DNA of 64,000 nt from Actinomycetes bacterium (GTDB taxonomy: Bacteria; Actinomycetota; Acidimicrobiia; Acidimicrobiales; Aldehydirespiratoraceae). The stretch lies in NCBI GenBank assembly GCA_024276495.1, contig JAJRXC010000061.1:1-64000 (forward strand). Reading direction: 5' to 3'. The notes beneath the pieces are model-generated. The model saw only the letters and a list, made by a program, of their open reading frames with translations, ran no database searches and was not told the DNA's origin. The position numbers were made by a program, and so were the translations under genes. Positions 1-64,000 of this stretch are shown piece after piece; positions within the stretch are counted from its first letter, which is position 1; each line of letters begins with the position of its first letter.

Positions 1-792
1 CTCGAGATGGTCGAGCAGGCCGTCACGAAGGAGCTTCCGGGCCCGCCACTCGGCCCGTAGCCCCCGCATGTGGGCCCGATACTCGGTGCCGACCCGGAGG
101 TCCTGGGGTGTCCCGGGGCGATCACCGGTCGTGTCGAGATCGACGACCGTGTCGGCATAGAGCCGGGCACCGGCCACCACGGTCCGGCCGAAGATCGCGT
201 GGATCCCGTCGCCGGGGTGCAGTCGGGCCCTGACCGTGCCGAAGACGGCACCGCCGTCGACCACGGCACAGATCTCGTGCACGGTCGCACCGCACATCGC
301 CGGTTCGCCATCGTGGATCGGCCAGAACGCACACGAGTTGCCGCGGTACCGCGGCGAGATCCCCGTGTGCAGGTTGAGCGGCGTCAGCCGACTTCGGGCC
401 AGCATCGAATCACCGACGATCCCGGTGCCGTACACGAGGATCCGGTCGGGATCGAGCCGTTCGACGAGCTCGTGGGCAGGTTGCCGGTTCACCGTCTCGA
501 CCTCCGTGACGAGCTCGGAACGACGAAAGACCCGCCCGTCGGCGCCGAACACGGCGTCGAGCTGGGCGGCTTTGGCCTGTCGATCACGAATGGCCCGGCG
601 GTAGAGGGCGAGCGCGGCGCGCGAGGCCAGCTGGGTGGCGTCGTAGCGCCGGCGAAGCTGGGCGAGACGCTGCCGGCGGGTGCGGCGGAGCCCGGTCTCG
701 ACAACGACGGCCGAGATGTCGAGGCGGTCACAGAGGACGTTGGCGACATAGCGATGCTCGGGACCGTTGCCGGTCAACAACACGATGGTCAC
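1..792 (-). CDS. Formyltransferase family protein (partial, continues beyond the left edge)
   Basis: The protein reads without interruption for 264 codons to the window edge, so its C-terminus is missing. A GART/Fmt-type formyltransferase core is visible: the motif LNLHTGISPRYRGN supplies the family's Asn-x-His (about N140 and H142), and VVDGG supplies the catalytic Asp (about D179). These families move a formyl group from 10-formyltetrahydrofolate to an amine. The residues between 30 and 110 do not look like Met-tRNA formyltransferase, and the neighbours are glycosyltransferases, so a sugar N-formyltransferase for a surface glycan is the better inference. The GTG start overlaps the stop of the upstream glycosyltransferase as GTGA, which fits translational coupling. 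Confidence 0.8.
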   Translation of the reverse strand, partial: MTIVLLTGNGPEHRYVANVLCDRLDISAVVVETGLRRTRRQRLAQLRRRYDATQLASRAALALYRRAIRDRQAKAAQLDAVFGADGRVFRRSELVTEVETVNRQPAHELVERLDPDRILVYGTGIVGDSMLARSRLTPLNLHTGISPRYRGNSCAFWPIHDGEPAMCGATVHEICAVVDGGAVFGTVRARLHPGDGIHAIFGRTVVAGARLYADTVVDLDTTGDRPGTPQDLRVGTEYRAHMRGLRAEWRARKLLRDGLLDHLE

Positions 793-1793
793 GACGACGG
801 GTCCTTCGCCGGCGGCGGTCCCCACGGCTCGTCGAGCACCGTGAGATCGACCAGGGCGCGCAGGTGGAATCGGGCGACGCCGGCCCGCAGCCGACGCCCC
901 GACGAGGCCCGCCCGCGGAGCCGGTCGAGCACGTCGAGCGCCGTCCAGGCCCACCATCGTGGGACCAGCCCCACGAGGAGGATCAGGTTCGCCGACCACG
1001 CGACCGGCGCGGCGCGCCACCGGCGCAGAAACCGGAGCTGCCCGCGGCGCTTGGATTCCTCGGCCCAGGCCAACTGGCCGGGAGTCTTCGACGAGCCGCC
1101 GTGGACATGGGTGATCGCGAAGCCGGGGTGGAACTCGACCCGCTCACCCTGGTCGACGATCCGGCGACAGAGATCGGTCTCCTCGCCGTACATGAAGTAG
1201 CCGTCGTCGAGCAGGGGTTCGTCGACGGGAACGACCGCGCGACGCACGAGCAGGAAGCTCCCCATCACCACATCCACCGTCCGGATCTCCGACCAGTCGC
1301 CGAAGCCGTACCGATCCCAGTTCAACGTCGGATGGGTTCGGAAGACCTGGCTGAGATAGAGCGCGTTGAACAAGAGCCCTCGCAGGCTCGGGAACCGGAA
1401 GACGCTGCTTTGATGCGATCCGTCGACGTTGAGCAGTCGACACCCCACCGCGGCCACACCCGGCGTAGCCACCAGATGGTCACGACAACCGGAGATGACG
1501 CCGGCCGGCACCACCGTGTCGCTGTTCAGCAGCAGCCGAAACGGCGCCGACGCGGCCGCGTCGGCCTGGTTCACCGCGGCCGCGAAGCCGGCGTTCTCCG
1601 AGTTGACCACCAGCACCACCGACGGGAAACGGGTGCGAACCATCTCGGCGGAACCGTCACCCGAGCCGTTGTCGACCACGACGATCTCCAACACCCCCTC
1701 CGGTTCGGCCGTCTGCAGACTCGCGAGACACTCGGCGAGGAGATCCCGGGTGTTCCAGTTGACGATGAGGACCGAAACCGACGGAGAGGTCAC
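789..1793 (-). CDS. Family 2 glycosyltransferase (rhamnosyltransferase-like)
   Basis: This 334-residue protein begins with the GT-A fold signature VSVLIVNWNTRDLLAECL and has the LLNSDTVVP DxD-type region near residue 95, where the nucleotide-sugar and metal bind. The motif YGEETDLCRRI near residue 200 is typical of the WcaE/RfbF-like GT2 group, which adds rhamnose or related sugars to cell-surface polysaccharides on the cytoplasmic side of the membrane. There is no signal peptide. The GTG start overlaps the stop of the deacetylase gene by four bases (GTGA), and its own stop overlaps the next start in the same way, so the genes are probably one transcript. The acceptor and donor sugars cannot be read from the sequence. 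Confidence 0.88.
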   Translation of the reverse strand: MTSPSVSVLIVNWNTRDLLAECLASLQTAEPEGVLEIVVVDNGSGDGSAEMVRTRFPSVVLVVNSENAGFAAAVNQADAAASAPFRLLLNSDTVVPAGVISGCRDHLVATPGVAAVGCRLLNVDGSHQSSVFRFPSLRGLLFNALYLSQVFRTHPTLNWDRYGFGDWSEIRTVDVVMGSFLLVRRAVVPVDEPLLDDGYFMYGEETDLCRRIVDQGERVEFHPGFAITHVHGGSSKTPGQLAWAEESKRRGQLRFLRRWRAAPVAWSANLILLVGLVPRWWAWTALDVLDRLRGRASSGRRLRAGVARFHLRALVDLTVLDEPWGPPPAKDPSS

Positions 1794-2746
1794 GAGCCGA
1801 TCTCCCGCACGAGGTCGCGGGCGCGCCGCAGCCGCGGCAGAACCTCGATCTGCAGCAGAGACCAGGTGGGTGATCCGGTCGCCTGGCTGACCCGCACGAT
1901 CCGACGGGGAGCGAGCGCGCCGTGATTGAGACGCCCCTCCACCAGGAAGGAGAGGTCGTGGCCCGCCGCCTCGACCGCGGTCTCCACCCGTCGCGGGAAG
2001 TCCGCCGCGGAGCCGTACGGCACGCTGAACGCGTCGACGGGCCCGTCGACCAGGTCGGCGAGGAGGCGCCGGTTCCCGTCGATCTGCGTCACGAGCTCGT
2101 CGGCGTCGAGCACCCGGCAGCGAACGTGCGAACGGGTGTGGCTGCCGATGGCCATCGACGCAGGCAGCGATCGGAGCATCGCCGCGGTCAGGTAGAGGCC
2201 CTCGTCACGGGCCCGCGCGTTCGGATCGTGGTCGAGCTGCCCGGTCAAGGCGTCTCGCAGGGCATCGACCTCGGCCAACGGCAGCGTCGGGAGGAGCTCT
2301 CCGAGCACGCGGGGCAGGGTCGCCCCGTCCATGTCGGGGCGGACCCGGGCGACCGCCCGCGGCAACGCGGCTTCGCCCGCGACGGCGACGGTGTGCGCCA
2401 CCAGATTGTCGATGTTCAGCTCCCGGTGGTCGATCAGGCCGCCGTTGACGAAGAAGACCGACGGCACCCGGAACTCCTCGAGGATCGACGCGGCGTGCTC
2501 CGAGACGGACGCGTAGGCATCGTCGAACGTCACGAGCATCGCCCGGCGGGGAAGGTCCTCCCCCTCGACGGCCGCTCGCACATCGGCGAGCGACACCGGC
2601 TGGTAGCGGCGAGCCAGCCGAGCGATCCGGGATCGGAACTCGTCGACGCCGATCCGGACGCCGAGGCCGGTGGTGAACGTCGAGTCCCGGTCCGCGATGT
2701 GGTGGAACAGCACGCAACGCAACGTGACGCGCGACGGTGCTCTCAC
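1790..2746 (-). CDS. Polysaccharide deacetylase family protein
   Basis: The 318-residue product has the NodB-type carbohydrate esterase 4 pattern: LVTFDDAY (first Asp-Asp motif, near residue 70) and IGSHTRSHVRC, where the two histidines of SHTRSH bind the metal. These enzymes remove N- or O-acetyl groups from polysaccharides. The N-terminus LRCVLFHHIADRD resembles deacetylases of O-antigen clusters. The start chosen is the GTG at 2746, which overlaps the upstream stop as GTGA; the reading frame is open further upstream, but that part lies inside the preceding glycosyltransferase and has no protein character. No signal peptide is visible, so it may act on a lipid-linked intermediate in the cytoplasm. 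Confidence 0.85.
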   Translation of the reverse strand: MRAPSRVTLRCVLFHHIADRDSTFTTGLGVRIGVDEFRSRIARLARRYQPVSLADVRAAVEGEDLPRRAMLVTFDDAYASVSEHAASILEEFRVPSVFFVNGGLIDHRELNIDNLVAHTVAVAGEAALPRAVARVRPDMDGATLPRVLGELLPTLPLAEVDALRDALTGQLDHDPNARARDEGLYLTAAMLRSLPASMAIGSHTRSHVRCRVLDADELVTQIDGNRRLLADLVDGPVDAFSVPYGSAADFPRRVETAVEAAGHDLSFLVEGRLNHGALAPRRIVRVSQATGSPTWSLLQIEVLPRLRRARDLVREIGS

Positions 2747-3564
2747 GAGACGACCCGCGAGGTCGTATCGGCCCCCCAGGACCCGCCTCCCGCCCGGGCG
2801 TCGCGCCACGCGGCCACGCGCACGAGGAGCGTCACGGCCAAGAACGCGGGAAGGTCGAGGATTCGCCATGGGTCGGCGCGAACGACATCGATCCAGCGAA
2901 CCCGCGATGTCGCCCCGGAGATGCCGGCGCCGGCCAGCTCCAGATTGCCGCGATGGCTCCGCCGCTTTCGGGCGACCAGGGCGGCGACCGAGGTCGGCAG
3001 CGTCACCGTCGACGTCACCTCCTCCACGATCGCGATCTCGTGGGGCGCGAAGAGCTGGTTCACGAACTGATCGTCGGCGACCACCGAAGGAAACTCGCCC
3101 CAGCGCCGCCGGCCCGCCTCGGAGAGACCGAAACAGCCCCGCCCGGCCAGGCTGTGCCGAACGGTCGGAAGCGACACCCAGTACCGGTGGTAGGAGCGCA
3201 CGAGCCATCCGCTTCGGCGGCCGTCGAGGTCCAACGTCGGCGCCACGGCTTCGACGCCGTCGACGAGCCGGGCCGCCAACCGCTCCAGATCGTCGGCGGT
3301 GACCAGCACATCGGCGTCGACATAGAACCGGGGGAAGCCCCGCGACCCGGCGTCGCCGGCGTTGAGGGCGCCGATCTTGTCGCCCGCCGCGAGCTCGATG
3401 ACCGTCACGCCGGCATCGGCCGCGACCCTCGCCGTGTCGTCGTCACACCCGTTGGCGACGACAACGACGCCGAGGCGGCCGTCGTCGATTCCGGGCCGGA
3501 GCGCCGCGAGGAGCCGGGGAACGACCGATGCTTCGTTGTGGGCGGGGACGACGACCGAGATCAT
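2743..3564 (-). CDS. Family 2 glycosyltransferase, first gene of the surface-glycan operon
   Basis: This 273-residue protein opens with MISVVVPAHNEASVVPRLL, the GT2 nucleotide-binding strand, and has FYVDADVLVT, a DxD metal-binding motif, near residue 80. The last 40 residues contain a hydrophobic stretch (LPAFLAVTLLVRVA) that may anchor it to the membrane. The ATG at 3564 is chosen; a GTG directly before it at 3567 is possible. It heads a four-gene run on the minus strand whose junctions are all four-base GTGA overlaps. About 160 bases separate it from the end of the ATP synthase operon on the same strand, so it may have its own promoter or receive read-through. Confidence 0.85.
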   Translation of the reverse strand: MISVVVPAHNEASVVPRLLAALRPGIDDGRLGVVVVANGCDDDTARVAADAGVTVIELAAGDKIGALNAGDAGSRGFPRFYVDADVLVTADDLERLAARLVDGVEAVAPTLDLDGRRSGWLVRSYHRYWVSLPTVRHSLAGRGCFGLSEAGRRRWGEFPSVVADDQFVNQLFAPHEIAIVEEVTSTVTLPTSVAALVARKRRSHRGNLELAGAGISGATSRVRWIDVVRADPWRILDLPAFLAVTLLVRVAAWRDARAGGGSWGADTTSRVVS

Positions 3565-3580
3565 CACGGAGGTGGGGTCG

Positions 3581-3597
3581 GGCCCGAGAAACGGGCC
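3581..3597 (-). terminator. Possible hairpin between atpC and the glycan operon
   Basis: GGCCCG and CGGGCC form a 6-bp inverted repeat around a 5-base loop. It lies downstream of atpC and just upstream of the glycosyltransferase start. There is no T-run, so it could be a weak or Rho-assisted terminator, or simply a leader hairpin. Confidence 0.3.
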
Positions 3598-3722
3598 GCG
3601 GCATTCCCCGCGACATCGCGGCGTCGGTCAGGATCGAATCTGTACACGTGAACCCATCGGCCGCATCGGCTCCGATCGTACCGAATCGCACCGTTCGGGT
3701 GCGCGGGTCCTGCCGATCGGAC

Positions 3723-4115
3723 CTACTCGGCGCCGGCCACCCGAAGACGCAGCTCGGCCCGCTGCAGCGCCGCCGCCGCGTCGGCGTCGTCGCTGTCCGC
3801 GGTCAACGCGGCCAGCGCGGCTTCACGAGCGGCTCTGGCCCGGGGGACGTCGATCTCGTCGACCGCTTCGGAGACGTCGGACAAGATCGTGACCTGATCG
3901 CCGCTCACCTGGACGAAACCGCGGTGGACGGCGAAGACGTCGCGCTCGCCGCCCTCCTTCACGACATCGACCGACCACACGGCGAGGGTTCCGATGAACG
4001 GCACATGGCCGGTCTGGAACGCGATGTCGCCATCGTCGACGGTGCGGGCAATGACCATCTCGGCGGTGCCGGTGTACGACACCGCCTCCGGCGACACGAC
4101 CTCGACAGTGAACAT
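3723..4115 (-). CDS. atpC: F1Fo ATP synthase subunit epsilon
   Basis: The 130-residue protein is the epsilon subunit of the F1 central stalk, which couples rotation to catalysis and can inhibit ATP hydrolysis. The start MFTVEVVSPEAVSYTG and the core motif GHVPFIGTL are typical of the beta-sandwich domain. The C-terminal 45 residues (RARAAREAALAAL and after) form the usual helical hairpin. Its length matches the family. The ATG at 4115 lies 16 bases after the atpD stop, consistent with the standard gene order. It is the last gene of the ATP synthase operon. Confidence 0.95.
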   Translation of the reverse strand: MFTVEVVSPEAVSYTGTAEMVIARTVDDGDIAFQTGHVPFIGTLAVWSVDVVKEGGERDVFAVHRGFVQVSGDQVTILSDVSEAVDEIDVPRARAAREAALAALTADSDDADAAAALQRAELRLRVAGAE

Positions 4116-4131
4116 CGAACCAGACTCCCGC

Positions 4132-5592
<1,461 letters not shown>

Positions 5593-6801
5593 CTACGAAT
5601 CCGAGTTGGGATGGGTGTTGGCGAGGCGGAAGCCGGCGGCTTCGGCCCGTTCGGGGGTGTCGAACCAGACTTCGGCCCGGGTGACGGAGTAGCTCCGACT
5701 GTCGGGCCGGTGGTAGAGCATCGAATCGGCGTTGCCCTTGATCGGGAAACCGGCCGGCGCGGCGTCGTCGGGGAGCGGGGCATGGGAGCCTTCGCCGTAG
5801 GGACCGGGTTCGAGCACCGCGGTGGCCGCAGCCGGTGGGGTCGGCGCCGTGGCGGTCGCGGCGCGGTCGAACTCGGCGATGAGCGCGGCGAGGTCTTCGG
5901 TGTGGTCGCCGGACCCGAGCGCCTCGGCCCCGCTGACGATCTCCATGATCTCGGTGGTGATCGACGCCTGACGGGCGGCGTTCATCTCTCGCGAGAGGCT
6001 GGTGATCAAGTCGTCGGCGTTGTCGGTGGCGGACTTCATGGCCCGCTGACGATTCGCGTGTTCGGACGCCGCGCATTCGAGGAGCGCGCCGAAGAGACGA
6101 GCTTCGACATAGCGGGGCAGCAACGCCTCGAGCACCGCTTCGGGCGAGGGTTCGAACTCGAACGCGGCGACGGCCTCGGCCGAGCCGCCGCCGACCTCGG
6201 CCATCGTGGCAGTGTCCTCGAGCGGAAGGAAGCGACGGATCGAGACGTTCTGGGTGCCCATCGAGACGAACTCGGTGTAGATCAACTCCACCTCGTCGAT
6301 CTCGCCGCTCATGAACGCACCGGCCACGTCGTCGGCGATCTGGCGGGCGTCGTCGTACGACGGATTGTCGGTGAAACCGACATAGGAGTGGTCGATCCGG
6401 TAGTGGCGGAACCGGAAGTAGCCAGTGGCCTTCTTGCCCACGCAGAACAGGGAGTAGTCTCGTCCCTCGGCCTGATGGGCCATCACCTCGCGTTCGGCGG
6501 CCCGAATGGGGTTGGAGTTGTAGGCCCCGGCCAGACCTCGGTCGCCGGCCATGACGATGAATCCGACCTTCTTGACCGATTCGACCTCACGCAGCAGCGG
6601 GTGATCGACCTGGGCGCCGCCGGCCGCGAGATTCTCGATCACCGACGTGATCTGGCGGGCATAGGGGCGGGCCGCGTCAGCCCGCTGCATCGCCTTGACC
6701 ACCCGGGTCGCGGCGATCAGCTCCATTGCTCGCGTGATCTTCTTGGTCGATTGGACGCTCGAGATACGACGTTTGAGCTCTCGCTCCTTGCCACCGGGCA
6801 C
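5593..6801 (-). CDS. atpG: F1Fo ATP synthase subunit gamma with a C-terminal extra domain
   Basis: The first 290 residues are a normal gamma subunit, the rotating shaft of F1: the N-terminal helix SVQSTKKITRAMELIAATR and the C-terminal helix with SEHANRQRAMKSATDNADD are conserved. The protein is 402 residues, about 110 longer than usual. After a Pro/Ala-rich linker (about 315-345), residues 351-392 form a compact module with the signature GNADSMLYHRPDS followed by AEVWFDTPERAEAAGF. Similar His/Tyr/Trp-rich modules occur at the ends of unrelated actinobacterial proteins; I cannot assign a function. Translation starts at GTG, and the gene sits in the standard place between atpA and atpD. Confidence 0.93.
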   Translation of the reverse strand: MPGGKERELKRRISSVQSTKKITRAMELIAATRVVKAMQRADAARPYARQITSVIENLAAGGAQVDHPLLREVESVKKVGFIVMAGDRGLAGAYNSNPIRAAEREVMAHQAEGRDYSLFCVGKKATGYFRFRHYRIDHSYVGFTDNPSYDDARQIADDVAGAFMSGEIDEVELIYTEFVSMGTQNVSIRRFLPLEDTATMAEVGGGSAEAVAAFEFEPSPEAVLEALLPRYVEARLFGALLECAASEHANRQRAMKSATDNADDLITSLSREMNAARQASITTEIMEIVSGAEALGSGDHTEDLAALIAEFDRAATATAPTPPAAATAVLEPGPYGEGSHAPLPDDAAPAGFPIKGNADSMLYHRPDSRSYSVTRAEVWFDTPERAEAAGFRLANTHPNSDS

Positions 6802-6812
6802 GCTGTGCTACC

Positions 6813-8435
6813 TCAGCCCTCGTCTCGGGTGATGTCTTCTTCGGGCAGCGTCACATCGGAGTCGACCGTGGTCAGATGTGCTTCGCCCTGCGCCTCGGCC
6901 TCCGGTTCGGCGTCGTCTTCGACCGTCGGCTCGAACTGATCGGCGAACGCCTTGATGTTCGCCTCGAAGGTGTCCTCGTCACCGATCGTGCCCTCGTTGG
7001 CGATCTCGTCCATGACGTCGGTGTGACGACTCCGGAACCAGTCGAGCAGCTCGGACTCGAAGCGTTGCACGTCCTCGACGGGCAACGAGTCGAGGTAGCC
7101 GCGGGTTCCCGCGAAAATCGACACGGCCTGCTCGGCGACCGGGTACGGGGTGTTGACACCCTGCTTCAGCAGTTCGGTCAGGCGGTACCCGCGCTCGAGT
7201 TGTGCCTTCGACACGGCGTCGAGATCGGATCCGAACGCGGCGAACGCCTCGAGCTCCCGGAACTGCTGGAGGTCGCCCTTCAACGTGCCGGTCGCGGTCT
7301 TCATCGCCTTGACCTGCGCCGCCGACCCGACGCGCGACACCGAGATGCCGACATCGACCGCGGGGCGGATGCCCGACTTGAAGAGGTCGTCCTGCAGGAA
7401 GATCTGACCGTCGGTGATCGAGATCACGTTGGTCGGGATGAACGCCGAGACGTCGCCGGCCTTCGTCTCGATGATGGGAAGCGCGGTGAGCGAGCCCGCG
7501 CCGAGCTCGTCGGACAGCTTGGCGGCGCGCTCGAGGAGGCGGCTGTGGAGATAGAAGACGTCGCCGGGGAACGCCTCGCGACCCGGCGGGCGACGCAGGA
7601 GCAACGACACCTGTCGGTAGGCCTCGGCCTGCTTGGAGAGGTCGTCGTAGACGATGAGGGCGTGCTCACCGTTTTCCATCCAGTGCTGGCCCATGGCGCA
7701 ACCGCCGTAGGGGGCGAGGAACTTGAACGGCGCCGGATCCGAGGCGGGCGCGACCACGACGGTGGTGTACTCCATCGCGCCGAGCTGTTGGAGCGTGGCG
7801 ACGTTTTGGGCCACGGTCGACGCCTTCTGACCGATCGCGACATAGATGCACTTCACCCCCAGACCCTTCTGGTTGAGGATCGTGTCGAGCGCGATCGTGG
7901 TCTTGCCGGTCTTGCGGTCGCCGATGATGAGCTCTCGCTGCCCTCGACCCACCGGGATGAGCGAGTCGATCGACTTGATGCCGGTCTGCATCGGCTCATG
8001 GACGGGCTTGCGACCGGTGATGCCGGGAGCCTGGATCTCCATGCGGCGGGACTGCACGTTGGTGAGCGCCCCCTTGCCGTCGATCGGCTCGCCCAGCGGG
8101 TTCACCACCCGGCCGAGAAGGCCGTCGCCGACCGGGACCGAGAGGATGTCGCCCGTGGCGACCACGGTCTGGCCTTCTTCGATGTGCTCGACGTCGCCGA
8201 GAACCACGGCGCCGATCGAGTCCTCGTCCAGGTTCAGGGCGAGGCCGATCAGGCCGTTCTCGAAGCGCAACATCTCGTTGACCGCCGCGTCGGGGAGACC
8301 CGACACCCGGGCGATTCCATCGCCGACCTCGAGCACACGACCGACTGTGGTCTGCTCGAGGCTCGGCGCGAAGTCGTCGAGGTTGCGCCTGATCGCTGCG
8401 GCGATGTCTTCGGTGTTGATCGTGAGATCCGACAT
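6813..8435 (-). CDS. atpA: F1Fo ATP synthase subunit alpha
   Basis: The 540-residue regulatory subunit of F1 has the P-loop [15 protein letters not shown] (about residues 170-184), the motif [15 protein letters not shown] near residue 244, and [16 protein letters not shown], which contributes to the catalytic sites at the alpha-beta interface. It binds non-exchangeable nucleotide and alternates with beta. The last 45 residues are acidic and low in complexity ([14 protein letters not shown]), a modest addition to the usual length. The ATG is 61 bases after the atpH stop. Confidence 0.98.
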
Positions 8436-8496
8436 TTCGTTCGTCTCTTCTCTGACTTACGGGGAAATCGATTGAAGCTGGTTCGGCGGATGCCGA

Positions 8497-9027
8497 CTAG
8501 CTGAAGGTCTCTTTGAGCTGGGCCATGCGTCGTCGCACGCTTCCGTCGATGACATCGTCACCGATCTCGGTGACCAGTCCTCCGAGGAGGCTCTCGTCGA
8601 TGACCACACGGATCTCGACGTCGGTTCCGGTGGACGCCTTGATCGCCGCCGCGAGGCGGGCCTTCTGGTCGTCGCTCAGCTCGACCGCCGAACGTACCCG
8701 AGCGAGAGCCCGGTTCCGGCCGGCGGCGCTCTTCGCCACCGCCCGATCGACGATCGCGGGAAGGTCGCCGCCCCGGCCGGTTCCGACGACCATCGACACC
8801 AGCGCGGTGGTGATCGGCGACGCCTGGGGTCCGAGAAGGTCCTCGACCACCCGTTGCCGTCGGTCGACCGGGAGCTTGCGGTCGGTCAGCGTCGCGAGGA
8901 GCTCGTCGTTGGAACGCACGGCCTCGGCGACCCGGAACAACTCGTCTTCGACGAGGTCCGAGGCGCCTTCGGCGGCGGCCACCGAGAGGAGGGCGTCGGC
9001 GTAGCCGCCGATGCGATCGTCAGCCAC
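8497..9027 (-). CDS. atpH: F1Fo ATP synthase subunit delta
   Basis: This 176-residue protein is the delta (OSCP) subunit, which joins the top of F1 to the b-subunit peripheral stalk. The N-terminal helical part begins RIGGYADALLSVAAAEG, and the C-terminus LLGGLVTEIGDDVIDGSVRR carries the conserved G-G-x-x-x-x-x-G-D region of the family. The length is typical. The GTG start at 9027 overlaps the end of atpF by 8 bases, so translation of the two stalk subunits is probably coupled. Actinobacteria such as Mycobacterium often fuse b and delta; here they are separate. Confidence 0.95.
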   Translation of the reverse strand: MADDRIGGYADALLSVAAAEGASDLVEDELFRVAEAVRSNDELLATLTDRKLPVDRRQRVVEDLLGPQASPITTALVSMVVGTGRGGDLPAIVDRAVAKSAAGRNRALARVRSAVELSDDQKARLAAAIKASTGTDVEIRVVIDESLLGGLVTEIGDDVIDGSVRRRMAQLKETFS

Positions 9028-9739
9028 GTCCGGCTACCTCGTCGATGTAGGCATCGACCAGCGCCCGCTGGGTGTCGTGGTCGAGGTTGGTGCGAATGAC
9101 CCGTTCGGCGGCGCCGATGGCGATCTCGGAGACATCGCCCCGGAGATCGGCGAGCGCCTGGTTCCGAGCTGCTTCCGCGTCGGCCGCGGCTCGGGCCCGC
9201 ATCTCGGCGACCTCCTCGTTGGCTCGGGCCACGAGGTCGGCCTTCACCTGCTCGGCCTGACCTCGCGCCTCGTCGATGAGGCGGGCGGCCTCGGCCTTCG
9301 CACCGGCCAACTCCGCCTCGTGGTCGGACTTGATCCGGGCGGCCTCGGTCTTGGCCTGATCGGCGGCGTCGAGGTCGGCGGCGATCTTCTCGGCCCGGGC
9401 GTTCATCGCCCCCTGCACGGCAGGGAAGCCCTTCCAGACCATGAACGCGAAGAGCACCAGGAAGGCGCTGCCGCCCCAGATGATCTCGTCGATCTCCGGG
9501 ATGATCAGGCTCGGTGCCTCCACGCACTTCTCGAGATCGTCGGAGAAGGCGACGACGGCCTCCTCGCCCTCCTCCTCGAGCGCCTCGAGACTGCTCCCAC
9601 TCTCCTCGAGCTCGACGAGCTTCTCGAAAACGCACGAGCCGATGGTCTCGGGCACCGCGGCGGCGGGGCTGGCGGTGAAGAGGCCGGCGGCGACGCCGAG
9701 GCCGAGCGCCCAGCCGATGTACCGGGTCCTACGTGTCAT
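9020..9739 (-). CDS. atpF: F1Fo ATP synthase subunit b with an exported N-terminal extension
   Basis: The 239-residue protein contains the usual b subunit: one transmembrane helix at about 86-103 (IIWGGSAFLVLFAFMVW) followed by a long Ala/Glu/Lys-rich coiled coil that forms the peripheral stalk. It is about 70 residues longer than usual because residues 1-28 look like a signal peptide ending near SPAAA, followed by about 55 acidic residues with two cysteines (C36 and C72) before the membrane helix. If this prefix is real, an acidic loop with a possible disulfide sits outside the membrane. The ATG at 9739 is the only good start of this frame. It lies between atpE and atpH, as expected. Confidence 0.92.
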   Translation of the reverse strand: MTRRTRYIGWALGLGVAAGLFTASPAAAVPETIGSCVFEKLVELEESGSSLEALEEEGEEAVVAFSDDLEKCVEAPSLIIPEIDEIIWGGSAFLVLFAFMVWKGFPAVQGAMNARAEKIAADLDAADQAKTEAARIKSDHEAELAGAKAEAARLIDEARGQAEQVKADLVARANEEVAEMRARAAADAEAARNQALADLRGDVSEIAIGAAERVIRTNLDHDTQRALVDAYIDEVAGRG

Positions 9740-9768
9740 GTTTCAGCCTTCGTTGTGAGAGATGTGGA

Positions 9769-10827
<1,059 letters not shown>

Positions 10828-10831
<4 letters not shown>

Positions 10832-11319
10832 TGTGAGCGCTCCGCGGAGGGGTCGGTGGTGGAAAGGACAGATGTGCCGGGTTTCAGGCCGGGAAACGCC
10901 AGCGACGCCGAGACGTGCCGTGCCTCCCAGACGAGAAGCCCGAGGTGGGTGACCAGAAGACTGATCGCAAAGGGAGCGATCTCGAACCAGTCGGAGTTGC
11001 GAATTGGTAGCACGGCGGCCGTGATGATGCCGAGGCGGGCCACGAATCCGAACATCACGGCACCGAACATGACCGCCGGCGAGATCTTGGCGGACCAGGT
11101 CATGATCGCCGCGGCGAGCAGGAAGTTCACGGCGACGATGACGAGGGCGTAGCCGGACGAGAAGAAGCCGTGCCGGCCCCAGAACACCGCACCGATCGCC
11201 AACATGACCGGGGCGACGAGCGCGGTTCGCACCGCGAGGTCGCGGGCGATCTCCTGTTCGGGCGCGACGGCGTTGACCTCGGCGGTGAAGAGATCGATCG
11301 TGTCGTCGCTCGGGCTCAC
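10828..11319 (-). CDS. Hypothetical membrane protein of the ATP synthase operon (AtpI-like position)
   Basis: The 163-residue protein has four predicted membrane helices (about 30-50, 55-75, 85-105, 110-130), including FLLAAAIMTWSAKISPAVMF. The number of helices and its place directly before atpB match AtpI, an assembly and c-ring chaperone of ATP synthases, but I do not see a motif that proves the family. The start is the GTG at 11319, which overlaps the previous stop as GTGA. The last 40 residues after the fourth helix are soluble. Function is inferred from context only. Confidence 0.75.
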
Positions 11320-11600
11320 GATGCGCCCCCACCCGTCGTGGTCGGCGGTCGTCCGTAGGTCGCCCGTCGTTGTTCGAGCGCCGCGTCCATGTCGGCGCTG
11401 TACTGGGTGTAGAGCTTCCAGACCTCGTAGCCGAGAACGATCCCGGTGAGGGCGAGGGTGAAGACGGGAAAGAGGCCGAGGCGGGAATCGATGAACCAGC
11501 CGAGAAGACCGAAGATCGCCGGTGTGAGCACCATCTCGAACGCCGCCGCGAACGCGTCGCCGGCGCCGTCGTGTAGCTCTCGACTCTGTCGCTCTTGCAC
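11316..11600 (-). CDS. AtpZ/AtpI family small membrane protein, head of the ATP synthase operon
   Basis: The 94-residue protein has two membrane helices: FEMVLTPAIFGLLGWFIDSR and LFPVFTLALTGIVLGYEVWK. The pattern of a first helix ending in GWxxD and a second with GxxxGxxxxW fits the AtpZ (F0F1-ATPase chaperone/Mg transporter-like) family that heads many atp operons. The GTG at 11600 is chosen because AGAGG lies 8 bases before it and because the likely transcription start is near 11648. An in-frame GTG at 11654 would lie before that transcription start and has no ribosome-binding site. Confidence 0.78.
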   Translation of the reverse strand: MQERQSRELHDGAGDAFAAAFEMVLTPAIFGLLGWFIDSRLGLFPVFTLALTGIVLGYEVWKLYTQYSADMDAALEQRRATYGRPPTTTGGGAS

Positions 11601-11654
11601 GACCGCTGCCTCTCGATCGAGTAGGCCCCATTGCCCGCTCGTGAAACCACGCAC

Positions 11655-11683
11655 AAGCTAGCTGACTCACATCGGGGTCACAA
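11655..11683 (-). promoter_or_regulatory. Probable promoter of the ATP synthase operon
   Basis: On the minus strand, TTGTGA (11683-11678) and TAGCTT (11660-11655) are separated by exactly 17 bases, matching sigma-70-type -35 and TANNNT -10 boxes. Transcription would start near 11648, leaving a leader of about 48 bases with AGAGG before the GTG at 11600. It lies directly after the stop of the lipoprotein gene. Confidence 0.6.
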
Positions 11684-11687
11684 CCCG

Positions 11688-12680
11688 TCAGGGGACGGAG
11701 ATCAACCAGTCCGACGCGTCCGGAACCTCGTTGTAGAGGGTGAAGCGGTCGGAGCCGTTCGTGATCTTCACCAGCGCGGTCGGTGCCAGTTTGTCCGGCT
11801 GGTTCACATTCGAACGCTGCGCTCCCACCACCTGCACCTCGTCGACGTCGTGGGGACCTCGCCCCGAGAGGCGAATCGTCTGCCACGTCCCACCCGGATT
11901 CATCACCACGACGTCGCGGGCGGTGAGCGCGGCATCGTCTTGGGTGAAGATCGCGCCGGTCGTGTTGGCGGTCGTGCCGGCGTCGTTCCAGTCGATCACG
12001 ATCCGTTCCAGCTCGGCGACACCGGACCCGAACACCTGGATCCCGTCGTAGTGCTTGTCGTCGGCTCCCCCGGGTGGCACGTCCATCTCGATGTAGGCGT
12101 CTCGATGCACGGCCCGACCCGTGCCGATCTTGACGGCATCGCCGACGACGCCGAGGGCCACGTAGTTGTGGGCGAGCTCGATCCGGCGGATGTAGGAGTT
12201 GACCGGGTACCGCTCGGGGTTGGTGATCTCGAAATAGCCGATCTCTCCCCCACCGTCGATGACATGGCCCGACGGAATCGTCTCCGGTGGCGGCACCTCG
12301 ATCCGGAACCCGAGGACCCGTCGTCCGTTCACGTCGAGCGCCGCGGCGCCGAAGTCGAGGTACCCGCCGTCGGTCACCTCGTCCCAGTCGCGCTCCATCT
12401 TCCACGCGGAGCCGGTCCACGACACGCCGTCGACCTGCCGCGGATCCACGGCGACGCCGGTTCGGGGACCGAGCACTCCCTCGGGGAGGGCGACTCTCGC
12501 CTGGAGCGTGGCCCCCCACATCGGCGCAGGCGGATCGACCCGCGTGCCAGCCGGCACGACCGGTTCGTCGACGCTCGGCGACGGCGGTGCCGATGTCGTC
12601 GGCGAGGCGCAGGCGGTCATCACCGCGAGGAACACAGGTGCGATGTGGCGAATCCGGATCGATCGGGCGGGAAACGACAC
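11688..12680 (-). CDS. Lipoprotein with a domain shared with the nearby S-layer-homology protein
   Basis: The 330-residue product starts with a lipoprotein signal: a basic N-terminus, a hydrophobic core and the lipobox VMTAC, so it is probably lipid-anchored outside the membrane. The rest is a roughly 270-residue domain that is closely similar to the C-terminus of the protein at 13630-15093; both contain DWDEVTDGGYLDFG-type and VIDWNDAGTTANTTGAIFTQ stretches. The repeated short polar strands (HVIDGGGEIGYFEITNP) suggest a right-handed beta-helix or similar carbohydrate-related fold, but I do not recognise the family. The start is a GTG at 12680, preceded at 7 bases by a TAGCGT box. Confidence 0.75.
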   Translation of the reverse strand: MSFPARSIRIRHIAPVFLAVMTACASPTTSAPPSPSVDEPVVPAGTRVDPPAPMWGATLQARVALPEGVLGPRTGVAVDPRQVDGVSWTGSAWKMERDWDEVTDGGYLDFGAAALDVNGRRVLGFRIEVPPPETIPSGHVIDGGGEIGYFEITNPERYPVNSYIRRIELAHNYVALGVVGDAVKIGTGRAVHRDAYIEMDVPPGGADDKHYDGIQVFGSGVAELERIVIDWNDAGTTANTTGAIFTQDDAALTARDVVVMNPGGTWQTIRLSGRGPHDVDEVQVVGAQRSNVNQPDKLAPTALVKITNGSDRFTLYNEVPDASDWLISVP

Positions 12681-12687
12681 GGAAACG

Positions 12688-12693
12688 ACGCTA
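12688..12693 (-). promoter_or_regulatory. -10 box for leaderless transcription of the lipoprotein gene
   Basis: TAGCGT on the minus strand is followed by 7 bases and then the GTG start at 12680. There is no ribosome-binding site between, so the messenger RNA probably begins at or next to the start codon. Confidence 0.45.
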
Positions 12694-12710
12694 CCGCACC
12701 CCGGAATCCT

Positions 12711-13577
12711 TCAGCCGGCGGCCGAGCCGTACCCGTGACGGGCGAGCACGGTTTCGTGGGCGCGCGCCAGATCCGTCAGCTCCGGATCCCGGGTGAACGC
12801 GAACGCCCGGCTGGGATCGATCGAGTCCAGCCAGGGCGTGCCCGTTGCCGGCGCGGTGAGGCCGCAGAAGTCGAGCAGACGCTGCGCGACCTCGCGGGGC
12901 GACGACAGGAAGTCCTCGTATCGGAACTCCATCCCGCGGGCACCGACGGCTCGAATGTGTTCGCTCGAACGGGTGACATAGGAGTCCCACAGGGAGAGAC
13001 CGTTGTCGAGCTCCAGAACCGACAGGCTCTTGGAGTAGAGGGCGCGGGCCGCGATGACCCGGTGGCGTCGACGCCGGGCCGCGTAGGTCTCGAGGCGGCG
13101 GCGAAGGAACTCCTGTTCGCGAACCCGCAGGCTCTGGGCGACGTCGACGCCGTGGCGGGTCACGTGCAGCACTCGCGCCTCGGGGAACACCTCGAGCCAC
13201 AGCGGCAGGGTGAACGTCGACCGCGGGTCCTTGAATCCCCACGGGCCGTCGAGGCCGACAAGACCCCGACTTCGCACGTACCGGGCCGGGCCGAGGTACT
13301 CGATGGCCCGAGGGGACTGCACCGAGAGTCGGAGGTAGTCGACGGCCGCGTGGCGCACCGACGGGTTGTCGAGCAGGTCGTCGAACCGCTCGGGAACGTC
13401 CCAGTCCGCGCTCGCGTGGGACAGCGCCCAGATGTTCAGGCCCTGGAAGAAGCGCGCCTCGTCGTGGTCGGGTTGGGTTCTCCAGCCCAGGAACATACCG
13501 GCCTCCCGCAACAGCCGGGCGAGCATGCTCGTGCCCGAGCGATGCATTCCGATGATGATGAGGGGGTAGCGGGCCAT
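12711..13577 (-). CDS. Sulfotransferase family protein
   Basis: The 288-residue protein begins LIIIGMHRSGTSMLARLLRE, the phosphosulfate-binding loop of PAPS-dependent sulfotransferases. Further motifs are GFKDPRSTFTLPLW and VLHVTRHGVDVAQSLR, where the Arg and Ser contact the 3'-phosphate of PAPS, and a late FRYEDFLSSP. These enzymes transfer sulfate from PAPS to hydroxyl or amino groups of sugars, lipids or proteins. Its position between two genes for exported proteins with the same extracellular domain suggests that it modifies a surface glycan or one of these proteins; this is inference. The ATG at 13577 follows an in-frame TTG. Confidence 0.85.
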   Translation of the reverse strand: MARYPLIIIGMHRSGTSMLARLLREAGMFLGWRTQPDHDEARFFQGLNIWALSHASADWDVPERFDDLLDNPSVRHAAVDYLRLSVQSPRAIEYLGPARYVRSRGLVGLDGPWGFKDPRSTFTLPLWLEVFPEARVLHVTRHGVDVAQSLRVREQEFLRRRLETYAARRRRHRVIAARALYSKSLSVLELDNGLSLWDSYVTRSSEHIRAVGARGMEFRYEDFLSSPREVAQRLLDFCGLTAPATGTPWLDSIDPSRAFAFTRDPELTDLARAHETVLARHGYGSAAG

Positions 13578-13629
13578 CAAAGATTCTCGTCGGCACTCCG
13601 GCGATCGATCTTATGCGATGGCGGCGGCG

Positions 13630-15093
13630 CTACTCGAAGAGCCAGTCGTCGGTTCCCGGGACGTCGTTGATGAGGTTGAACGTTCCCGATCCGTTGGTGA
13701 TCTTCACCAGCGCGGTCGGTGCCAGCTTCCCGCTGGTGTTGTTGGGCTCCCGAGTTCCGATCACCTGGATTCGGGCGACGTCGTGGGGGCCGGAGCCCGA
13801 GAGTCGAACCGGTTGCCACGTGCCGCCGGGATCCACGATGAGGATGTCTCGCGCCGTCAACGAGGCGCCATCTTGCGTGAAGATCGCACCGGTCGTGTTC
13901 GCGACCGTGCCCGCGTCGTTCCAGTCGATCACGATGCGTTCGAGGCGGGCCGAGCCGGAGCCGAAGATCTGGGCACCGTCGTAGTGCTTGTCGTTGGCTC
14001 CTCCGGGGACGACGTCCATCACGATGAGCGCGTCGCGGTGGTAGGAGAACCCCTCCGGCACCTTTATGGCGTCGCCGACCACGCCGGTCGCGATGTAGTT
14101 GTACGCCTCGTCGATGACGCGAATGTAGGAGTTGTGGCTCCGTCGAGCCGGGTTCGAGATCTCGAAGTAGCCGACGATGCCGCCCCCGTCGATCACGTGC
14201 TTTCCTTCGAGCCCCGGCCCGACCTCGATCGTGAACCCCTCCACCTTCCGACCGTTGACGTCGAGCGCACCGGGACCGAAGTCGAGGTACCCGCCCTCTT
14301 TGATCTCGTCCCAGTCGCGGTTCATCTGCCAAAGACCGTTGGTCCGGGTCATGCCCGGCACCGTCGCCGGGTCGATCGCCACCGTCGTTCGGGGTCCGAG
14401 CGTGCCGCGAGGGGCTTCGACGGCGCCGCTGGTCGGGAGCGTCGGCTCATCGGAACCGCCACACGGCGAGGTGTCGAGCGACACGCGGGGCGAGCCTTCG
14501 AGGCGGTACAGGAACGTCGCGGCCTGGCCGCGCGTCAACGGGGCGTCCGGTGAGAAGGTCGAGGGGGAGGTGCCGGTCGTGATGCCGCGTTTCGCCATCC
14601 ACTTGACCGCGTCGATCTGCCAGGCCGCGGTGACGTCGTCGAATGGCATCGACGCCTTGACCGATGGTTCGCCCGCGACCCTCCAGAGCAGCACCGCGAA
14701 CTGGGCGCGGGTCATCAGCGCGTCGGGTGCGAACCGGGTGGGGGTGATGCCGGTGATGTAGCCCTTCGACGCGAGCCACGAGATGGGCTCTTGTTGCCAG
14801 GCCGCGGTGACGTCGCCGAATCCGTGATCGGCCTTGGCCTTTCGGGCGCCTTCCAGCCGCCAGACGAAGGTGGCACCCTGGCCTCGGGTGAGCCCGGCCG
14901 AGGGAGAGAACGTGCACGCCGCGGTGCCGGTGGTGATGCGCTCGTTGGCCATCCACTGCACGGGCTTCGCGAAGTAGTCGCCGGAGTGGACGTCGTCGAA
15001 GCCGCCCACGGAGCCGCCCGCGGAGGCGGCGGCACCACCAACGCCGACGAGGAGGAGCGAGATCGTCGTGACGACCACAAGTAGGCGACGCAT
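13630..15093 (-). CDS. Exported protein with three S-layer homology domains and a C-terminal unknown domain
   Basis: The 487-residue protein starts with a signal peptide (LLVVVTTISLLLVGVGG, cleavage near ASAGG). Three S-layer homology repeats follow, each opening with F-x-DV and containing TRGQ or TRAQ: about residues 30-80, 90-140 and 150-205. SLH repeats bind secondary cell-wall polymers and hold proteins on the surface. After a short linker with one cysteine, residues 235-487 form the same unknown domain as the lipoprotein at 11688-12680. The ATG is preceded by GGAAGGA at a good distance, and a promoter-like TATAGT lies about 50 bases upstream. Confidence 0.85.
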   Translation of the reverse strand: MRRLLVVVTTISLLLVGVGGAAASAGGSVGGFDDVHSGDYFAKPVQWMANERITTGTAACTFSPSAGLTRGQGATFVWRLEGARKAKADHGFGDVTAAWQQEPISWLASKGYITGITPTRFAPDALMTRAQFAVLLWRVAGEPSVKASMPFDDVTAAWQIDAVKWMAKRGITTGTSPSTFSPDAPLTRGQAATFLYRLEGSPRVSLDTSPCGGSDEPTLPTSGAVEAPRGTLGPRTTVAIDPATVPGMTRTNGLWQMNRDWDEIKEGGYLDFGPGALDVNGRKVEGFTIEVGPGLEGKHVIDGGGIVGYFEISNPARRSHNSYIRVIDEAYNYIATGVVGDAIKVPEGFSYHRDALIVMDVVPGGANDKHYDGAQIFGSGSARLERIVIDWNDAGTVANTTGAIFTQDGASLTARDILIVDPGGTWQPVRLSGSGPHDVARIQVIGTREPNNTSGKLAPTALVKITNGSGTFNLINDVPGTDDWLFE

Positions 15094-15149
15094 CGAGGGG
15101 GTCCTTCCGCAACTACCAGACGGGGAGGCGGTCCCCTGGCCAAGCGGTC

Positions 15150-15172
15150 ACTATATTTCGAGTTGACGTCAA
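15150..15172 (-). promoter_or_regulatory. Promoter with a palindromic operator-like site for the SLH protein gene
   Basis: On the minus strand a TATAGT -10 box (15155-15150) lies 7 bases after the perfect 10-bp palindrome TTGACGTCAA (15163-15172). The palindrome includes a TTGAC-like sequence but is too close to the -10 box to act as its -35, so it is better read as a regulator-binding site overlapping the core promoter. Confidence 0.45.
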
Positions 15173-15196
15173 TTCGTCGCAGAACCGTAACACAGC

Positions 15197-16231
15197 TCAC
15201 CCCGCGTCGTCAAGGTCGCCGCCGCCCGTGTGCGAGCCGGCGGCCGATCTCCACGGTGGCACGATGTCCACGAAGACGACCGGCCGCGCCAGGAGGGACA
15301 CGAGCGCCTCCACGGAGGGGAGCCGGTCACGGCGCGGCATCACGACACGGACCTCGTCGGGCCGGTGCCGGTCGATCAGATCCGCGGTCTCGGGCACCAG
15401 GCCGAGATCGACGCCGGTGCTGCACACAACGAGCACGACCCGATCACCGTCGACACCGATCGCCGCCCCCGGGGCCTCGTCGGACAGCGTGTGTCTCGCC
15501 GGCACGGGGTCGACCGGCACGGCGCGGGAGACACCGGCGATCGCCGGATCGTCGAGAACCAACGAACGGAGCCAGCGGCCCCGCGCCAGTCGGTTCAGCG
15601 GATGGGGCGGGGCGCCCGCCCGGCGGTGCGGCTCCACCTGCGCCACGACGTCGGCGATCGCCGCCGTCGGCGCCCGGTCGGGATGAAGCAGCGCGCCGGC
15701 CTCCCGGTCGAAGCGCCCGACCCCGGCCTCGAGCACCGGACCGTCGGCACCGTGCACCACCCGGCCCACCTCGAGCCCGCGCACCTCGGCCCGCACGATC
15801 CCCGCCTCGTGAACGACCGTCGCACCCGCCGAGACGATCGATGCCTCGATGTCTTCGACCCCGACGATCGCGGGATCCGCGGTCGGGAGCGGCTCGACAT
15901 CGACTCGCTCGAGCTCCGAACCGTCGACCCGCCAGACCGTCCAGGCCGGGACGAGCGTTCGTGCTCGACGAGCGTGCATCCCGGCGTGGTGCTCGACGAT
16001 GAGGTCGACCTCGTCGGTGCCGTTTCGCATCGCCCAGACGAGCACGCCCCCGAGCACCGACGGCGCCTCGGACGACGATGCGATCCAGGTCCGCGGGCCG
16101 TGACGGGCAACCACACCGAACGCGGCGGAACTCAGCTCGGCTTCGTCGGGGTCGATCCCGAAACGGGCTCGGAGAATCGCCTGGAGGCGAGCGATCTCGA
16201 GACCGGCCCTCCGACTCGACTCGATCGCCAC
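15197..16231 (-). CDS. Hypothetical protein of unknown function
   Basis: I do not recognise this 344-residue protein. It has no signal peptide or membrane helix and is rich in Val, Ala, Asp and Arg. The N-terminal part (ARFGIDPDEAELSSAAFGVV) looks helical. The middle is a series of beta strands with VLVWAMRNGTDEVDLIVEHH, and the C-terminal third alternates strands and helices, with VVLVVCSTGVDLGLVPETAD and a final VVFVDIVPPWRS. It occupies the place downstream of rpmE where many actinobacteria have prfA and prmC, but it resembles neither. It ends 8 bases before the rpmE stop side and may be in the same transcript. Codon use is like the neighbours. Confidence 0.65.
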   Translation of the reverse strand: MAIESSRRAGLEIARLQAILRARFGIDPDEAELSSAAFGVVARHGPRTWIASSSEAPSVLGGVLVWAMRNGTDEVDLIVEHHAGMHARRARTLVPAWTVWRVDGSELERVDVEPLPTADPAIVGVEDIEASIVSAGATVVHEAGIVRAEVRGLEVGRVVHGADGPVLEAGVGRFDREAGALLHPDRAPTAAIADVVAQVEPHRRAGAPPHPLNRLARGRWLRSLVLDDPAIAGVSRAVPVDPVPARHTLSDEAPGAAIGVDGDRVVLVVCSTGVDLGLVPETADLIDRHRPDEVRVVMPRRDRLPSVEALVSLLARPVVFVDIVPPWRSAAGSHTGGGDLDDAG

Positions 16232-16239
16232 CGGGAGGC

Positions 16240-16590
16240 TCAGTCGGAGCTCGGGTCGGTCTCCGCGGCGAGGGTCTCGGCCTCCGCTTCGACGTCGCTC
16301 GCTTCCGCGGCGGTCGGCGTCTCGCTCGCCGCGGCGGCCGCCTGCTTGCGTCGGCCGTAGCGCTTCTCGAAGCGCTCGACGCGCCCAGCGGTGTCGACGA
16401 TCTTCATCTGACCGGTGAAGAACGGATGGCTCTCACTGGAGATCTCCACCTTCGCCAACGGATACTCGTTGCCGTCGTCCCACGTGGTCGTCTCGCTGGT
16501 GGAGATCGTCGAGCGGGTGAGGAACGAAGTACCGGCCGACACGTCCTTGAAGACGACGTAGCGGTACTCGGGGTGGATGTCGGACTTCAT
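16240..16590 (-). CDS. rpmE2: 50S ribosomal protein L31, type B, with acidic tail
   Basis: The first 80 residues are L31 of the zinc-free type [31 protein letters not shown] and [10 protein letters not shown] are characteristic. The CxxC pairs of zinc-binding type A are absent. L31 bridges the large and small ribosomal subunits. About 35 extra Ala/Glu-rich residues ([20 protein letters not shown] and on) follow the usual end, giving 116 residues instead of about 85. It lies 39 bases after the rho stop on the same strand, the order seen across actinobacteria. Confidence 0.93.
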
Positions 16591-16629
16591 AACTGCTCCA
16601 GTCTGGAGGCGGGGGTCGGCGGAACCAAC

Positions 16630-18180
16630 CTACGACGCGGCGATCTTCGCGAGCAGCGTCTGCAGGTCCGCAGACGCCTCCTGGCCCGGGTCGTCAGCGA
16701 CGCTCGCCAGCTCCCGACGCAGGGCCTGGACCTCGGCCACCTCCGCCTCGTCGCGCAGGCTCTCCTCGTGCACGGTGGCCGAGGCGCCGATGTCGATCGC
16801 GGGAAACACCCGACGCACGGCGGCGGCCCGATCGAGCCGCAGCTCGAGGTTGGCGGTCCCGGCCAGTTCCTCGTAGATCGCCCGGTCGATCGCCGAGTCG
16901 GTGCCGAGGGTGATGGTGGCGAGCATCGTGAGCGAGCCGCCTCCTTCGAGCTTGCGGGCCGCGCCGAGGAAACGTTTCGCGGGGTGGATGGTGGTCGCGT
17001 CGACGCTGACGCCGGCGCGACCCCCGGAGGCCTCCTGGGCATAGGCCCGGGCGAGGCGGGTGATGCCGTCGACGATGACGACGACGTCCTTCCCGGACTC
17101 GACGAGCCGTTTGGCCCGTTCGATCACCATCTCCGCCACCGTCACCTGCTCGTCGGCGGGACGATCGAAGGCGCAGGCGACCACGTCGCCGCGTTCCACC
17201 CAACGAACCATCTCGGTGATGTCCTCGGGTCGTTCGTCGAGCAACAGCACCAGCAGCTCGAGATCGGGATGGTTGACCTCGATGGAGCGGATCACGTGCT
17301 GGAGGATCGTGGTCTTGCCGGTGCGGGGTGCCGCCGCCAGAAGGGCCCGCTGGCCCTTGCCCAGCGGGGTGAGCAGGTCGATGACCCGCGCGGTCGGATC
17401 CGCCGGTTCCTGGGCGCCGGCGAGCCGGATCGGTTCGCTCGGATAGACGGCCGGGAGGGAGTGGAAGTCGACGCGGTCCGCGACCGAGTCGGGTGCGCCG
17501 CCGTTGACCGACTGGATCTCGGTCATCGCCGGGTTCTTCTCGTTGCGGTTGGCCGGCCGGGAGGTTCCCGTGAGGTGGTCGCCCTTGCGCAGGCCGAGCG
17601 TGCGAACCATCTTCACCGGGACGTAGGCGTCGTCCTTCGACGGCAACGCCCCGTTGACCCGCAGGAACCCGTAGCCCTCCGGGCGAAGTTCCAGATAGCC
17701 GGCGACCGGGATCGGCTCCCCGTCCCAGCTCTCGTTCGAGTCCTTGTTGTTCTCCCGGTCGCGACCCCGGCGGCGCCGTTTCCGATTCCCCGGTTCGGTG
17801 CTGTCGTTGCCCGACCTCGGCGTCTCGTCGCCGGCGTTGTCGTCGCGACCGTCGGCGCCGCGTTGTTCGGTCGACTCGGAACGACCGTTGTCGTCGTCGG
17901 CCCGCTCCGTCTTCTTGTCGGGCGTTCGCTTCTCCCCGTCGGCCCGGTCGTTCTTCGTGTCGGCGCCCGTGTCGCCGGAATCGGCGGAGGTGTCGCCCGG
18001 TTCCGGCGCGGTGGTCACCGCGGTCCCGTCGCCGCCCGCCGCCAAATCGAGGATCAGGTCGATGATCTCCCCCTTGCGGGCCCGCGACGAGGGCTTCTTC
18101 CCCAGCGTCGTGGCGATCAGTGTGAGTTCTTCGCGGTCCTTGCGTTGCAGGGTGGACCGGCGCATTTCCGCGGTTTCCAC
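16630..18180 (-). CDS. rho: Transcription termination factor Rho with a disordered insertion
   Basis: The 516-residue protein is the hexameric RNA helicase that ends transcription. Residues 1-45 are the helical Rho N-domain (LQRKDREELTLIATTLGKK). Residues 50-148 are a charged, low-complexity insert rich in Asp, Gly and Arg ending in RKRRRRGRDR, as in other high-GC actinobacteria. Residues 150-225 are the RNA-binding cold-shock-like domain (GYLELRPEGYGFLRV). The ATPase domain follows, with P-loop APRTGKTT at 284-291 and the Walker B strand DVVVIVDGITRLAR. The GTG at 18180 is chosen because AGGAG lies 8 bases before it. Confidence 0.95.
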   Translation of the reverse strand: METAEMRRSTLQRKDREELTLIATTLGKKPSSRARKGEIIDLILDLAAGGDGTAVTTAPEPGDTSADSGDTGADTKNDRADGEKRTPDKKTERADDDNGRSESTEQRGADGRDDNAGDETPRSGNDSTEPGNRKRRRRGRDRENNKDSNESWDGEPIPVAGYLELRPEGYGFLRVNGALPSKDDAYVPVKMVRTLGLRKGDHLTGTSRPANRNEKNPAMTEIQSVNGGAPDSVADRVDFHSLPAVYPSEPIRLAGAQEPADPTARVIDLLTPLGKGQRALLAAAPRTGKTTILQHVIRSIEVNHPDLELLVLLLDERPEDITEMVRWVERGDVVACAFDRPADEQVTVAEMVIERAKRLVESGKDVVVIVDGITRLARAYAQEASGGRAGVSVDATTIHPAKRFLGAARKLEGGGSLTMLATITLGTDSAIDRAIYEELAGTANLELRLDRAAAVRRVFPAIDIGASATVHEESLRDEAEVAEVQALRRELASVADDPGQEASADLQTLLAKIAAS

Positions 18181-18307
18181 GGAGAGGTCTCCTCGTGTCG
18201 GGGGTCGCGGCACGGACGGGAGCCAGGGGCGAATACGAGCCGGCGACGCCCCCATCCGGCGACGGTCCTCAGGGTACGGCGCGCCTCGCCCGGCGACAAC
18301 CGGGCCG

Positions 18308-19684
18308 CTATCGACGCACCGACTCCACGAAGTCCTCGACGACCGCCAGGTCGTTCGGCACGACGGCGAAATGCTCGTCGCGGCCGAAGATTCCCGCGAT
18401 CCGGGCCGGTTGCCCGGGTCGAGCGCCCGTCGCCGCTTCGACCGCATCGGGGAACTTCGCGGCGTGAGCGGTCGACAACGTCACGATCGTCTCCCCCGGT
18501 CGCCGCAGTCGCCGGGCCGCGCCGATCGCGACCGCCGTGTGCGGGTCGACGAACATGTCGTGGTGTCGGTGGACATCGGCGATGACCGCCAACGTCTCGT
18601 CGTCGTCGAGCCGGTCCCCCGCGAACTCGGCGCGGAGCCGGGCGTGACGGTCCGGGTCGAGGCCGGCTCGGCCGGTGGTGCGGAACTGCTGCAACAGCTC
18701 GGCGGTGGCCGGCCCGTTGCCGTCGAGGAGCTCGACCAGCAGTCGTTCCAGGTTCGAGGAGATCTGGATGTCCATGCTCGGCGACAACGTGGGAACGACG
18801 TCGTCGGCGACCATCTCTCCCGTCTCGATCAGCCGGGTGAGGATGTCGTTGCTGTTGCTGGCGACGAGGAACCGCTCGACGGGGAGCCCCATCGACCGGG
18901 CGACGTGACCAGCGAAGACGTTGCCGAAGTTCCCGGTGGGGACACAGAACGTGGTGGGTGTCGTCCGTCGATCGAGACGCTGCAACGCCCACACGTAATA
19001 GACGATCTGGGCCATGACCCGGGCCCAGTTGATCGAGTTGACCGCCGACAGCCGGTTTCGGGCCCGGAAGGGTTCGTCGGCGAACATCGCCTTCACCAGG
19101 TCCTGGCAGTCGTCGAACGTCCCCTCCACGGCGACGGCATGGACGTTGGCGGCCGTGAGCGTCGTCATCTGTCGACGCTGCACCTCGCTGGTGCGGCCGT
19201 CGGGGAACAACATCACGATGTCGACCCGATCGCTTCCGAGCACGGCCTCCATCGCCGCGGACCCGGTGTCGCCCGAGGTCGCCCCGACGATCATCACCCG
19301 TTCGTCGCGTCGGGAGAGCTCGTGGTCGAAGAGCCGACCGACGAGCTGAAGGGCGATGTCCTTGAAGGCCAGGGTGGGGCCGTGGAAGAGCTCGAGGAGA
19401 TGATGCCCCTCGTCGAGCTCTCGCAACGGGCAAACGTCGGGGTGGTCGAACGTGGCGTACGCGGCCGACACCATCTCGGCGAATTCGCCGGCGTCGATCG
19501 TGCCCTCGACGAACGGGCCCATGACCGCGGTCGCCAGCGCCGCGTAGTCGTCGGCCTCGACGTCGCCGAGCGTCGGCCACGCCTCGGGGATGTAGAGGCC
19601 GCCGTCGGAGGCGAGCCCGGTCAGCAGCACATCGGGGAAGGTGAGCGCCGGGGCCCGGCCCCGCGAGCTGACGTAGCGAAGCAT
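18308..19684 (-). CDS. thrC: Threonine synthase (long form)
   Basis: The 458-residue PLP enzyme converts O-phosphohomoserine to threonine. The PLP lysine is in HGPTLAFKDIALQLVGR near residue 110, and the phosphate-binding loop is VGATSGDTGSAAMEAV. VPTGNFGNVFAGHVA and NSNDILTR belong to the long, E. coli-like class rather than the short form common in other actinobacteria. It starts with MLRYVSSRG, typical of this class, three bases after the stop of hom, so the two are cotranscribed. The expected homoserine kinase gene thrB does not follow; rho does. Confidence 0.95.
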   Translation of the reverse strand: MLRYVSSRGRAPALTFPDVLLTGLASDGGLYIPEAWPTLGDVEADDYAALATAVMGPFVEGTIDAGEFAEMVSAAYATFDHPDVCPLRELDEGHHLLELFHGPTLAFKDIALQLVGRLFDHELSRRDERVMIVGATSGDTGSAAMEAVLGSDRVDIVMLFPDGRTSEVQRRQMTTLTAANVHAVAVEGTFDDCQDLVKAMFADEPFRARNRLSAVNSINWARVMAQIVYYVWALQRLDRRTTPTTFCVPTGNFGNVFAGHVARSMGLPVERFLVASNSNDILTRLIETGEMVADDVVPTLSPSMDIQISSNLERLLVELLDGNGPATAELLQQFRTTGRAGLDPDRHARLRAEFAGDRLDDDETLAVIADVHRHHDMFVDPHTAVAIGAARRLRRPGETIVTLSTAHAAKFPDAVEAATGARPGQPARIAGIFGRDEHFAVVPNDLAVVEDFVESVRR

Positions 19685-19687
19685 CGC

Positions 19688-21049
19688 TCAGATCTCGTCG
19701 CCGACGACCCGCACGACGGCATGGACGTCGCTGACGATGTCGAGCTCGCGGAGCGCGGCGAGGGTGTCCTGAACGGCGGACTCCCTGGAAGTGTGGGTGA
19801 TGAAGATGAGGCGGGCGCCGTCGCCGAGTCCCTGCTGCTCCATCGAACGGATGGAGACACCGAACCGACCGAACTGCTCGGCGACCCGGGCGAGCACTCC
19901 GGGCTGATCGACGACCGCGAGGCTCAGGTAGTAGGCCGAGAGCAGATCGGCGACGGGGCGGACCACCGCCCGGGCGAACGAGCCGATCCGGGCGCTCGAC
20001 GCGTTGACCCGATTGACCGCGGCGTCGACGAGATCACCGAGGATCGCGCTCGCGGTCGGCTCACCACCGGCACCGCGGCCGTAGAACATCAGGTCGCCGA
20101 CGGCGTCGCCTTCGAGAAAGATCGCGTTGAAGCTGTCGCGAACCGACGCCAACGGATGGGTGAGCGGCACCAGGGCCGGGTGCACGCGAACCGCCACCTC
20201 GGGGCCCCCGTCGGCGCCTTCGCCCGCCTTCTCGATCACCGCGATCGCCTTGATCGCGTAGCCGAGGCGGGCGGCCACGGCGATGTCGTCGGCGGTGATG
20301 CCGGCGATTCCCTCGCGATGGACCTCGTCGGCCTGCACGATCGCGCCGTACACGATCGTCGCGATGATCGCCGCCTTGGCGGCGGCGTCGTGGCCCTCCA
20401 CATCCGCGGTCGGGTCTTCCTCGGCGTACCCGAGCTCCTGCGCCTCGGCGAGCGCCTCGTCGTAGGACGCGCCCTCCTCGGACATGCGGGTCAGGATGTA
20501 GTTGGTGGTTCCGTTGATGATCCCCATCACGCGGGTGACGGGCTCGCCGACGAGCGATTCCCGCAGCGGGCGCATCAGTGGGATGCCGCCGGCGACCGCG
20601 GCCTCGAAGAGGAGGTCGACGCCGGCCGCGTCCGCGGCGGCGTAGAGCCCTGCGCCGTGAACCGCCAGCAGCGCCTTGTTCCCGGTGATCACCGGCTTCC
20701 CGAGCTCGAGCGCACGAGCGACGAGGTCCCGGGCCGGGTCGACGCCGCCGATGAGCTCGACGACGATGTCGATCTCCGGGTCCTCGACGACGCTCATCGT
20801 GTCGGTGGTGAACAGCTCGGCCCCGAGGCCGACGTCTCGGGATTTGGCGATGTCGCGCACGGCCACCCGGCCGATGGAGATCTCGACGCCGGTGCGAGCC
20901 TCGATGGTCGAGCGCCGCTCCTCGAGCAGACGGGCGAGCGCGCCACCGACGGTGCCGCAGCCGAGCAGGCCGATCCTCACCCGGGCGGCGGGCGCCGGTG
21001 ATCCGGGATCAGCCGGGATCGGGGTGGAGTCGGGCGCGGCGGTGGTCAC
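19688..21049 (-). CDS. hom: Homoserine dehydrogenase
   Basis: The 453-residue protein reduces aspartate semialdehyde to homoserine, the branch-point step to threonine and methionine. Its domains are an N-terminal Rossmann fold (VRIGLLGCGTVGGALARLL), the catalytic domain with IMGIINGTTNYILTRM and EDPTADVEGHDAAAKAAI (the conserved Asp and Lys), and a C-terminal ACT domain (about 370-453, LAVVDQPGVLARVAEQFGR) that usually mediates feedback control by threonine. The first 22 residues are a Pro-rich tail. The GTG start at 21049 follows a TACGCT box at 8 bases. Confidence 0.95.
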   Translation of the reverse strand: MTTAAPDSTPIPADPGSPAPAARVRIGLLGCGTVGGALARLLEERRSTIEARTGVEISIGRVAVRDIAKSRDVGLGAELFTTDTMSVVEDPEIDIVVELIGGVDPARDLVARALELGKPVITGNKALLAVHGAGLYAAADAAGVDLLFEAAVAGGIPLMRPLRESLVGEPVTRVMGIINGTTNYILTRMSEEGASYDEALAEAQELGYAEEDPTADVEGHDAAAKAAIIATIVYGAIVQADEVHREGIAGITADDIAVAARLGYAIKAIAVIEKAGEGADGGPEVAVRVHPALVPLTHPLASVRDSFNAIFLEGDAVGDLMFYGRGAGGEPTASAILGDLVDAAVNRVNASSARIGSFARAVVRPVADLLSAYYLSLAVVDQPGVLARVAEQFGRFGVSIRSMEQQGLGDGARLIFITHTSRESAVQDTLAALRELDIVSDVHAVVRVVGDEI

Positions 21050-21057
21050 GATCGACG

Positions 21058-21063
21058 AGCGTA
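21058..21063 (-). promoter_or_regulatory. -10 box for leaderless transcription of hom
   Basis: TACGCT on the minus strand is followed by 8 bases and the GTG start of hom, with no ribosome-binding site between. It suggests that hom-thrC has its own promoter. Confidence 0.4.
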
Positions 21064-21129
21064 TCCCGGTCCGATGTCGGGACGCGGCGGGTTCTCCGGT
21101 TGCCTGTGGATGTGTTTCATGCTATCTCG

Positions 21130-21648
21130 ATGCATATGAGTCGTTCACCGTTGCCGGGAGCATCGGCCCGGCCGAACCACCCCACCCCGAGGCTGCGCCT
21201 CATCCCCCGACCGAGCACCGACCGCGCCCCCGACGACGACCCGGCGGTTCCCGTCGACGACCTCGTCACGATCGCGTCGATGATGATCGAATGTCTGACC
21301 GGCGCCCGTGTCGACCTCGCGGTCGACTGGCCGCCGGCGGCGCTGGTCGAGCTCGGCTGCCGACCCGACGTCGCGGCCGAGCTCGCCACGATCCTCGCGG
21401 CCGGTCACGACCACGACCCCGGAGCAGCCGACTCCCCCACCGTCGCGTTCGCGACCACCGCGATCGCCGGGCTCAGCCCGATCGGCGACCGGGTGGTGGC
21501 CCGTTCCCACGGCTCCGAGCCGAGCGGTTGGCGGCGCGGGGCGCGAGCAGGGCCACGCCGAACGCCAGCCGGTCCCGCCAGCCCAACACCCGCCAGGAGG
21601 CCAGGGCCTGGCGGCGGAAGCGGCCGGCGCGCTCGGCGTAGGCGGTGA
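21130..21648 (+). CDS. Hypothetical protein, divergent from hom; tail runs into the convergent gene
   Basis: The first 135 or so codons have strong coding character (high GC in third positions, few Arg/Ser runs) and encode a soluble protein with DDLVTIASMMIECLTGARVD and AAELATILAAGHDHDP. I do not recognise it. The last 35-40 codons are Arg/Pro-rich and are the antisense of the convergent nucleotidyltransferase gene, so the natural end is probably near 21535. The start may be the ATG at 21130 or 21136; neither has a ribosome-binding site. Genuine but possibly damaged at the 3' end. Confidence 0.5.
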   Translation: MHMSRSPLPGASARPNHPTPRLRLIPRPSTDRAPDDDPAVPVDDLVTIASMMIECLTGARVDLAVDWPPAALVELGCRPDVAAELATILAAGHDHDPGAADSPTVAFATTAIAGLSPIGDRVVARSHGSEPSGWRRGARAGPRRTPAGPASPTPARRPGPGGGSGRRARRRR

Positions 21649-22531
21649 GCCGTCGCCGGTCCACCGCATCGATCCGAAACGAGTGCGACCACTGCTCGAT
21701 CGGCGAGAGGTCGTGGCCGAGCGCACGCGTCGTGCGAAGACCCACCGCGAGCGGAGCCGCGCATCCCCACCCGGCGGCCGTCTCGATCACCGCGTCGAGA
21801 TGTGATCCGATCCTCAGGGCCAGCTGGGCGAGATCCCGGACGTTGCCGAGCCGGGGTTCGACGTCTCCGAGCGCGACATGGATCGCCGCGTGGACAAGAT
21901 GCAGGTCCGACGGCAGAGTCCGCACCGCCCGGCCGGCCAGCAGCACCTCGACCGGATCACGAAACAGCTCGGCCCGGTCGATCAGGAACCCGTAGGGACC
22001 GGCGGCCAACGTCCGATGCAGATCGAGCTCGGTCGCGCCCCGCCATCGCAGCGTCACCGACTTCGCGAAGCGACGATCGAACGATGCCGACAGCGGCGGC
22101 GCGGGCCGGTGCGCGCCGGCGTCGACCAGGGCCACCACCGACGAGTCGATGTCGGCCGCCCGGACGAGCAGGTCGTTGTCGCCGAACACGCGCTCGGACG
22201 GATTCTCCGGGACCATGTGGGCGATCGCCGCTCCCTTGAGCACCCGATGATCGATGCCGGCCGCGCCGAGCACGTCGACCGCGTCGAGCAGGACGTCCTC
22301 GAGCAGGAGCACCTCCCGCATGGAGGTCTCGTGGGCGACCGCGATCTCGTCCCGGCTCATCGGGTCCGGCTCGAGGGCGCCGTCGGCGATCGCCGCGGCG
22401 ACGACGCCGATCAACCGGTGGGCCGACACGGCCGGCAGCAGCTCGCCGACCGGGGCGGGAAGCTCTCCGATCGGTGGCGCGCCGGGAAGGCCGTGGCCGG
22501 CGAGCGACGCGAGCCAACCGTCAGTCGTCAT
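21473..22531 (-). CDS. Uncharacterised nucleotidyltransferase family protein (NTP_transf_5-like)
   Basis: The 352-residue protein has the pattern of the PF14907 nucleotidyltransferase-fold family: HRVLKGAAIAHMVPE near residue 105, then RVFGDNDLLVRAADID, where the Asp residues would bind metal, and a later DLHRTL. The family's substrate is unknown; its members are often encoded beside PqqD-like proteins in peptide- or polysaccharide-modifying clusters. Here it overlaps the PqqD-like gene by 11 bases. The ATG at 22531 is chosen. The last 20 or so residues (GNGPPPGRRSG) look like read-through into the opposing gene. Confidence 0.72.
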   Translation of the reverse strand: MTTDGWLASLAGHGLPGAPPIGELPAPVGELLPAVSAHRLIGVVAAAIADGALEPDPMSRDEIAVAHETSMREVLLLEDVLLDAVDVLGAAGIDHRVLKGAAIAHMVPENPSERVFGDNDLLVRAADIDSSVVALVDAGAHRPAPPLSASFDRRFAKSVTLRWRGATELDLHRTLAAGPYGFLIDRAELFRDPVEVLLAGRAVRTLPSDLHLVHAAIHVALGDVEPRLGNVRDLAQLALRIGSHLDAVIETAAGWGCAAPLAVGLRTTRALGHDLSPIEQWSHSFRIDAVDRRRLTAYAERAGRFRRQALASWRVLGWRDRLAFGVALLAPRAANRSARSRGNGPPPGRRSG

Positions 22532-22814
22532 GATGGGGCGACGTGTCGTGGCCGGCGAGCACACCGCGTGCGATCAGGTCGGAAACGACCGGGGCGAGAT
22601 CCGCCGCGATCACCGACACCTCCGCGTCGTGGGTCGCGCCGAGGTCGGCGCAGAGGTCGGTGAACCGCTGCGGCTCTTCCAACGCGGCCCACAGGGCCCG
22701 CCCGGTCCCCGCGAGCTTCACGACCTCGACACCGCCGGGGGGACGCACCAGGACGGCGTCGAGCGTGTCGCGCCACAAGACGTCGGCCCGTCGGATCGGG
22801 GACGACGAGATCAC
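22521..22814 (-). CDS. PqqD-like small carrier/recognition protein
   Basis: This 97-residue protein fits the PqqD (PF05402) fold: RADVLWRDTLDAVLVRPPGG, then VVKLAGTGRALWAALEEP, and a C-terminal helix ending VSDLIARGVLAG. PqqD-type domains bind leader peptides of ribosomal peptides and present them to modifying enzymes, but stand-alone copies also occur beside PF14907 nucleotidyltransferases without an obvious peptide. The GTG at 22814 overlaps the lysA stop as GTGA, so it is probably translated with lysA. No precursor peptide gene is recognisable near it. Confidence 0.72.
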   Translation of the reverse strand: MISSSPIRRADVLWRDTLDAVLVRPPGGVEVVKLAGTGRALWAALEEPQRFTDLCADLGATHDAEVSVIAADLAPVVSDLIARGVLAGHDTSPHHDD

Positions 22815-24076
22815 AGATCGAGACGGGTGAGATCGGCCAGGGTCTCTCGTCGGACCACGAGCCGGGCGTCGCCGTCGGCGACGAAGACCACCGGAGGGCG
22901 GGTCACCTTGTTGTAGTTGGAACCCATGGAATGACCGTAGGCGCCGGTCACCGCCGTTCCCAGGATGTCGCCGACGACCAGCCCGGCCGGCACGGTGGCG
23001 TCGCGTACGAGCACGTCGCCGGATTCGCAGTGCTTCCCCACCACCGTGACGGTGTCGGGTCGATCCGCGGCGATCGCCCGTGGGAGGAAGGTCTCGTAGC
23101 CGGACCCGTAGAGAACGGGTCTCGGGTTGTCGCTCATCCCACCGTCGACCGAGACGTAGGTGCGGATTCCCGGCAGTCGCTTGATCGTGCCGACCTCGTA
23201 GAGCGTGACCGCGGCCGCGGCCACGATCGATCTCCCCGGTTCGGCCGACACGCGCGCCGTCACCCCGGCGTTCGCGCACGCGTCGAGCACCGCGGTTCCC
23301 CACTCGGTGATGGACGGTGCCCGTTCGTCGGCGACATAGGGAACTCCGAGCCCGCCACCGATCGACATCTCCGGCAGGTCGTAGGGGCCGGCCACCTCGG
23401 CGATCACGGCGGCGGCCTTCGCGAACGACGACACGACGAACACCTGGCTGCCGATGTGGGCGTGGACTCCCACCAGCTCGACCGACGCCGAGTTGCGGGC
23501 CCGTTCGACGGCCGCAGCCGCGGCGCCGGTGGAGACGGTGAACCCGAACTTGGAATCGTCGTGCCCCGTCGCGATGTAGTCGTGGGTCTCCGCTTTGATG
23601 CCGGGCGTGAGCCGCAGGAGAACCTTCGGCACCCGCCCCGTCTGTTCGTGGAGGGCGTCGAGCCGGTCCAGCTCGTCGAACGAGTCGACGACGATCCGTC
23701 CGACGTCGTGCGCGATCGCCGTGCGCAACTCGGTCATCGACTTGTTGTTGCCGTGCAGCACGAGCCGGTCGGGTGGCACGTCGGCGGCGAGCGCGACGTG
23801 AAGCTCGCCGCCGGTGGCGACATCGAGATGCATGCCTTCCTCGTGGGCCAGCCGGGCCATCGCCTTGCAGAGAAAGGCCTTGGCCGCATAGGCGACCCCG
23901 TCGCCGAACACCGCGACGGCTTCCCGGCAACGGTCGCGCAGCTGCGTCTCGTCGTAGACGAACAGCGGCGTGCCGAACTCCGCGGCGAGATCGAGGAGAT
24001 CACACCCGCCGACCCACAGGCGCCCGTCGATGGTCTCGGAGGAGTCGGGAAGGAGGCGGAACGGGAACGGCGGCAC
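22811..24076 (-). CDS. lysA: Diaminopimelate decarboxylase
   Basis: The 421-residue PLP enzyme makes L-lysine from meso-diaminopimelate, the last step of lysine synthesis. The PLP lysine is in VAYAAKAFLCKAM, the PLP phosphate loop is GGGLGVPY, EPGRSIVA binds the cofactor, and GKHCESGDVL contains the catalytic cysteine from the other subunit. GAYGHSMGSNYN is the substrate end motif. Length is normal. The GTG at 24076 lies 2 bases after the argS stop, so the two are cotranscribed, an order conserved in actinobacteria. Confidence 0.95.
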   Translation of the reverse strand: MPPFPFRLLPDSSETIDGRLWVGGCDLLDLAAEFGTPLFVYDETQLRDRCREAVAVFGDGVAYAAKAFLCKAMARLAHEEGMHLDVATGGELHVALAADVPPDRLVLHGNNKSMTELRTAIAHDVGRIVVDSFDELDRLDALHEQTGRVPKVLLRLTPGIKAETHDYIATGHDDSKFGFTVSTGAAAAAVERARNSASVELVGVHAHIGSQVFVVSSFAKAAAVIAEVAGPYDLPEMSIGGGLGVPYVADERAPSITEWGTAVLDACANAGVTARVSAEPGRSIVAAAAVTLYEVGTIKRLPGIRTYVSVDGGMSDNPRPVLYGSGYETFLPRAIAADRPDTVTVVGKHCESGDVLVRDATVPAGLVVGDILGTAVTGAYGHSMGSNYNKVTRPPVVFVADGDARLVVRRETLADLTRLDL

Positions 24077-24078
24077 GA

Positions 24079-25686
24079 CTACATCGATTCCGGGGCGCTC
24101 ACCCCGAGAAGACCGAGTCCGACGCCGAGGCCGATGCGGGTGGCCTCGACGAGCCACATCCGGGCCTGGCGGAGCGGCTCGTCGATGTCGTCGCGCAGGA
24201 TCGGGCAGTCGTGCCAGAATCCGTGGAGCGCGGCGGCACACTCGCGGGCCCACATCGTGACCTGGTGGGGCGCCCGGTGCTCCATCGCCCGCTCCACCAC
24301 ATCGGGGAGCTCGGACAGGGACCGCGCCAGCGCGACCTCACGGGGATGGGTCAACAGCGAGAGGTCGACGTCGACCAGCGGCCGCCGGGCCCGGCCCTGT
24401 TCGCCGGCCCGACGGGCCAGCGAATGGACCCGGGCGTTGGCGTACTGCACGTAGTAGACGGGGTTCTCGCTCGACTCGGCGACCAGCACATCGAGGTCGA
24501 TGGTCTGGGTGGTGTCGATCGACTGGAGAAGGAAGGTCAATCGGGCCACGTCACCGCCGGCCAGCTCGACGAGGTCGCGGGCCAAGACGATGTTGCCGGC
24601 CCGCCGCGACAGCCGGACCTCCTGCCCGTCTCGCACGAGCGTCACGTTCTGGCCGATCAACACCTCGTAGCTGCCGGCGGGATGACCCAACGCCTGCATC
24701 GCGGCACTCATGCGCGTGACGTAGCCGTGGTGGTCGGCGCCGAGGATGTCGACGACCAGGTCGCCCCGCTCGTACTTCTCGTGGTGGTAGGCGATGTCGG
24801 GGAGGAAGTAGGTGGGTTCTCCGTCCGACTTGACGAGAACCCGATCCTTGTCGTCGCCGAACTCCGTGGTCCGCAGCCAGGTGGCGCCGTCGGCGTCGAA
24901 GGCGTGGCCCGTCCGGCGCAACGCCGCGAGCACCGACTCCATCGCCCCGGAGGCCACGAGCCGCTTCTCCGATGCCCAGTGATCGAACTCGACGTTCATC
25001 GAGCGCATCACCTCGACCTGATCGGCGTGGGCCCGTTCGAGACCCCACGCGACGGGATCCGCCTCGGCCGGCATCTCCTTTGCCCACTCCGAGACGTACT
25101 CGCCGTGGTATCCGTCTTCGGGCGGCTCCTCCCCCGCGGCCCGAGCCGCCAACGAGGCCCCGAACAGTTGGGTCTGGACACCACGATCGTTGACGTAGAA
25201 CTCGCGCTGGACCGCGTAGCCGCAGCGGGTGAAGAGCCGGGCCAGGGAATCGCCGTAGGCGGCCCAGCGGGCATGGCCGGCGTGGAGCGGACCGGTGGGG
25301 TTCGCCGAGACGTACTCGAGGTTGACCGAGCTGCCCGCGCCCCGCGACGACACCGCGAACCCCGCCGTCCCCTGATCGACGATGTCGCGCAGGACCTCGT
25401 GGAGCCACGAATCGTGGAGATGGAAGTTCACGAAGCCGGGGCCGGCGAGGTCGACCGACGAGACGTGCGGCGGGGGGTCGGCTCGCAGGTGCTCGACCAG
25501 CTGTTGTCCGAGCTCTCGCGGGTTGCGGCCGGCCGCCTTGGCCGTCGCCAGCGCGACGTTCGACGACCAGTCGCCGTGTTCGGGGTTGGCGGGTCGCTCC
25601 AACCCGAGCTCGGCCGGCACCGGGTCGACTCCCGCAGCCACCAGGGCCCCGCGCAGACCGGACCGAAGCTGATCGCGAACATCCAT
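24079..25686 (-). CDS. argS: Arginyl-tRNA synthetase
   Basis: The 535-residue class I synthetase charges tRNA-Arg. The HIGH-type motif is in NPTGPLHAGHARWAAYGDSL near residue 130, and the KMSKS-type loop is represented by VRLSRRAGNIVLA, the altered form usual in ArgRS. The N-terminal Add-1 domain (residues 1-100) and the C-terminal DALR anticodon-binding domain (about 415-535, NARVHSLARRAGEQG) are present. The ATG at 25686 has GAGG about 8 bases upstream. It is the first gene of argS-lysA-pqqD-like-nucleotidyltransferase. Confidence 0.96.
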   Translation of the reverse strand: MDVRDQLRSGLRGALVAAGVDPVPAELGLERPANPEHGDWSSNVALATAKAAGRNPRELGQQLVEHLRADPPPHVSSVDLAGPGFVNFHLHDSWLHEVLRDIVDQGTAGFAVSSRGAGSSVNLEYVSANPTGPLHAGHARWAAYGDSLARLFTRCGYAVQREFYVNDRGVQTQLFGASLAARAAGEEPPEDGYHGEYVSEWAKEMPAEADPVAWGLERAHADQVEVMRSMNVEFDHWASEKRLVASGAMESVLAALRRTGHAFDADGATWLRTTEFGDDKDRVLVKSDGEPTYFLPDIAYHHEKYERGDLVVDILGADHHGYVTRMSAAMQALGHPAGSYEVLIGQNVTLVRDGQEVRLSRRAGNIVLARDLVELAGGDVARLTFLLQSIDTTQTIDLDVLVAESSENPVYYVQYANARVHSLARRAGEQGRARRPLVDVDLSLLTHPREVALARSLSELPDVVERAMEHRAPHQVTMWARECAAALHGFWHDCPILRDDIDEPLRQARMWLVEATRIGLGVGLGLLGVSAPESM

Positions 25687-25773
25687 TTGAGAGGCCTCGG
25701 AGGGTCGGAAAGCGTCGATCCTACCGTCTTCGCGGAGTCCTCAGAGTGAGATTCGTCCGGCCGATGAGGGGGT

Positions 25774-26592
25774 ATGCGTCTGCGCAGTCCGATCGTCCTC
25801 ATCTTCGTGCTCGCCATCGTCGCCGCGGCCTGCGGATCCGCCGTTCCCGACCAACCCGCGGCCGATCGATCCGTCGACGAGCGCAGCCCCGAGTGGGATG
25901 CCGACCAGGCGATCCAACGGACCCTCATCATCGAGGACGCGTTGGAGGACGGCCTGGACCGGTCCCAGGCCGCCTGTGTGATCGACACGACGCTCGACGC
26001 GGGCGAGCTCACTCTCGATGATCTCGCCGGCATCGACCTCAGCGCGAGGACGTCATCCGACGCCAGCCCAGCGGTGGCCTCGGCGCTCGCCGATTCGCTC
26101 GTCGAGTGCGGCCCGAGCCTTCGATCCGCGCTCGACACCGACATTCCCGGCTCGTCGTCGATCCCCGCCGAGTTCGCGGCCGAGAACGACTGCCTGACCA
26201 ACCGCTACGTCGATGCGTGGCGGACGGCCTACGCGGATCGGTTCCGCGGCGCCACGGTCGTCACCGAGCCGACCGAGGGCAGCTTCCCCGAGATCATCGC
26301 CGCCACCACCGGAATGATCGCCGCCTGCGACGCGGGCGGCGCGGTGATCCTCGGCGCGTCGAACGAGGGAAATCTCGACACCCACGCGCTGAACACCCTC
26401 GAGTGGACCTGCCTCGTCTCACGCCTCGACGTCGACTCGTTCATGCCCGCCTTCCCGTTCCCCGACGAACCGGGTGACACCCTGGCTCGTCTCGGCGCAT
26501 CGGTCCGGCCCGACGTCGCGTTCTGCGAGACCTGGGCGGCCACCGGCACCGGCCTACCCGAAACCGCGGTCGGCGACGAAGCCAACGGTTGA
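25774..26592 (+). CDS. Hypothetical lipoprotein
   Basis: The 272-residue product starts with a basic tip, a hydrophobic core and the lipobox VAAACGS, so it is probably anchored to the outer face of the membrane. The mature part has six cysteines spaced in pairs (for example in AACVIDTTL and ENDCLTNRYVDAW), which may form disulfides. I do not recognise the family; short alpha-helical segments with TLDDLAGIDL recall small repeat domains of actinobacterial lipoproteins. GAGGGGG directly precedes the ATG. It is divergent from argS. Confidence 0.72.
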   Translation: MRLRSPIVLIFVLAIVAAACGSAVPDQPAADRSVDERSPEWDADQAIQRTLIIEDALEDGLDRSQAACVIDTTLDAGELTLDDLAGIDLSARTSSDASPAVASALADSLVECGPSLRSALDTDIPGSSSIPAEFAAENDCLTNRYVDAWRTAYADRFRGATVVTEPTEGSFPEIIAATTGMIAACDAGGAVILGASNEGNLDTHALNTLEWTCLVSRLDVDSFMPAFPFPDEPGDTLARLGASVRPDVAFCETWAATGTGLPETAVGDEANG

Positions 26593-26629
26593 CCGGCCCG
26601 CTAGTCTGAGCCAACGCCCTTCGGGGCGA

Positions 26630-26704
26630 GCCCTCGTAGCTCAGCGGATAGAGCATCGCCCTCCGGAGGCGTGAGCGCAGGTTCGAGTCCTGCCGAGGGC
26701 GCCA
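26630..26704 (+). tRNA. tRNA-Arg (CCG anticodon)
   Basis: A complete cloverleaf is visible: acceptor GCCCTCG/CGAGGGC, D-arm GCTC/GAGC, anticodon loop CTCCGGA giving anticodon CCG (reads CGG), and T-arm GCAGG-TTCGAGT-CCTGC. The variable loop is 4 bases. The terminal CCA is encoded. The first anticodon-stem position appears mismatched (T-T). CGG is a common arginine codon in this high-GC sequence. Confidence 0.95.
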
Positions 26705-26758
26705 CGGCAGATGGGTCGTTCGACCTACAGTCCCGCGACCCGCGGCCGATGGGACACC

Positions 26759-27613
26759 ATGCCGACCCATCGCCGCATCCGCCTCGAATGGCCCGCCGAC
26801 ACGCGGGCGGCGTGGCAGCCGCTGAAGCCGGAGTTCTCCGCCGCGGTCAATGCCCTCTCGCTCGGCATGCCGTCGGGCGAGCCCTATGTCATGCACGCCG
26901 TTCGCGACGCCGGCCGCGAGGTCGCCGATCCCGAGCTCCGGGACCGGGTGAGGGAGTTCCTCGCCCAGGAAGCCGAGCACTCACGGCAGCACCGGCGCTT
27001 CAACGAGATCCTCACCGCTCAGCACCCGGCGTTGCGACGGGTCGAGGGATGGCTCGCCGCGTCGTACCGGTTTCTCGAACGCCGAGCGGGTGCGAAGTTC
27101 GCGATCGCCTACGCGGCGGGTTTCGAGGCGACCGCGTTCGCGGCGGCCCGGTGGATGGACACCCATCGTCACGAGCTCTTCCGCGGCGCCGATCCGGAGC
27201 CCTCGACCCTGATCCTGTGGCATCTCGCCGAAGAGGTCGAGCACAAGACGGTCGCCCACGACGTGTGGGCCGCGACCGACGGCAACCGGTTCCGCTACCT
27301 CGTGGCCATGGCGACGTGTTTCACGATGCTCGTCTGGTTCATCTTCCTCGGCACGGTGGTGCAGCTCACCGCGTGGCGCCGGATCCTCAATCCGGTCGCG
27401 TGGTTCCGACTCTTCAAGTGGGGCATCGGCTTCGCCTTCGCGGTGCTGCCGACCATGGCGACGACGGTCATGCCCAGCCATCACCCGAGCAACCAGGCCG
27501 ATCCGACGTGGATGACCTCGTGGCTGGCCCTGTACGACCAACAGACCGAGACGATCCCGGTGTGGGACGCCCCGCTCGAGGTCTACGAGGCGAAGCTCTC
27601 CCTGACCGGATAG
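26759..27613 (+). CDS. Metal-dependent hydrolase family membrane protein (PF10118-like)
   Basis: The 284-residue protein resembles predicted metal-dependent hydrolases of PF10118. Likely metal ligands are in FLAQEAEHSRQHRRFN (Glu and His, near residue 80) and LWHLAEEVEHKTVAHD (near residue 160), a ferritin-like di-metal arrangement. A hydrophobic segment at about 183-205 (TCFTMLVWFIFLGTVVQL) and another near 225-240 suggest membrane association. Substrate unknown. The ATG at 26759 gives the family-like start MPTHRRIRLEW; an in-frame ATG at 26711 lies just after the tRNA and is less likely. Confidence 0.75.
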   Translation: MPTHRRIRLEWPADTRAAWQPLKPEFSAAVNALSLGMPSGEPYVMHAVRDAGREVADPELRDRVREFLAQEAEHSRQHRRFNEILTAQHPALRRVEGWLAASYRFLERRAGAKFAIAYAAGFEATAFAAARWMDTHRHELFRGADPEPSTLILWHLAEEVEHKTVAHDVWAATDGNRFRYLVAMATCFTMLVWFIFLGTVVQLTAWRRILNPVAWFRLFKWGIGFAFAVLPTMATTVMPSHHPSNQADPTWMTSWLALYDQQTETIPVWDAPLEVYEAKLSLTG

Positions 27614-27620
27614 TCGCACA

Positions 27621-27637
27621 CGGCCGGATCCCGGCCG
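27621..27637. terminator. Hairpin between convergent genes
   Basis: CGGCCGG and CCGGCCG form a perfect 7-bp stem with an ATC loop, 8 bases after the stop of the hydrolase and about 40 bases before the end of the opposing pseudogene. It lacks a T-run but may end transcription in both directions. Confidence 0.4.
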
Positions 27638-27677
27638 GCGCCATCGAGGGAGGAGCAGCAGATTCCCGCAGCACCGC

Positions 27678-28393
27678 TCAGCTCGAGGTTCGCAGCGACG
27701 TCTCGAACGGCCTTCCGCTCCTATCGCAACTGGCGGTCCCAGCCCGCACGTCGGGTCGGTGATAGCGCATCACGTGCACGAGGGTGTGGCCCGGCGGAGC
27801 CAGGCGGGCCACCGGCGCGTGGACCGACAGGTACAGCGGATCATCGAGGGTGAGGGCAAAGGTCGCGGCGTCGCCCCACTCGACGTCGAGCCCCACGTCG
27901 AGGGACTCCACCGTGGCCGGTCGGGCCGCCTCGGCCCAGCGAGCCACCTCGACACACCCGTCACCTAGGAGCCGGCTCACGTTTCGGGCCCGCCGACCGC
28001 GGGATATGAGGGTCTGCCATCCGCCGTGGAGGTACCGCACGCCACCGGCCCCGGCCATCTGGAGTTGGCGAATCCCGGCGTCGCCGCTCGCGTACGCCAC
28101 ATCGTTGCCGTAGGTGGAGAGTCGCAGCAGGGCGAACCCGAGCGCGTCACCGCGACCGCGGCCCGGGAGGCGCTCCATCGTCTCGCGCAACTCCCGAAGG
28201 AACGCGTTCGCCGGGCCCGCGACATAGAGCGCGTGGGCGCCTTCGTTGAGTCGGAATCCCTCGACGGTTCGGGTTCGGGACCTCCCGCGGGCTCGTCCCG
28301 CCCGTCGAACACGACGACCCTCCGCCCGCTTCGCGCCGCCTCGATCGCCGCGCTGAACCCGGCGATCCCCGCTCCGATCACTACAACCGACAT
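27678..28393 (-). pseudogene. Decayed FAD-dependent oxidoreductase
   Basis: The remnant starts well: a good ribosome-binding site (AGGAGG at 5 bases) and an FAD-binding Rossmann motif VVVIGAGIAGFSAAIEAARS. Near 28290 the frame breaks: the continuation of the protein (VEGFRLNEGAHALYVAGP, then LRLSTYGNDVAYASGDAG) lies in another frame, as expected from one lost base in a C-run. Further on, the motif GGVRYLHGGWQTL is followed almost at once by late-protein sequence, as if about 50 residues were deleted, and the last 100 or so residues expected after HTLVHVMRYHRPD are missing. Intact relatives are usually above 400 residues; this covers about 238. It is divergent from the F420-type gene and may once have belonged with it. 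Confidence 0.75.
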
Positions 28394-28470
28394 GCTCGCC
28401 TCCTGTGGCCGTTCACCGACAAGACGAGACAGCCCGCCCGGTTGTGACAGGACGCGCCCGCGAAACCCAT

Positions 28471-28476
28471 TAGGTT
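28471..28476 (+). promoter_or_regulatory. -10 box for leaderless transcription of the F420-type/selenoprotein operon
   Basis: TAGGTT is followed by exactly 6 bases and then the ATG at 28483. No ribosome-binding site fits between, so the messenger RNA probably starts at the A of the start codon. A TTGTGA lies upstream, but at a spacing too long for a standard -35 box. Confidence 0.5.
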
Positions 28477-28482
28477 CGCACC

Positions 28483-29658
28483 ATGGCCGTCACCGAAAGC
28501 GCCGCCCCGGCGAAGAAGGAACGCTGGTCCCACCAGTGGAAGGAACTGTTCGACGAAGTCATCACCAGCGGCCTGTGCACCGGCTGCGCCGGATGCGTCA
28601 TCTCCTGCCCCCACGACGTGATCGGCTACGAACACGAGCCCGGCGCCTACACGCCGTTTCATCTCGAGGAGGAGCTCGGCCCGTCCGACTGCGTCCACGG
28701 CCAGAAGGGTTGCACATCGTGCACCCGGGCATGTCCCCGCTTTCGCATGTGGGAACCGGAAGCCGACCGACACCTGTTCGGACGCGAGCGCGAGCCCGAC
28801 GAGGTCTCGGGCATCTACTCCGACATCGTGTTGACGAGAGCGAGCGACGACCACGTGTACGAGACCGGACAAGACGGTGGCCTGGTCTCCGCGATCCTCA
28901 TCTGGTGCCTCGAGAACGACATCATCAACGGCGCCCTCACCTCCGGCGTGGAAAACCTGCCGAACGGGGATCCGGGATGGAAGGCGTTCCCGATGGTGGC
29001 CACCAACCGCGACGAAGTCCTGCGCGGCGCGGGCAGTCGCTACACCTACTCGGCCAACACGATGGCCTTCCCCGAAGCCAAGGAGCGCGGCCTCGATCGC
29101 CTCGCCCTCGTCGGGATGAGCTGTCAGACGTCGGTCGCCCCCGTGATGTGGCATCGCAAGATCGGCAAGGTCTCCAAACCGTTCAAGCTCAACATCGGGC
29201 TGTTGTGCTCCAAGTCGTTCGACGACTCGCTGTTCGACGAGCTCTTCGAGGTCAAGTACGGCCTCAAGAAGGAAGACATCGCCAAGATGAACATCAAGGG
29301 CGTCTTCCAGATCTGGACCAAGGACGGCGGGTATCACGAGATCAACCTGAAGGAGTGCCACGCCTGGACCCGCGAAGGATGCCACCACTGTCCCGACTTC
29401 GCGGCCGAGCACGCCGACATCTCCACCGGCGGAATCGGCAACACCACCGACTGGACCCTCACCATCATCCGCACCGAGCTCGGCCGGGCGATCATCGACG
29501 CCATGGTGCGGGACGGCGTCATCGAGACCCGCCCCGGCGACGACGACCCCGGCGCGATCGCCTTGATGCACAAGCTCGCGGCGAAGAGTCGCGCCCGATG
29601 GCCGGAGTGGGCGCAGCCCGCGGCCCGGGTGGGAATACCGGAGAAGAAGTCGGGTTGA
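28483..29658 (+). CDS. Coenzyme F420 hydrogenase/dehydrogenase beta-subunit family iron-sulfur flavoprotein
   Basis: The 391-residue protein has a ferredoxin-type cluster site near residue 32 (GLCTGCAGCVISCPHDV) and a second cysteine group (CVHGQKGCTSCTRACP, about 72-88), followed by the FrhB-type flavin domain with QDGGLVSAILIWCLEND and GMSCQTSV. Proteins of this family carry FAD and Fe-S and move electrons between F420H2, ferredoxin or other carriers. It is not beside hydrogenase subunits, so it is probably a stand-alone F420-linked or ferredoxin-linked reductase in the cytoplasm. Its stop is 7 bases before the start of the selenoprotein, so the two are likely cotranscribed and may work in one redox pathway. 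Confidence 0.85.
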   Translation: MAVTESAAPAKKERWSHQWKELFDEVITSGLCTGCAGCVISCPHDVIGYEHEPGAYTPFHLEEELGPSDCVHGQKGCTSCTRACPRFRMWEPEADRHLFGREREPDEVSGIYSDIVLTRASDDHVYETGQDGGLVSAILIWCLENDIINGALTSGVENLPNGDPGWKAFPMVATNRDEVLRGAGSRYTYSANTMAFPEAKERGLDRLALVGMSCQTSVAPVMWHRKIGKVSKPFKLNIGLLCSKSFDDSLFDELFEVKYGLKKEDIAKMNIKGVFQIWTKDGGYHEINLKECHAWTREGCHHCPDFAAEHADISTGGIGNTTDWTLTIIRTELGRAIIDAMVRDGVIETRPGDDDPGAIALMHKLAAKSRARWPEWAQPAARVGIPEKKSG

Positions 29659-29665
29659 CAGACCC

Positions 29666-30280
29666 GTGCACATCGATTTCTGGGTGGATCCGATTTGACC
29701 CTGGTGTTGGGTGACGGCCCGTTGGGTCGTCGACGAGATCAAACCGGCCCGTGACCTCGACATCACGTGGCAACCGATCAGCCTGCTGTTCAAGAACGAG
29801 CCCGATCCCGGCTCCGACTACTTCAAGGCGAGCGAGTTCACCCACAAACTGCTGCGGGTGATGGAGTCGGTGCGCGCCGCCGAGGGCGACGACGCCGTTT
29901 TCGACCTCTACTGGGAGTACGGCCGGCGCATCCACCACGACCAGACCCGTGACTTCACCGCGTTCGACGCCCTCGACGCGATCGGCCACGACACCGCCCA
30001 CGCGGCGGCGTTCGACGACGAGTCGTGGGATGCCGAGATCCGCACCCGCATGGATGTCGGCCTCGCGCTTGCCGGCGACGACATCGGCACGCCGATCATC
30101 GCGTTCGACGACCGGGCCGGCGTGCAGCAGGCCTATTTCGGTCCGGTGATCACCCGGGTGCCGCCCACCGACGACTCTCTCGCCATGTGGGACGCCTTGA
30201 TGACCATGATGAACATCGACGGCTTCTGGGAGCTCAAGCGGACCCGAACCGAACGGCCCTTCTTCGGCGAACGACCTTGA
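29666..30280 (+). CDS. DsbA-fold, Rv2466c-like mycothiol-dependent reductase; putative selenoprotein with a UPWC active site
   Basis: From the GTG at 29666 the frame reads VHIDFWVDPI, then TGA (29696-29698), then PWCWVTARWVVDE, and on to a stop at 30278. In the family of Mycobacterium Rv2466c (a DsbA-like mycothiol-dependent nitroreductase) this place is FW-DP-CPWCW, so the TGA replaces the first, nucleophilic cysteine of CPWC. The second cysteine is kept (C14). The rest matches the family throughout: MDVGLALAGDDIGTPIIAFD, AYFGPVITRVPP and the end WELKRTRTERPFF. A 21-base SECIS-like hairpin follows the TGA. The predicted product is 204 residues with Sec at position 11. Starting instead at the GTG at 29711 would remove the active site. 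It is 7 bases after the F420-type gene and overlaps the thioesterase start as TTGA. A sequencing error (TGC to TGA) is the main alternative. Confidence 0.82.
29712..29732 (+). promoter_or_regulatory. Putative bacterial SECIS element
   Basis: Bases 29713-29720 (GACGGCCC) pair with 29724-29731 (GGGTCGTC) in an 8-bp stem with one G-U pair, leaving the apical loop GUU; a U-G pair can extend the base. The loop G is 23 bases after the last base of the TGA. Known bacterial SECIS elements lie just downstream of UGA with a short stem, a small loop with a G at its first positions, and a loop 16-37 bases from the UGA. All these conditions are met. Confidence 0.7.
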
Positions 30281-30663
30281 CCCGACGGCCCGAACGAGAT
30301 CGACCCGGACGAGACGGGGAGGACATCCTCGACCTTCTCGAACCGGAGGTCCTGGAGCAATCGGACGGACACGTGGTGTTTCGATTCCGGTCCCAGCCTC
30401 GCCTGACGATCCCCGGGGGCATCGTACAGGGCGGCATCGTCGCGTCGATGCTCGACATGGGCATGGCGTTCGCGGCCGATCGGATCTCGACCGTGACACT
30501 TCACGTCGACTATCTGCGACCCGCGGTCGGACCCGTCTTGACGGTCACCGCCGACGTGACCCGGCGAGGCAGCCGGATCGTCTTCATCGAGGCGGTCATG
30601 GTCGACCAGGACGGTCGAGTCATCGCGAAGGGTCGTCAGACCGCCGTGCCGATCGACGACTGA
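30277..30663 (+). CDS. PaaI-family hotdog thioesterase
   Basis: The 128-residue protein has the hotdog-fold thioesterase signature of the PaaI group: PGGIVQGGIVASMLDMGMAF (helix and Asp region), TLHVDYLRPAVGP and ADVTRRGSRIVFIEAVMVDQ. Such enzymes hydrolyse acyl-CoA or aromatic-CoA thioesters. The start is taken as the TTG at 30277, which overlaps the selenoprotein stop as TTGA; no ATG exists before the conserved part. Its place as third gene of the F420-type/selenoprotein operon is clear, but a functional link is not. Confidence 0.8.
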   Translation: MTRRPERDRPGRDGEDILDLLEPEVLEQSDGHVVFRFRSQPRLTIPGGIVQGGIVASMLDMGMAFAADRISTVTLHVDYLRPAVGPVLTVTADVTRRGSRIVFIEAVMVDQDGRVIAKGRQTAVPIDD

Positions 30664-30850
30664 TCGGCCGGCGCGCTCGCCGACCCCGCGGGCGACGAGC
30701 AGATCCTCGAGCTCCTCGACCCAACGCCGCTGGGGCATGGCCGACCTGATGACGGTCGCGATGGACGAGCTGATGCAGGCATCGGGGCTCGGCCCGGCCA
30801 CCACGACGATCGATCCGTTCGGCGCCTGAACCGCACGGGGCCCCGACGGC

Positions 30851-32083
30851 TCACAGCACCTCGTCGAGAACGGTGAGGACGCGGGCGACGTCGTCGGCCC
30901 GGTTGTAGTGGACCATCGACACGCGCACGACGCCGTCGTCGGGATCGAGCCCGAGCGCGGTGATCAACCGGTGGGCGTAGAAGTGCCCGTGACCACACGC
31001 GACCCGCGCCGCGATCAGCGCGCCGTAGATCTCCGCCGACGACCGACGGCTCGAGTGAAACGACACGGTCGGCGCCCGCACAGCCGGGTCGGCGACGGGC
31101 GCACCGACCACCGTCACGTCGTCACGGTCGGCGAGAAAGGCGAGCAGCGGGGCGACGAGCTCCCGTTCGTGTCCGGCGAACAGGGCACCGACGGCTCGGA
31201 TCCGTTCGACCGGGTCCGCCACCGGGTCGAGATGGTGGGCGTGGAGGAGGTCGTAGTAGTCGACGATGCCGGCGGTCGCGCCGATCACGGCGTGGTCGGG
31301 ACCGGCAGGGGTCAGCCGCGTGTCGGGCCTGCCCTCGTTGAAGAAGTGACCCTGATGGGCCACCGCCTCGAGCAGAGAACCGCGGGTGTACATCATGCCG
31401 ACGTGGGGACCGTAGGTCTTGTAGGCGCTGTAGAGATAGACGTCGCAGTCGAGCGCGTCGACGTCGACCGCGCCGTGGGGGGCGAACGACACACCATCGA
31501 CGACGATGTGGCCACCGACGGCGTGGACGCGGGCCGCGACATCGGCCACCGGATTGATCGTCGCGGCGACGTTCGAGGCATGGGTCATGGCAACGAGCCG
31601 GGTTCGTTCTCCGATCAGCTCGTCGAGGGCGTCGATGTCGAGGAGGCCGGTCGACGGGTCGACCCTCCACTCCTTGACCACGATCCCGGTCTCGGCCAGT
31701 CGCCGCCACACACCCGAGTTCGCCTCGTGATCCTGTTCGGTGACGACGATCTCGTCACCGGCGAGCCACATCGGCCGCATCGCCCGAGCCAACACGTAGG
31801 TGTTCTGGCTCGTCGACGGCCCGAAGTGGATCTCGTCGGGCCCGGCGTTGAACGTGGCCGCCATGACCTGACGGGACCGCTCCATCGCCGCAGCAGCGAC
31901 CTGAGACGGCGCCGACCCCCACCCGGGCTGCACCTTGGCCCGCGAGAACAACTCGGTGAGCAACTCGACCACCGGCCCGGCCGCGTAGCTCCCGCCGGCG
32001 TTCTCCAGATGGGCCCACCGGGCCGTTTCCGGGTCGGCGAAGGCGGGAAACCGGGCGCGGACGAAGTCGAGGTCGAGCGTCAT
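30851..32083 (-). CDS. Cysteine desulfurase-like class V aminotransferase
   Basis: The 410-residue protein is a PLP enzyme of aminotransferase class V. The PLP lysine is in YLYSAYKTYGPHVGMMY near residue 220, HIVVDGVSFAPHG contains the Asp that contacts the PLP ring nitrogen, and FGPSTSQNTYVLARAM binds the cofactor phosphate. The start DLDFVRARFPAFADP matches the cysteine desulfurase-like subfamily (TIGR01976) rather than SufS, and the SufS/NifS catalytic-cysteine loop is not evident. The reaction is therefore uncertain. It lies on the opposite strand to the selenoprotein operon with nearly 190 bases between. Confidence 0.82.
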   Translation of the reverse strand: MTLDLDFVRARFPAFADPETARWAHLENAGGSYAAGPVVELLTELFSRAKVQPGWGSAPSQVAAAAMERSRQVMAATFNAGPDEIHFGPSTSQNTYVLARAMRPMWLAGDEIVVTEQDHEANSGVWRRLAETGIVVKEWRVDPSTGLLDIDALDELIGERTRLVAMTHASNVAATINPVADVAARVHAVGGHIVVDGVSFAPHGAVDVDALDCDVYLYSAYKTYGPHVGMMYTRGSLLEAVAHQGHFFNEGRPDTRLTPAGPDHAVIGATAGIVDYYDLLHAHHLDPVADPVERIRAVGALFAGHERELVAPLLAFLADRDDVTVVGAPVADPAVRAPTVSFHSSRRSSAEIYGALIAARVACGHGHFYAHRLITALGLDPDDGVVRVSMVHYNRADDVARVLTVLDEVL

Positions 32084-32099
32084 GCCCGACCGGCGTGCC

Positions 32100-32474
32100 T
32101 CACGTCAGGTTCTCCGTCGCACACTCCTCGAGGGCGAGCCGCAACGCCGCGGGGATCACCGTGCTGTCGTTGATCGCCGCGGGATCGGAGCGCAGGGCCG
32201 ACTCGGCGTCTTTGAACGCCTCGAAGTCGTCGGCGTAGAAGTCGCGGATGACGCCGTAGGAGCACTCGCAGTACGCGGGCACGTCGCCGACACCATCCGA
32301 GTCGGCGTTGGCCTCCTCACACGACTCCTCGAAGTTCAGCCGGATCTTGTCGCCGTTCGCCTCGGCATCAGCCCAGGTCTCCGGGTCGGTGCTGGAGCTA
32401 CACGCCGCGGCGACGAGGGCCAAACCCACGAGACCGGCGACCAGGGAAGAGCGAAAACTTTTTCGAGTCGACAT
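32100..32474 (-). CDS. Small lipoprotein of unknown function
   Basis: The 124-residue product has a clear lipoprotein signal (basic start, LVAGLVGLALVAAACSS lipobox) and a short acidic mature part with four cysteines (ESCEEAN, YCECSYG, LEECATE) that could form two disulfides. The pattern of a small helical domain with CxC recalls many actinobacterial lipoproteins, but I do not recognise a family. It is 16 bases upstream of the aminotransferase gene on the same strand and may share its transcript. Confidence 0.75.
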   Translation of the reverse strand: MSTRKSFRSSLVAGLVGLALVAAACSSSTDPETWADAEANGDKIRLNFEESCEEANADSDGVGDVPAYCECSYGVIRDFYADDFEAFKDAESALRSDPAAINDSTVIPAALRLALEECATENLT

Positions 32475-32519
32475 ACGGGGCCGAGGCTACCGGCCCGGGA
32501 TCGACCAGAGGTGGTCGCG

Positions 32520-32756
32520 TCAGGCCGCGGTGCCGAACAGCGTCGCGAGCCGCCGATCCCCGGTCGCCCGGAAGACCGCCAGGTCGAAGACCGCCCCGGC
32601 GTCGGGCCCGTCGGAGACCTTCCTCGGCGAACCACCGACCGGCTTCAGCTGCAACGCCGAGAGAAGCTGCCGCACCCCTCGCGGGTCGTACTCGACCCGA
32701 TCCTGCGCGAGGAGCCCGGGCTCATCGGTGAGGTCGAGGAGATCGTGCGATGCCAT
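32520..32756 (-). CDS. Small hypothetical protein
   Basis: The 78-residue protein starts MASHDLLDLTDEPGLLAQD and has LLSALQLKPVGGSPRKVSDG. It has no signal, membrane helix or recognised motif. Codon use is like the neighbours, and the ATG at 32756 fits better than an upstream GTG. It lies between the lipoprotein and the uracil-DNA glycosylase on the same strand. Real but unassigned. Confidence 0.5.
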   Translation of the reverse strand: MASHDLLDLTDEPGLLAQDRVEYDPRGVRQLLSALQLKPVGGSPRKVSDGPDAGAVFDLAVFRATGDRRLATLFGTAA

Positions 32757-32888
32757 GGGGACAATGTCGTCGCGCCGCGGACCGCGGCCAAGAGTCGATC
32801 GGCCCATCGGGTCGGAATGGGTGCGCGCGGCCCACTTCTCCCGGCCAAAACCAGGCCGCGAGTCCTGCTTTCGACCGGCCCGTATGGT

Positions 32889-33575
32889 TCAGGCGGCCCC
32901 CAGCTCACGGGCCCGGGCGAACACGGCGTCGAGCATCGGCTCGGTCAGTCGTCCGGTGAACGTGTTCTGTTGGCTCACGTGGAAGCTGCACAGGAGGGTC
33001 CGGCCGTCGTCCAACGCCACCTCGACCCCGTGGCCGAACCGTGGTCGGGGACGGACGCCGAGCTCCCGACACGCGACCTGGTATCCGAACGCGCCCAACA
33101 CGACGATGACCCGTACCCCGCGGAGGGCCTCGAGCTCCCGGGCGAAGTACGGGCGGCAGGTGTCGCGCTCCTCGGTCGTCGGCTTGTTGGCGGGTGGCGC
33201 GCATTTGACCGGCGAGGTGATCCACGCCCCGGACAACGTCAGGCCGTCGTCGATCGTGGTCGACTCGGGCTGTGAGGCGTAGCCGGCCCGCCACAGGGCC
33301 CGGTACAACCAGTCGCCCGATCGGTCGCCGGTGAACATCCGACCGGTGCGGTTCGCCCCGTGGGCGGCCGGAGCCAGGCCGATGACGAGCAGGTGGGCCT
33401 CGGGATCACCGAAGCCGGGCACGGCCCGGGCCCAGTAGTCGTCGTCGCGAAACGCGGCGCGCTTCTCGCGGCCGACCTGCTCACGCCACGCGACCAGTCG
33501 CGGGCAGGCGCGACAGGAGACGACATCGCGCTCGAGCGCGGCGAGTTGCTCGGCGGGCTGATCGGGGAAAGCCAT
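32889..33575 (-). CDS. Family 5 uracil-DNA glycosylase (UDGb)
   Basis: The 228-residue protein has the family 5 features: four cysteines for a 4Fe-4S cluster (C21 and C24 in SCRACPRL, then SPVKCAPP and RDTCRPYF) and the active-site motif GLAPAAHGANRTGRMFTGD (about 66-84). The second catalytic motif is CSFHVSQQNTFTGRL. UDGb enzymes remove uracil and related deaminated bases from DNA, useful in a high-GC genome where cytosine deamination is frequent. The ATG at 33575 follows a TACCCT box at 7 bases. Confidence 0.92.
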   Translation of the reverse strand: MAFPDQPAEQLAALERDVVSCRACPRLVAWREQVGREKRAAFRDDDYWARAVPGFGDPEAHLLVIGLAPAAHGANRTGRMFTGDRSGDWLYRALWRAGYASQPESTTIDDGLTLSGAWITSPVKCAPPANKPTTEERDTCRPYFARELEALRGVRVIVVLGAFGYQVACRELGVRPRPRFGHGVEVALDDGRTLLCSFHVSQQNTFTGRLTEPMLDAVFARARELGAA

Positions 33576-33582
33576 CACCCGC

Positions 33583-33588
33583 AGGGTA
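33583..33588 (-). promoter_or_regulatory. -10 box for the UDG gene, at a divergent promoter region
   Basis: TACCCT on the minus strand lies 7 bases before the UDG ATG. On the plus strand TACGTT (33587-33592) overlaps it and lies 10 bases before the phosphatase ATG, so the two genes appear to share a very short divergent promoter region. Confidence 0.4.
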
Positions 33589-33602
33589 CGTTGACGACAG
33601 CC

Positions 33603-34250
33603 ATGGCACGACGACACGAACCGCCGAAACCCACCCTCGTTCTGCTGGTGCGGCACGGCCAGACGCCGACCACGGGTGCCTCGTTGCCCGGACGAGCCCC
33701 GAACCTCCACCTCGCCGACGAGGGCGTCGCCCAGGCCGAGGCCGCGGCGGCACGCGTGGCATCGCTGTCGCCGATCGCCGCCGTCTACGCCTCGCCGATG
33801 GAGCGCACCCGCGAGACCGCGGCCCCGATCGCCCGGTCCTGCGGACGCCGCGTGCGCCGCTCGAAGGGCCTCATCGAGTGCGATTTCGGCGACTGGACCG
33901 GCAAGAAGCTGTCGAAGCTGCGAACGCTCCCGGAGTGGCGCACCGTCCAGCGGTACCCGAGCGGCTTCCGTTTCCCCGGAGGGGAGTCGTTCGGCGAGAT
34001 GCAGAGCCGTGCCGTCGACGCCGTCCACGAGCTCGTCGGGGCCCACCCGGGTGAGACCATCGTCGCCGTCTCCCATGCCGACGTCATCAAGGCGATCGTC
34101 GCCGCGGCCCTGGGCACCCACCTCGATCTCTTCCAACGGATCGTCATCTCGCCGTGTTCGATCACCGCGATCCTCTACTCGACCGAAGGTCCGGTGGTGT
34201 TGGCCGTGAACTCCACCGGTGACGACCTGACCGCGCTGGCTCCGTCATGA
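33603..34250 (+). CDS. Histidine phosphatase superfamily protein (MSMEG_4193 type)
   Basis: The 215-residue protein has the LVLLVRHGQTPTTG catalytic site with the phosphorylated histidine near residue 18, YASPMERTRETA, and SHADVIKAIVAA with the second catalytic histidine. It belongs to the phosphoglycerate mutase-like fold; the MSMEG_4193 subfamily is known as the neighbour of DUF3090 and SCO1664 genes, which follow here. The substrate is unknown. Its stop overlaps the DUF3090 start as ATGA. Confidence 0.88.
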   Translation: MARRHEPPKPTLVLLVRHGQTPTTGASLPGRAPNLHLADEGVAQAEAAAARVASLSPIAAVYASPMERTRETAAPIARSCGRRVRRSKGLIECDFGDWTGKKLSKLRTLPEWRTVQRYPSGFRFPGGESFGEMQSRAVDAVHELVGAHPGETIVAVSHADVIKAIVAAALGTHLDLFQRIVISPCSITAILYSTEGPVVLAVNSTGDDLTALAPS

Positions 34251-34738
34251 GCGAGTCCTACGAGTTCGCCGAGCTCGACTTCCTCACGGTCGGCACCCTC
34301 GGGCCCAAGGGCCAGCGGGAGTTCTACCTCCAGGCCCGTGGCGACGGCCGACTGGTGTCGCTGAAGATCGAGAAGCAACAGGTTGCCGCGTTGGCCGACT
34401 ATCTCGATCGAATCCTCGGCCAGCTTCCCGACGCGGAGACCGGCGCCATCCCCGACGACCTGGGTCTGCGCGAACCGGTCATCGCCTCGTGGGCGGTCGG
34501 ATCGATCGGCCTCGCCTACGCGCAGGAGAGCGACCAGTTGATCGTCATGGCCGAGGAGCTCTCCGAGGCGGACGACGAGCGCGACACCGCCCACGCCCGG
34601 TTCGCGCTGAGCCGCGAGCAGGTCGCCGGACTCGTCGAGCGGGCCCGCCACCTCGTCGCCGCCGGCCGGGCGCCGTGCCCGTTTTGCGGGCAACCACTCG
34701 AACCCCGCAACCACGACTGGTGTCCGTGTCGGAACTGA
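34247..34738 (+). CDS. DUF3090 family protein
   Basis: The 163-residue protein matches DUF3090 (TIGR03847): SYEFAELDFLTVGTLGPKGQ at the start, FYLQARGDGRLVSLKIEKQQ, and a C-terminal zinc-ribbon-like end [18 protein letters not shown] with four cysteines. Its function is not known. It is always found with the phosphatase upstream and the SCO1664 protein downstream in actinobacteria, and the start and stop overlaps here suggest that the three are made together. Confidence 0.9.
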   Translation: MSESYEFAELDFLTVGTLGPKGQREFYLQARGDGRLVSLKIEKQQVAALADYLDRILGQLPDAETGAIPDDLGLREPVIASWAVGSIGLAYAQESDQLIVMAEELSEADDERDTAHARFALSREQVAGLVERARHLVAAGRAPCPFCGQPLEPRNHDWCPCRN

Positions 34739-35472
34739 GTCCGTTTCGGGAACGTGAGCCGATCGAGACGGCGCGGGCCCTCGAGCTGTTGCGCGAGGGA
34801 GCGCTCCACACGCTCGGTCGGATGCCCTACTCGTCGAACGCCACGTTCCTCGTGGACGTCGAGCATCGGGGGCTTCGCGCCCAGGCGATCTACAAACCCC
34901 ACCGGGGAGAGCGGCCCCTGTGGGACTTTCCGGATGGCCTCTACCAACGTGAGGTCGCCGCGTTTCTCGTCGCCGAGGATCTCGGGTGGCGCGTCGTACC
35001 CCCCACCGTCGTCCGTCACGACGCGCCGCTCGACGTCGGCTCACTCCAACTGTTCGTGCCGGCCGTCTTCGAGGAGCACTACTTCACGCTGCACGAAGCG
35101 GATTCCACCCACGACGACGTCTTCCGCAAGATCTGTGCCCTCGACATCGTCATCAACAACACCGACCGGAAGTCGGGCCATTGTCTGCTCGGCAACGACG
35201 GCCGGATCTGGGCGATCGACCACGGCGTCGCCTTCCACCACGAGTACAAGCTGCGCACCGTGTTGTGGGACTTCGCCGGTGAGCCGTTGCCCGACGACAT
35301 CGCCGAGGCCCTCTGGCGATTCCTCGAGCGGGGCATCTCCGACGACGTGGCGGCCCTCCTCGATCCATTCGAGCGAGACGCGATCCTGGCCCGGACCCGG
35401 GCGTTGGCGACGGTCGGGCGGTTCCCCCACGACGACACCGGGGGCCGGCGCTACCCCTGGCCGCTTGTCTGA
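34726..35472 (+). CDS. SCO1664 family protein (PI3/PI4-kinase-like fold)
   Basis: The 248-residue protein is of the SCO1664 type (TIGR03843). It has a kinase-like core: [20 protein letters not shown] with a possible nucleotide-binding lysine, [17 protein letters not shown] (catalytic loop N-N-x-D-R) and [15 protein letters not shown] (metal-binding Asp). This pattern is that of the HipA/phosphatidylinositol kinase-like group. The target is unknown. The start could be the GTG at 34726 or 34720; both overlap the end of DUF3090. It is the last gene of the trio. Confidence 0.85.
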
Positions 35473-35690
35473 CGACCAGCCGCCACGGTGGGTGACATTC
35501 GCCCACGTCCGTTCACCCTCGGTGTTCAACAGGGGTGGACAAGGTTGTGGACAAGTCCGCCACGGCGCGGAATCACTGTGGAAACGCCGCCCCAGGACCG
35601 CGACAGAGCGTGAGAATCGGAAAATGGGCCGGATTGCCCATGCCGAAACCCGGCACGGAAAAAACATCTGTGCTATGGTTCGTTCACTTG

Positions 35691-35721
35691 ATCGCCCCAC
35701 CGGACACTCCGGTCGGGCGAT
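35691..35721. terminator. Strong hairpin between convergent genes
   Basis: ATCGCCC and GGGCGAT pair, and inside them ACCGG and CCGGT pair around a 5-base loop, giving a 12-bp interrupted stem. It lies between the SCO1664 gene and etfA, whose 3' ends face each other across 285 bases. The rest of that interval shows no gene; it is less GC-rich near 35658-35680 and holds a TATGGT that may be a promoter-like accident. Confidence 0.6.
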
Positions 35722-35757
35722 TCGTGCGTTTCGGGCCGACACGCGGCCACGGGCCCC

Positions 35758-36726
35758 TCAGCGGTCGAGCGCCTCGATCAGCTTCGGCAACACCTTGTGC
35801 ACATCACCGATGATGCCGAGATCGGCGACCGCGAAGATCGGCGCCTCGGGATCCTTGTTGATCGCGATGATGTGCTTCGACCCCTTCATGCCGACCAGGT
35901 GCTGGGTCGCCCCCGAGATCCCGGCGGCGATGTAGACGGTCGGCTTCACGACCTTGCCGGTCTGACCGACCTGCTGCGAATAGGGCACCCAGCCGGCATC
36001 GACGATGGCACGACTCGCGCCGGCCGCGCCACCGAGCGACTTCGCGAGATCGACGATCATCGCGTAGGCATCCTTCTCGCCGAGGCCACGACCGCCGGAC
36101 ACGACGATGTCGGCCTCGTCGAGCTTCGGACCGTCGGACTCCTCGGCGAACGTCGCGGTGACCTTCGCCCCACCGGCGTCGCCCAGATCCGGCACGTCGA
36201 GATCCTCGACATCGGCCTCGGCCCCACCGACCGACTCGGCCGTGAACGACTTCGGTCGGATCAAGAAGATGCCCGGCTTGCCGGAGGTGTTCTTGGTCTT
36301 GACGTCGACCGTCCCACCGAAGATCGGTTCGTTGCCGATCACGGCGTCGCCGTCGACTTCGACATCGACCACGTTGGTGATGACGGGGGCATCGAGCTTC
36401 ACCGAGAGACGGGCCGCCACGTCGCGCCCGTCCTGGGTGGTGCCGAGGAAGAACACGTCGGGGGATTCGACCTCGCCCCCGTCGATGGCGGACGCGACCG
36501 CGGACGCGACCGCGACACCCTGCATGGCCCCGTCGAGGTCGCCGGTCGCGTGGACTGCGGCCGCCCCATGGTCACCGAGCTCCTCGGCGTAGTCGTCGCC
36601 ATCGCCCGCCATGAACACCTCGACGGTGTCGGCGAGCTCGCGAGCCTTGGCCAACATCTCGAGAGTGATGGAGGCGACCGATTCGCCGTTGCCCTCTCCG
36701 AACACCCAGATCTTTTCGAGTCCCAT
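35758..36726 (-). CDS. etfA: Electron transfer flavoprotein subunit alpha
   Basis: The 322-residue subunit carries the FAD. The C-terminal FAD-binding domain is plain: [59 protein letters not shown], and [20 protein letters not shown]. The N-terminal half is the alpha/beta domain that packs on EtfB. ETF takes electrons from acyl-CoA dehydrogenases and passes them to the respiratory chain through ETF-quinone oxidoreductase. It is 9 bases after etfB. Confidence 0.96.
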
Positions 36727-36735
36727 ATCAGCCCC

Positions 36736-37515
36736 TCACAGAACCTTGAGCTCTTCGAGGAAGGCCACGATGGCCTCGTGGGCCTCGCCTTCGTCCTCGA
36801 TCACTTCGCCGGCTTCGCGAGCCGGCGCGTCTTCGACGGAGACGATCTCCTGCCCGGCACCGGCCCAACCCACGGAACCGGCATCGATGCCGAGATCACC
36901 GCAGGTGACCTCGTCGACCGGCTTCGACTTCGCCGCCATGATCCCCTTGAACGACGGGTAGCGGGGCTCGACCACCCCGGCCGTCACCGAGACGAGCGCG
37001 GGCAGCGGGCAGTCGACATCGTCGTAGCCCGCCTCGGTCTGGCGTTGCACCTTGGCGGTGCCGTCATCGATCGCGACCGACTTGGCGAAGGTCACCGACG
37101 GAAGTCCGAGCAGCTCCGCGACCATCTCGGGCACGGTGCCGGTGTAGCCATCGGACGACTCGGTCGCGGCGAGCACGAGATCGGGTTCGGTACGAGCGAT
37201 CGCCGCGGCGAGAATCTTGGCGGTGCCCAACGCGTCGCTCCCCGAGAGCGCATCGTCGCTGATGAGCGTGGCGCTCTCGGCGCCCATCGCCAGCGCGGTC
37301 CGCAAGCCGCCGACCTCGTTGTTCGGAGCCATCGAGACGAGGTGAACGGATCCCTCACCTGCGGTATCGACGAGCTGGAGGGCCATTTCGACCCCGTAGG
37401 AGTCCGACTCGTCGAGGATGAGCTTCTGATCCCGGACGAGAGTCTTGCTCTCGGGATCGAGCGCACCGGGATCAGCCGGATCCGGGATCTGTTTCACGCA
37501 GACGACAACCTTCAT
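36736..37515 (-). CDS. etfB: Electron transfer flavoprotein subunit beta
   Basis: The 259-residue subunit binds AMP in the ETF heterodimer. It begins MKVVVCVKQIPDPADPG and has SDSYGVEMALQLVD, ALAMGAESATLISDDAL and the AMP-site region AATESSDGYTGTVPEMVAE. The recognition-loop region near residue 190 that contacts partner dehydrogenases is present. It is transcribed with etfA and is divergent from the lipid kinase gene. Confidence 0.95.
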   Translation of the reverse strand: MKVVVCVKQIPDPADPGALDPESKTLVRDQKLILDESDSYGVEMALQLVDTAGEGSVHLVSMAPNNEVGGLRTALAMGAESATLISDDALSGSDALGTAKILAAAIARTEPDLVLAATESSDGYTGTVPEMVAELLGLPSVTFAKSVAIDDGTAKVQRQTEAGYDDVDCPLPALVSVTAGVVEPRYPSFKGIMAAKSKPVDEVTCGDLGIDAGSVGWAGAGQEIVSVEDAPAREAGEVIEDEGEAHEAIVAFLEELKVL

Positions 37516-37577
37516 AGGGGCACGAGTCTGCCAGCGGTGCCGGGGAATGCCTATTCGGGCGAACCAGATTGTCGCGA

Positions 37578-37583
37578 TAGCTT
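37578..37583 (+). promoter_or_regulatory. -10 box for leaderless transcription of the lipid kinase gene
   Basis: TAGCTT is followed by 7 bases and a TTG at 37591. An earlier in-frame TTG at 37582 overlaps the -10 box and would not be in the transcript, so the box helps decide the start. Confidence 0.4.
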
Positions 37584-37590
37584 GGCGTTC

Positions 37591-38511
37591 TTGCGGATCC
37601 TGTTCATCGTGAACTCAGTGGCGTCGTCGGTCACGGCGCGGCGTCGCGTCGTCATTCACAAGGCCCTGTCGGCCGACCACGACGTCACCCTGGCCGAAAC
37701 CAGTCGCCGTGGCCACGCGACCCGCCTGGCCCAGAGCGCGGCCCGCGACCTCTACGACATGGTGGTGGTCCTCGGGGGCGACGGCACCCTCAACGAGGCC
37801 GCCAACGGGCTCGCCGGGTCCACGACCGCGCTGGCGACGCTTCCGGGCGGCTCCACCAACGTCTTCGCCCGCATCCTCGGTCTACCCGACGACTCCGTCG
37901 ACGCCGCCGGTGTGCTGCTCGACGCCATCGATGCCGACTCGATCCGGCGCATCGGGCTCGGTTCCGTCGAAGGTCGGTACTTCTTGTTCCACTGCGGCGT
38001 CGGGTTCGACGCGGCCGTCGTCGAACAGGTGGAGCGGCGGGGCCCATGGAAGCGGTGGGCCGGTCATCCGCTGTTCATCTACGCGGCCGTCGACACCTGG
38101 CTGCGGCGAACCGACCGACGTCATCCGCCGTTGCGCGTCATCGGTGCGAACGGGGAGGAGCTCGCCACCGGCTACTTCACGATCCTGATGAACGCGAACC
38201 CCTACACGTTCCTCGGCAACCGTCCCTTCGACATCGTGCCCGAGCTCACCCTCGACGATCCGCTCGCCGTGGTCACCCTCGAGCAGATCCGTCTCCGCAG
38301 TCTCGTCCCCGTCGCCGTCTCGGCCATCGGCCCGGGCGACGTTCGCGACCGTCGCGACATCGACATCCGCACCGGCATCCGGTCGGTGGTGGTCGAGTCG
38401 GATCCACCGGCGCCGTATCAGGTCGACGGTGATCACCTCGGTGCCAGCAAACGGCTCCGCATCACCTGGACCCCCGAGCATCTGTCGCTGGTGGTGCCGA
38501 CCGGGTCGTGA
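37591..38511 (+). CDS. Diacylglycerol kinase family lipid kinase
   Basis: The 306-residue protein has the DAGK catalytic signature VVLGGDGTLNEAANGLAG near residue 65, followed by TLPGGSTNVFARILGLP, and the C-terminal sandwich domain with HCGVGFDAAVVEQVE and YQVDGDHLG. The family phosphorylates diacylglycerol, sphingoid bases or related lipids with ATP. The N-terminus LRILFIVNSVAS is typical. The TTG at 37591 is taken as the start because it lies just after a likely -10 box. It faces the phosphodiesterase gene, 10 bases from its end. Confidence 0.88.
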   Translation: MRILFIVNSVASSVTARRRVVIHKALSADHDVTLAETSRRGHATRLAQSAARDLYDMVVVLGGDGTLNEAANGLAGSTTALATLPGGSTNVFARILGLPDDSVDAAGVLLDAIDADSIRRIGLGSVEGRYFLFHCGVGFDAAVVEQVERRGPWKRWAGHPLFIYAAVDTWLRRTDRRHPPLRVIGANGEELATGYFTILMNANPYTFLGNRPFDIVPELTLDDPLAVVTLEQIRLRSLVPVAVSAIGPGDVRDRRDIDIRTGIRSVVVESDPPAPYQVDGDHLGASKRLRITWTPEHLSLVVPTGS

Positions 38512-38521
38512 CCCCGAGCCC

Positions 38522-39208
38522 TCAGGCGGCGTCGACAACCGCCCGGGCGACGTCGGGGAGGTTCGTGCAGATGCCGTCGACCCCCATCTCGACGAGGGCC
38601 GCCATCCGGTCGGGGTCGTCGACGGTCCACACGTTGACCAGGAGGCCCGCCTCGTGGGCCCGTCGGACGAGGGCGGCGTCGACGAGGGCGTCGTATGGGT
38701 GGATCGCCGCCATCTCGTGGGCGACGGCCCGGGCGACGAAGCTCGCGGGATCGGTCATCTCGAAGAAGAGCCACGCACAGGGAATCGACGGGTCGACCCG
38801 ATGCAGCCGGTCGACACTGTCCATGTTGAACGACGACACCAGCGCCCGCTCGGGTCCGAGATACGCCTGCACGAGCCCGGCGACCGCATCGACCACGGCA
38901 TGGTCGGCGTCGTAGTCGGGATCGTCGGGAAGGTTCTTGATCTCGATGTTGACCCCCATGCCCTCGCACTCCTCGAGGGCTTCGGCGAGCGACGGGACCG
39001 ACTCGGGAAGCTCGTCGCACGACAGTTCGGCGACCATGCGGCCATCGCCGAGATGGGCGTCGTGGTGGACGACCACGACGCCATCGAGCGAGAGCCGGGC
39101 GTCGAGCTCGACCCAGTCGGCGCCAAGCTCACGGGCGAGCCGAAAGGCGGGCAACGTGTTCTCCGTCGCGGCGGCGCTGGCGCCCCGATGGGCCATCACA
39201 TGGGTCAT
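38522..39208 (-). CDS. Glycerophosphodiester phosphodiesterase
   Basis: The 228-residue protein is a GDPD (GlpQ/UgpQ type) TIM barrel: MAHRGASAAATENTLPAF contains the catalytic His and the metal-binding Glu, followed by WVELDARLSLDGVVVVHHDA with the second His and metal ligands, and later NIEIKNLPDDPDYD. It hydrolyses glycerophosphodiesters to glycerol-3-phosphate and an alcohol. No signal peptide is present, so it acts in the cytoplasm (UgpQ-like). An in-frame ATG at 39196 is a possible later start. Confidence 0.92.
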   Translation of the reverse strand: MTHVMAHRGASAAATENTLPAFRLARELGADWVELDARLSLDGVVVVHHDAHLGDGRMVAELSCDELPESVPSLAEALEECEGMGVNIEIKNLPDDPDYDADHAVVDAVAGLVQAYLGPERALVSSFNMDSVDRLHRVDPSIPCAWLFFEMTDPASFVARAVAHEMAAIHPYDALVDAALVRRAHEAGLLVNVWTVDDPDRMAALVEMGVDGICTNLPDVARAVVDAA

Positions 39209-39332
39209 GGCCCGAGTCTCGCAGGCCGGAGGCGACAGTGGGTGGCACCGCGACCACAGTGCGAATGCCGCACACTACAGCCGGCCGCGGGAAGGACGCG
39301 GGGAGAAAACGAGAACCAGTTTCAAGTTTTGC

Positions 39333-39362
39333 TTGCGGGGAAGGAGAACCGGTTCCTATTAT
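39333..39362 (+). promoter_or_regulatory. Probable promoter of whiB
   Basis: TTGCGG (39333-39338) and TATTAT (39357-39362) are 18 bases apart, a good -35/-10 pair in an unusually AT-rich stretch. The leader to the GTG at 39438 would be about 70 bases. The rest of the 39209-39437 interval shows no gene. Confidence 0.6.
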
Positions 39363-39437
39363 CACTCTCGGCTCCAGGGACCGGAGCCATCGCACATGGC
39401 CGGGAACCGATCACCGGACCGACTCACAGGGGGAATC

Positions 39438-39716
39438 GTGGCGCTCACCGCCGAGGCATTCGAAACAGCAGCAGAGTGGCAGGACAAGGCGGCCTGCCGC
39501 GACACCGATCCGTCGCTCTTCTTCCCGGTCGGCACAACCGGACCGGCGATCGACCAGATCGAATCGGCCAAACAGGTGTGTCTGGCCTGCCTGAGTCGCG
39601 ATGCCTGCCTCGAGTTCGCCCTCACCACCAACCAGGACACCGGCGTGTGGGGCGGCACCTCCGAAGAAGAGCGGCGCGTCATCCGCCGCCGGCTCCGCGC
39701 CGTCGCCACCGTCTGA
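39438..39716 (+). CDS. whiB1: WhiB-family iron-sulfur transcription regulator (WhiB1-like)
   Basis: The 92-residue protein has the four cluster cysteines of WhiB proteins: C20 in KAACRDTDPSLFFP and C48, C51, C57 in QVCLACLSRDACLEFAL, then the GVWGG turn and a basic DNA-binding tail RRVIRRRLRAVA. WhiB proteins hold a 4Fe-4S cluster that senses nitric oxide or oxygen and work with the principal sigma factor. The GTG at 39438 has AGGGGG 5 bases upstream. Its convergent neighbour is a PdtaS-type kinase, the arrangement found next to whiB1 in mycobacteria. Confidence 0.93.
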   Translation: MALTAEAFETAAEWQDKAACRDTDPSLFFPVGTTGPAIDQIESAKQVCLACLSRDACLEFALTTNQDTGVWGGTSEEERRVIRRRLRAVATV

Positions 39717-39746
39717 TCCCGCCGCGGCCGGCCGGGCCCGTGATCC

Positions 39747-41279
39747 TCAGCCGATCGAACGGCTCGTGACGGTGCGCGGCACCCGAACCACCACCGCGGT
39801 GCCGTAGGGCGGCTCCGAGCGGACCCGACGAAAACTGATCGAACCGCCGAGATCGGCGACGACGAACGTCCGAACGATCGTGAGGCCCAGGCGGGCATCA
39901 CGATCGAGGGCGAACCCCTCGGGCACACCCCGACCGGTGTCCTCGACTCGCATCTCGAGCTCTCTGGCCCCGGCCCGAAGCTGCACGGTGATCGTGCCGT
40001 CACCGCCCACGGCGTGATCGATCGCGTTCTGGAGGAGCTCGGTCAGGACCACGGCGAGCGGCATCGCGACATCGCCGCCGAGATCACCGAGACACCCCTC
40101 GACCGACACCGAGACGGGCCGCTCGACCGAACCGAGACCTTCCTCGACCATTCGCACGACGCCGCCGACGACCCCGTCGAAATCGACCACGTCGGCGGTC
40201 TCGACGGACAACGTCTCGTGAACGATCGCGATCGCCCCGATCCGACGGGCGGACTGCTCGACCGCCGCGACCGCCTCGTCGGACTCGAGCCGTCGCGCCT
40301 GCAGGCGCAGCAACGCCTGCACCGTCTGCAGATTGTTCTTCACCCGATGGTGGATCTCCCGGATCGTCGCGTCCTTCGAGACGAGCAACCGATCCCGGCT
40401 CCGAAGCTCGGAGATGTCGCGCAACAACAGCACCGCCCCGCTCACGCGGGAATCGTCGAGCAACGGGTGGCAGCGGACGATCACCGACACGGCGTCGGCC
40501 CGTTCGAGCTCTTCCACCGTGCTGTGGCGAGAGGCGAACGCCCGCCGAACCGCGGTCTCGTCCACTCCCAGCTCCCCGAGCGTGCGCCCACCGACGTTGG
40601 CGAGAACGCCGAGTCGATGCAGCGCCGACATCGCGTTCGGCGAGGCGAACTCGATCCGCTGCTCACGATCGACGATGAGCACGCCGTCGCCGACCCGCGG
40701 CTCACGGAACTCCCCGACCCGTTCGGAGCGGGCCGGCGGGAACTCCCCGGCCGACACCATCGTCGCGAACCGCTCCCACACCGCCCGGTACCGACGCTCG
40801 ACCGGGCTCGGATGGCGAAGCGAGGTCGGATCCGACTCCCGGGCCAGGACCGCGATGGTCTCACCCGCGCACACGACCGGCAGGTAGTCGACCGTCAAGC
40901 GGCCCCTCGGCCCCGGAAGCCGGACGTTCTCCTCGACCAGGGGATCATCACCGGAGCGAACGGTGATCGCGTCGCCTCGAGGCGTCACACCCTCGACCCG
41001 CCGCCCCTCGACGAGGGAGCGGGCCAACAGCGGACGACGCGCGGCCGAGATCTCGTTGCCGACCGGATCGGTGTCGTACACCGTCGACCCGGTCACCGAT
41101 CGGGTGTGGCCGAGCACCACGAACCGGGACGCCGACGAATCGGTCGGCGCGTAGAGCAGCAGGTCCGAGAACGACAGGTCGCTCAGCAGCGACCAGGCGG
41201 AGACCAGGCGCTGAAGGTGGGCGATGGCCGCCTCGTCGAGCGATGTGGCCCGACGAGCGAGATCTGCCAGTCCGGCCAC
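39747..41279 (-). CDS. pdtaS: Sensor histidine kinase, PdtaS type
   Basis: The 510-residue protein has an N-terminal GAF-like domain (about 25-150), a PAS domain (about 195-290, DGVLIVDREQRIEFASPNAM), a HisKA_2 dimerisation/phosphorylation helix IREIHHRVKNNLQTVQALLR with the target histidine at 310 or 311, and an ATPase domain (LTELLQNAIDHAVGGDGTIT, DTGRGVPEGF). It has no membrane helix, so it senses a cytoplasmic signal. In mycobacteria PdtaS phosphorylates the RNA-binding antiterminator PdtaR; no pdtaR is in this window. Confidence 0.92.
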   Translation of the reverse strand: MAGLADLARRATSLDEAAIAHLQRLVSAWSLLSDLSFSDLLLYAPTDSSASRFVVLGHTRSVTGSTVYDTDPVGNEISAARRPLLARSLVEGRRVEGVTPRGDAITVRSGDDPLVEENVRLPGPRGRLTVDYLPVVCAGETIAVLARESDPTSLRHPSPVERRYRAVWERFATMVSAGEFPPARSERVGEFREPRVGDGVLIVDREQRIEFASPNAMSALHRLGVLANVGGRTLGELGVDETAVRRAFASRHSTVEELERADAVSVIVRCHPLLDDSRVSGAVLLLRDISELRSRDRLLVSKDATIREIHHRVKNNLQTVQALLRLQARRLESDEAVAAVEQSARRIGAIAIVHETLSVETADVVDFDGVVGGVVRMVEEGLGSVERPVSVSVEGCLGDLGGDVAMPLAVVLTELLQNAIDHAVGGDGTITVQLRAGARELEMRVEDTGRGVPEGFALDRDARLGLTIVRTFVVADLGGSISFRRVRSEPPYGTAVVVRVPRTVTSRSIG

Positions 41280-41296
41280 GGCCCGTCCCGGCCGAG

Positions 41297-41524
41297 TCAG
41301 CCGAATCCGATGGGGCTACCGCCCTCGGGACCGATCTCGACGAAGGCGATCTTGGCGGCCGGGATACCGACCTCCCCACCCTTGTCGTCGGTCAGCCACA
41401 AGGTGATCGAGCCGTCGGCGAGGGCCGCGTCGACCTCCGCCTTCACGGCGGCACGGTCGGTGCCCTCGGGCATCGTGACGCCGATCTCACGGGGGTGGTC
41501 GGTCACACCGATACGGATGTCCAC
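41297..41524 (-). CDS. DUF3107 family protein
   Basis: The 75-residue protein starts VDIRIGVTDHPREIGVTMP and ends VGIPAAKIAFVEIGPEGG, the compact form of DUF3107, an actinobacterial family of unknown function. GGAG lies about 9 bases before the GTG start. It is between mrp and pdtaS on the same strand; in many actinobacteria it also lies near DEAD-box helicase and regulatory genes. Confidence 0.85.
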   Translation of the reverse strand: MDIRIGVTDHPREIGVTMPEGTDRAAVKAEVDAALADGSITLWLTDDKGGEVGIPAAKIAFVEIGPEGGSPIGFG

Positions 41525-41557
41525 GGGGTGGTCTCCTCAGTCGGGCCCGAAGGCCGG

Positions 41558-42697
41558 TCAGTTGATCTTGAGCTCGGGATGGGTGCGCTTCGACGGCTTG
41601 TGAGCGTCGATCCACTCTGCCATCTCCGCGAACACCACGGACGCGGCATCGTCGGGATCCTCGGCCACCACGGGCCGGCCCTGATCGGACCCTTCCCGAA
41701 GTGCCATCGTCATCGGAATCTGGCCGATGAGATCGACGTCGAGCTTCTCGGCCAGATCGGCGCCGCCCCCCGCCCCGAACAGGTGATAGCGGGTGCCGTC
41801 GTCGCCGGTGAACCACGACATGTTCTCGATCACGCCGGTCACCTTGATGTTGACCTGGTCGAACATGAACGCCGACCGCTGGGCCACCGTCTGCGCCGCC
41901 GGGTTGGGAGTGGTGACGACGAACGCCTCCGAGGTCGGAAGGAACTGGGCCAACGAGAGCGAGATGTCGCCGGTGCCGGGCGGCAGGTCGATGAGCAGGA
42001 AGTCGGGCTCGTCCCAGTACACATCGGTGAGGAACTGCTCGAGCGCCTTGTGCAGCATCGGACCCCGCCAGATGACGGGCTGGTCCTCCTTCGCGAAGAA
42101 CCCCATCGAGATGCATCGCACCCCGTGGGTCTCCGGAGGAACGATCATGTCGTCGATCAGGGTGGGCGGCTGATCCACACCGAGCATCCGCGGAATCGAG
42201 AACCCCCACACGTCGGCGTCGACGACGGCGACCTTGTGGCCCCGCTGGGCGAGGGCGATGCCGAGGTTCGCGGTCACGGAGGACTTGCCGACGCCGCCCT
42301 TCCCTGAAGCGATCAACATCACCCGGGTGCGGTTCCCGGCCTGGGCGAACGGGATCGCCCGACCCTCGGCGTGCCCGTGACTCGGCTGCGAACCCGCCGA
42401 CGCGGCCGGGTCGCCGTGCAGCATCTCTCTCACCGCGGCCCGCTGCTCGTCGGTCATCACGCCGAACTCGATGGTGACGAGGTTGACCCCGTCGAGGTGA
42501 CCGACCGCGTCGGTCACACTCCGTTGGATCTCGGCCCGAAGGGGGCAGCCCGCGATCGTGAGGTCGATGCCGACCTCCACGTGGCCGCCGTCGATCGCGG
42601 TGGAGCGAACCATGCCGAGGTCGACGATGCTGCGGTGGAGCTCGGGGTCCTGCACGGGACGCAGCGCATCGATCACTTCGGCCTCGGTGACGGTCAT
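41558..42697 (-). CDS. mrp: Mrp/NBP35-type iron-sulfur cluster carrier ATPase
   Basis: The 379-residue protein has an N-terminal MIP18 (DUF59) domain (VIDALRPVQDPELHRSIVDL, about 1-85) and a deviant Walker A P-loop IASGKGGVGKSSVTANLGIA near residue 110, then VVDADVWGFSIPRML and DFLLIDLPPGTGD. It binds and transfers Fe-S clusters to target proteins. The CxxC typical of some Mrp proteins is not seen, as in many actinobacterial members. It is divergent from the SufR-like regulator, and both genes use the same AT box as promoter. Confidence 0.92.
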   Translation of the reverse strand: MTVTEAEVIDALRPVQDPELHRSIVDLGMVRSTAIDGGHVEVGIDLTIAGCPLRAEIQRSVTDAVGHLDGVNLVTIEFGVMTDEQRAAVREMLHGDPAASAGSQPSHGHAEGRAIPFAQAGNRTRVMLIASGKGGVGKSSVTANLGIALAQRGHKVAVVDADVWGFSIPRMLGVDQPPTLIDDMIVPPETHGVRCISMGFFAKEDQPVIWRGPMLHKALEQFLTDVYWDEPDFLLIDLPPGTGDISLSLAQFLPTSEAFVVTTPNPAAQTVAQRSAFMFDQVNIKVTGVIENMSWFTGDDGTRYHLFGAGGGADLAEKLDVDLIGQIPMTMALREGSDQGRPVVAEDPDDAASVVFAEMAEWIDAHKPSKRTHPELKIN

Positions 42698-42702
42698 GCG
42701 GG

Positions 42703-42709
42703 TAGAATA
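42703..42709. promoter_or_regulatory. Overlapping divergent -10 boxes of mrp and the SufR-like gene
   Basis: The 7 bases TAGAATA read TAGAAT on the plus strand, 6 bases before the GTG of the regulator, and TATTCT on the minus strand, 6 bases before the ATG of mrp. Both genes therefore appear leaderless, and their polymerases would compete for the same box. The two start codons are only 17 bases apart. Confidence 0.6.
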
Positions 42710-42714
42710 CCGGC

Positions 42715-43452
42715 GTGAAAGGTGCTTCCTCGCAACCCGAGCCGGGTGAGTTGAGCCCGACGGAGTTCGCGTCGGCGGTCACCGCGATCACGTCCGCGTT
42801 CGGTGATCCGACCCGGCGCGAGATATATCTCTACGCTCACGAGAGCGAATCCGGGGTGACCGCGGGCGGAACCGCCGAACATTTCGACCTCCACGCCAAC
42901 GTCGCCCGCCACCATCTCGACAAGCTCGTCGCCGGCGGCTACCTCGAGATCGACGCGGCGAAACCGGCCGGCGGCGTCGGTCGTCCGTCGAAGCGCTACC
43001 GAGCGACGAGTCCCCACGTCCGACTCGAGGTGTCGATCCGCCACGACGACATCCTCGTCTCCCTGCTCGGTCGGGCACTGGCCCTGCTGCCCCCGGAGAC
43101 CGCGGAGAAGATGGCCGAGGACGTGGGGGTCGAGTACGGCAAGGCGATGGCGGCGGCCATCGACCCGTCCGAGACCCACCGCTCCTACCAGGGCGCCCTG
43201 CACGCGGTCGCCGACGCGTTGTCGGCCCACGGATTCGCGGCGAAAGCCGAGACCACCGACGACGACGAGTACCAGATCGTCGCCCAGAACTGCCCGTTCG
43301 GCGACGCCGTTGTCGAGCACCCGGTGATCTGCGCGGTCGATCGCGGCATCGTCTCGGGCATGCTCGGGCTGCTCTACGGTCCGGCCGGCACCGACACCGC
43401 GTCGTCGAAGCCCCAGGGCGACGACATCTGCGTCACCCACGTCACGTTGTAG
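42715..43452 (+). CDS. SufR-like iron-sulfur transcription regulator
   Basis: The 245-residue protein has an N-terminal winged helix (about 20-100, ITSAFGDPTRREIYLYAHES, with HANVARHHLDKLVAGGYLEI) and a C-terminal part with three cysteines placed as in SufR (C193 in QNCPFGDAVV, C206 in PVICAVDRG, C239 in DDICVTH). SufR represses Fe-S assembly genes when its own cluster is intact. Here it is divergent from mrp, which fits control of Fe-S transfer. The GTG start follows a TAGAAT box at 6 bases. Confidence 0.85.
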   Translation: MKGASSQPEPGELSPTEFASAVTAITSAFGDPTRREIYLYAHESESGVTAGGTAEHFDLHANVARHHLDKLVAGGYLEIDAAKPAGGVGRPSKRYRATSPHVRLEVSIRHDDILVSLLGRALALLPPETAEKMAEDVGVEYGKAMAAAIDPSETHRSYQGALHAVADALSAHGFAAKAETTDDDEYQIVAQNCPFGDAVVEHPVICAVDRGIVSGMLGLLYGPAGTDTASSKPQGDDICVTHVTL

Positions 43453-43477
43453 CGGCCCGGCCCGCGAGGCGACCGAT

Positions 43478-43972
43478 TCAGGCGGCGAGGGCCCGGCGTT
43501 CGCCGGCCCGACGCTCCCAACCGACCTTCGTCCAGTCCTGATGCCGTCGCCGGTCACGGCCGGTCCGACGGTCGTGGTCCGCCGCCGTCTCGGCCTGATC
43601 GGCGATCCACGCGTCGACGCCACCGAGCTCGGTCACCAGCTCGCCGAGCCGGCTCCTCGTCACGACGGCGAACGCGCCGATCGACCCCAGGTCGCGGGGA
43701 GTCCAATCCTCGGTGACGACCAGGAGAACCGGCGTCGAGGGGCTCGCGGCACGCAACGCGGGGATCGACTCCCACCCGCTGTGCCCCACGAGGTCGTTCT
43801 CGACGACAACCACGTCCGGTTCGAGAAGGCGGAGCAGGCGTTATCCGTTCACCGCGGTCTGCGCGATGCCGGCCACCTCGAATCCCGCGGCTTCGACCAG
43901 CGGCTCGAACATCTCACCGCGAGATGCCACGATCACCGCCCGACGATCCCGAACCTCGGTTCCCACGCCCAT
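43478..43972 (-). pseudogene. Receiver-like protein interrupted by an in-frame TAA
   Basis: From the ATG at 43972 (AGGAG 4 bases upstream) the frame encodes VIVASRGEMFEPLVEAAGFE and AGIAQTAVNG, then TAA at 43843-43841, then continues in the same frame with RLLRLLEPDVVVVENDLVGH, SIPALRAASPSTPVLLVVTED and a basic tail to 43478. The two parts together form a response-regulator receiver-like fold (DVVVVEND corresponds to the phospho-acceptor strand, with D or N). The stop is TAA, so selenocysteine is excluded. A restart at the GTG at 43813 could make a 111-residue fragment. Either a recent pseudogene or a sequence error. Confidence 0.7.
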
Positions 43973-44082
43973 CACACTCCTCATCCAACAACCTCATTCC
44001 TAGTGGCCGGAGCCCCGCCGCACATGGGCCGAACGGCCCAATCCGGCTCGTCTCGACGATGAGGTTCACGACGAGCCCGGCC

Positions 44083-44088
44083 TACACT
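44083..44088 (+). promoter_or_regulatory. -10 box for the SixA-like gene
   Basis: TACACT is followed by 8 bases and the GTG at 44097, again with no ribosome-binding site. Confidence 0.35.
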
Positions 44089-44096
44089 TCACGCCA

Positions 44097-44573
44097 GTGG
44101 CCCTGTTTCTCGTTCGACACGCCTGCGCACTCACGCGAAGCAGTTGGTCCCTCGACGACCTCGAGCGGCCACTCGACGATCAGGGCCGACGGCAGGCCGA
44201 GTCGATCACCGCCTATTTCGACGGTCGCCCGGTGCGCGCGGTGTGGTCGTCTCGGGCCACCCGCTGTGTCGACACCATGACCGGTGTTGCCCGGGCCCAC
44301 GAACTCGAGATCGGTGTCCGGGCGGAGCTCACGGAGGGCGCCCGCCCCGGCGACCTGCTCGAATCGATGCGGGCCGAGGCCGCGGTCGACGGCGACCTGG
44401 TGATGTGCAGCCACGGCGACCTGATCCCGGAGGTGCTCAACCGCCTGCTGCGAGAGGGCATGCGCATCGTGGGCCCCCGCGGCTGTGAGAAGGGCAGCGT
44501 CTGGGAGCTCGAGACCCGCGGCCGCGACATCACCCGGGGAACCTATGTCGCCGCCCCCGGATCGGCCGGCTGA
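44097..44573 (+). CDS. SixA-like histidine phosphatase
   Basis: The 158-residue protein has the short-form histidine phosphatase pattern: ALFLVRHACALTRSSW with the catalytic histidine near residue 8, VWSSRATRCVDTM, and VMCSHGDLIPEVLNRLL with the second histidine. The length and RxHxC context fit SixA-like phosphatases, which act on phosphohistidine in E. coli; in actinobacteria the substrate is not known. It converges with the Crp-type regulator gene, 2 bases between the stops. Confidence 0.85.
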   Translation: MALFLVRHACALTRSSWSLDDLERPLDDQGRRQAESITAYFDGRPVRAVWSSRATRCVDTMTGVARAHELEIGVRAELTEGARPGDLLESMRAEAAVDGDLVMCSHGDLIPEVLNRLLREGMRIVGPRGCEKGSVWELETRGRDITRGTYVAAPGSAG

Positions 44574-44575
44574 CC

Positions 44576-45262
44576 TCAGCGACTCGACAACATGTCGACG
44601 AGCCCGCTCGGGTCGACGACGGTGATCCGGCGATAGCCGGTCTCGATGTAGCCGTCGGATTCGAGCCGACGAAGGGCCTGGTTCACGCTGGTGCGGCGGG
44701 CGCCGAGCAGCCGGGCCAGGGTGAGCTGGCTCACCGCGACCCCGTCGCCCCTGCCTTCCCGCAACAACCACGAGGCCACCTGTCGATCGAGTCCCCCCGC
44801 CAACAGGTCGCTGACCCGGTCTTGCATCTCGGCCATGCGCCCGGCAACGCTCACGAGCCACCGCCGGGCCAGCATCGGGCGGCGACCGAGCAGCGAGAAC
44901 AACGTCAGCGAGTCGATCGACAAGACGACACAATCGTCGACCGCGCGGGCTTCGGTCGGCTCGCCCGTTCGCAAGAACAGCGGCACGTCGCCGAACACCG
45001 CACCGGAGCGCAGCAGCTGCACGACGGCGTTGCGGCCGCCCAGGTCGCGGGTCAACTCCACCATGCCGGACCGCAGGATGTAGACCCGTTCCGGAAGGGC
45101 GTCACGCGCGTAGATCGCCGTGCCGCCGGCGTAGCGGTCCTCGGACAGGTGGGCGGCAAGCTCCTCGAGATCGTCGCAGGACAGCGGGGCGAGATCTCCT
45201 CGCCCGAGACAGCCGGCCAGCCACGTCACGAGCTCTGATGAATTCGTGGTTGCGATCGCCAT
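44576..45262 (-). CDS. Crp/Fnr family transcription regulator
   Basis: The 228-residue protein has a cyclic-nucleotide-binding-type beta-barrel (about 35-130, RYAGGTAIYARDALPERVYI, GAVFGDVPLFLRTGEP) and a C-terminal winged helix (about 155-228, VSQLTLARLLGARRTSVNQA as recognition region). The usual cAMP-site arginine-serine pair of Crp is replaced (LFLRTGEPTEARAV), and the N-terminal cysteines of Fnr are absent, so the ligand is unknown. It is the last gene on the minus strand after the ccm operon and the copper-heme fusion gene and may regulate them. Confidence 0.88.
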   Translation of the reverse strand: MAIATTNSSELVTWLAGCLGRGDLAPLSCDDLEELAAHLSEDRYAGGTAIYARDALPERVYILRSGMVELTRDLGGRNAVVQLLRSGAVFGDVPLFLRTGEPTEARAVDDCVVLSIDSLTLFSLLGRRPMLARRWLVSVAGRMAEMQDRVSDLLAGGLDRQVASWLLREGRGDGVAVSQLTLARLLGARRTSVNQALRRLESDGYIETGYRRITVVDPSGLVDMLSSR

Positions 45263-45327
45263 GTCCTGGCAACCCGCCGGGGTCGTCCAGGCTTCCCGGA
45301 GAATCCCCGGCGGCCCCCGGGGCGCGG

Positions 45328-47469
45328 TCAGTCGGGCAGGACCGTCACCGACGAGAAGCACATCTCGTCGACCGTTCCCTCGTTCCAGGTGACGTAGCGG
45401 GGCTCGGGCAGGTCGACGCGGGTGCGGTCCCACCAGCACTCGAACCGGAGCACATCGGAGCGGTCGATGCGCACGTCCTCGACGAGGTCGTAGTTCAGCT
45501 GCCATTCGAAGTCCCAGTTCGGGATGTCGAGCAGGACCTTCTCCTCGGGGGTGTCGGGGTTCAGGGTCATGCGATAGGCGCTCCCGAACTCGTGCATGTG
45601 ACCGAGCACCGAGAAGATCGTGCCGACGTTTCGGGCGCGAAGGTCACACGAGCTGTACGCGATCGGACCGTCGAGATCGTCGTAGTCGTCGACGGTGCCA
45701 CCGCAACGCCGGATCAACGCGTCGGGGATGAACGTGGCGAACAGGTCGTACTTCTCGCCGATCTCCTCGATCACCTCGGCGCGGTCACACAAGTTGCGAT
45801 AGCCCTCGATCGTCGCTTCGCGCTCATCGGCGATCGCCTGCTCCTCGGGTGTGCACGGGATCTCGGCCGGGGTCAGATAGGCGGATCCGGTGATGCTCCT
45901 GATAGTCGACCGCTGCGCCGGCGTCGCCTCCTGGAGGATGATCTCGGAATCGTCGGGCGGGGTCTCACCTGCGCCGAAGTTGAAGTGGATCTGGTTGATG
46001 ACGACATAGCCCGGGGGAAGGAAGATCCCGTAGCCGTCGGGGTACCGGGTGGGTGACTGGCCCGGTGCCCAGCCCTGGATCGTGACCGCGTCGGCACTGC
46101 GCAGGTTGACGGTGCCGAAACAGGTCCAGCCCGGGCGGCCGTCGGCACCGGCGAGCTCGTTGATCTCGTCGAGCGCGGCCGCCGGCGCGATCGACACGAT
46201 CGAGTGGTGCACGATCGTGGTCTCGTCGGGGCGGAACTCGAAGCCGGTCACCCAGGTGCCGTCGCCCTCGGGATCGTCGATCTCGTGGACCTGGCAGCGG
46301 TACTCGTCGACGAGCACGGGCCCGTTCTCGTCGCGCAGGCCGACGTACTCGCCGTCGCGTGGGGGGAGGACCTGATCCTCGACGATCGGGATGATCGACT
46401 GCGCCCGTGCCACCAGCGGCGTGTCCGGGTCGACGTCGAGGCCGCCGCCGGCGGCCGCCCACTCACCGAGCGCCGCGATCTCCTCGTCGCTGAGCGACCA
46501 ATCGTGCTCGAACGCGGGGCTGTCACCGCCGGGCAGCCAGGGGGGCATGTAGCCGATGTCGGCGACGAGGGCGATGTCGGCCGCGATCGCGGCGGCCTGG
46601 CCGGCGTTGTCGAACGCGACCGTGTCCCACCCGGGGCCACCCGAGGTGTGGCAGGAAACGCATTTCTGCTCGATGATCGGCTGGACGACACCGGCGAAGG
46701 CACCGTCGGCGAACTCGTCGGCGGGGAACCTCGTCGAGAGATCGGTGTCGGCGACGCTGTCGAGATCGACCCGATCGGCGACCAGCGCGAACGACAAGGT
46801 GACCTCGTCGTCGGTGTACGCGAGACGGGCGATCTTGATCGGTCCGACGCCGTAGTCGGAACCGAGGATCTCGGCGAAGACGTCGGCCACGAGCCGGTCA
46901 CGTTCGATGGTCACCGTGCCCGAGAAGGTCTCCTCACGCGTGACGTCCTTGACGGTCAACATGCCGGTGAGCGAGATGTCGAAGCTCGTGCCCTCGGCGA
47001 ACTCGACGTCGAGCCCCTCGATGGAGGTGGTCTCGAAACGGGCGAAGGGCCATCGGGTCGACTCGAGAAAGTCGCGCCGCAGCCGCTTGTCGCGCAGGTT
47101 CGAGTCGGAGTCGAACATCTCGACGTTGACCACGATCTCGCCGAGTCGGCTCTCGGTCGGATCGATCGTGTTGATCACGATGTCACCGGCGACGACCGTG
47201 GTGACACCGACCGTCAGCTGCTCGTTGCCGGCGAGCCGTTCGACCACCGCGTAGCCGACCTCCGAGCCGTTGCCCGGTGAGATCCGGTAGAGCCGCTCGG
47301 TCGCGTCGTCGACATCGGCGATGACCTCGGCGGACACGCCCTGGGTCCGTGCCTCGTCACTGTCGAACACCCAGTCCCATTGGTCGCGGGTGAGCACGGC
47401 AACCGCGCCGATCAGCACAACCGCGAGGACCGAGAGGCGGCCGAAGTCCAAGGCGCGCAGACGAGACAT
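45328..47469 (-). CDS. Exported fusion: YceI domain, c-type cytochrome segment and copper type II monooxygenase-like domain
   Basis: The 713-residue protein has an N-terminal membrane anchor (about 12-26) and three parts. Residues 55-235 are a YceI-like lipocalin domain (TVKDVTREETFSGTVTIERD), which binds isoprenoids or similar lipids in known cases. Residues 255-345 hold a heme c site CVSCH (270-274) with a likely axial Met in YMPPW (308). Residues 390-713 carry the ligands of ascorbate-dependent copper monooxygenases: HH 421-422, H495 in QIHFNF, HxH 624-626 in LGHMHEFG, and M703. It follows the ccm genes on the same strand, and those genes would attach the heme. The substrate is unknown. 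Confidence 0.82.
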   Translation of the reverse strand: MSRLRALDFGRLSVLAVVLIGAVAVLTRDQWDWVFDSDEARTQGVSAEVIADVDDATERLYRISPGNGSEVGYAVVERLAGNEQLTVGVTTVVAGDIVINTIDPTESRLGEIVVNVEMFDSDSNLRDKRLRRDFLESTRWPFARFETTSIEGLDVEFAEGTSFDISLTGMLTVKDVTREETFSGTVTIERDRLVADVFAEILGSDYGVGPIKIARLAYTDDEVTLSFALVADRVDLDSVADTDLSTRFPADEFADGAFAGVVQPIIEQKCVSCHTSGGPGWDTVAFDNAGQAAAIAADIALVADIGYMPPWLPGGDSPAFEHDWSLSDEEIAALGEWAAAGGGLDVDPDTPLVARAQSIIPIVEDQVLPPRDGEYVGLRDENGPVLVDEYRCQVHEIDDPEGDGTWVTGFEFRPDETTIVHHSIVSIAPAAALDEINELAGADGRPGWTCFGTVNLRSADAVTIQGWAPGQSPTRYPDGYGIFLPPGYVVINQIHFNFGAGETPPDDSEIILQEATPAQRSTIRSITGSAYLTPAEIPCTPEEQAIADEREATIEGYRNLCDRAEVIEEIGEKYDLFATFIPDALIRRCGGTVDDYDDLDGPIAYSSCDLRARNVGTIFSVLGHMHEFGSAYRMTLNPDTPEEKVLLDIPNWDFEWQLNYDLVEDVRIDRSDVLRFECWWDRTRVDLPEPRYVTWNEGTVDEMCFSSVTVLPD

Positions 47470-47537
47470 CGAACCAGTATTGCCGCCGGTGTGACCCCAC
47501 GCAGGTCAGGAGAACGGGTGCGCCCCGCTCGAGTCGG

Positions 47538-48665
47538 TCACGGTGCCGCGGCGAGGTCGTCCCGCAGACCCGTCTCGTCGATGAGGAACTCGAGATCGTC
47601 ACGGCCGGCGTCGAGCGCGTCGAAGGCGTCGAGATCGGCCTGGCCCCCGGCGAAGTCCCCCTGCCACAGGCGCACGAACGCCCGATAGACGAGGGCGGGT
47701 GGATACGCCGGATCGATGTCCAACGCCTCGGTGAGGAGATCCTCCGCGGTCGCCATCGACTCCTCGAGCTCCGGCGGTCCGCTGAACGCGATCCGGCCCA
47801 GGAACCAACCCGCCTCCGTGGCGACCTCGATGTCGTCTCGTGCCTCGGTGAGCAACACGTCGTAGAGGGCGAGCGCCCGTCGGATCTCGGAATCGGTGAG
47901 GAGCGTGTCGGCGGCGCGGGCCACCTCGCCGACCGTGAGACCGGACGCGGCGAACGCATCGGGTTCGCCGGTCAGCAATCGTGCCTCCACCAACCGGACC
48001 CGGAGCCCCTGACCCTGGACGAGTTGTTCGATGAACGGTGGCGCGTCGAGGTCGTCGAGGGCCGCGAGGTGGGCGGTCGCCGCGTCGATGTCGCCCGCGT
48101 CGAGCGCGACGACCGCGGCGAACACCCGGGCGTCGGGATAGGTCGGATCGGCGAGCACCGAACGTTCGAGGAAGTCGCCCGCGGTCTCGACATCGCCTTC
48201 GAGCTTGGAGAGCCAGCCCCGATACGCGAGCGCCTCGGCATTCGACGGTGCCTCTTGCAGGACCGCGTCGTAGAGCTCCATCGCCCGATCCGGTTCGGTT
48301 CCGAGGAGCTGGCCCGCCTCGAAGAGCTGCTGGCGAACCGATTGGCGGGCACTCCCGGTGATCGTTCCACCGACGGCGCGGCTCCCGGAGAACTCCGCCA
48401 CCAAGAGGCCGGCCAGCCCGGAGACCACGACGATCAGGAGGGTCCACAGGGCGACCCTCGACCACGACCGCCGCGGCGGCGCCGAGGGCGGTGTCGCCCG
48501 CTCGAGCGCCCGGATCGCGGCCGCCGCCCTCGACACGTAGTCGGAACGCAACGCCAGATAGTCGGCCTCGTCGAGATCGCCGGCCTCGAACTCCGCATCG
48601 AGATCATCGAGCGACGCGAGCAGGAAATCGCGTTCCTCCCGTCGGGTCGTCTCCAGATCAGCCAT
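47538..48665 (-). CDS. ccmI: CcmI-like TPR protein of the cytochrome c maturation operon
   Basis: The 375-residue protein starts with a short soluble helix (ERDFLLASLDDLDAEFEAGD), the form seen in CcmI/CcmH2 proteins, a single membrane helix at about 72-90 (LWTLLIVVVSGLAGLLVAEF), and then tetratricopeptide-like repeats (AEALAYRGWLSKLEGDVETA, FLERSVLADPTYPDARVFAA). CcmI holds apocytochrome c for heme attachment. The ATG at 48665 overlaps the end of ccmH. The gene symbol is by position and architecture; sequence conservation in this family is low. Confidence 0.72.
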   Translation of the reverse strand: MADLETTRREERDFLLASLDDLDAEFEAGDLDEADYLALRSDYVSRAAAAIRALERATPPSAPPRRSWSRVALWTLLIVVVSGLAGLLVAEFSGSRAVGGTITGSARQSVRQQLFEAGQLLGTEPDRAMELYDAVLQEAPSNAEALAYRGWLSKLEGDVETAGDFLERSVLADPTYPDARVFAAVVALDAGDIDAATAHLAALDDLDAPPFIEQLVQGQGLRVRLVEARLLTGEPDAFAASGLTVGEVARAADTLLTDSEIRRALALYDVLLTEARDDIEVATEAGWFLGRIAFSGPPELEESMATAEDLLTEALDIDPAYPPALVYRAFVRLWQGDFAGGQADLDAFDALDAGRDDLEFLIDETGLRDDLAAAP

Positions 48666-49125
48666 CTCGACCGACCGCCGCCCGAGCAGCCTCCACGGCC
48701 GCCCGATCTTCCACCGACGCCTCCAGGTCGTCTTCGTCGCTCCAGCGGCGGAACACCAGGAACAAGCCGGCGATGGCCCCGGCACCGCCGACCACCGGAA
48801 GGATCCAGACGAGCGCGGTGACGCCCGAAGCCGACGGCGTGTAGTCGACCGCCTCACCGAATCGGTCGACGAGCGCGCTGCGGATGAACGCGTCGCTGCG
48901 CCCTTCGTCGATCCAGATCGCGATCGACGCCCGAATGCTCTTGGCGACGGTGGCGTCGGACTCGGCCACCGACTGACCCCGACAGACCGGACAGCCGATC
49001 GTCTTGGCCATCTCGTAGGCCCGATCCGCGTCGGTTCGCGGCGCGCCCTCGTCGATCGCGCCGTAGAGCAGGGCGGCCACGCCGATGGTGGCGACCGCGA
49101 CCCACGACAACAGGCGGCGGGTCAC
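48658..49125 (-). CDS. ccmH: Cytochrome c maturation protein CcmH
   Basis: The 155-residue protein has an N-terminal membrane helix (WVAVATIGVAALLYGAI), a periplasmic domain with the apocytochrome-thiol motif TIGCPVCRGQSVAESD (C45 and C48), and a C-terminal membrane helix (VWILPVVGGAGAIAGLFLVF). CcmH reduces or holds the CxxCH thiols of apocytochrome c. The GTG at 49125 overlaps the resA/ccmG stop as GTGA. Confidence 0.9.
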   Translation of the reverse strand: MTRRLLSWVAVATIGVAALLYGAIDEGAPRTDADRAYEMAKTIGCPVCRGQSVAESDATVAKSIRASIAIWIDEGRSDAFIRSALVDRFGEAVDYTPSASGVTALVWILPVVGGAGAIAGLFLVFRRWSDEDDLEASVEDRAAVEAARAAVGRDG

Positions 49126-49705
49126 GGGCTCGACTCCGATTGTGTCCCGACCGGCTGCTCCTGCTCCGCCAACCAACTCGCCATCACCGCTTCGATGTCG
49201 GACTTGCGCACGCCACCGATCAGCTTGCGGATCACGATTCCGTTGGGCGCCACGATCGCGCTCTCGGGCACCAACGGGACGCCGTAGTCGACCGCGATGG
49301 GCAGGGAGTCCTCGGCGATGATCGGCCAGTCGCCGCCGAACTCGTCGAAGAAGGCCCGGATGTTGGCCTCGGTGTCATCGAACACGATCGAGACGACGCT
49401 CCCGACCCCGGTCGGCGCGTACTGCTCCTGGAAGGCCACCAGCTCGGGGTGCTCCTGGCGGCAGGGAATGCACGAGGTCTGGAAGAAGTTGACCACCACG
49501 AAGCTGCCGCGCAGCTCATCGAGATCGAAGGGCTCGCCGTCGATGGTCGTGCGAACGATCGGGGGGGCCAGTTGGCCGTCGATGTCGCCGCTGATGAAGC
49601 CCGTCCCGCCACCATCGCGGGTCGCGAGCAGCACGAGGAACAACACCATGACGATCGCGACCGGCGCCACGATCCAGAGCGTCCGGTGTGAGGTCGACTC
49701 CGACG

Positions 49706-49709
<4 letters not shown>
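49122..49709 (-). CDS. ccmG: TlpA/ResA-type thioredoxin of cytochrome c maturation (CcmG role)
   Basis: The 195-residue protein has a membrane anchor (about 11-30) and an extracytoplasmic thioredoxin domain with the redox motif FFQTSCIPCRQEHPE (C80 and C83), then PTGVGSVVSIVFDDTE and VPLVPESAIVAPNG with the cis-proline region. It would keep apocytochrome thiols reduced for heme attachment. The GTG at 49709 overlaps the ccmF stop as GTGA. ResA is an equally valid name. Confidence 0.9.
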
Positions 49710-51678
<1,969 letters not shown>

Positions 51679-51682
<4 letters not shown>

Positions 51683-52224
51683 GTTCCGCACACCTCACTG
51701 GCGATCTGCGATTGGGACCGGCTCTCGGCGAGACGGCTGTCGTACTCGTCTTCGTTGATGTAGTCCTCGTCGTGCTTCACCCGCATGCGGTCCGACGAGT
51801 AGTACCACCCGTCGTTCGCAAGCCCGTCGAACCCGGCCACACCCGGGTCGCCCTCGACCCAGGCGCCGTCGAGCACCACCGAGACGCCACCCTTGAAGAG
51901 CTCGGCGGGATCGCCGCGATGCACGACATCGACGATCGCGCCGCCGAACGAGACACTGAACGCGGTGACGACCTCGTCGCCGATCGTTCCCTTGGTGATC
52001 GAGCACTCGATCGGGATCCCCTGCAGGGTGAAACGGTCGTCGCCGAGATCGCTTCGCTGCTCGATCGCCTCGTCGACGTTGTAGAAGAACAACGCGCCGG
52101 TGAAGAGGTTCAGGACCAAGACGACCACCGCGGCCAGCACCCCGACGGCGATGATCGCGGGCAGCCACCGTCGCGATCCCCGGCGACCGGTCCGGGGGGC
52201 CCGGGGGGAGAGGGTGTCGGTCAT
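51679..52224 (-). CDS. ccmE: Heme chaperone CcmE
   Basis: The 181-residue protein has one membrane helix (about 22-42), a beta-barrel domain, and the heme-binding H-x-x-x-Y motif VKHDEDYINE with H151 and Y155. CcmE carries heme covalently on this histidine from CcmC to CcmF. The N-terminal tail is basic and cytoplasmic. The ATG at 52224 overlaps the stop of ccmD as ATGA. The domain is slightly longer than in proteobacteria. Confidence 0.9.
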
Positions 52225-52370
52225 TCGTCCTCCGTCGTCATCCATCGGCGACGCGCCGCCGGCACCCGGGCCGCCAGACGGCGGCCTCGTCGAATCAAGC
52301 TCGCGGCGTAGATCGCGCCGACCCCGAGGGTCACGCCCCAACCCACGAGGAGGTAGCCCAGATGTGTCAT
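52221..52370 (-). CDS. ccmD: CcmD-like small membrane protein
   Basis: This 49-residue frame starts MTHLGYLLVGWGVTLGVGAI, one membrane helix, and continues with the basic tail LIRRGRRLAARVPAARRRW, the standard form of CcmD, which releases holo-CcmE from the CcmABC complex. It was located by reading between ccmC and ccmE: its ATG overlaps the ccmC stop and its stop overlaps the ccmE start, both as ATGA, exactly filling the gap. Confidence 0.85.
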   Translation of the reverse strand: MTHLGYLLVGWGVTLGVGAIYAASLIRRGRRLAARVPAARRRWMTTEDE

Positions 52371-53101
52371 ACGCGGTGTCCTTCGGCTCGGCGATCACGC
52401 AAGGCCTGATCGAGATCGGTCGTACGCAGCTCGCGCTCCAGCCAGGAGATCCGGAATCGGTGGATCAACGACCAGGCGAAGAAGAGCCCCCAGACGACGA
52501 TGCCCACGAACAACGTGAACAAGGTCATGCCCTCGAGCTTGCCGTCGGTCAACGACGACTTCTGATGCAACGTGTTGTTCTCCCACCACTCGACGGAGCG
52601 GTTGATGATCGGCAGCAGCGCCGCGCCGAGCACGCCGACGACGGCCGCCCGGGTCGCGGTCGCCTCGACACTGCCCCCGAGAGATCGCACCGACAGGTAG
52701 CCGATCATCATCAGGAAGAGGATGAGGGTCGTGACGAGCCGGACGTCGCCCCAGTCCCAGTAGGTGTTCCAGGTCGGCCGGCCCCAGACCGAACCGGTGA
52801 AGAGGGTGAGTCCGCAGAACAGGACACCGATCTCGGCGGCCGCGCCGGCAACGGTGTCCCACCAGATCGACCGGCGCAGCAACCACATGACCGAACCGAT
52901 CGCGGTGGTGACGAAGGCGACATAGGTGAAGATGGCCGACGGCACGTGGATGAAGATCATGCGGACGGCGTCGAGCTGATCGTCGTCGGGCGGCGCGACG
53001 AAGAAACCGAGAAGGACCAACGCGACGAGCCCGACGAACACGGACGCGCCCAGGAGTCGCGTGGTTCGACTCCCGGTGTGTTCGACGATGTCGGATTCCA
53101 T
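52367..53101 (-). CDS. ccmC: Heme delivery protein CcmC
   Basis: The 244-residue protein has six membrane helices and the tryptophan-rich heme motif WGRPTWNTYWDWGDVRL near residue 105, with the conserved His in MIFIHVPSAIFTYVAF. It loads heme onto CcmE. The start is the ATG at 53101, sharing its A with the ccmB stop (TGATG). A longer frame upstream is the antisense-free end of ccmB read in another frame and is not used. Confidence 0.93.
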   Translation of the reverse strand: MESDIVEHTGSRTTRLLGASVFVGLVALVLLGFFVAPPDDDQLDAVRMIFIHVPSAIFTYVAFVTTAIGSVMWLLRRSIWWDTVAGAAAEIGVLFCGLTLFTGSVWGRPTWNTYWDWGDVRLVTTLILFLMMIGYLSVRSLGGSVEATATRAAVVGVLGAALLPIINRSVEWWENNTLHQKSSLTDGKLEGMTLFTLFVGIVVWGLFFAWSLIHRFRISWLERELRTTDLDQALRDRRAEGHRV

Positions 53102-53769
53102 CAGGTCTCCTCGAGAAGAACGCCGTAGGCCAATGCTCCCAGCACGACGTTGATCATGCCGAACCCGGCGAGCAGGCCGAGCCAGGCCCATCCGTCGACG
53201 GCAGCGGTGCCGAGAGCGTCGTCAAACGCCCGGGTGGCACCGATCAACACCGGGGCAAGGACCGGGAGCAGGAGAATCGGCAGCACCGTCTCCCGCGCCC
53301 GAACACCGGCAACCAGCGCGCCGAGAAGAGTACCGGTCGCGGCGATGCCAATGGTCGCGGCCAGCAGCGTGGCCACCAACAGCGGAAACGACTCCACTGC
53401 CGCGTTGTAGAGGATGATCACCCCACCAACGAGAACGACCTCGACGAAGAGGAGCTGAACGGCGACGGCCAGGGCCTTCCCGAGGAACACCGCAGCGGGT
53501 TCGACACCGGCGAGCAGGAGGGCACGACGGGCACCGTCGGTCGTCTCCAGAGAGGTCGAGCGCTGCACGGCCGTCAACGCGACGAACAACACGGTGATCC
53601 AGAAGAGTCCCGATGTCGCGGCGTCGAGCACGGGGCGGTTGGCGTCGAGCGCGAACCCGAACAACACCAACACGAGCAGCGCGAAGGGGAGCACCTGGGA
53701 GAAGGTCACCCGCGACCGCCACTCGATCCGCAGGTCCTTGCCGGCGACCAGCCACACGTCATTCCACAT
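53101..53769 (-). CDS. ccmB: CcmB membrane subunit of the heme-release ABC complex
   Basis: The 222-residue protein begins WNDVWLVAGKDLRIEWRSR, the typical cytoplasmic start of CcmB, followed by six membrane helices and the motif LETTDGARRALLLAGVEP. With CcmA it uses ATP to release holo-CcmE from CcmC and CcmD. It overlaps ccmA by 11 bases. Confidence 0.92.
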   Translation of the reverse strand: MWNDVWLVAGKDLRIEWRSRVTFSQVLPFALLVLVLFGFALDANRPVLDAATSGLFWITVLFVALTAVQRSTSLETTDGARRALLLAGVEPAAVFLGKALAVAVQLLFVEVVLVGGVIILYNAAVESFPLLVATLLAATIGIAATGTLLGALVAGVRARETVLPILLLPVLAPVLIGATRAFDDALGTAAVDGWAWLGLLAGFGMINVVLGALAYGVLLEET

Positions 53770-54412
53770 CGGCCACGTCCTTCACGATGGTGCCCCCGGC
53801 GACGACGACCCGACGGGTCGCGAGATCGAGGGTCCGGTCGACCTCGTGTGAGGCGACGAGCACGGTCGCCCCGGCCCGGGCGGCATCGCCCACCAGCTCG
53901 TCGACGAGGTCCCTGCCGTCCGGGTCGAGACCGGCGTGGGGTTCGTCGAGCAACCAGACCTGCGGGCGACGGACGACGACCGCGGCGAGCGCCACCCGTC
54001 GACGCTGTCCGGCCGACAGGAGCCCGACGCTCACGTCGTGAAGCCGGTCTGCCACGCCGATCCGGTCCATCGCCGGGGTGACCGATGCGACATCGGCGCG
54101 CGACGCCGCGGCCCAGAACTCGAGGTTCTCCCGCACGGTCAGATCGTCGTAGAGCGCCGTGTCGTGGCCGAGCAGGCCGACCGACCGGCGAATCGCCGGC
54201 CGCGACGTCCGCAGGTCGTGGCCGAGCACCTCACCCTCGCCGGACTCGAGACGAACGAGGCCCGCGCACAGGCGCAACAACGTCGACTTGCCGGCGCCGT
54301 TGGGCCCCTGGAGCAGCACGACCTCGCCCTCACCGACCTCGAGATCGATTCCCGCGAGCGCCGGGAATCGACCGATCAGCGCGACCGCGGCGCGTAGCCG
54401 GATGATGGACAC
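53759..54412 (-). CDS. ccmA: CcmA ATPase of the heme-release ABC complex
   Basis: The 217-residue ABC ATPase has Walker A LLQGPNGAGKSTLLRL, the signature VGLLSAGQRRRVALA, Walker B VWLLDEPHAGLD and the switch histidine in VLVASHEVDR. It is the first gene of the ccm operon. The GTG at 54412 is chosen because a TAGCGT box lies 7 bases before it; a longer frame upstream has no protein character. Confidence 0.9.
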   Translation of the reverse strand: MSIIRLRAAVALIGRFPALAGIDLEVGEGEVVLLQGPNGAGKSTLLRLCAGLVRLESGEGEVLGHDLRTSRPAIRRSVGLLGHDTALYDDLTVRENLEFWAAASRADVASVTPAMDRIGVADRLHDVSVGLLSAGQRRRVALAAVVVRRPQVWLLDEPHAGLDPDGRDLVDELVGDAARAGATVLVASHEVDRTLDLATRRVVVAGGTIVKDVADVE

Positions 54413-54419
54413 GATCGTG

Positions 54420-54425
54420 ACGCTA
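54420..54425 (-). promoter_or_regulatory. -10 box for leaderless transcription of the ccm operon
   Basis: TAGCGT on the minus strand is followed by 7 bases and the GTG of ccmA. The sortase gene has its own box 38 bases away on the plus strand. Confidence 0.4.
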
Positions 54426-54462
54426 TCGGCGGGGGCGCTCACGATGCCTCGGGGACGACCGA

Positions 54463-54468
54463 TAAGGT
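54463..54468 (+). promoter_or_regulatory. -10 box for leaderless transcription of the sortase gene
   Basis: TAAGGT is followed by exactly 6 bases and the ATG at 54475, with no ribosome-binding site. Confidence 0.5.
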
Positions 54469-54474
54469 TCGTGA

Positions 54475-55704
54475 ATGATCGACCCGACGGGAGTCCCGAC
54501 GAGTTCCAGGTCCGAGATCCCACGGAGCGCGCGCGTGCTCGGGCGCATCGGACGGTCGCTCATCACGACCGGTGTGGTCGTCTTGCTCTTCGTCGTCTTC
54601 CAACTCTGGGGCACCAACGTCTTGGAGTCGCGAGCCCAAGACGACCTTCGCGACGAGTTCGACAACACCCTTTTCGAGGCCCAGACCCGGCTGGCGGAGA
54701 TCGACCGGGGCGAACCCGCGCCGATCGACGCGGGAGACGCCACCCCCGTGTCGGTCGACGAGACCGACGTCGAGACGACCGCACCGCCGACGACCTCGAC
54801 CCTCCCCGGCGGCTTCGATCCCGAGGTGCTGGCCTTCTTCTTCCCGGAGGACGGCGACGCCGTCGCCCGCATCGAGATCCCCGCGATCGGTCTCGACAAG
54901 ATCGTCGTCAGCGGCGTCCAGGTCGTCGATCTCCGAAAGGGTCCCGGGCAGTACCCGGGGACCGCCCAGGTCGGGACCGAGGGCAACACCGCCATCGCCG
55001 GACACCGAACGACCTACGGTGCGCCGTTCAACCGGATCGACGAGTTGCAGCCCGGCGACGAGATTCGCATCACGAGCATTCTCGGCAGCTTCACGTACGA
55101 GGTCATGACCCCCGAGGCTGCGTTTCCCGATCGGCTCTCCGACATCGTCTCGCAGGGAAACGGGCACATCATCGTGCGGCCCGATGCCACCTGGGTGCTC
55201 GACAACTTCGGCGAGAACCGGGTCACGTTGACCGCCTGCCATCCGAAGTTCTCGGCCCGACGGCGCATCATCGTCGCCGCCGAGTTGGTCCAGGCGCCGA
55301 CACCTCTCCCGGACTTCGACCCGGCGATGGTCGCGGCCGCCGCCGGCGGGGGCCCCGAGACGCCGCAGCTCCCCGGTGAGCAGATCGCGGATCCGGGCGA
55401 AGACGTCGAGGCCCGCGAGGCCGAGACCGACCCGGCCTCCGTGATCCCGAGCTCGACCGCGGAGATGGCCGGGACCAGCGTCACCCTCGACGAGGGGCTA
55501 CGGGGCGAACGAAGCGCCATCCCCGGCGCGATCGCCTGGATGGTCGCCGCCGCCGCGATCTGGGGTGCCTCAGGGGTGATCGGCACTCGGCGCTTCGACC
55601 GGAGAAGCCATCGCATCGCCGTCCGACTCGTCGGGCTGGTACCCGCCGCCACCTTCATGTGGTTCTCGTTCGAGATGATCGACCGGGCCCTCCCCGCCGC
55701 CTGA
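54475..55704 (+). CDS. Class E sortase
   Basis: The 409-residue protein has an N-terminal membrane helix (about 27-45), a linker rich in Asp and Thr, and a sortase domain (about 128-275). The catalytic residues are H177 in TAIAGHRTTYG, C255 in TLTACHPKF and an arginine at 263-264 just after it. The A-C-H-P form of the TLxxC motif is usual for class E. A second membrane helix near 350-372 and a third near the end make the C-terminus longer than usual. Sortases attach proteins to the cell wall or link pilin subunits; no LPxTG-type partner is seen in the window. Confidence 0.88.
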   Translation: MIDPTGVPTSSRSEIPRSARVLGRIGRSLITTGVVVLLFVVFQLWGTNVLESRAQDDLRDEFDNTLFEAQTRLAEIDRGEPAPIDAGDATPVSVDETDVETTAPPTTSTLPGGFDPEVLAFFFPEDGDAVARIEIPAIGLDKIVVSGVQVVDLRKGPGQYPGTAQVGTEGNTAIAGHRTTYGAPFNRIDELQPGDEIRITSILGSFTYEVMTPEAAFPDRLSDIVSQGNGHIIVRPDATWVLDNFGENRVTLTACHPKFSARRRIIVAAELVQAPTPLPDFDPAMVAAAAGGGPETPQLPGEQIADPGEDVEAREAETDPASVIPSSTAEMAGTSVTLDEGLRGERSAIPGAIAWMVAAAAIWGASGVIGTRRFDRRSHRIAVRLVGLVPAATFMWFSFEMIDRALPAA

Positions 55705-55710
55705 TCCATC

Positions 55711-55716
55711 TAACCT
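55711..55716 (+). promoter_or_regulatory. -10 box for the septum-formation lipoprotein gene
   Basis: TAACCT is followed by 7 bases and the GTG at 55724, directly after the sortase stop. Confidence 0.4.
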
Positions 55717-55723
55717 CCTCGGC

Positions 55724-56341
55724 GTGTCACTCCCGTTCGCGGTTCGCTTTCTCCTCAGCACGACGATCGGTGCCCTGATCGCCGCCGGGTGCAGCACCGA
55801 CACCGCCGACCCGGCCCCTGCCACCGACCCCGCCGAGTTCGCGTCGGAATCGCTCGACGCGGCCGCAGAGACACCGCGCGTCCACGACGACTCGACCCCG
55901 ACCACCGAGGTCCACGACGTCGCCCCGGTCCTGACCGACGTGCCCGGCGAGCCGATCAACAAGTTCACACTCGAGACAGGTGACTGCTTCGACCTCGTCG
56001 AGGCGCTGCAGGACGGCCGGCCGGCGACGATCACCACCCGGCTGCCCTGTGAGGACCCTCACGACTTCGAGGTGTTCGCCACCCTCTTGTACCCGGCCGA
56101 GCACCCGTCGATCTATCCGGGCGAGGACGTCGTGCGCGACTACGCCCTCCAGAGCTGCTACCGGAGGTTCGAACCCTGGGTCGGCCGGGAATACGAGCTC
56201 TCGGCCCTGGAGATCGACGTCATCATCCCGCCCCGCGAGAACTTCGAGGACGATGTCGCCCGCTATCGGGGCATCCACTGTCTGGTCGAACGAGCCGACG
56301 GCGACCCGATGGTCGGCTCCTCGGCCCGTTCCGGCTGGTAG
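55724..56341 (+). CDS. Lipoprotein with a septum-formation-like domain
   Basis: The 205-residue product has a lipoprotein signal (lipobox IAAGCS near residue 22), a Thr/Pro/Asp-rich linker, and a domain of about 125 residues with TLETGDCFDLVEALQ, then RLPCEDPHDFEVFATLLYP and two later cysteines (LQSCYRRF, GIHCLVERA). This GDCF, C-x-x-x-H pattern is that of the septum formation family (PF13845), found in exported proteins of actinobacteria. Its exact role is not known. Confidence 0.72.
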   Translation: MSLPFAVRFLLSTTIGALIAAGCSTDTADPAPATDPAEFASESLDAAAETPRVHDDSTPTTEVHDVAPVLTDVPGEPINKFTLETGDCFDLVEALQDGRPATITTRLPCEDPHDFEVFATLLYPAEHPSIYPGEDVVRDYALQSCYRRFEPWVGREYELSALEIDVIIPPRENFEDDVARYRGIHCLVERADGDPMVGSSARSGW

Positions 56342-56373
56342 CGACCCTCCACCGGCCCGTCACGGCCTGTCAC

Positions 56374-56379
56374 TAGCCT
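56374..56379 (+). promoter_or_regulatory. -10 box for the DUF5317 gene
   Basis: TAGCCT is followed by exactly 6 bases and the GTG at 56386, with no ribosome-binding site. Confidence 0.45.
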
Positions 56380-56385
56380 CGCGTC

Positions 56386-57114
56386 GTGGCTGTGCTGCCG
56401 ATTCTCCTCGCGTTGGTGGCCGGGCTCGGCGTGGGCGGACTGCGCCGAGGCCGGCTCCGTGCGATCGCCCGCACCCGGGTCCGCCACCCCGAGTTCCTGG
56501 TGGTGGCCGTCGTCGGCAGCCTCGTCGTCGACGCGACCGACACCGGCCCGTCGGGAACGATCGCCCTCGTCGCGCTGATCGGCGCGCTCGCCTTCGCGGC
56601 CGTCAACCTTCATCTCGCCGGGATGGCGGTGGTCGCCGTGGGGATCACCGCGAACCTTCTTCCCGTCGCGCTCAACGGCGCGATGCCGGTGCGACCCGAG
56701 GCCCTCGTCGAGGCCGAGATGATCACCGTCGACCAACTCGACCGGGTCTCGCTCAGCGGCGCCCGCGAGCTCGCGACCGACGACACGATCCTCGCGGCGC
56801 TCGGCGACACCTACCCGGTGCGCTGGACCGGTCAGGTCGTCTCGCTCGGGGATCTGATCATGATGGTCGGACTGGCTGACGTGGTCGCCAACCTGATGCT
56901 GCAACGGCGACGCCGACGACTGCCCCCGAGCGCGTTGCCGTCGCTGGCAGCGCTGGGCTGGGTCGAGCGGGCACCGGCCGGCGCCGGAGACCGCGTCGAG
57001 ATCGATCTTCGAGACCACCACACCATCGATCTGGTCGCCGACGACCCGACCGAACCGACCGCGGCGCCTCAACCGGCTCGGTCGAGCACCAGCGCCAGCC
57101 CGGTCCAGGACTGA
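56386..57114 (+). CDS. DUF5317 family membrane protein
   Basis: The 242-residue protein has five likely membrane helices in the first 180 residues and the family-like motifs TANLLPVALNGAMPVRPEAL and VVSLGDLIMMVGLADVVANL. DUF5317 proteins are found in actinobacteria and related groups; function unknown. The last 55 residues are soluble. Its end overlaps the end of the convergent glycoside hydrolase gene by about 45 bases. Confidence 0.75.
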   Translation: MAVLPILLALVAGLGVGGLRRGRLRAIARTRVRHPEFLVVAVVGSLVVDATDTGPSGTIALVALIGALAFAAVNLHLAGMAVVAVGITANLLPVALNGAMPVRPEALVEAEMITVDQLDRVSLSGARELATDDTILAALGDTYPVRWTGQVVSLGDLIMMVGLADVVANLMLQRRRRRLPPSALPSLAALGWVERAPAGAGDRVEIDLRDHHTIDLVADDPTEPTAAPQPARSSTSASPVQD

Positions 57115-58241
57115 GGAGTCGCACCCAGGCCCCGTCCGGTCCCGCTCTCCCAGTACTCGGCCAGGCCCGATTCGATCGCGCCGGCGATCGTCGAGCGGCG
57201 AACGGTCTCGGCCGCCGCCGACTCCTCGCCGCCGGCTCGCGACAGCGCAACCCACAGCAGGTATGCGAGCTGGGGCCAGACCGGACCCCGCCAATACGAC
57301 GAGACGGCGTGGGTCGGTTCGTCGAGGTGCACTCCCCTCGGCCCGAACGCCGACGCGAACGCCCCTTCGTCGACCAGCTCGGAGATGGCCGCCCGGCGCA
57401 CACCCACGTCTCGGCACGTGAGGAGCGCCGTCAACGCGCCGGCGGTGCGCACGCGACCCGAACCCTGCTCGGAGGATCCGGCGTCGACCCACGTGCGCAG
57501 GCCCGGATCGAACCGGTCGTCGAGACGGGCCGCCAACTCGTCGGCTTCCCCGGCGAGAGACGAGTCGTGGGTCACCGACGCCAGCTCGGAGGCGTTCCAC
57601 GCGACCAGGGCGTTGAACCCCACCGGCGCGACGGCGAACCCGGGATTGTGCAGCGGTTCGCCGTCCGGTCCCCGTTCGATCGTCGTCAACAGCGCCATCT
57701 TGTGGGACCGCCACCGGTCGAGCGCGAAGCCGTCGGGACAGAAATCGTCCCAGCGGGGAGAATCGTCACAGCCGGTCTCCCACGGGTGCACGACCTCGAT
57801 GAGCCCGTCGATGCGGGGACGCCGATCGAGCAGGAATCGCAGGCCCCGGGCCGCCCGTTCGATCAGCCGGTCCGGCACATCGACACCGGCCCGGACGAGC
57901 TCGGCGAGCGCATGGCCGTACATCGGGGGTTGGGTGATCGACGACGACCCCCGACGTCCCCACAGCTCGACGGCTCGTTCGGGCTCGCGGCCGTAGCCCA
58001 TGTGGGGGACGAAGCCGGTCTCGTCGATCGTCGAGAGCGCCGTCTCCATCTCACGCAGTCCCCGGGCCGCGTCGTCGAGCGCCAACCAGACGATCGAGTG
58101 GAAGCAGCTGTCCCACAGCCACAGCCACGGATAGACCGTGGTGTTCGGCGCGGTGTACCCGTCGGGTACCCACGCGGCGCGCAGCGCGGCCTCCACGTCG
58201 CGGCGAAGCGGTGAGGTGGGGTCGGCCGGATCTGCGGGCAT
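57069..58241 (-). CDS. Glycoside hydrolase of the mannosylglycerate hydrolase (MGH1) type
   Basis: The 390-residue protein has an (alpha/alpha)6-barrel pattern: PWLWLWDSCFHSIVWLALDD near residue 35, GFVPHMGYGREPERAVELWG, TQPPMYGHALAELV, HPWETGCDDSPRWDD (likely catalytic acid region), and YWRGPVWPQLAYLLWVAL. Related enzymes hydrolyse mannosyl- or glucosylglycerate or trim alpha-glucosides. No signal peptide, so cytoplasmic. The start may be the ATG at 58241 or 58253; the latter would share bases with the start of the divergent glycosyltransferase. Confidence 0.8.
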   Translation of the reverse strand: MPADPADPTSPLRRDVEAALRAAWVPDGYTAPNTTVYPWLWLWDSCFHSIVWLALDDAARGLREMETALSTIDETGFVPHMGYGREPERAVELWGRRGSSSITQPPMYGHALAELVRAGVDVPDRLIERAARGLRFLLDRRPRIDGLIEVVHPWETGCDDSPRWDDFCPDGFALDRWRSHKMALLTTIERGPDGEPLHNPGFAVAPVGFNALVAWNASELASVTHDSSLAGEADELAARLDDRFDPGLRTWVDAGSSEQGSGRVRTAGALTALLTCRDVGVRRAAISELVDEGAFASAFGPRGVHLDEPTHAVSSYWRGPVWPQLAYLLWVALSRAGGEESAAAETVRRSTIAGAIESGLAEYWESGTGRGLGATPQSWTGLALVLDRAG

Positions 58242-58251
58242 CGTGTCGGGC

Positions 58252-59301
58252 ATGGCCAGCTGTGCGATCGTCTCGTTCCGACTCGGGATGGCCGACGGCG
58301 TGTCGGTCGTGGCCCGGAACTGGCAACGGGCCCTCGAACAACTCGGTTTCGAGGTGTGCACCGTCGCCGGCGAAGGGCCGGTGGACCGGACCGTACCCGG
58401 ACTCGCGATCGGCGCCACATCTCCCGCCGCCACGGCCGCGGCCGGATTGACCGGCGAGGTGCACGAGGCGCTGGCCGACGCCGACCTCGTCGTGGTCGAG
58501 AACCTGTGCACCATTCCGCTCAACCTTCCCGCGGCCCGGGCCGTCGCCGAGGTCCTCGCCGGCCGCCCGGCGGTTCTCCACCACCACGACCCGCCGTGGC
58601 AACGCGCCCAGTGGGCCCACATCACCGAGCTCCCGCCGCACGATCCGGCCTGGCGGCACGTCACCATCAACCGTCTCACCCGAGCAGAGATGCACGACCG
58701 CGGATTCGATGCCACGTGCATCTACAACGGGTTTCCGGTCGACACCGGCCATGCGGACCGAGCCGGCGTCCGGCAGCGGCTCGGGATCGGCGACGACGAC
58801 CTCGTGTTGGCCCACCCGGTCCGCGCCATTCCCCGCAAGGACGTCCCGACCGCGGTCCGGATGGCCGAGGAGCTCGGCGGCACCTACTGGCTGTGGGGCC
58901 CGGCCGAGGACGGCTACGACGCCGAGCTGCGCCGGATCCTGGCCAACGCACGCTGCCCGGTCATCGAAGGCACCAACGGCGAGGGCGCGGCCGATCTGTA
59001 CGGCGCAGCCGATGCCGTGCTGTACCCCAGCACCTGGGAGGGCTTCGGCAATCCGCCGGTCGAAGCCGCGATCCATCGCCGACCGGCTGCCGTCGGGCCC
59101 TACCCGGTCGCGCGGGAGCTGGCCGGGCTCGGTCTGCGTTGGTATCCGACCACCGAGGTCGAGTCGATCCGGGCGGCGATCGCCCGACCCGACGCGGAAC
59201 GCCTCGAGCACAATCGCCGGGTCGCGGTGGAGCATCTGTCACTCGACACGATGCGACGACGGATCGCCGCGCTGCTCGACGATGCCGGTTGGCTAGCGTG
59301 A
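58252..59301 (+). CDS. Family 4 glycosyltransferase
   Basis: The 349-residue protein has the GT-B form of family GT4: CAIVSFRLGMADGVSVVARN at the start (acceptor side), VTINRLTRAEMHDRGF in the middle, and the donor-binding motif YPSTWEGFGNPPVEAAIHRR near residue 260 with the E-x7-E arrangement. The product is unknown; the divergent neighbour hydrolyses a glycoside, so the two may handle the same compatible solute or storage glycan. The next gene starts inside its stop (GTGA). Confidence 0.85.
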   Translation: MASCAIVSFRLGMADGVSVVARNWQRALEQLGFEVCTVAGEGPVDRTVPGLAIGATSPAATAAAGLTGEVHEALADADLVVVENLCTIPLNLPAARAVAEVLAGRPAVLHHHDPPWQRAQWAHITELPPHDPAWRHVTINRLTRAEMHDRGFDATCIYNGFPVDTGHADRAGVRQRLGIGDDDLVLAHPVRAIPRKDVPTAVRMAEELGGTYWLWGPAEDGYDAELRRILANARCPVIEGTNGEGAADLYGAADAVLYPSTWEGFGNPPVEAAIHRRPAAVGPYPVARELAGLGLRWYPTTEVESIRAAIARPDAERLEHNRRVAVEHLSLDTMRRRIAALLDDAGWLA

Positions 59302-59591
59302 CGACCGTGCCGAAGGACCCGGACCCCGTCGTCGTCGATCCCATCTTGGTGACGCGGGCCCGGGCCTCGCGGCTCGCCGGCCTCGGCCGCCGCGTCGGCT
59401 ACGGGCTCTACGCGGCGTCGATCGTGGCGTTCGCGATCGGTCTGTCCACCGGTTTCAGTGGCGCCGTGTCCACCATCGCGACGATCGGCATCATCTCGGG
59501 CTCGGTCGTGCTCGCCCCGGCGATCATCGCGGGCTACGCGGTGAAAGCCGCGGTGCGCGACGATCTCGAGCACGGTCGCGACATCGGTTGA
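59298..59591 (+). CDS. Small membrane protein
   Basis: The 97-residue protein has a soluble N-terminus and two membrane helices (VGYGLYAASIVAFAIGLSTG and IATIGIISGSVVLAPAIIAG) and ends with a charged tail. I do not recognise a family, though similar two-helix proteins are common in Acidimicrobiia. The GTG overlaps the glycosyltransferase stop as GTGA. Confidence 0.7.
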   Translation: MTTVPKDPDPVVVDPILVTRARASRLAGLGRRVGYGLYAASIVAFAIGLSTGFSGAVSTIATIGIISGSVVLAPAIIAGYAVKAAVRDDLEHGRDIG

Positions 59592-59608
59592 GTCCCTCGA
59601 TCCCTGGG

Positions 59609-59614
59609 TAAGGT
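59609..59614 (+). promoter_or_regulatory. -10 box for leaderless transcription of the TetR gene
   Basis: TAAGGT is followed by exactly 6 bases and the ATG at 59621. A TTGAGT lies 15 bases upstream of the box, a short but possible -35 spacing. Confidence 0.5.
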
Positions 59615-59620
59615 GCCGCG

Positions 59621-60214
59621 ATGACCGTTCGTCTTCCCGCCGCCGAACGTCGGGTGCAGCTCCTCGACGCCGCGCTCGGGGTGTTTGCCGCCGAGGGGTT
59701 CCAGACGGCGACGATGGAGGCGGTGGCCACCGTCGCCGGAGTGACCAAACCGGTGCTGTACCAGCACTTTCCGTCGAAGCGCGACCTGTTCCTCGAACTG
59801 TTGCGCGACGTCGGCACCCGGCTGGTGGAAACGGTCGGGGCCGCCACCACGGCCGCGACGTCGGCCGAGGCCCAGGTGGTCGACGGGTTCGCCGCCTACT
59901 TCCATTTCGTCGCCGCCCACCCCGACCAGTTCCGTCTGCTGTTCGGTGAGGGGGTCCGCACCGACACCGAGTTCGCCGATGCCGTCGCCGTCGTCGAGGA
60001 CGAGCTGGCCCGCTTCATCGCCGCGCTGATCGAGATCGAGGGGCTCGACGACAACGAGCGCCTCCTCCTCGCCTACGGGATCCTGGGTCTGGCCGAGGGC
60101 ACCGGTCGACATTGGATCGCCGCGGGCGCGACCGGCGATGTCGATGCCCTCGCGGCCCGGGTCGCCGATCTCGCCTGGCTCGGCCTGCGCGGCCGACGGG
60201 GCCCGATCAGCTGA
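59621..60214 (+). CDS. TetR-family transcription regulator
   Basis: The 197-residue protein has a TetR helix-turn-helix at about 10-55 (RVQLLDAALGVFAAEGFQTA, VAGVTKPVLYQHFPSKRDLF) and an all-helical ligand domain (LVETVGAATTAATSAEAQVV and on). The ligand cannot be predicted. It converges with the Nudix gene, their stops overlapping within the palindrome GATCAGCTGATC. Confidence 0.92.
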   Translation: MTVRLPAAERRVQLLDAALGVFAAEGFQTATMEAVATVAGVTKPVLYQHFPSKRDLFLELLRDVGTRLVETVGAATTAATSAEAQVVDGFAAYFHFVAAHPDQFRLLFGEGVRTDTEFADAVAVVEDELARFIAALIEIEGLDDNERLLLAYGILGLAEGTGRHWIAAGATGDVDALAARVADLAWLGLRGRRGPIS

Positions 60215-60719
60215 TCCGGCCGCCGTGTTCGGGCGGCGGGGTGATGTCGATCGGCACTTCGGGGATGTCGCCGGCGACGAGGGCGGGGAGGAACTCCCGC
60301 AGCCGGAACGGGATGGTCGGTTCGTCGTTGGCGAGCAGCGCGTCGAGTTCCCACCATCGGGCGCCCCGAAACGCCGCCGCTTCGAGCGCTTCGAGCCCGC
60401 GGGGGTCGTAGACGCCCCCGTCGCACCACGCGACGTGGATGTGGTCGTCGGACTCGAAGTGGTAGCCGGCGAAGGTGTACTCGGTTTGTTGGCGCCACAC
60501 GCACGGACCCATCTCGACGTCGGGAATGCCGGTCTCCTCGTGGAGCTCACGAAGCGCCGCGTGGGCCGATTCCTCGCCTCTCGCCATGCCGCCTCCCGGG
60601 ATCTCCCACCACTCCGGCTTGTAGGGATCGACGGGATCCTCCGCTCGGATCAAGAAGATGCGGCCCTCCCGGTCGAGCAGCACCGTACGAGCGGCTGGAC
60701 GGCGAAAGCTGAAGGACAT
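60207..60719 (-). CDS. Nudix hydrolase
   Basis: The 170-residue protein has the Nudix box GGGMARGEESAHAALRELHE followed by ETGIP, matching G-x5-E-x7-R-E-U-x-E-E-x-G-U, and the usual strand start RPAARTVLLDREGRIFLIRA. It hydrolyses a nucleoside diphosphate linked to another group; the substrate is not evident. The ATG at 60719 follows a TAGGTT box at 7 bases. Confidence 0.9.
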   Translation of the reverse strand: MSFSFRRPAARTVLLDREGRIFLIRAEDPVDPYKPEWWEIPGGGMARGEESAHAALRELHEETGIPDVEMGPCVWRQQTEYTFAGYHFESDDHIHVAWCDGGVYDPRGLEALEAAAFRGARWWELDALLANDEPTIPFRLREFLPALVAGDIPEVPIDITPPPEHGGRIS

Positions 60720-60726
60720 CGGGGCG

Positions 60727-60732
60727 AACCTA
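60727..60732 (-). promoter_or_regulatory. -10 box for the Nudix gene
   Basis: TAGGTT on the minus strand is followed by 7 bases and the ATG at 60719. The box overlaps the stop codon of tesB (60730-60732). Confidence 0.4.
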
Positions 60733-61548
60733 ATCGGCGGGGCGGGCTTCGCGCAGCAACACTTCCTGGGCGATCGACGCGACATGGATCCCGTCGGCCG
60801 ACCAGATCTCCCCGAACGCCAACCCGCGGGAGCTGGAGACGCCCGACGAACGCAGGTCGTGCAGACACCACTCGTCGGCGCGGGCCTGGCGGTGGAACCA
60901 CACGGTGTGGTCGAGGCTGGCCCCCATGTACGGGTGCTCGTGCTCCTCGAAACCGCTGTGCGGGGGTCGACCCCGCGGATGGACCAGTTCGACCGCCTCG
61001 GTCGGCATGTCGTCGCTCGCGTACACGTGGGCGAGGACGTGGACCAGCGGATCATCAGCCAGCGGGCCCGGAACCCGCACCCACGCCCGGGCTCGTTCCT
61101 CCTCCCGGGCAACCGGTCGCCGTTCGAGGAACGGGCCCCAGTTCAACGGCTCGAGCGCCGCCGGCGGGGTGACGTTCGCCGGTCGCTCGATCGCGGTCAC
61201 GTCGGGCGCGTCCTCGCGGATGTGAAACGACGCCGACAGGTTGAGGATGGCGCCGCTCGATTGACGGGCCACCACCCGGCGGGTGACGAACGAGCGACCG
61301 TCTCGGATGCGGTCGACCTCGAACCGGATCGGCTCGTCGGAATCGCCGCCACGGATGAAGTACGCGTGCAATGAGTGGGGCGCGTGGTCTGCCGGAACGG
61401 TCTGGGCCGCAGCCCACAGGCCCTGGGCGGCCACCTGGCCGCCGTAGACGCGGCCCCACGGGTAGCGGGCGCTCCCGGCCACCCACACGTCGGGCCCGTG
61501 GGTCGCCATGTCGAAGAGGTCGGAGAACCGGCTGATGTCGCTGTGCAC
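60730..61548 (-). CDS. tesB: Acyl-CoA thioesterase II
   Basis: The 272-residue protein is a double-hotdog TesB thioesterase: RVYGGQVAAQGLWAAAQTVP, HSLHAYFIRGGDSDEPIRFE and VTRRVVARQSSGAILNLSAS in the first half, and MGASLDHTVWFHRQARADEW with the catalytic Asp in the second. It hydrolyses medium- and long-chain acyl-CoA. The GTG at 61548 follows a TAGGGT box at 8 bases. Confidence 0.93.
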   Translation of the reverse strand: MHSDISRFSDLFDMATHGPDVWVAGSARYPWGRVYGGQVAAQGLWAAAQTVPADHAPHSLHAYFIRGGDSDEPIRFEVDRIRDGRSFVTRRVVARQSSGAILNLSASFHIREDAPDVTAIERPANVTPPAALEPLNWGPFLERRPVAREEERARAWVRVPGPLADDPLVHVLAHVYASDDMPTEAVELVHPRGRPPHSGFEEHEHPYMGASLDHTVWFHRQARADEWCLHDLRSSGVSSSRGLAFGEIWSADGIHVASIAQEVLLREARPAD

Positions 61549-61556
61549 AGGTCGGG

Positions 61557-61562
61557 ACCCTA
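61557..61562 (-). promoter_or_regulatory. -10 box for tesB
   Basis: TAGGGT on the minus strand is followed by 8 bases and the GTG of tesB, with no ribosome-binding site. Confidence 0.35.
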
Positions 61563-61607
61563 GTGGGGTGCCCGGCGGTCGCGGCCGGCCCGTGTCACCA
61601 TCAACCG

Positions 61608-62243
61608 GTGACCTCTCGGCCGTTCCGACTTCAGGCGATCACCATCGGCGACGAACCGTCGGCGTGGGCTGCGGCGGGATTCGCGGTCGACGGGAACCGC
61701 GTCACCATCGGCGACACGGTGATCGAGCTCGCCGGTGCCGACCCCACCCGCGGGATCCTTCGCGCCACCGTCGACGGTCTCGGCACCGACGTCGACGGAT
61801 TGCCCCTCGGCGGCACGTCGACACCGCGACCTCGGCCCGTCGTGCATCCCAACCGTGTGGTTCGTCTCGACCATCTCGTCGCCACGAGCCCGGACATCGA
61901 GCGCACCGCCACCGCCCTCGTCGCGGCCGGCCTCGACGATCGCCGGACCCGCAGGTTCGCCGCGTCGGGCCGGACCCGGCGACAGGACTTCTTCTGGCTG
62001 GGCGACGTGATCCTGGAGCTCGTCGGCGACGACGACCAACGCGGCACCGGACCCGCCATGCTGTGGGGTCTGGCCCTGACCTGCGCCGATCTCGACGCCG
62101 CCGCCCGTCGTCTCGGCGACGGCCTCGGACCGGCGAAGCCCGCCGTGCAGCCCGGCCGGCGCATCGCCACGCTCCGTACCCGGACCCTCGACATCTCGAT
62201 TCCGATCGCGCTCATGTCGCCCCACCGGGGCGCGGCGCACTGA
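61608..62243 (+). CDS. Glyoxalase/VOC-like protein
   Basis: The 211-residue protein resembles the VOC (glyoxalase/dioxygenase) fold: VVRLDHLVATSPDIERTATA is a typical first strand-helix with a metal-type His, and DFFWLGDVILELVGDDDQ gives the next strands with a Glu. The first 80 residues form another strand-rich half (FRLQAITIGDEPSAWAAAGF). A metal-binding set is incomplete, so the activity is uncertain. The GTG at 61608 is the likely start; its stop overlaps the next start as TGATG. Confidence 0.72.
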   Translation: MTSRPFRLQAITIGDEPSAWAAAGFAVDGNRVTIGDTVIELAGADPTRGILRATVDGLGTDVDGLPLGGTSTPRPRPVVHPNRVVRLDHLVATSPDIERTATALVAAGLDDRRTRRFAASGRTRRQDFFWLGDVILELVGDDDQRGTGPAMLWGLALTCADLDAAARRLGDGLGPAKPAVQPGRRIATLRTRTLDISIPIALMSPHRGAAH

Positions 62244-62560
62244 TGGGGACGACCTCTCGCCGCGGTTCGAGACGCCGTCTCGGCGGCCGCGTCGCCGTCG
62301 CGGTGACATTGACAACGGCCGTGATCACCGGGTGCGGCGCCGGGGTGGACCGGCCGGAGCCGGCCCCGCCGACGACCGCCGGGCCGACACCATCCATCGC
62401 GTCGACCACGACCGGTCCCGGCGGCGAACCCGCCCCGGTGCCGTCGACCGTCACCTCGTCCACGACGACCGTGGCCCCACCGCTCGACCCGACCAGCCCG
62501 AGCTATCCGACGACGCCACCCCGTCCGGTGCCCACCTATCCGACGACGGTCTCCGACTGA
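62243..62560 (+). CDS. Small Pro/Thr-rich lipoprotein
   Basis: The 105-residue product has a basic start, a hydrophobic core and the lipobox VITGCGA, followed by about 70 residues that are mostly Pro, Thr, Ser and Ala (PPTTAGPTPSIAST and later PTYPTT). Such low-complexity tails are typical of wall-spanning lipoprotein stubs. No domain follows, so it may be a truncated or purely structural protein. It is coupled to the VOC gene. Confidence 0.6.
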   Translation: MGTTSRRGSRRRLGGRVAVAVTLTTAVITGCGAGVDRPEPAPPTTAGPTPSIASTTTGPGGEPAPVPSTVTSSTTTVAPPLDPTSPSYPTTPPRPVPTYPTTVSD

Positions 62561-62561
62561 G

Positions 62562-62894
62562 CTACGACGGCGCCGGCCGGTGGCGCACCGCACCGATCGC
62601 ACGGACCCGCATATCGCCGCCGTCCGGGTCGACCGGGTCGACGACCTCACCATCGACGATGAGGCTCATCGATTGATCGCTCGTGGCCGGCCACAGCACA
62701 CACACCTCGGGGTTGGCGGCGAGAGCGGCCGCGGCCCGTCGTCCGATCGACACGACGAAGTCCACACCGTCGAATCGCACGGACGAGTGGGTGACCCGCG
62801 GAGGCCCCTGTGCTGCCCCCACCAACACGTAGGCGGCAGCGCCGTAGTCGGCGGCACATGACTCGAGATCGGCGATCGGCACCTGGATGCTCAT
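62562..62894 (-). CDS. Pyridoxamine 5'-phosphate oxidase-like protein
   Basis: The 110-residue protein looks like a small split-barrel flavin-binding protein: AAYVLVGAAQGPPRVTHSSV, FVVSIGRRAAAALAANPEVC and VLWPATSDQSMSLIVDGEVV match the start of PNPOx-like domains. Members bind FMN, F420 or heme; which applies cannot be told. The length is short but sufficient for one barrel. It converges with the lipoprotein gene and is divergent from the transglycosylase. Confidence 0.7.
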   Translation of the reverse strand: MSIQVPIADLESCAADYGAAAYVLVGAAQGPPRVTHSSVRFDGVDFVVSIGRRAAAALAANPEVCVLWPATSDQSMSLIVDGEVVDPVDPDGGDMRVRAIGAVRHRPAPS

Positions 62895-62940
62895 CTCAGA
62901 AAGCTAGCAAGACTGCTTTTGCCGTCGCCCCGACGTGCCG

Positions 62941-64000
62941 ATGGGAACCATCGTGCACGCCATCAAGATTCCCTCGGTCTCGTACCGGGCGATGACCGTT
63001 CTCCTCGGCTTGTTCCTCGTCGTCTCCACGGCGGTCGTGGGTGCCCAGGCCGAACCCGCACCGACGTACCCGGAGGTGGCGGTGCTCGCCACGAACGGTG
63101 AGGCGATCGAGGCCGTCCTCGCCGAGGTCGGTCTCGACGCGGCCTGGCGATCGGTCATCGACTTGCATCCCGCGGCGCGGCTGATGACCGTGGAGTACCG
63201 AAGCGACGAGGGTGGGGCGGTCGCCGCTCTCCTCCAGGCGGGTCTCGACCTCTCGGCCATCACCGTGCGACGCGAGCAGGTGGTGGCGGATCTGCGAACC
63301 GCCGCGGTCGACCTGGACGAGGCGCGCCGGGTCGAACGCGAACGGGAGATCGACCGCAACCGGGCCGACGCCTACTTCCGCGGCATCCACGCCCTGACCC
63401 AGGCCGTCGCGATCGATGTGTTCGCCGGCCAGGACCCGTCGCTCGATGCCCTCCTGGGGCTCGACGGCGAAGCCCTGGTCGTCGCCCAACGTGAGTTCAA
63501 GCTGACCAACGCGACCCTCGACGAGATGATGGAGCTGCGCAACCGGGCCGAGACGGATCTCGCCGACGCGATCGACGACCTCGACGCCTCGACGCGGAGA
63601 CGAATCGAGCTCGAGGACCGGCACGAGCGACTCGACCGGGAGGCCGCCGAGCTCGCCGGAGAACGCCGGGCCCTCGACGCGTCGGCCCGGGCGATCCTCC
63701 CCGCCGCGGCCGAGGCCTTCACCCTCGCCGAAGTTCCGGGCCAGACGGGCCTGACCCCCCGGGCGCTCAACGCCTACGTACGAGCCGAGCTGACGATGAC
63801 GGAGCTGGCTCCCCGCTGTGCGGTGTCGTGGCGCACGCTCGCCGCGATCGGGTCGGTCGAGGGTCTTCACGGTGAGTACGGCAACCGCCGACTCGGTCTC
63901 GACGGCCGACCCGACACCCCGATCATCGGCATCTCCCTCAACGGCGTGACCGTCGACAACTTCGGACAGGTCACCGCCAACCTCTCCGACACCGACGGCG
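62941..64000 (+). CDS. Lytic transglycosylase-like exported protein (partial, continues beyond the right edge)
   Basis: The frame is open for 353 codons to the edge. A membrane helix or signal (TVLLGLFLVVSTAVVGAQAE) is followed by a domain with a long coiled coil (about 120-240, DLDEARRVEREREIDRNRAD, DRHERLDREAAELAGERRAL) and then the beginning of a lysozyme-like domain: CAVSWRTLAAIGSVEGLHGE carries the catalytic Glu of soluble lytic transglycosylases near residue 312. Such enzymes cleave peptidoglycan. The start may be the ATG at 62941 or at 62992; neither has a clear ribosome-binding site. The domain is cut by the window end. Confidence 0.78.
   Translation, partial: MGTIVHAIKIPSVSYRAMTVLLGLFLVVSTAVVGAQAEPAPTYPEVAVLATNGEAIEAVLAEVGLDAAWRSVIDLHPAARLMTVEYRSDEGGAVAALLQAGLDLSAITVRREQVVADLRTAAVDLDEARRVEREREIDRNRADAYFRGIHALTQAVAIDVFAGQDPSLDALLGLDGEALVVAQREFKLTNATLDEMMELRNRAETDLADAIDDLDASTRRRIELEDRHERLDREAAELAGERRALDASARAILPAAAEAFTLAEVPGQTGLTPRALNAYVRAELTMTELAPRCAVSWRTLAAIGSVEGLHGEYGNRRLGLDGRPDTPIIGISLNGVTVDNFGQVTANLSDTDG

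Follow-up and report, generated by a model that had tools for sequence, protein, structure and literature searches.

A putative selenocysteine-containing member of the Rv2466c/Mrx2 reductase group in Acidimicrobiia

A gene in the window, i.e., the whole 64,000-nt stretch of Acidimicrobiia DNA that was analyzed, is best explained as encoding a selenocysteine (Sec)-containing reductase of the Rv2466c/Mrx2 type. According to this explanation, which is given a probability of about 0.88, an in-frame UGA is decoded as Sec, Sec11 acts as the nucleophile and the enzyme is regenerated by a thiol. That the gene is a real selenoprotein gene, coding for the Sec-containing Rv2466c-type reductase of the original prediction, is supported by the UGA itself, the Sec machinery of the genome, the exchange of Sec and Cys codons between related genomes, a hairpin present in the UGA genes and the predicted Rv2466c fold. 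Judging from the sequence, Sec would be inserted at residue 11. The features of the locus are the following.

28483-29658 (+): FrhB/FdhB-like coenzyme F420 hydrogenase/dehydrogenase beta-subunit protein (PF04432/PF04422)
29666-30280 (+): Rv2466c/Mrx2-like (PF22234) selenoprotein gene that starts at GTG, ends at TGA and codes for a thioredoxin-fold reductase of 204 residues
29696-29698 (+): in-frame TGA, the putative Sec codon U11 of U-P-W-C at the nucleophile position, as placed by alignment with the first Cys of CPWC
29705-29707 (+): C14 codon (TGT), presumed resolving cysteine by comparison with Cys22 of Rv2466c
29713-29731 (+): SECIS-type hairpin with an 8-bp stem, GACGGCCC/GGGTCGTC, and an apical loop GTT starting 22 nt after the TGA

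The gene and its protein family

Translation from GTG 29666 to the terminator TGA at 30278-30280 yields a single internal stop, the TGA at 29696-29698. It occupies residue 11, the position of the first Cys of a CPWC motif of which P12, W13 and C14 are retained, and in a phmmer comparison with solved sequences this residue aligns with Cys19 of the Rv2466c chain. Across the orthologs, 76 distinct genes have a TGA at the identical codon, in every case with a C thereafter, and the Cys orthologs that were inspected carry TGC or TGT at the equivalent codon. Conservation at the same codon across dozens of assemblies rules out a sequencing error or a chance TGA. Unrelated stop codons elsewhere are not seen in the relatives with TGA at codon 11: this TGA is their one inner stop, and their terminator is located at codon 205-213. 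Over the 76 UGA genes the terminators are spread between TGA (45), TAG (22) and TAA (9), which indicates a genuine C-terminal end. At the codon that corresponds to GTG 29666, 66 of these genes have ATG, GTG or TTG, and the other 10 have none of the three.

The protein matches the Pfam family PF22234 over residues 10-192 (E 2.8e-36, 125.8 bits, with a curated cut-off of 27). There is also a match to the DSBA family PF01323 (E 1.9e-6, 28.2 bits, with a gathering score of 25.6). None of the NCBIfam models matches the window protein at 1e-3, and a scan of 35 members with the same collection gave weak matches, none of them seen over cut-off, the best being TIGR00411 at 0.0028, a model that the window protein itself matches at 0.084. 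The phmmer search against solved sequences returned four matches, i.e., three Rv2466c entries and one Mycobacterium leprae protein. An AlphaFold2 model built with 35 homologs, in which Sec was modelled as Cys, reached a pLDDT of 96.0 and a pTM of 0.91. With this predicted model, the top matches of VIA-align 2 are the M. leprae and M. tuberculosis Rv2466c structures (Z 25.3 to 23.2; for 4zil, Z 25.1 over 195 residues with an rmsd of 2.0), followed by DR2335 (Z 18.8) and by FrnE of Deinococcus (Z of approximately 13), which we take to be the representative of COG2761. Foldseek places the same entries on top and adds no other family. Among the 35 aligned members, the invariant columns include C/U11, P12 and P143, and C14 is nearly invariant (at least 90%).

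The window protein thus has the fold (Z 23-25), the place of the motif and the whole length in common with Rv2466c/Mrx2 (PF22234; PDB 4nxi, 4zil and 5xur, and 4wkw from M. leprae), to which structures it is 30-35% identical. DR2335 of Deinococcus radiodurans (DsbA-like, 7dk9/7dka), the next-best solved fold, shares 17% identity with it and is not an entry named Rv2466c. Unlike in Rv2466c/Mrx2, the CxxC motif with a Cys nucleophile is not found in the window protein, as the UGA lies at the nucleophile position and the second Cys is kept, which makes the protein a Sec variant of the group instead of a plain member. In these respects the original prediction is borne out: it had described a frame open on both sides of the TGA, a TGA falling at the first cysteine of CPWC with the second cysteine and flanking residues retained, and a resemblance to the Rv2466c family along the whole length. 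Two further PF22234 paralogs in the genome of the window (L020 and L022) have Cys at the site, but their motifs read CPFA and CPWA, so that the second Cys is missing; the CPWA motif also occurs in distant homologs of the phylum.

The protein could also have been catalogued already, as a member of the 'DsbA-like' UxxC selenoproteins (pfam01323/COG2761) of marine metagenomes, a possibility that has to be taken seriously although its odds are somewhat below even. Predicted DsbA-like UxxC selenoproteins appear in catalogs from the Sargasso survey of 2005 onward (PMC1088965, PMC2398784, PMC1794560, PMC5029168, PMC9312934, PMC13188914). The Sargasso Sea survey lists nine such sequences under COG2761 (PMC1088965), the GOS data contain 63 UxxC sequences as DsbA 1 (pfam01323), commoner in marine samples (PMC2398784), and a 2026 review includes a DsbA-like form 1 with PF01323 and UxxC (PMC13188914). 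The window protein, with its UPWC motif, likewise has Sec first in UxxC and passes the PF01323 gathering score (28.2 vs. 25.6). However, its best family is PF22234 and not PF01323, no NCBIfam model recognizes it at the above threshold, and the Rv2466c structures fit its predicted fold more closely than FrnE does (Z 23-25 vs. approximately 13). Moreover, the words 'mycothiol', 'nitroreductase', 'Mrx' and 'PF22234' do not occur in the main text of the 2026 review (PMC13188914). The catalogued proteins are described under a broad DsbA label, and none of the papers found calls them Rv2466c/Mrx2.

Proposed catalytic cycle and reduction partner

In Rv2466c, Cys19 is described as the nucleophile and Cys22 as the residue closing the disulfide, which is reopened by mycothiol (PMC11841060), and the protein is termed mycothiol-dependent (PMC7052010). 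If this cycle is transferred to the window protein, the UGA at 29696-29698 would be translated as Sec by means of tRNA-Sec and SelB, with the hairpin at 29713-29731 as a guide. Sec11 would then attack the oxidized substrate, and Cys14 would resolve the adduct with formation of a selenenylsulfide. Regeneration of the enzyme would fall to a low-molecular-weight thiol, presumably mycothiol. The protein is probably cytosolic. Mycothiol is a plausible reductant, and the same genome contains candidate genes for its synthesis.

L185:1105-2289 (+), L186:686-1801 (-) and L185:2305-3696 (+): two MshC-like ligases, one of them in tandem with CysS

These ligases score 416.7 and 406.1 bits, under the NCBIfam MshC cut-off of 485.1. 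Both score higher on the MshC model than on the CysS model, and the first also exceeds the CysS cut-off. In the family of the window, the MshC model is matched at 1e-30 in 50 of the 51 genomes, many of which have three matches.

The sub-threshold scores of the ligases leave some room for a Sec reductase of the same fold with a partner other than mycothiol, e.g., ferredoxin, or F420H2 by way of the FrhB-like protein, which we nevertheless consider unlikely. The FrhB-like gene ends 7 nt before GTG 29666 and lies upstream in all 43 UGA loci of the family with a usable flank (the 44th had just 50 nt), as well as upstream of the Cys ortholog in G024, the one family genome with such an ortholog. However, it is absent from the available flanks (245 to 4,030 nt, so that it could lie further off) of the other 32 distinct UGA loci. 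In genus g1, moreover, the FrhB-like and UGA genes are apart, by approximately 1.4 kb in L090, L091, L113 and L118 and by 2.5 kb in L213. A P450 gene on the opposite strand separates them in L113, and in L213 the intervening DNA contains an IS481-type transposase (Pfam) together with an opposite-strand ORF that, on visual comparison, is closely similar to the P450 of L113. The FrhB-like neighbor thus looks like synteny more than like a shared operon, and an operon partnership was rejected because the synteny holds at the family level only and the genes are separated in genus g1.

Another neighbor, at 30851-32083 (-) and convergent with the reductase gene, encodes a cysteine-desulfurase-like class V aminotransferase that is found nearby in many genomes of the family. 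It weakly matches a Sec lyase model, which may reflect superfamily likeness only.

Decoding of the in-frame UGA

The genome to which the window belongs (4.33 Mb, 111 contigs, 97.4% complete) contains tRNA-Sec, SelA, SelB and SelD, all over their cut-offs. SelB (275.3 bits) and SelA (394.9 bits) adjoin each other on contig C79; the other two components are located as follows.

C79:69528-69619: tRNA-Sec, 64.6 bits with an Rfam cut-off of 47, called SeC(tca) by ARAGORN
L018 (G000:C48:14587-15504): SelD with one in-frame TGA, 368.6 bits, over cut-off

Strong hairpins follow the in-frame TGA of SelD, which is probably a selenoprotein itself. Within the family, selA is detected at 1e-20 in 50 of the 51 genomes (in 49 over cut-off). 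The exception is G024, which is also the single family genome with a Cys ortholog (TGT), and its best match to the SelB model (202 bits) is below the cut-off of 242.25. In the class sample, selA is present in 24 of 25 genomes with the UGA gene and in all 11 genomes with a Cys ortholog (48-64% identity), so that selA does not separate the two forms at this level. The one UGA genome without selA is that of the gene L074/L190 (G338:C79), where searches for selA at E 1e-60 and for selB at 1e-40 give no match; this assembly, G338, is a draft of 160 contigs, and a draft gap, contamination or recent loss are possible causes.

Besides the machinery, the region just downstream of the UGA is informative. 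The stem of the hairpin begins 14 nt past the UGA, and its apical loop contains a G, which figure legends present as a feature of bacterial SECIS hairpins (PMC1794560, PMC1088965). All 8 pairs are formed in 71 of the 76 distinct UGA genes vs. 1 of the 24 Cys orthologs with at least 44% identity; 7 pairs are formed in the other five UGA genes and in one of the Cys orthologs. The comparison started from 158 loci with the codon, of which 137 are distinct, and 37 non-UGA rows below 44% identity were left out. The mean hairpin energy is -13.5 kcal/mol for UGA genes vs. -5.3 kcal/mol for Cys orthologs. Pair 4 is G-C, G-U or, in three related genes, A-U, and is mismatched in one gene; four UGA genes lack the loop-closing pair only. 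The full hairpin is also retained in the Cys ortholog L079 (G077), where it perhaps reflects a recent change from Sec to Cys.

Codon choice in the UGA genes points in the same direction. The normalized synonymous entropy is 0.05-0.36 in five stem columns vs. a mean of 0.61 in 62 others (p 4.8e-4), and no such effect is seen in the Cys genes, in which just one stem column qualified. In or beside the stem, the top codons are GTG for V16 (100%), ACG for T17 (95%), GCC for A18 (99%), CGT for R19 (78%), GTC for V21 (93%) and GTC for V22 (96%), with a mean top codon of 69% over the 62 other conserved columns; for T17, the Cys genes have ACC at 50%. Low codon entropy occurs outside the stem too, as at least 8 of the 62 conserved columns are at 0.41 bits or below. 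Taken by itself, the hairpin of the window gives a modest signal (48 nt, z -2.47). In an 81-nt fold it is absent and a different fold is predicted (z -0.43), and 12.7% of the synonymous recodings of the window form all 8 pairs. As the signal of the single sequence is weak, the argument from the hairpin rests on its conservation.

Decoding of the UGA as cysteine or tryptophan, through near-cognate readthrough or Cys insertion, would be compatible with the sequence taken alone, but is very improbable in view of the full Sec machinery of the genome, of a hairpin that the UGA genes retain and that 23 of the 24 Cys genes have lost, and of the TGT codon in the sole family genome without detected selA. 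A genome-wide reassignment of UGA is ruled out, as TGA terminates both the upstream gene (29656-29658) and the selenoprotein gene itself and thus serves as a regular stop codon here. The idea that the UGA truncates the gene, which would then be a pseudogene or code for a shorter protein, can practically be dismissed: a mechanical start-to-stop ORF list does contain a 189-residue ORF from GTG 29711 that lacks the active site, but dozens of genomes conserve the position of the codon and the residues that precede it, Cys orthologs span the site, and the window protein is 61-82% identical to the full-length orthologs of the family. Since the plain ORF call begins past the UGA, gene finders that are blind to Sec would misname the gene, and the expectation that standard gene calling would leave a protein without an active site is in line with the same list.

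Distribution, exchange of Sec and Cys, and meaning

All 51 genomes of the family have a match to the protein. Full-length orthologs are present in 45 of them, 44 with the TGA, in each case at codon 11, and one (G024) with TGT at this codon; in two of the remaining genomes the ortholog runs off a contig, and in four there are paralogs only. In the class sample, matches at 1e-35 occur in 62 of 296 genomes, 25 of which have TGA at codon 11. At the level of the phylum, 89 of 396 genomes match at 1e-40, and an active-site TGA is found in G000, G049 and G052, all from the class Acidimicrobiia. Ten other phylum rows marked as containing one TGA all have Cys at the active-site codon. The same holds for G283, a class genome marked likewise, in which the TGA is near the C-terminus, and for the one inspected of the four phylum rows whose internal stop is TAG or TAA. 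A pattern scan of named genomes gave 98 stretches, the best 80 of which (79 loci) include 78 that cover the codon, 29 with TGA and 49 with Cys. Among these best 80, the TGA loci carry titles of Acidimicrobiia or of taxa belonging to it (with Ferrithrix, counted here by its taxonomic placement), except for three titled Actinomycetota or Actinomycetes. Those with Cys come, among others, from Leucobacter, Rothia and two Desulfobacterales MAGs. By record titles, the UGA form, in which Sec replaces the nucleophilic Cys of Rv2466c/Mrx2, is thus seen in the class of the window only, the search having covered 396 genomes of the phylum and, by the named-genome pattern scan alone, other phyla.

The U/C exchange at this codon in related genomes extends beyond the TGT of G024. 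The label changes six times on the best tree and five to six times on bootstrap trees, with branches of good support requiring three of the changes. Midpoint rooting was used and basal support is weak, so that the tree does not fix the direction of the changes.

A literature search limited to the main text of openly accessible papers found no published description of an Rv2466c/Mrx2 selenoprotein, and neither DsbA nor mycothiol occurs in the main text of the deep-Sep paper (PMC12013277). The original remark that no Sec form of the Rv2466c group was known to have been described therefore stands as far as the name goes, since none is called so in the literature found, but has to be qualified because the DsbA-like UxxC bin, in use from 2005 on, may include some. 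There is a fair chance that some members are already present in this bin without being recognized. The protein is regarded here as an established type of enzyme, Rv2466c/Mrx2, in a new Sec form. The chances are about even for the wider proposal of a previously undescribed Sec mycoredoxin-2 that is old in Acidimicrobiia and has repeatedly exchanged Sec and Cys, i.e., a mycothiol-using actinobacterial reductase that gained selenium chemistry. The finding would extend the use of Sec to an enzyme group that is described as activating nitro prodrugs in mycobacteria (PMC11841060), and the natural Sec/Cys pairs inside one clade would offer a means to measure what selenium contributes.
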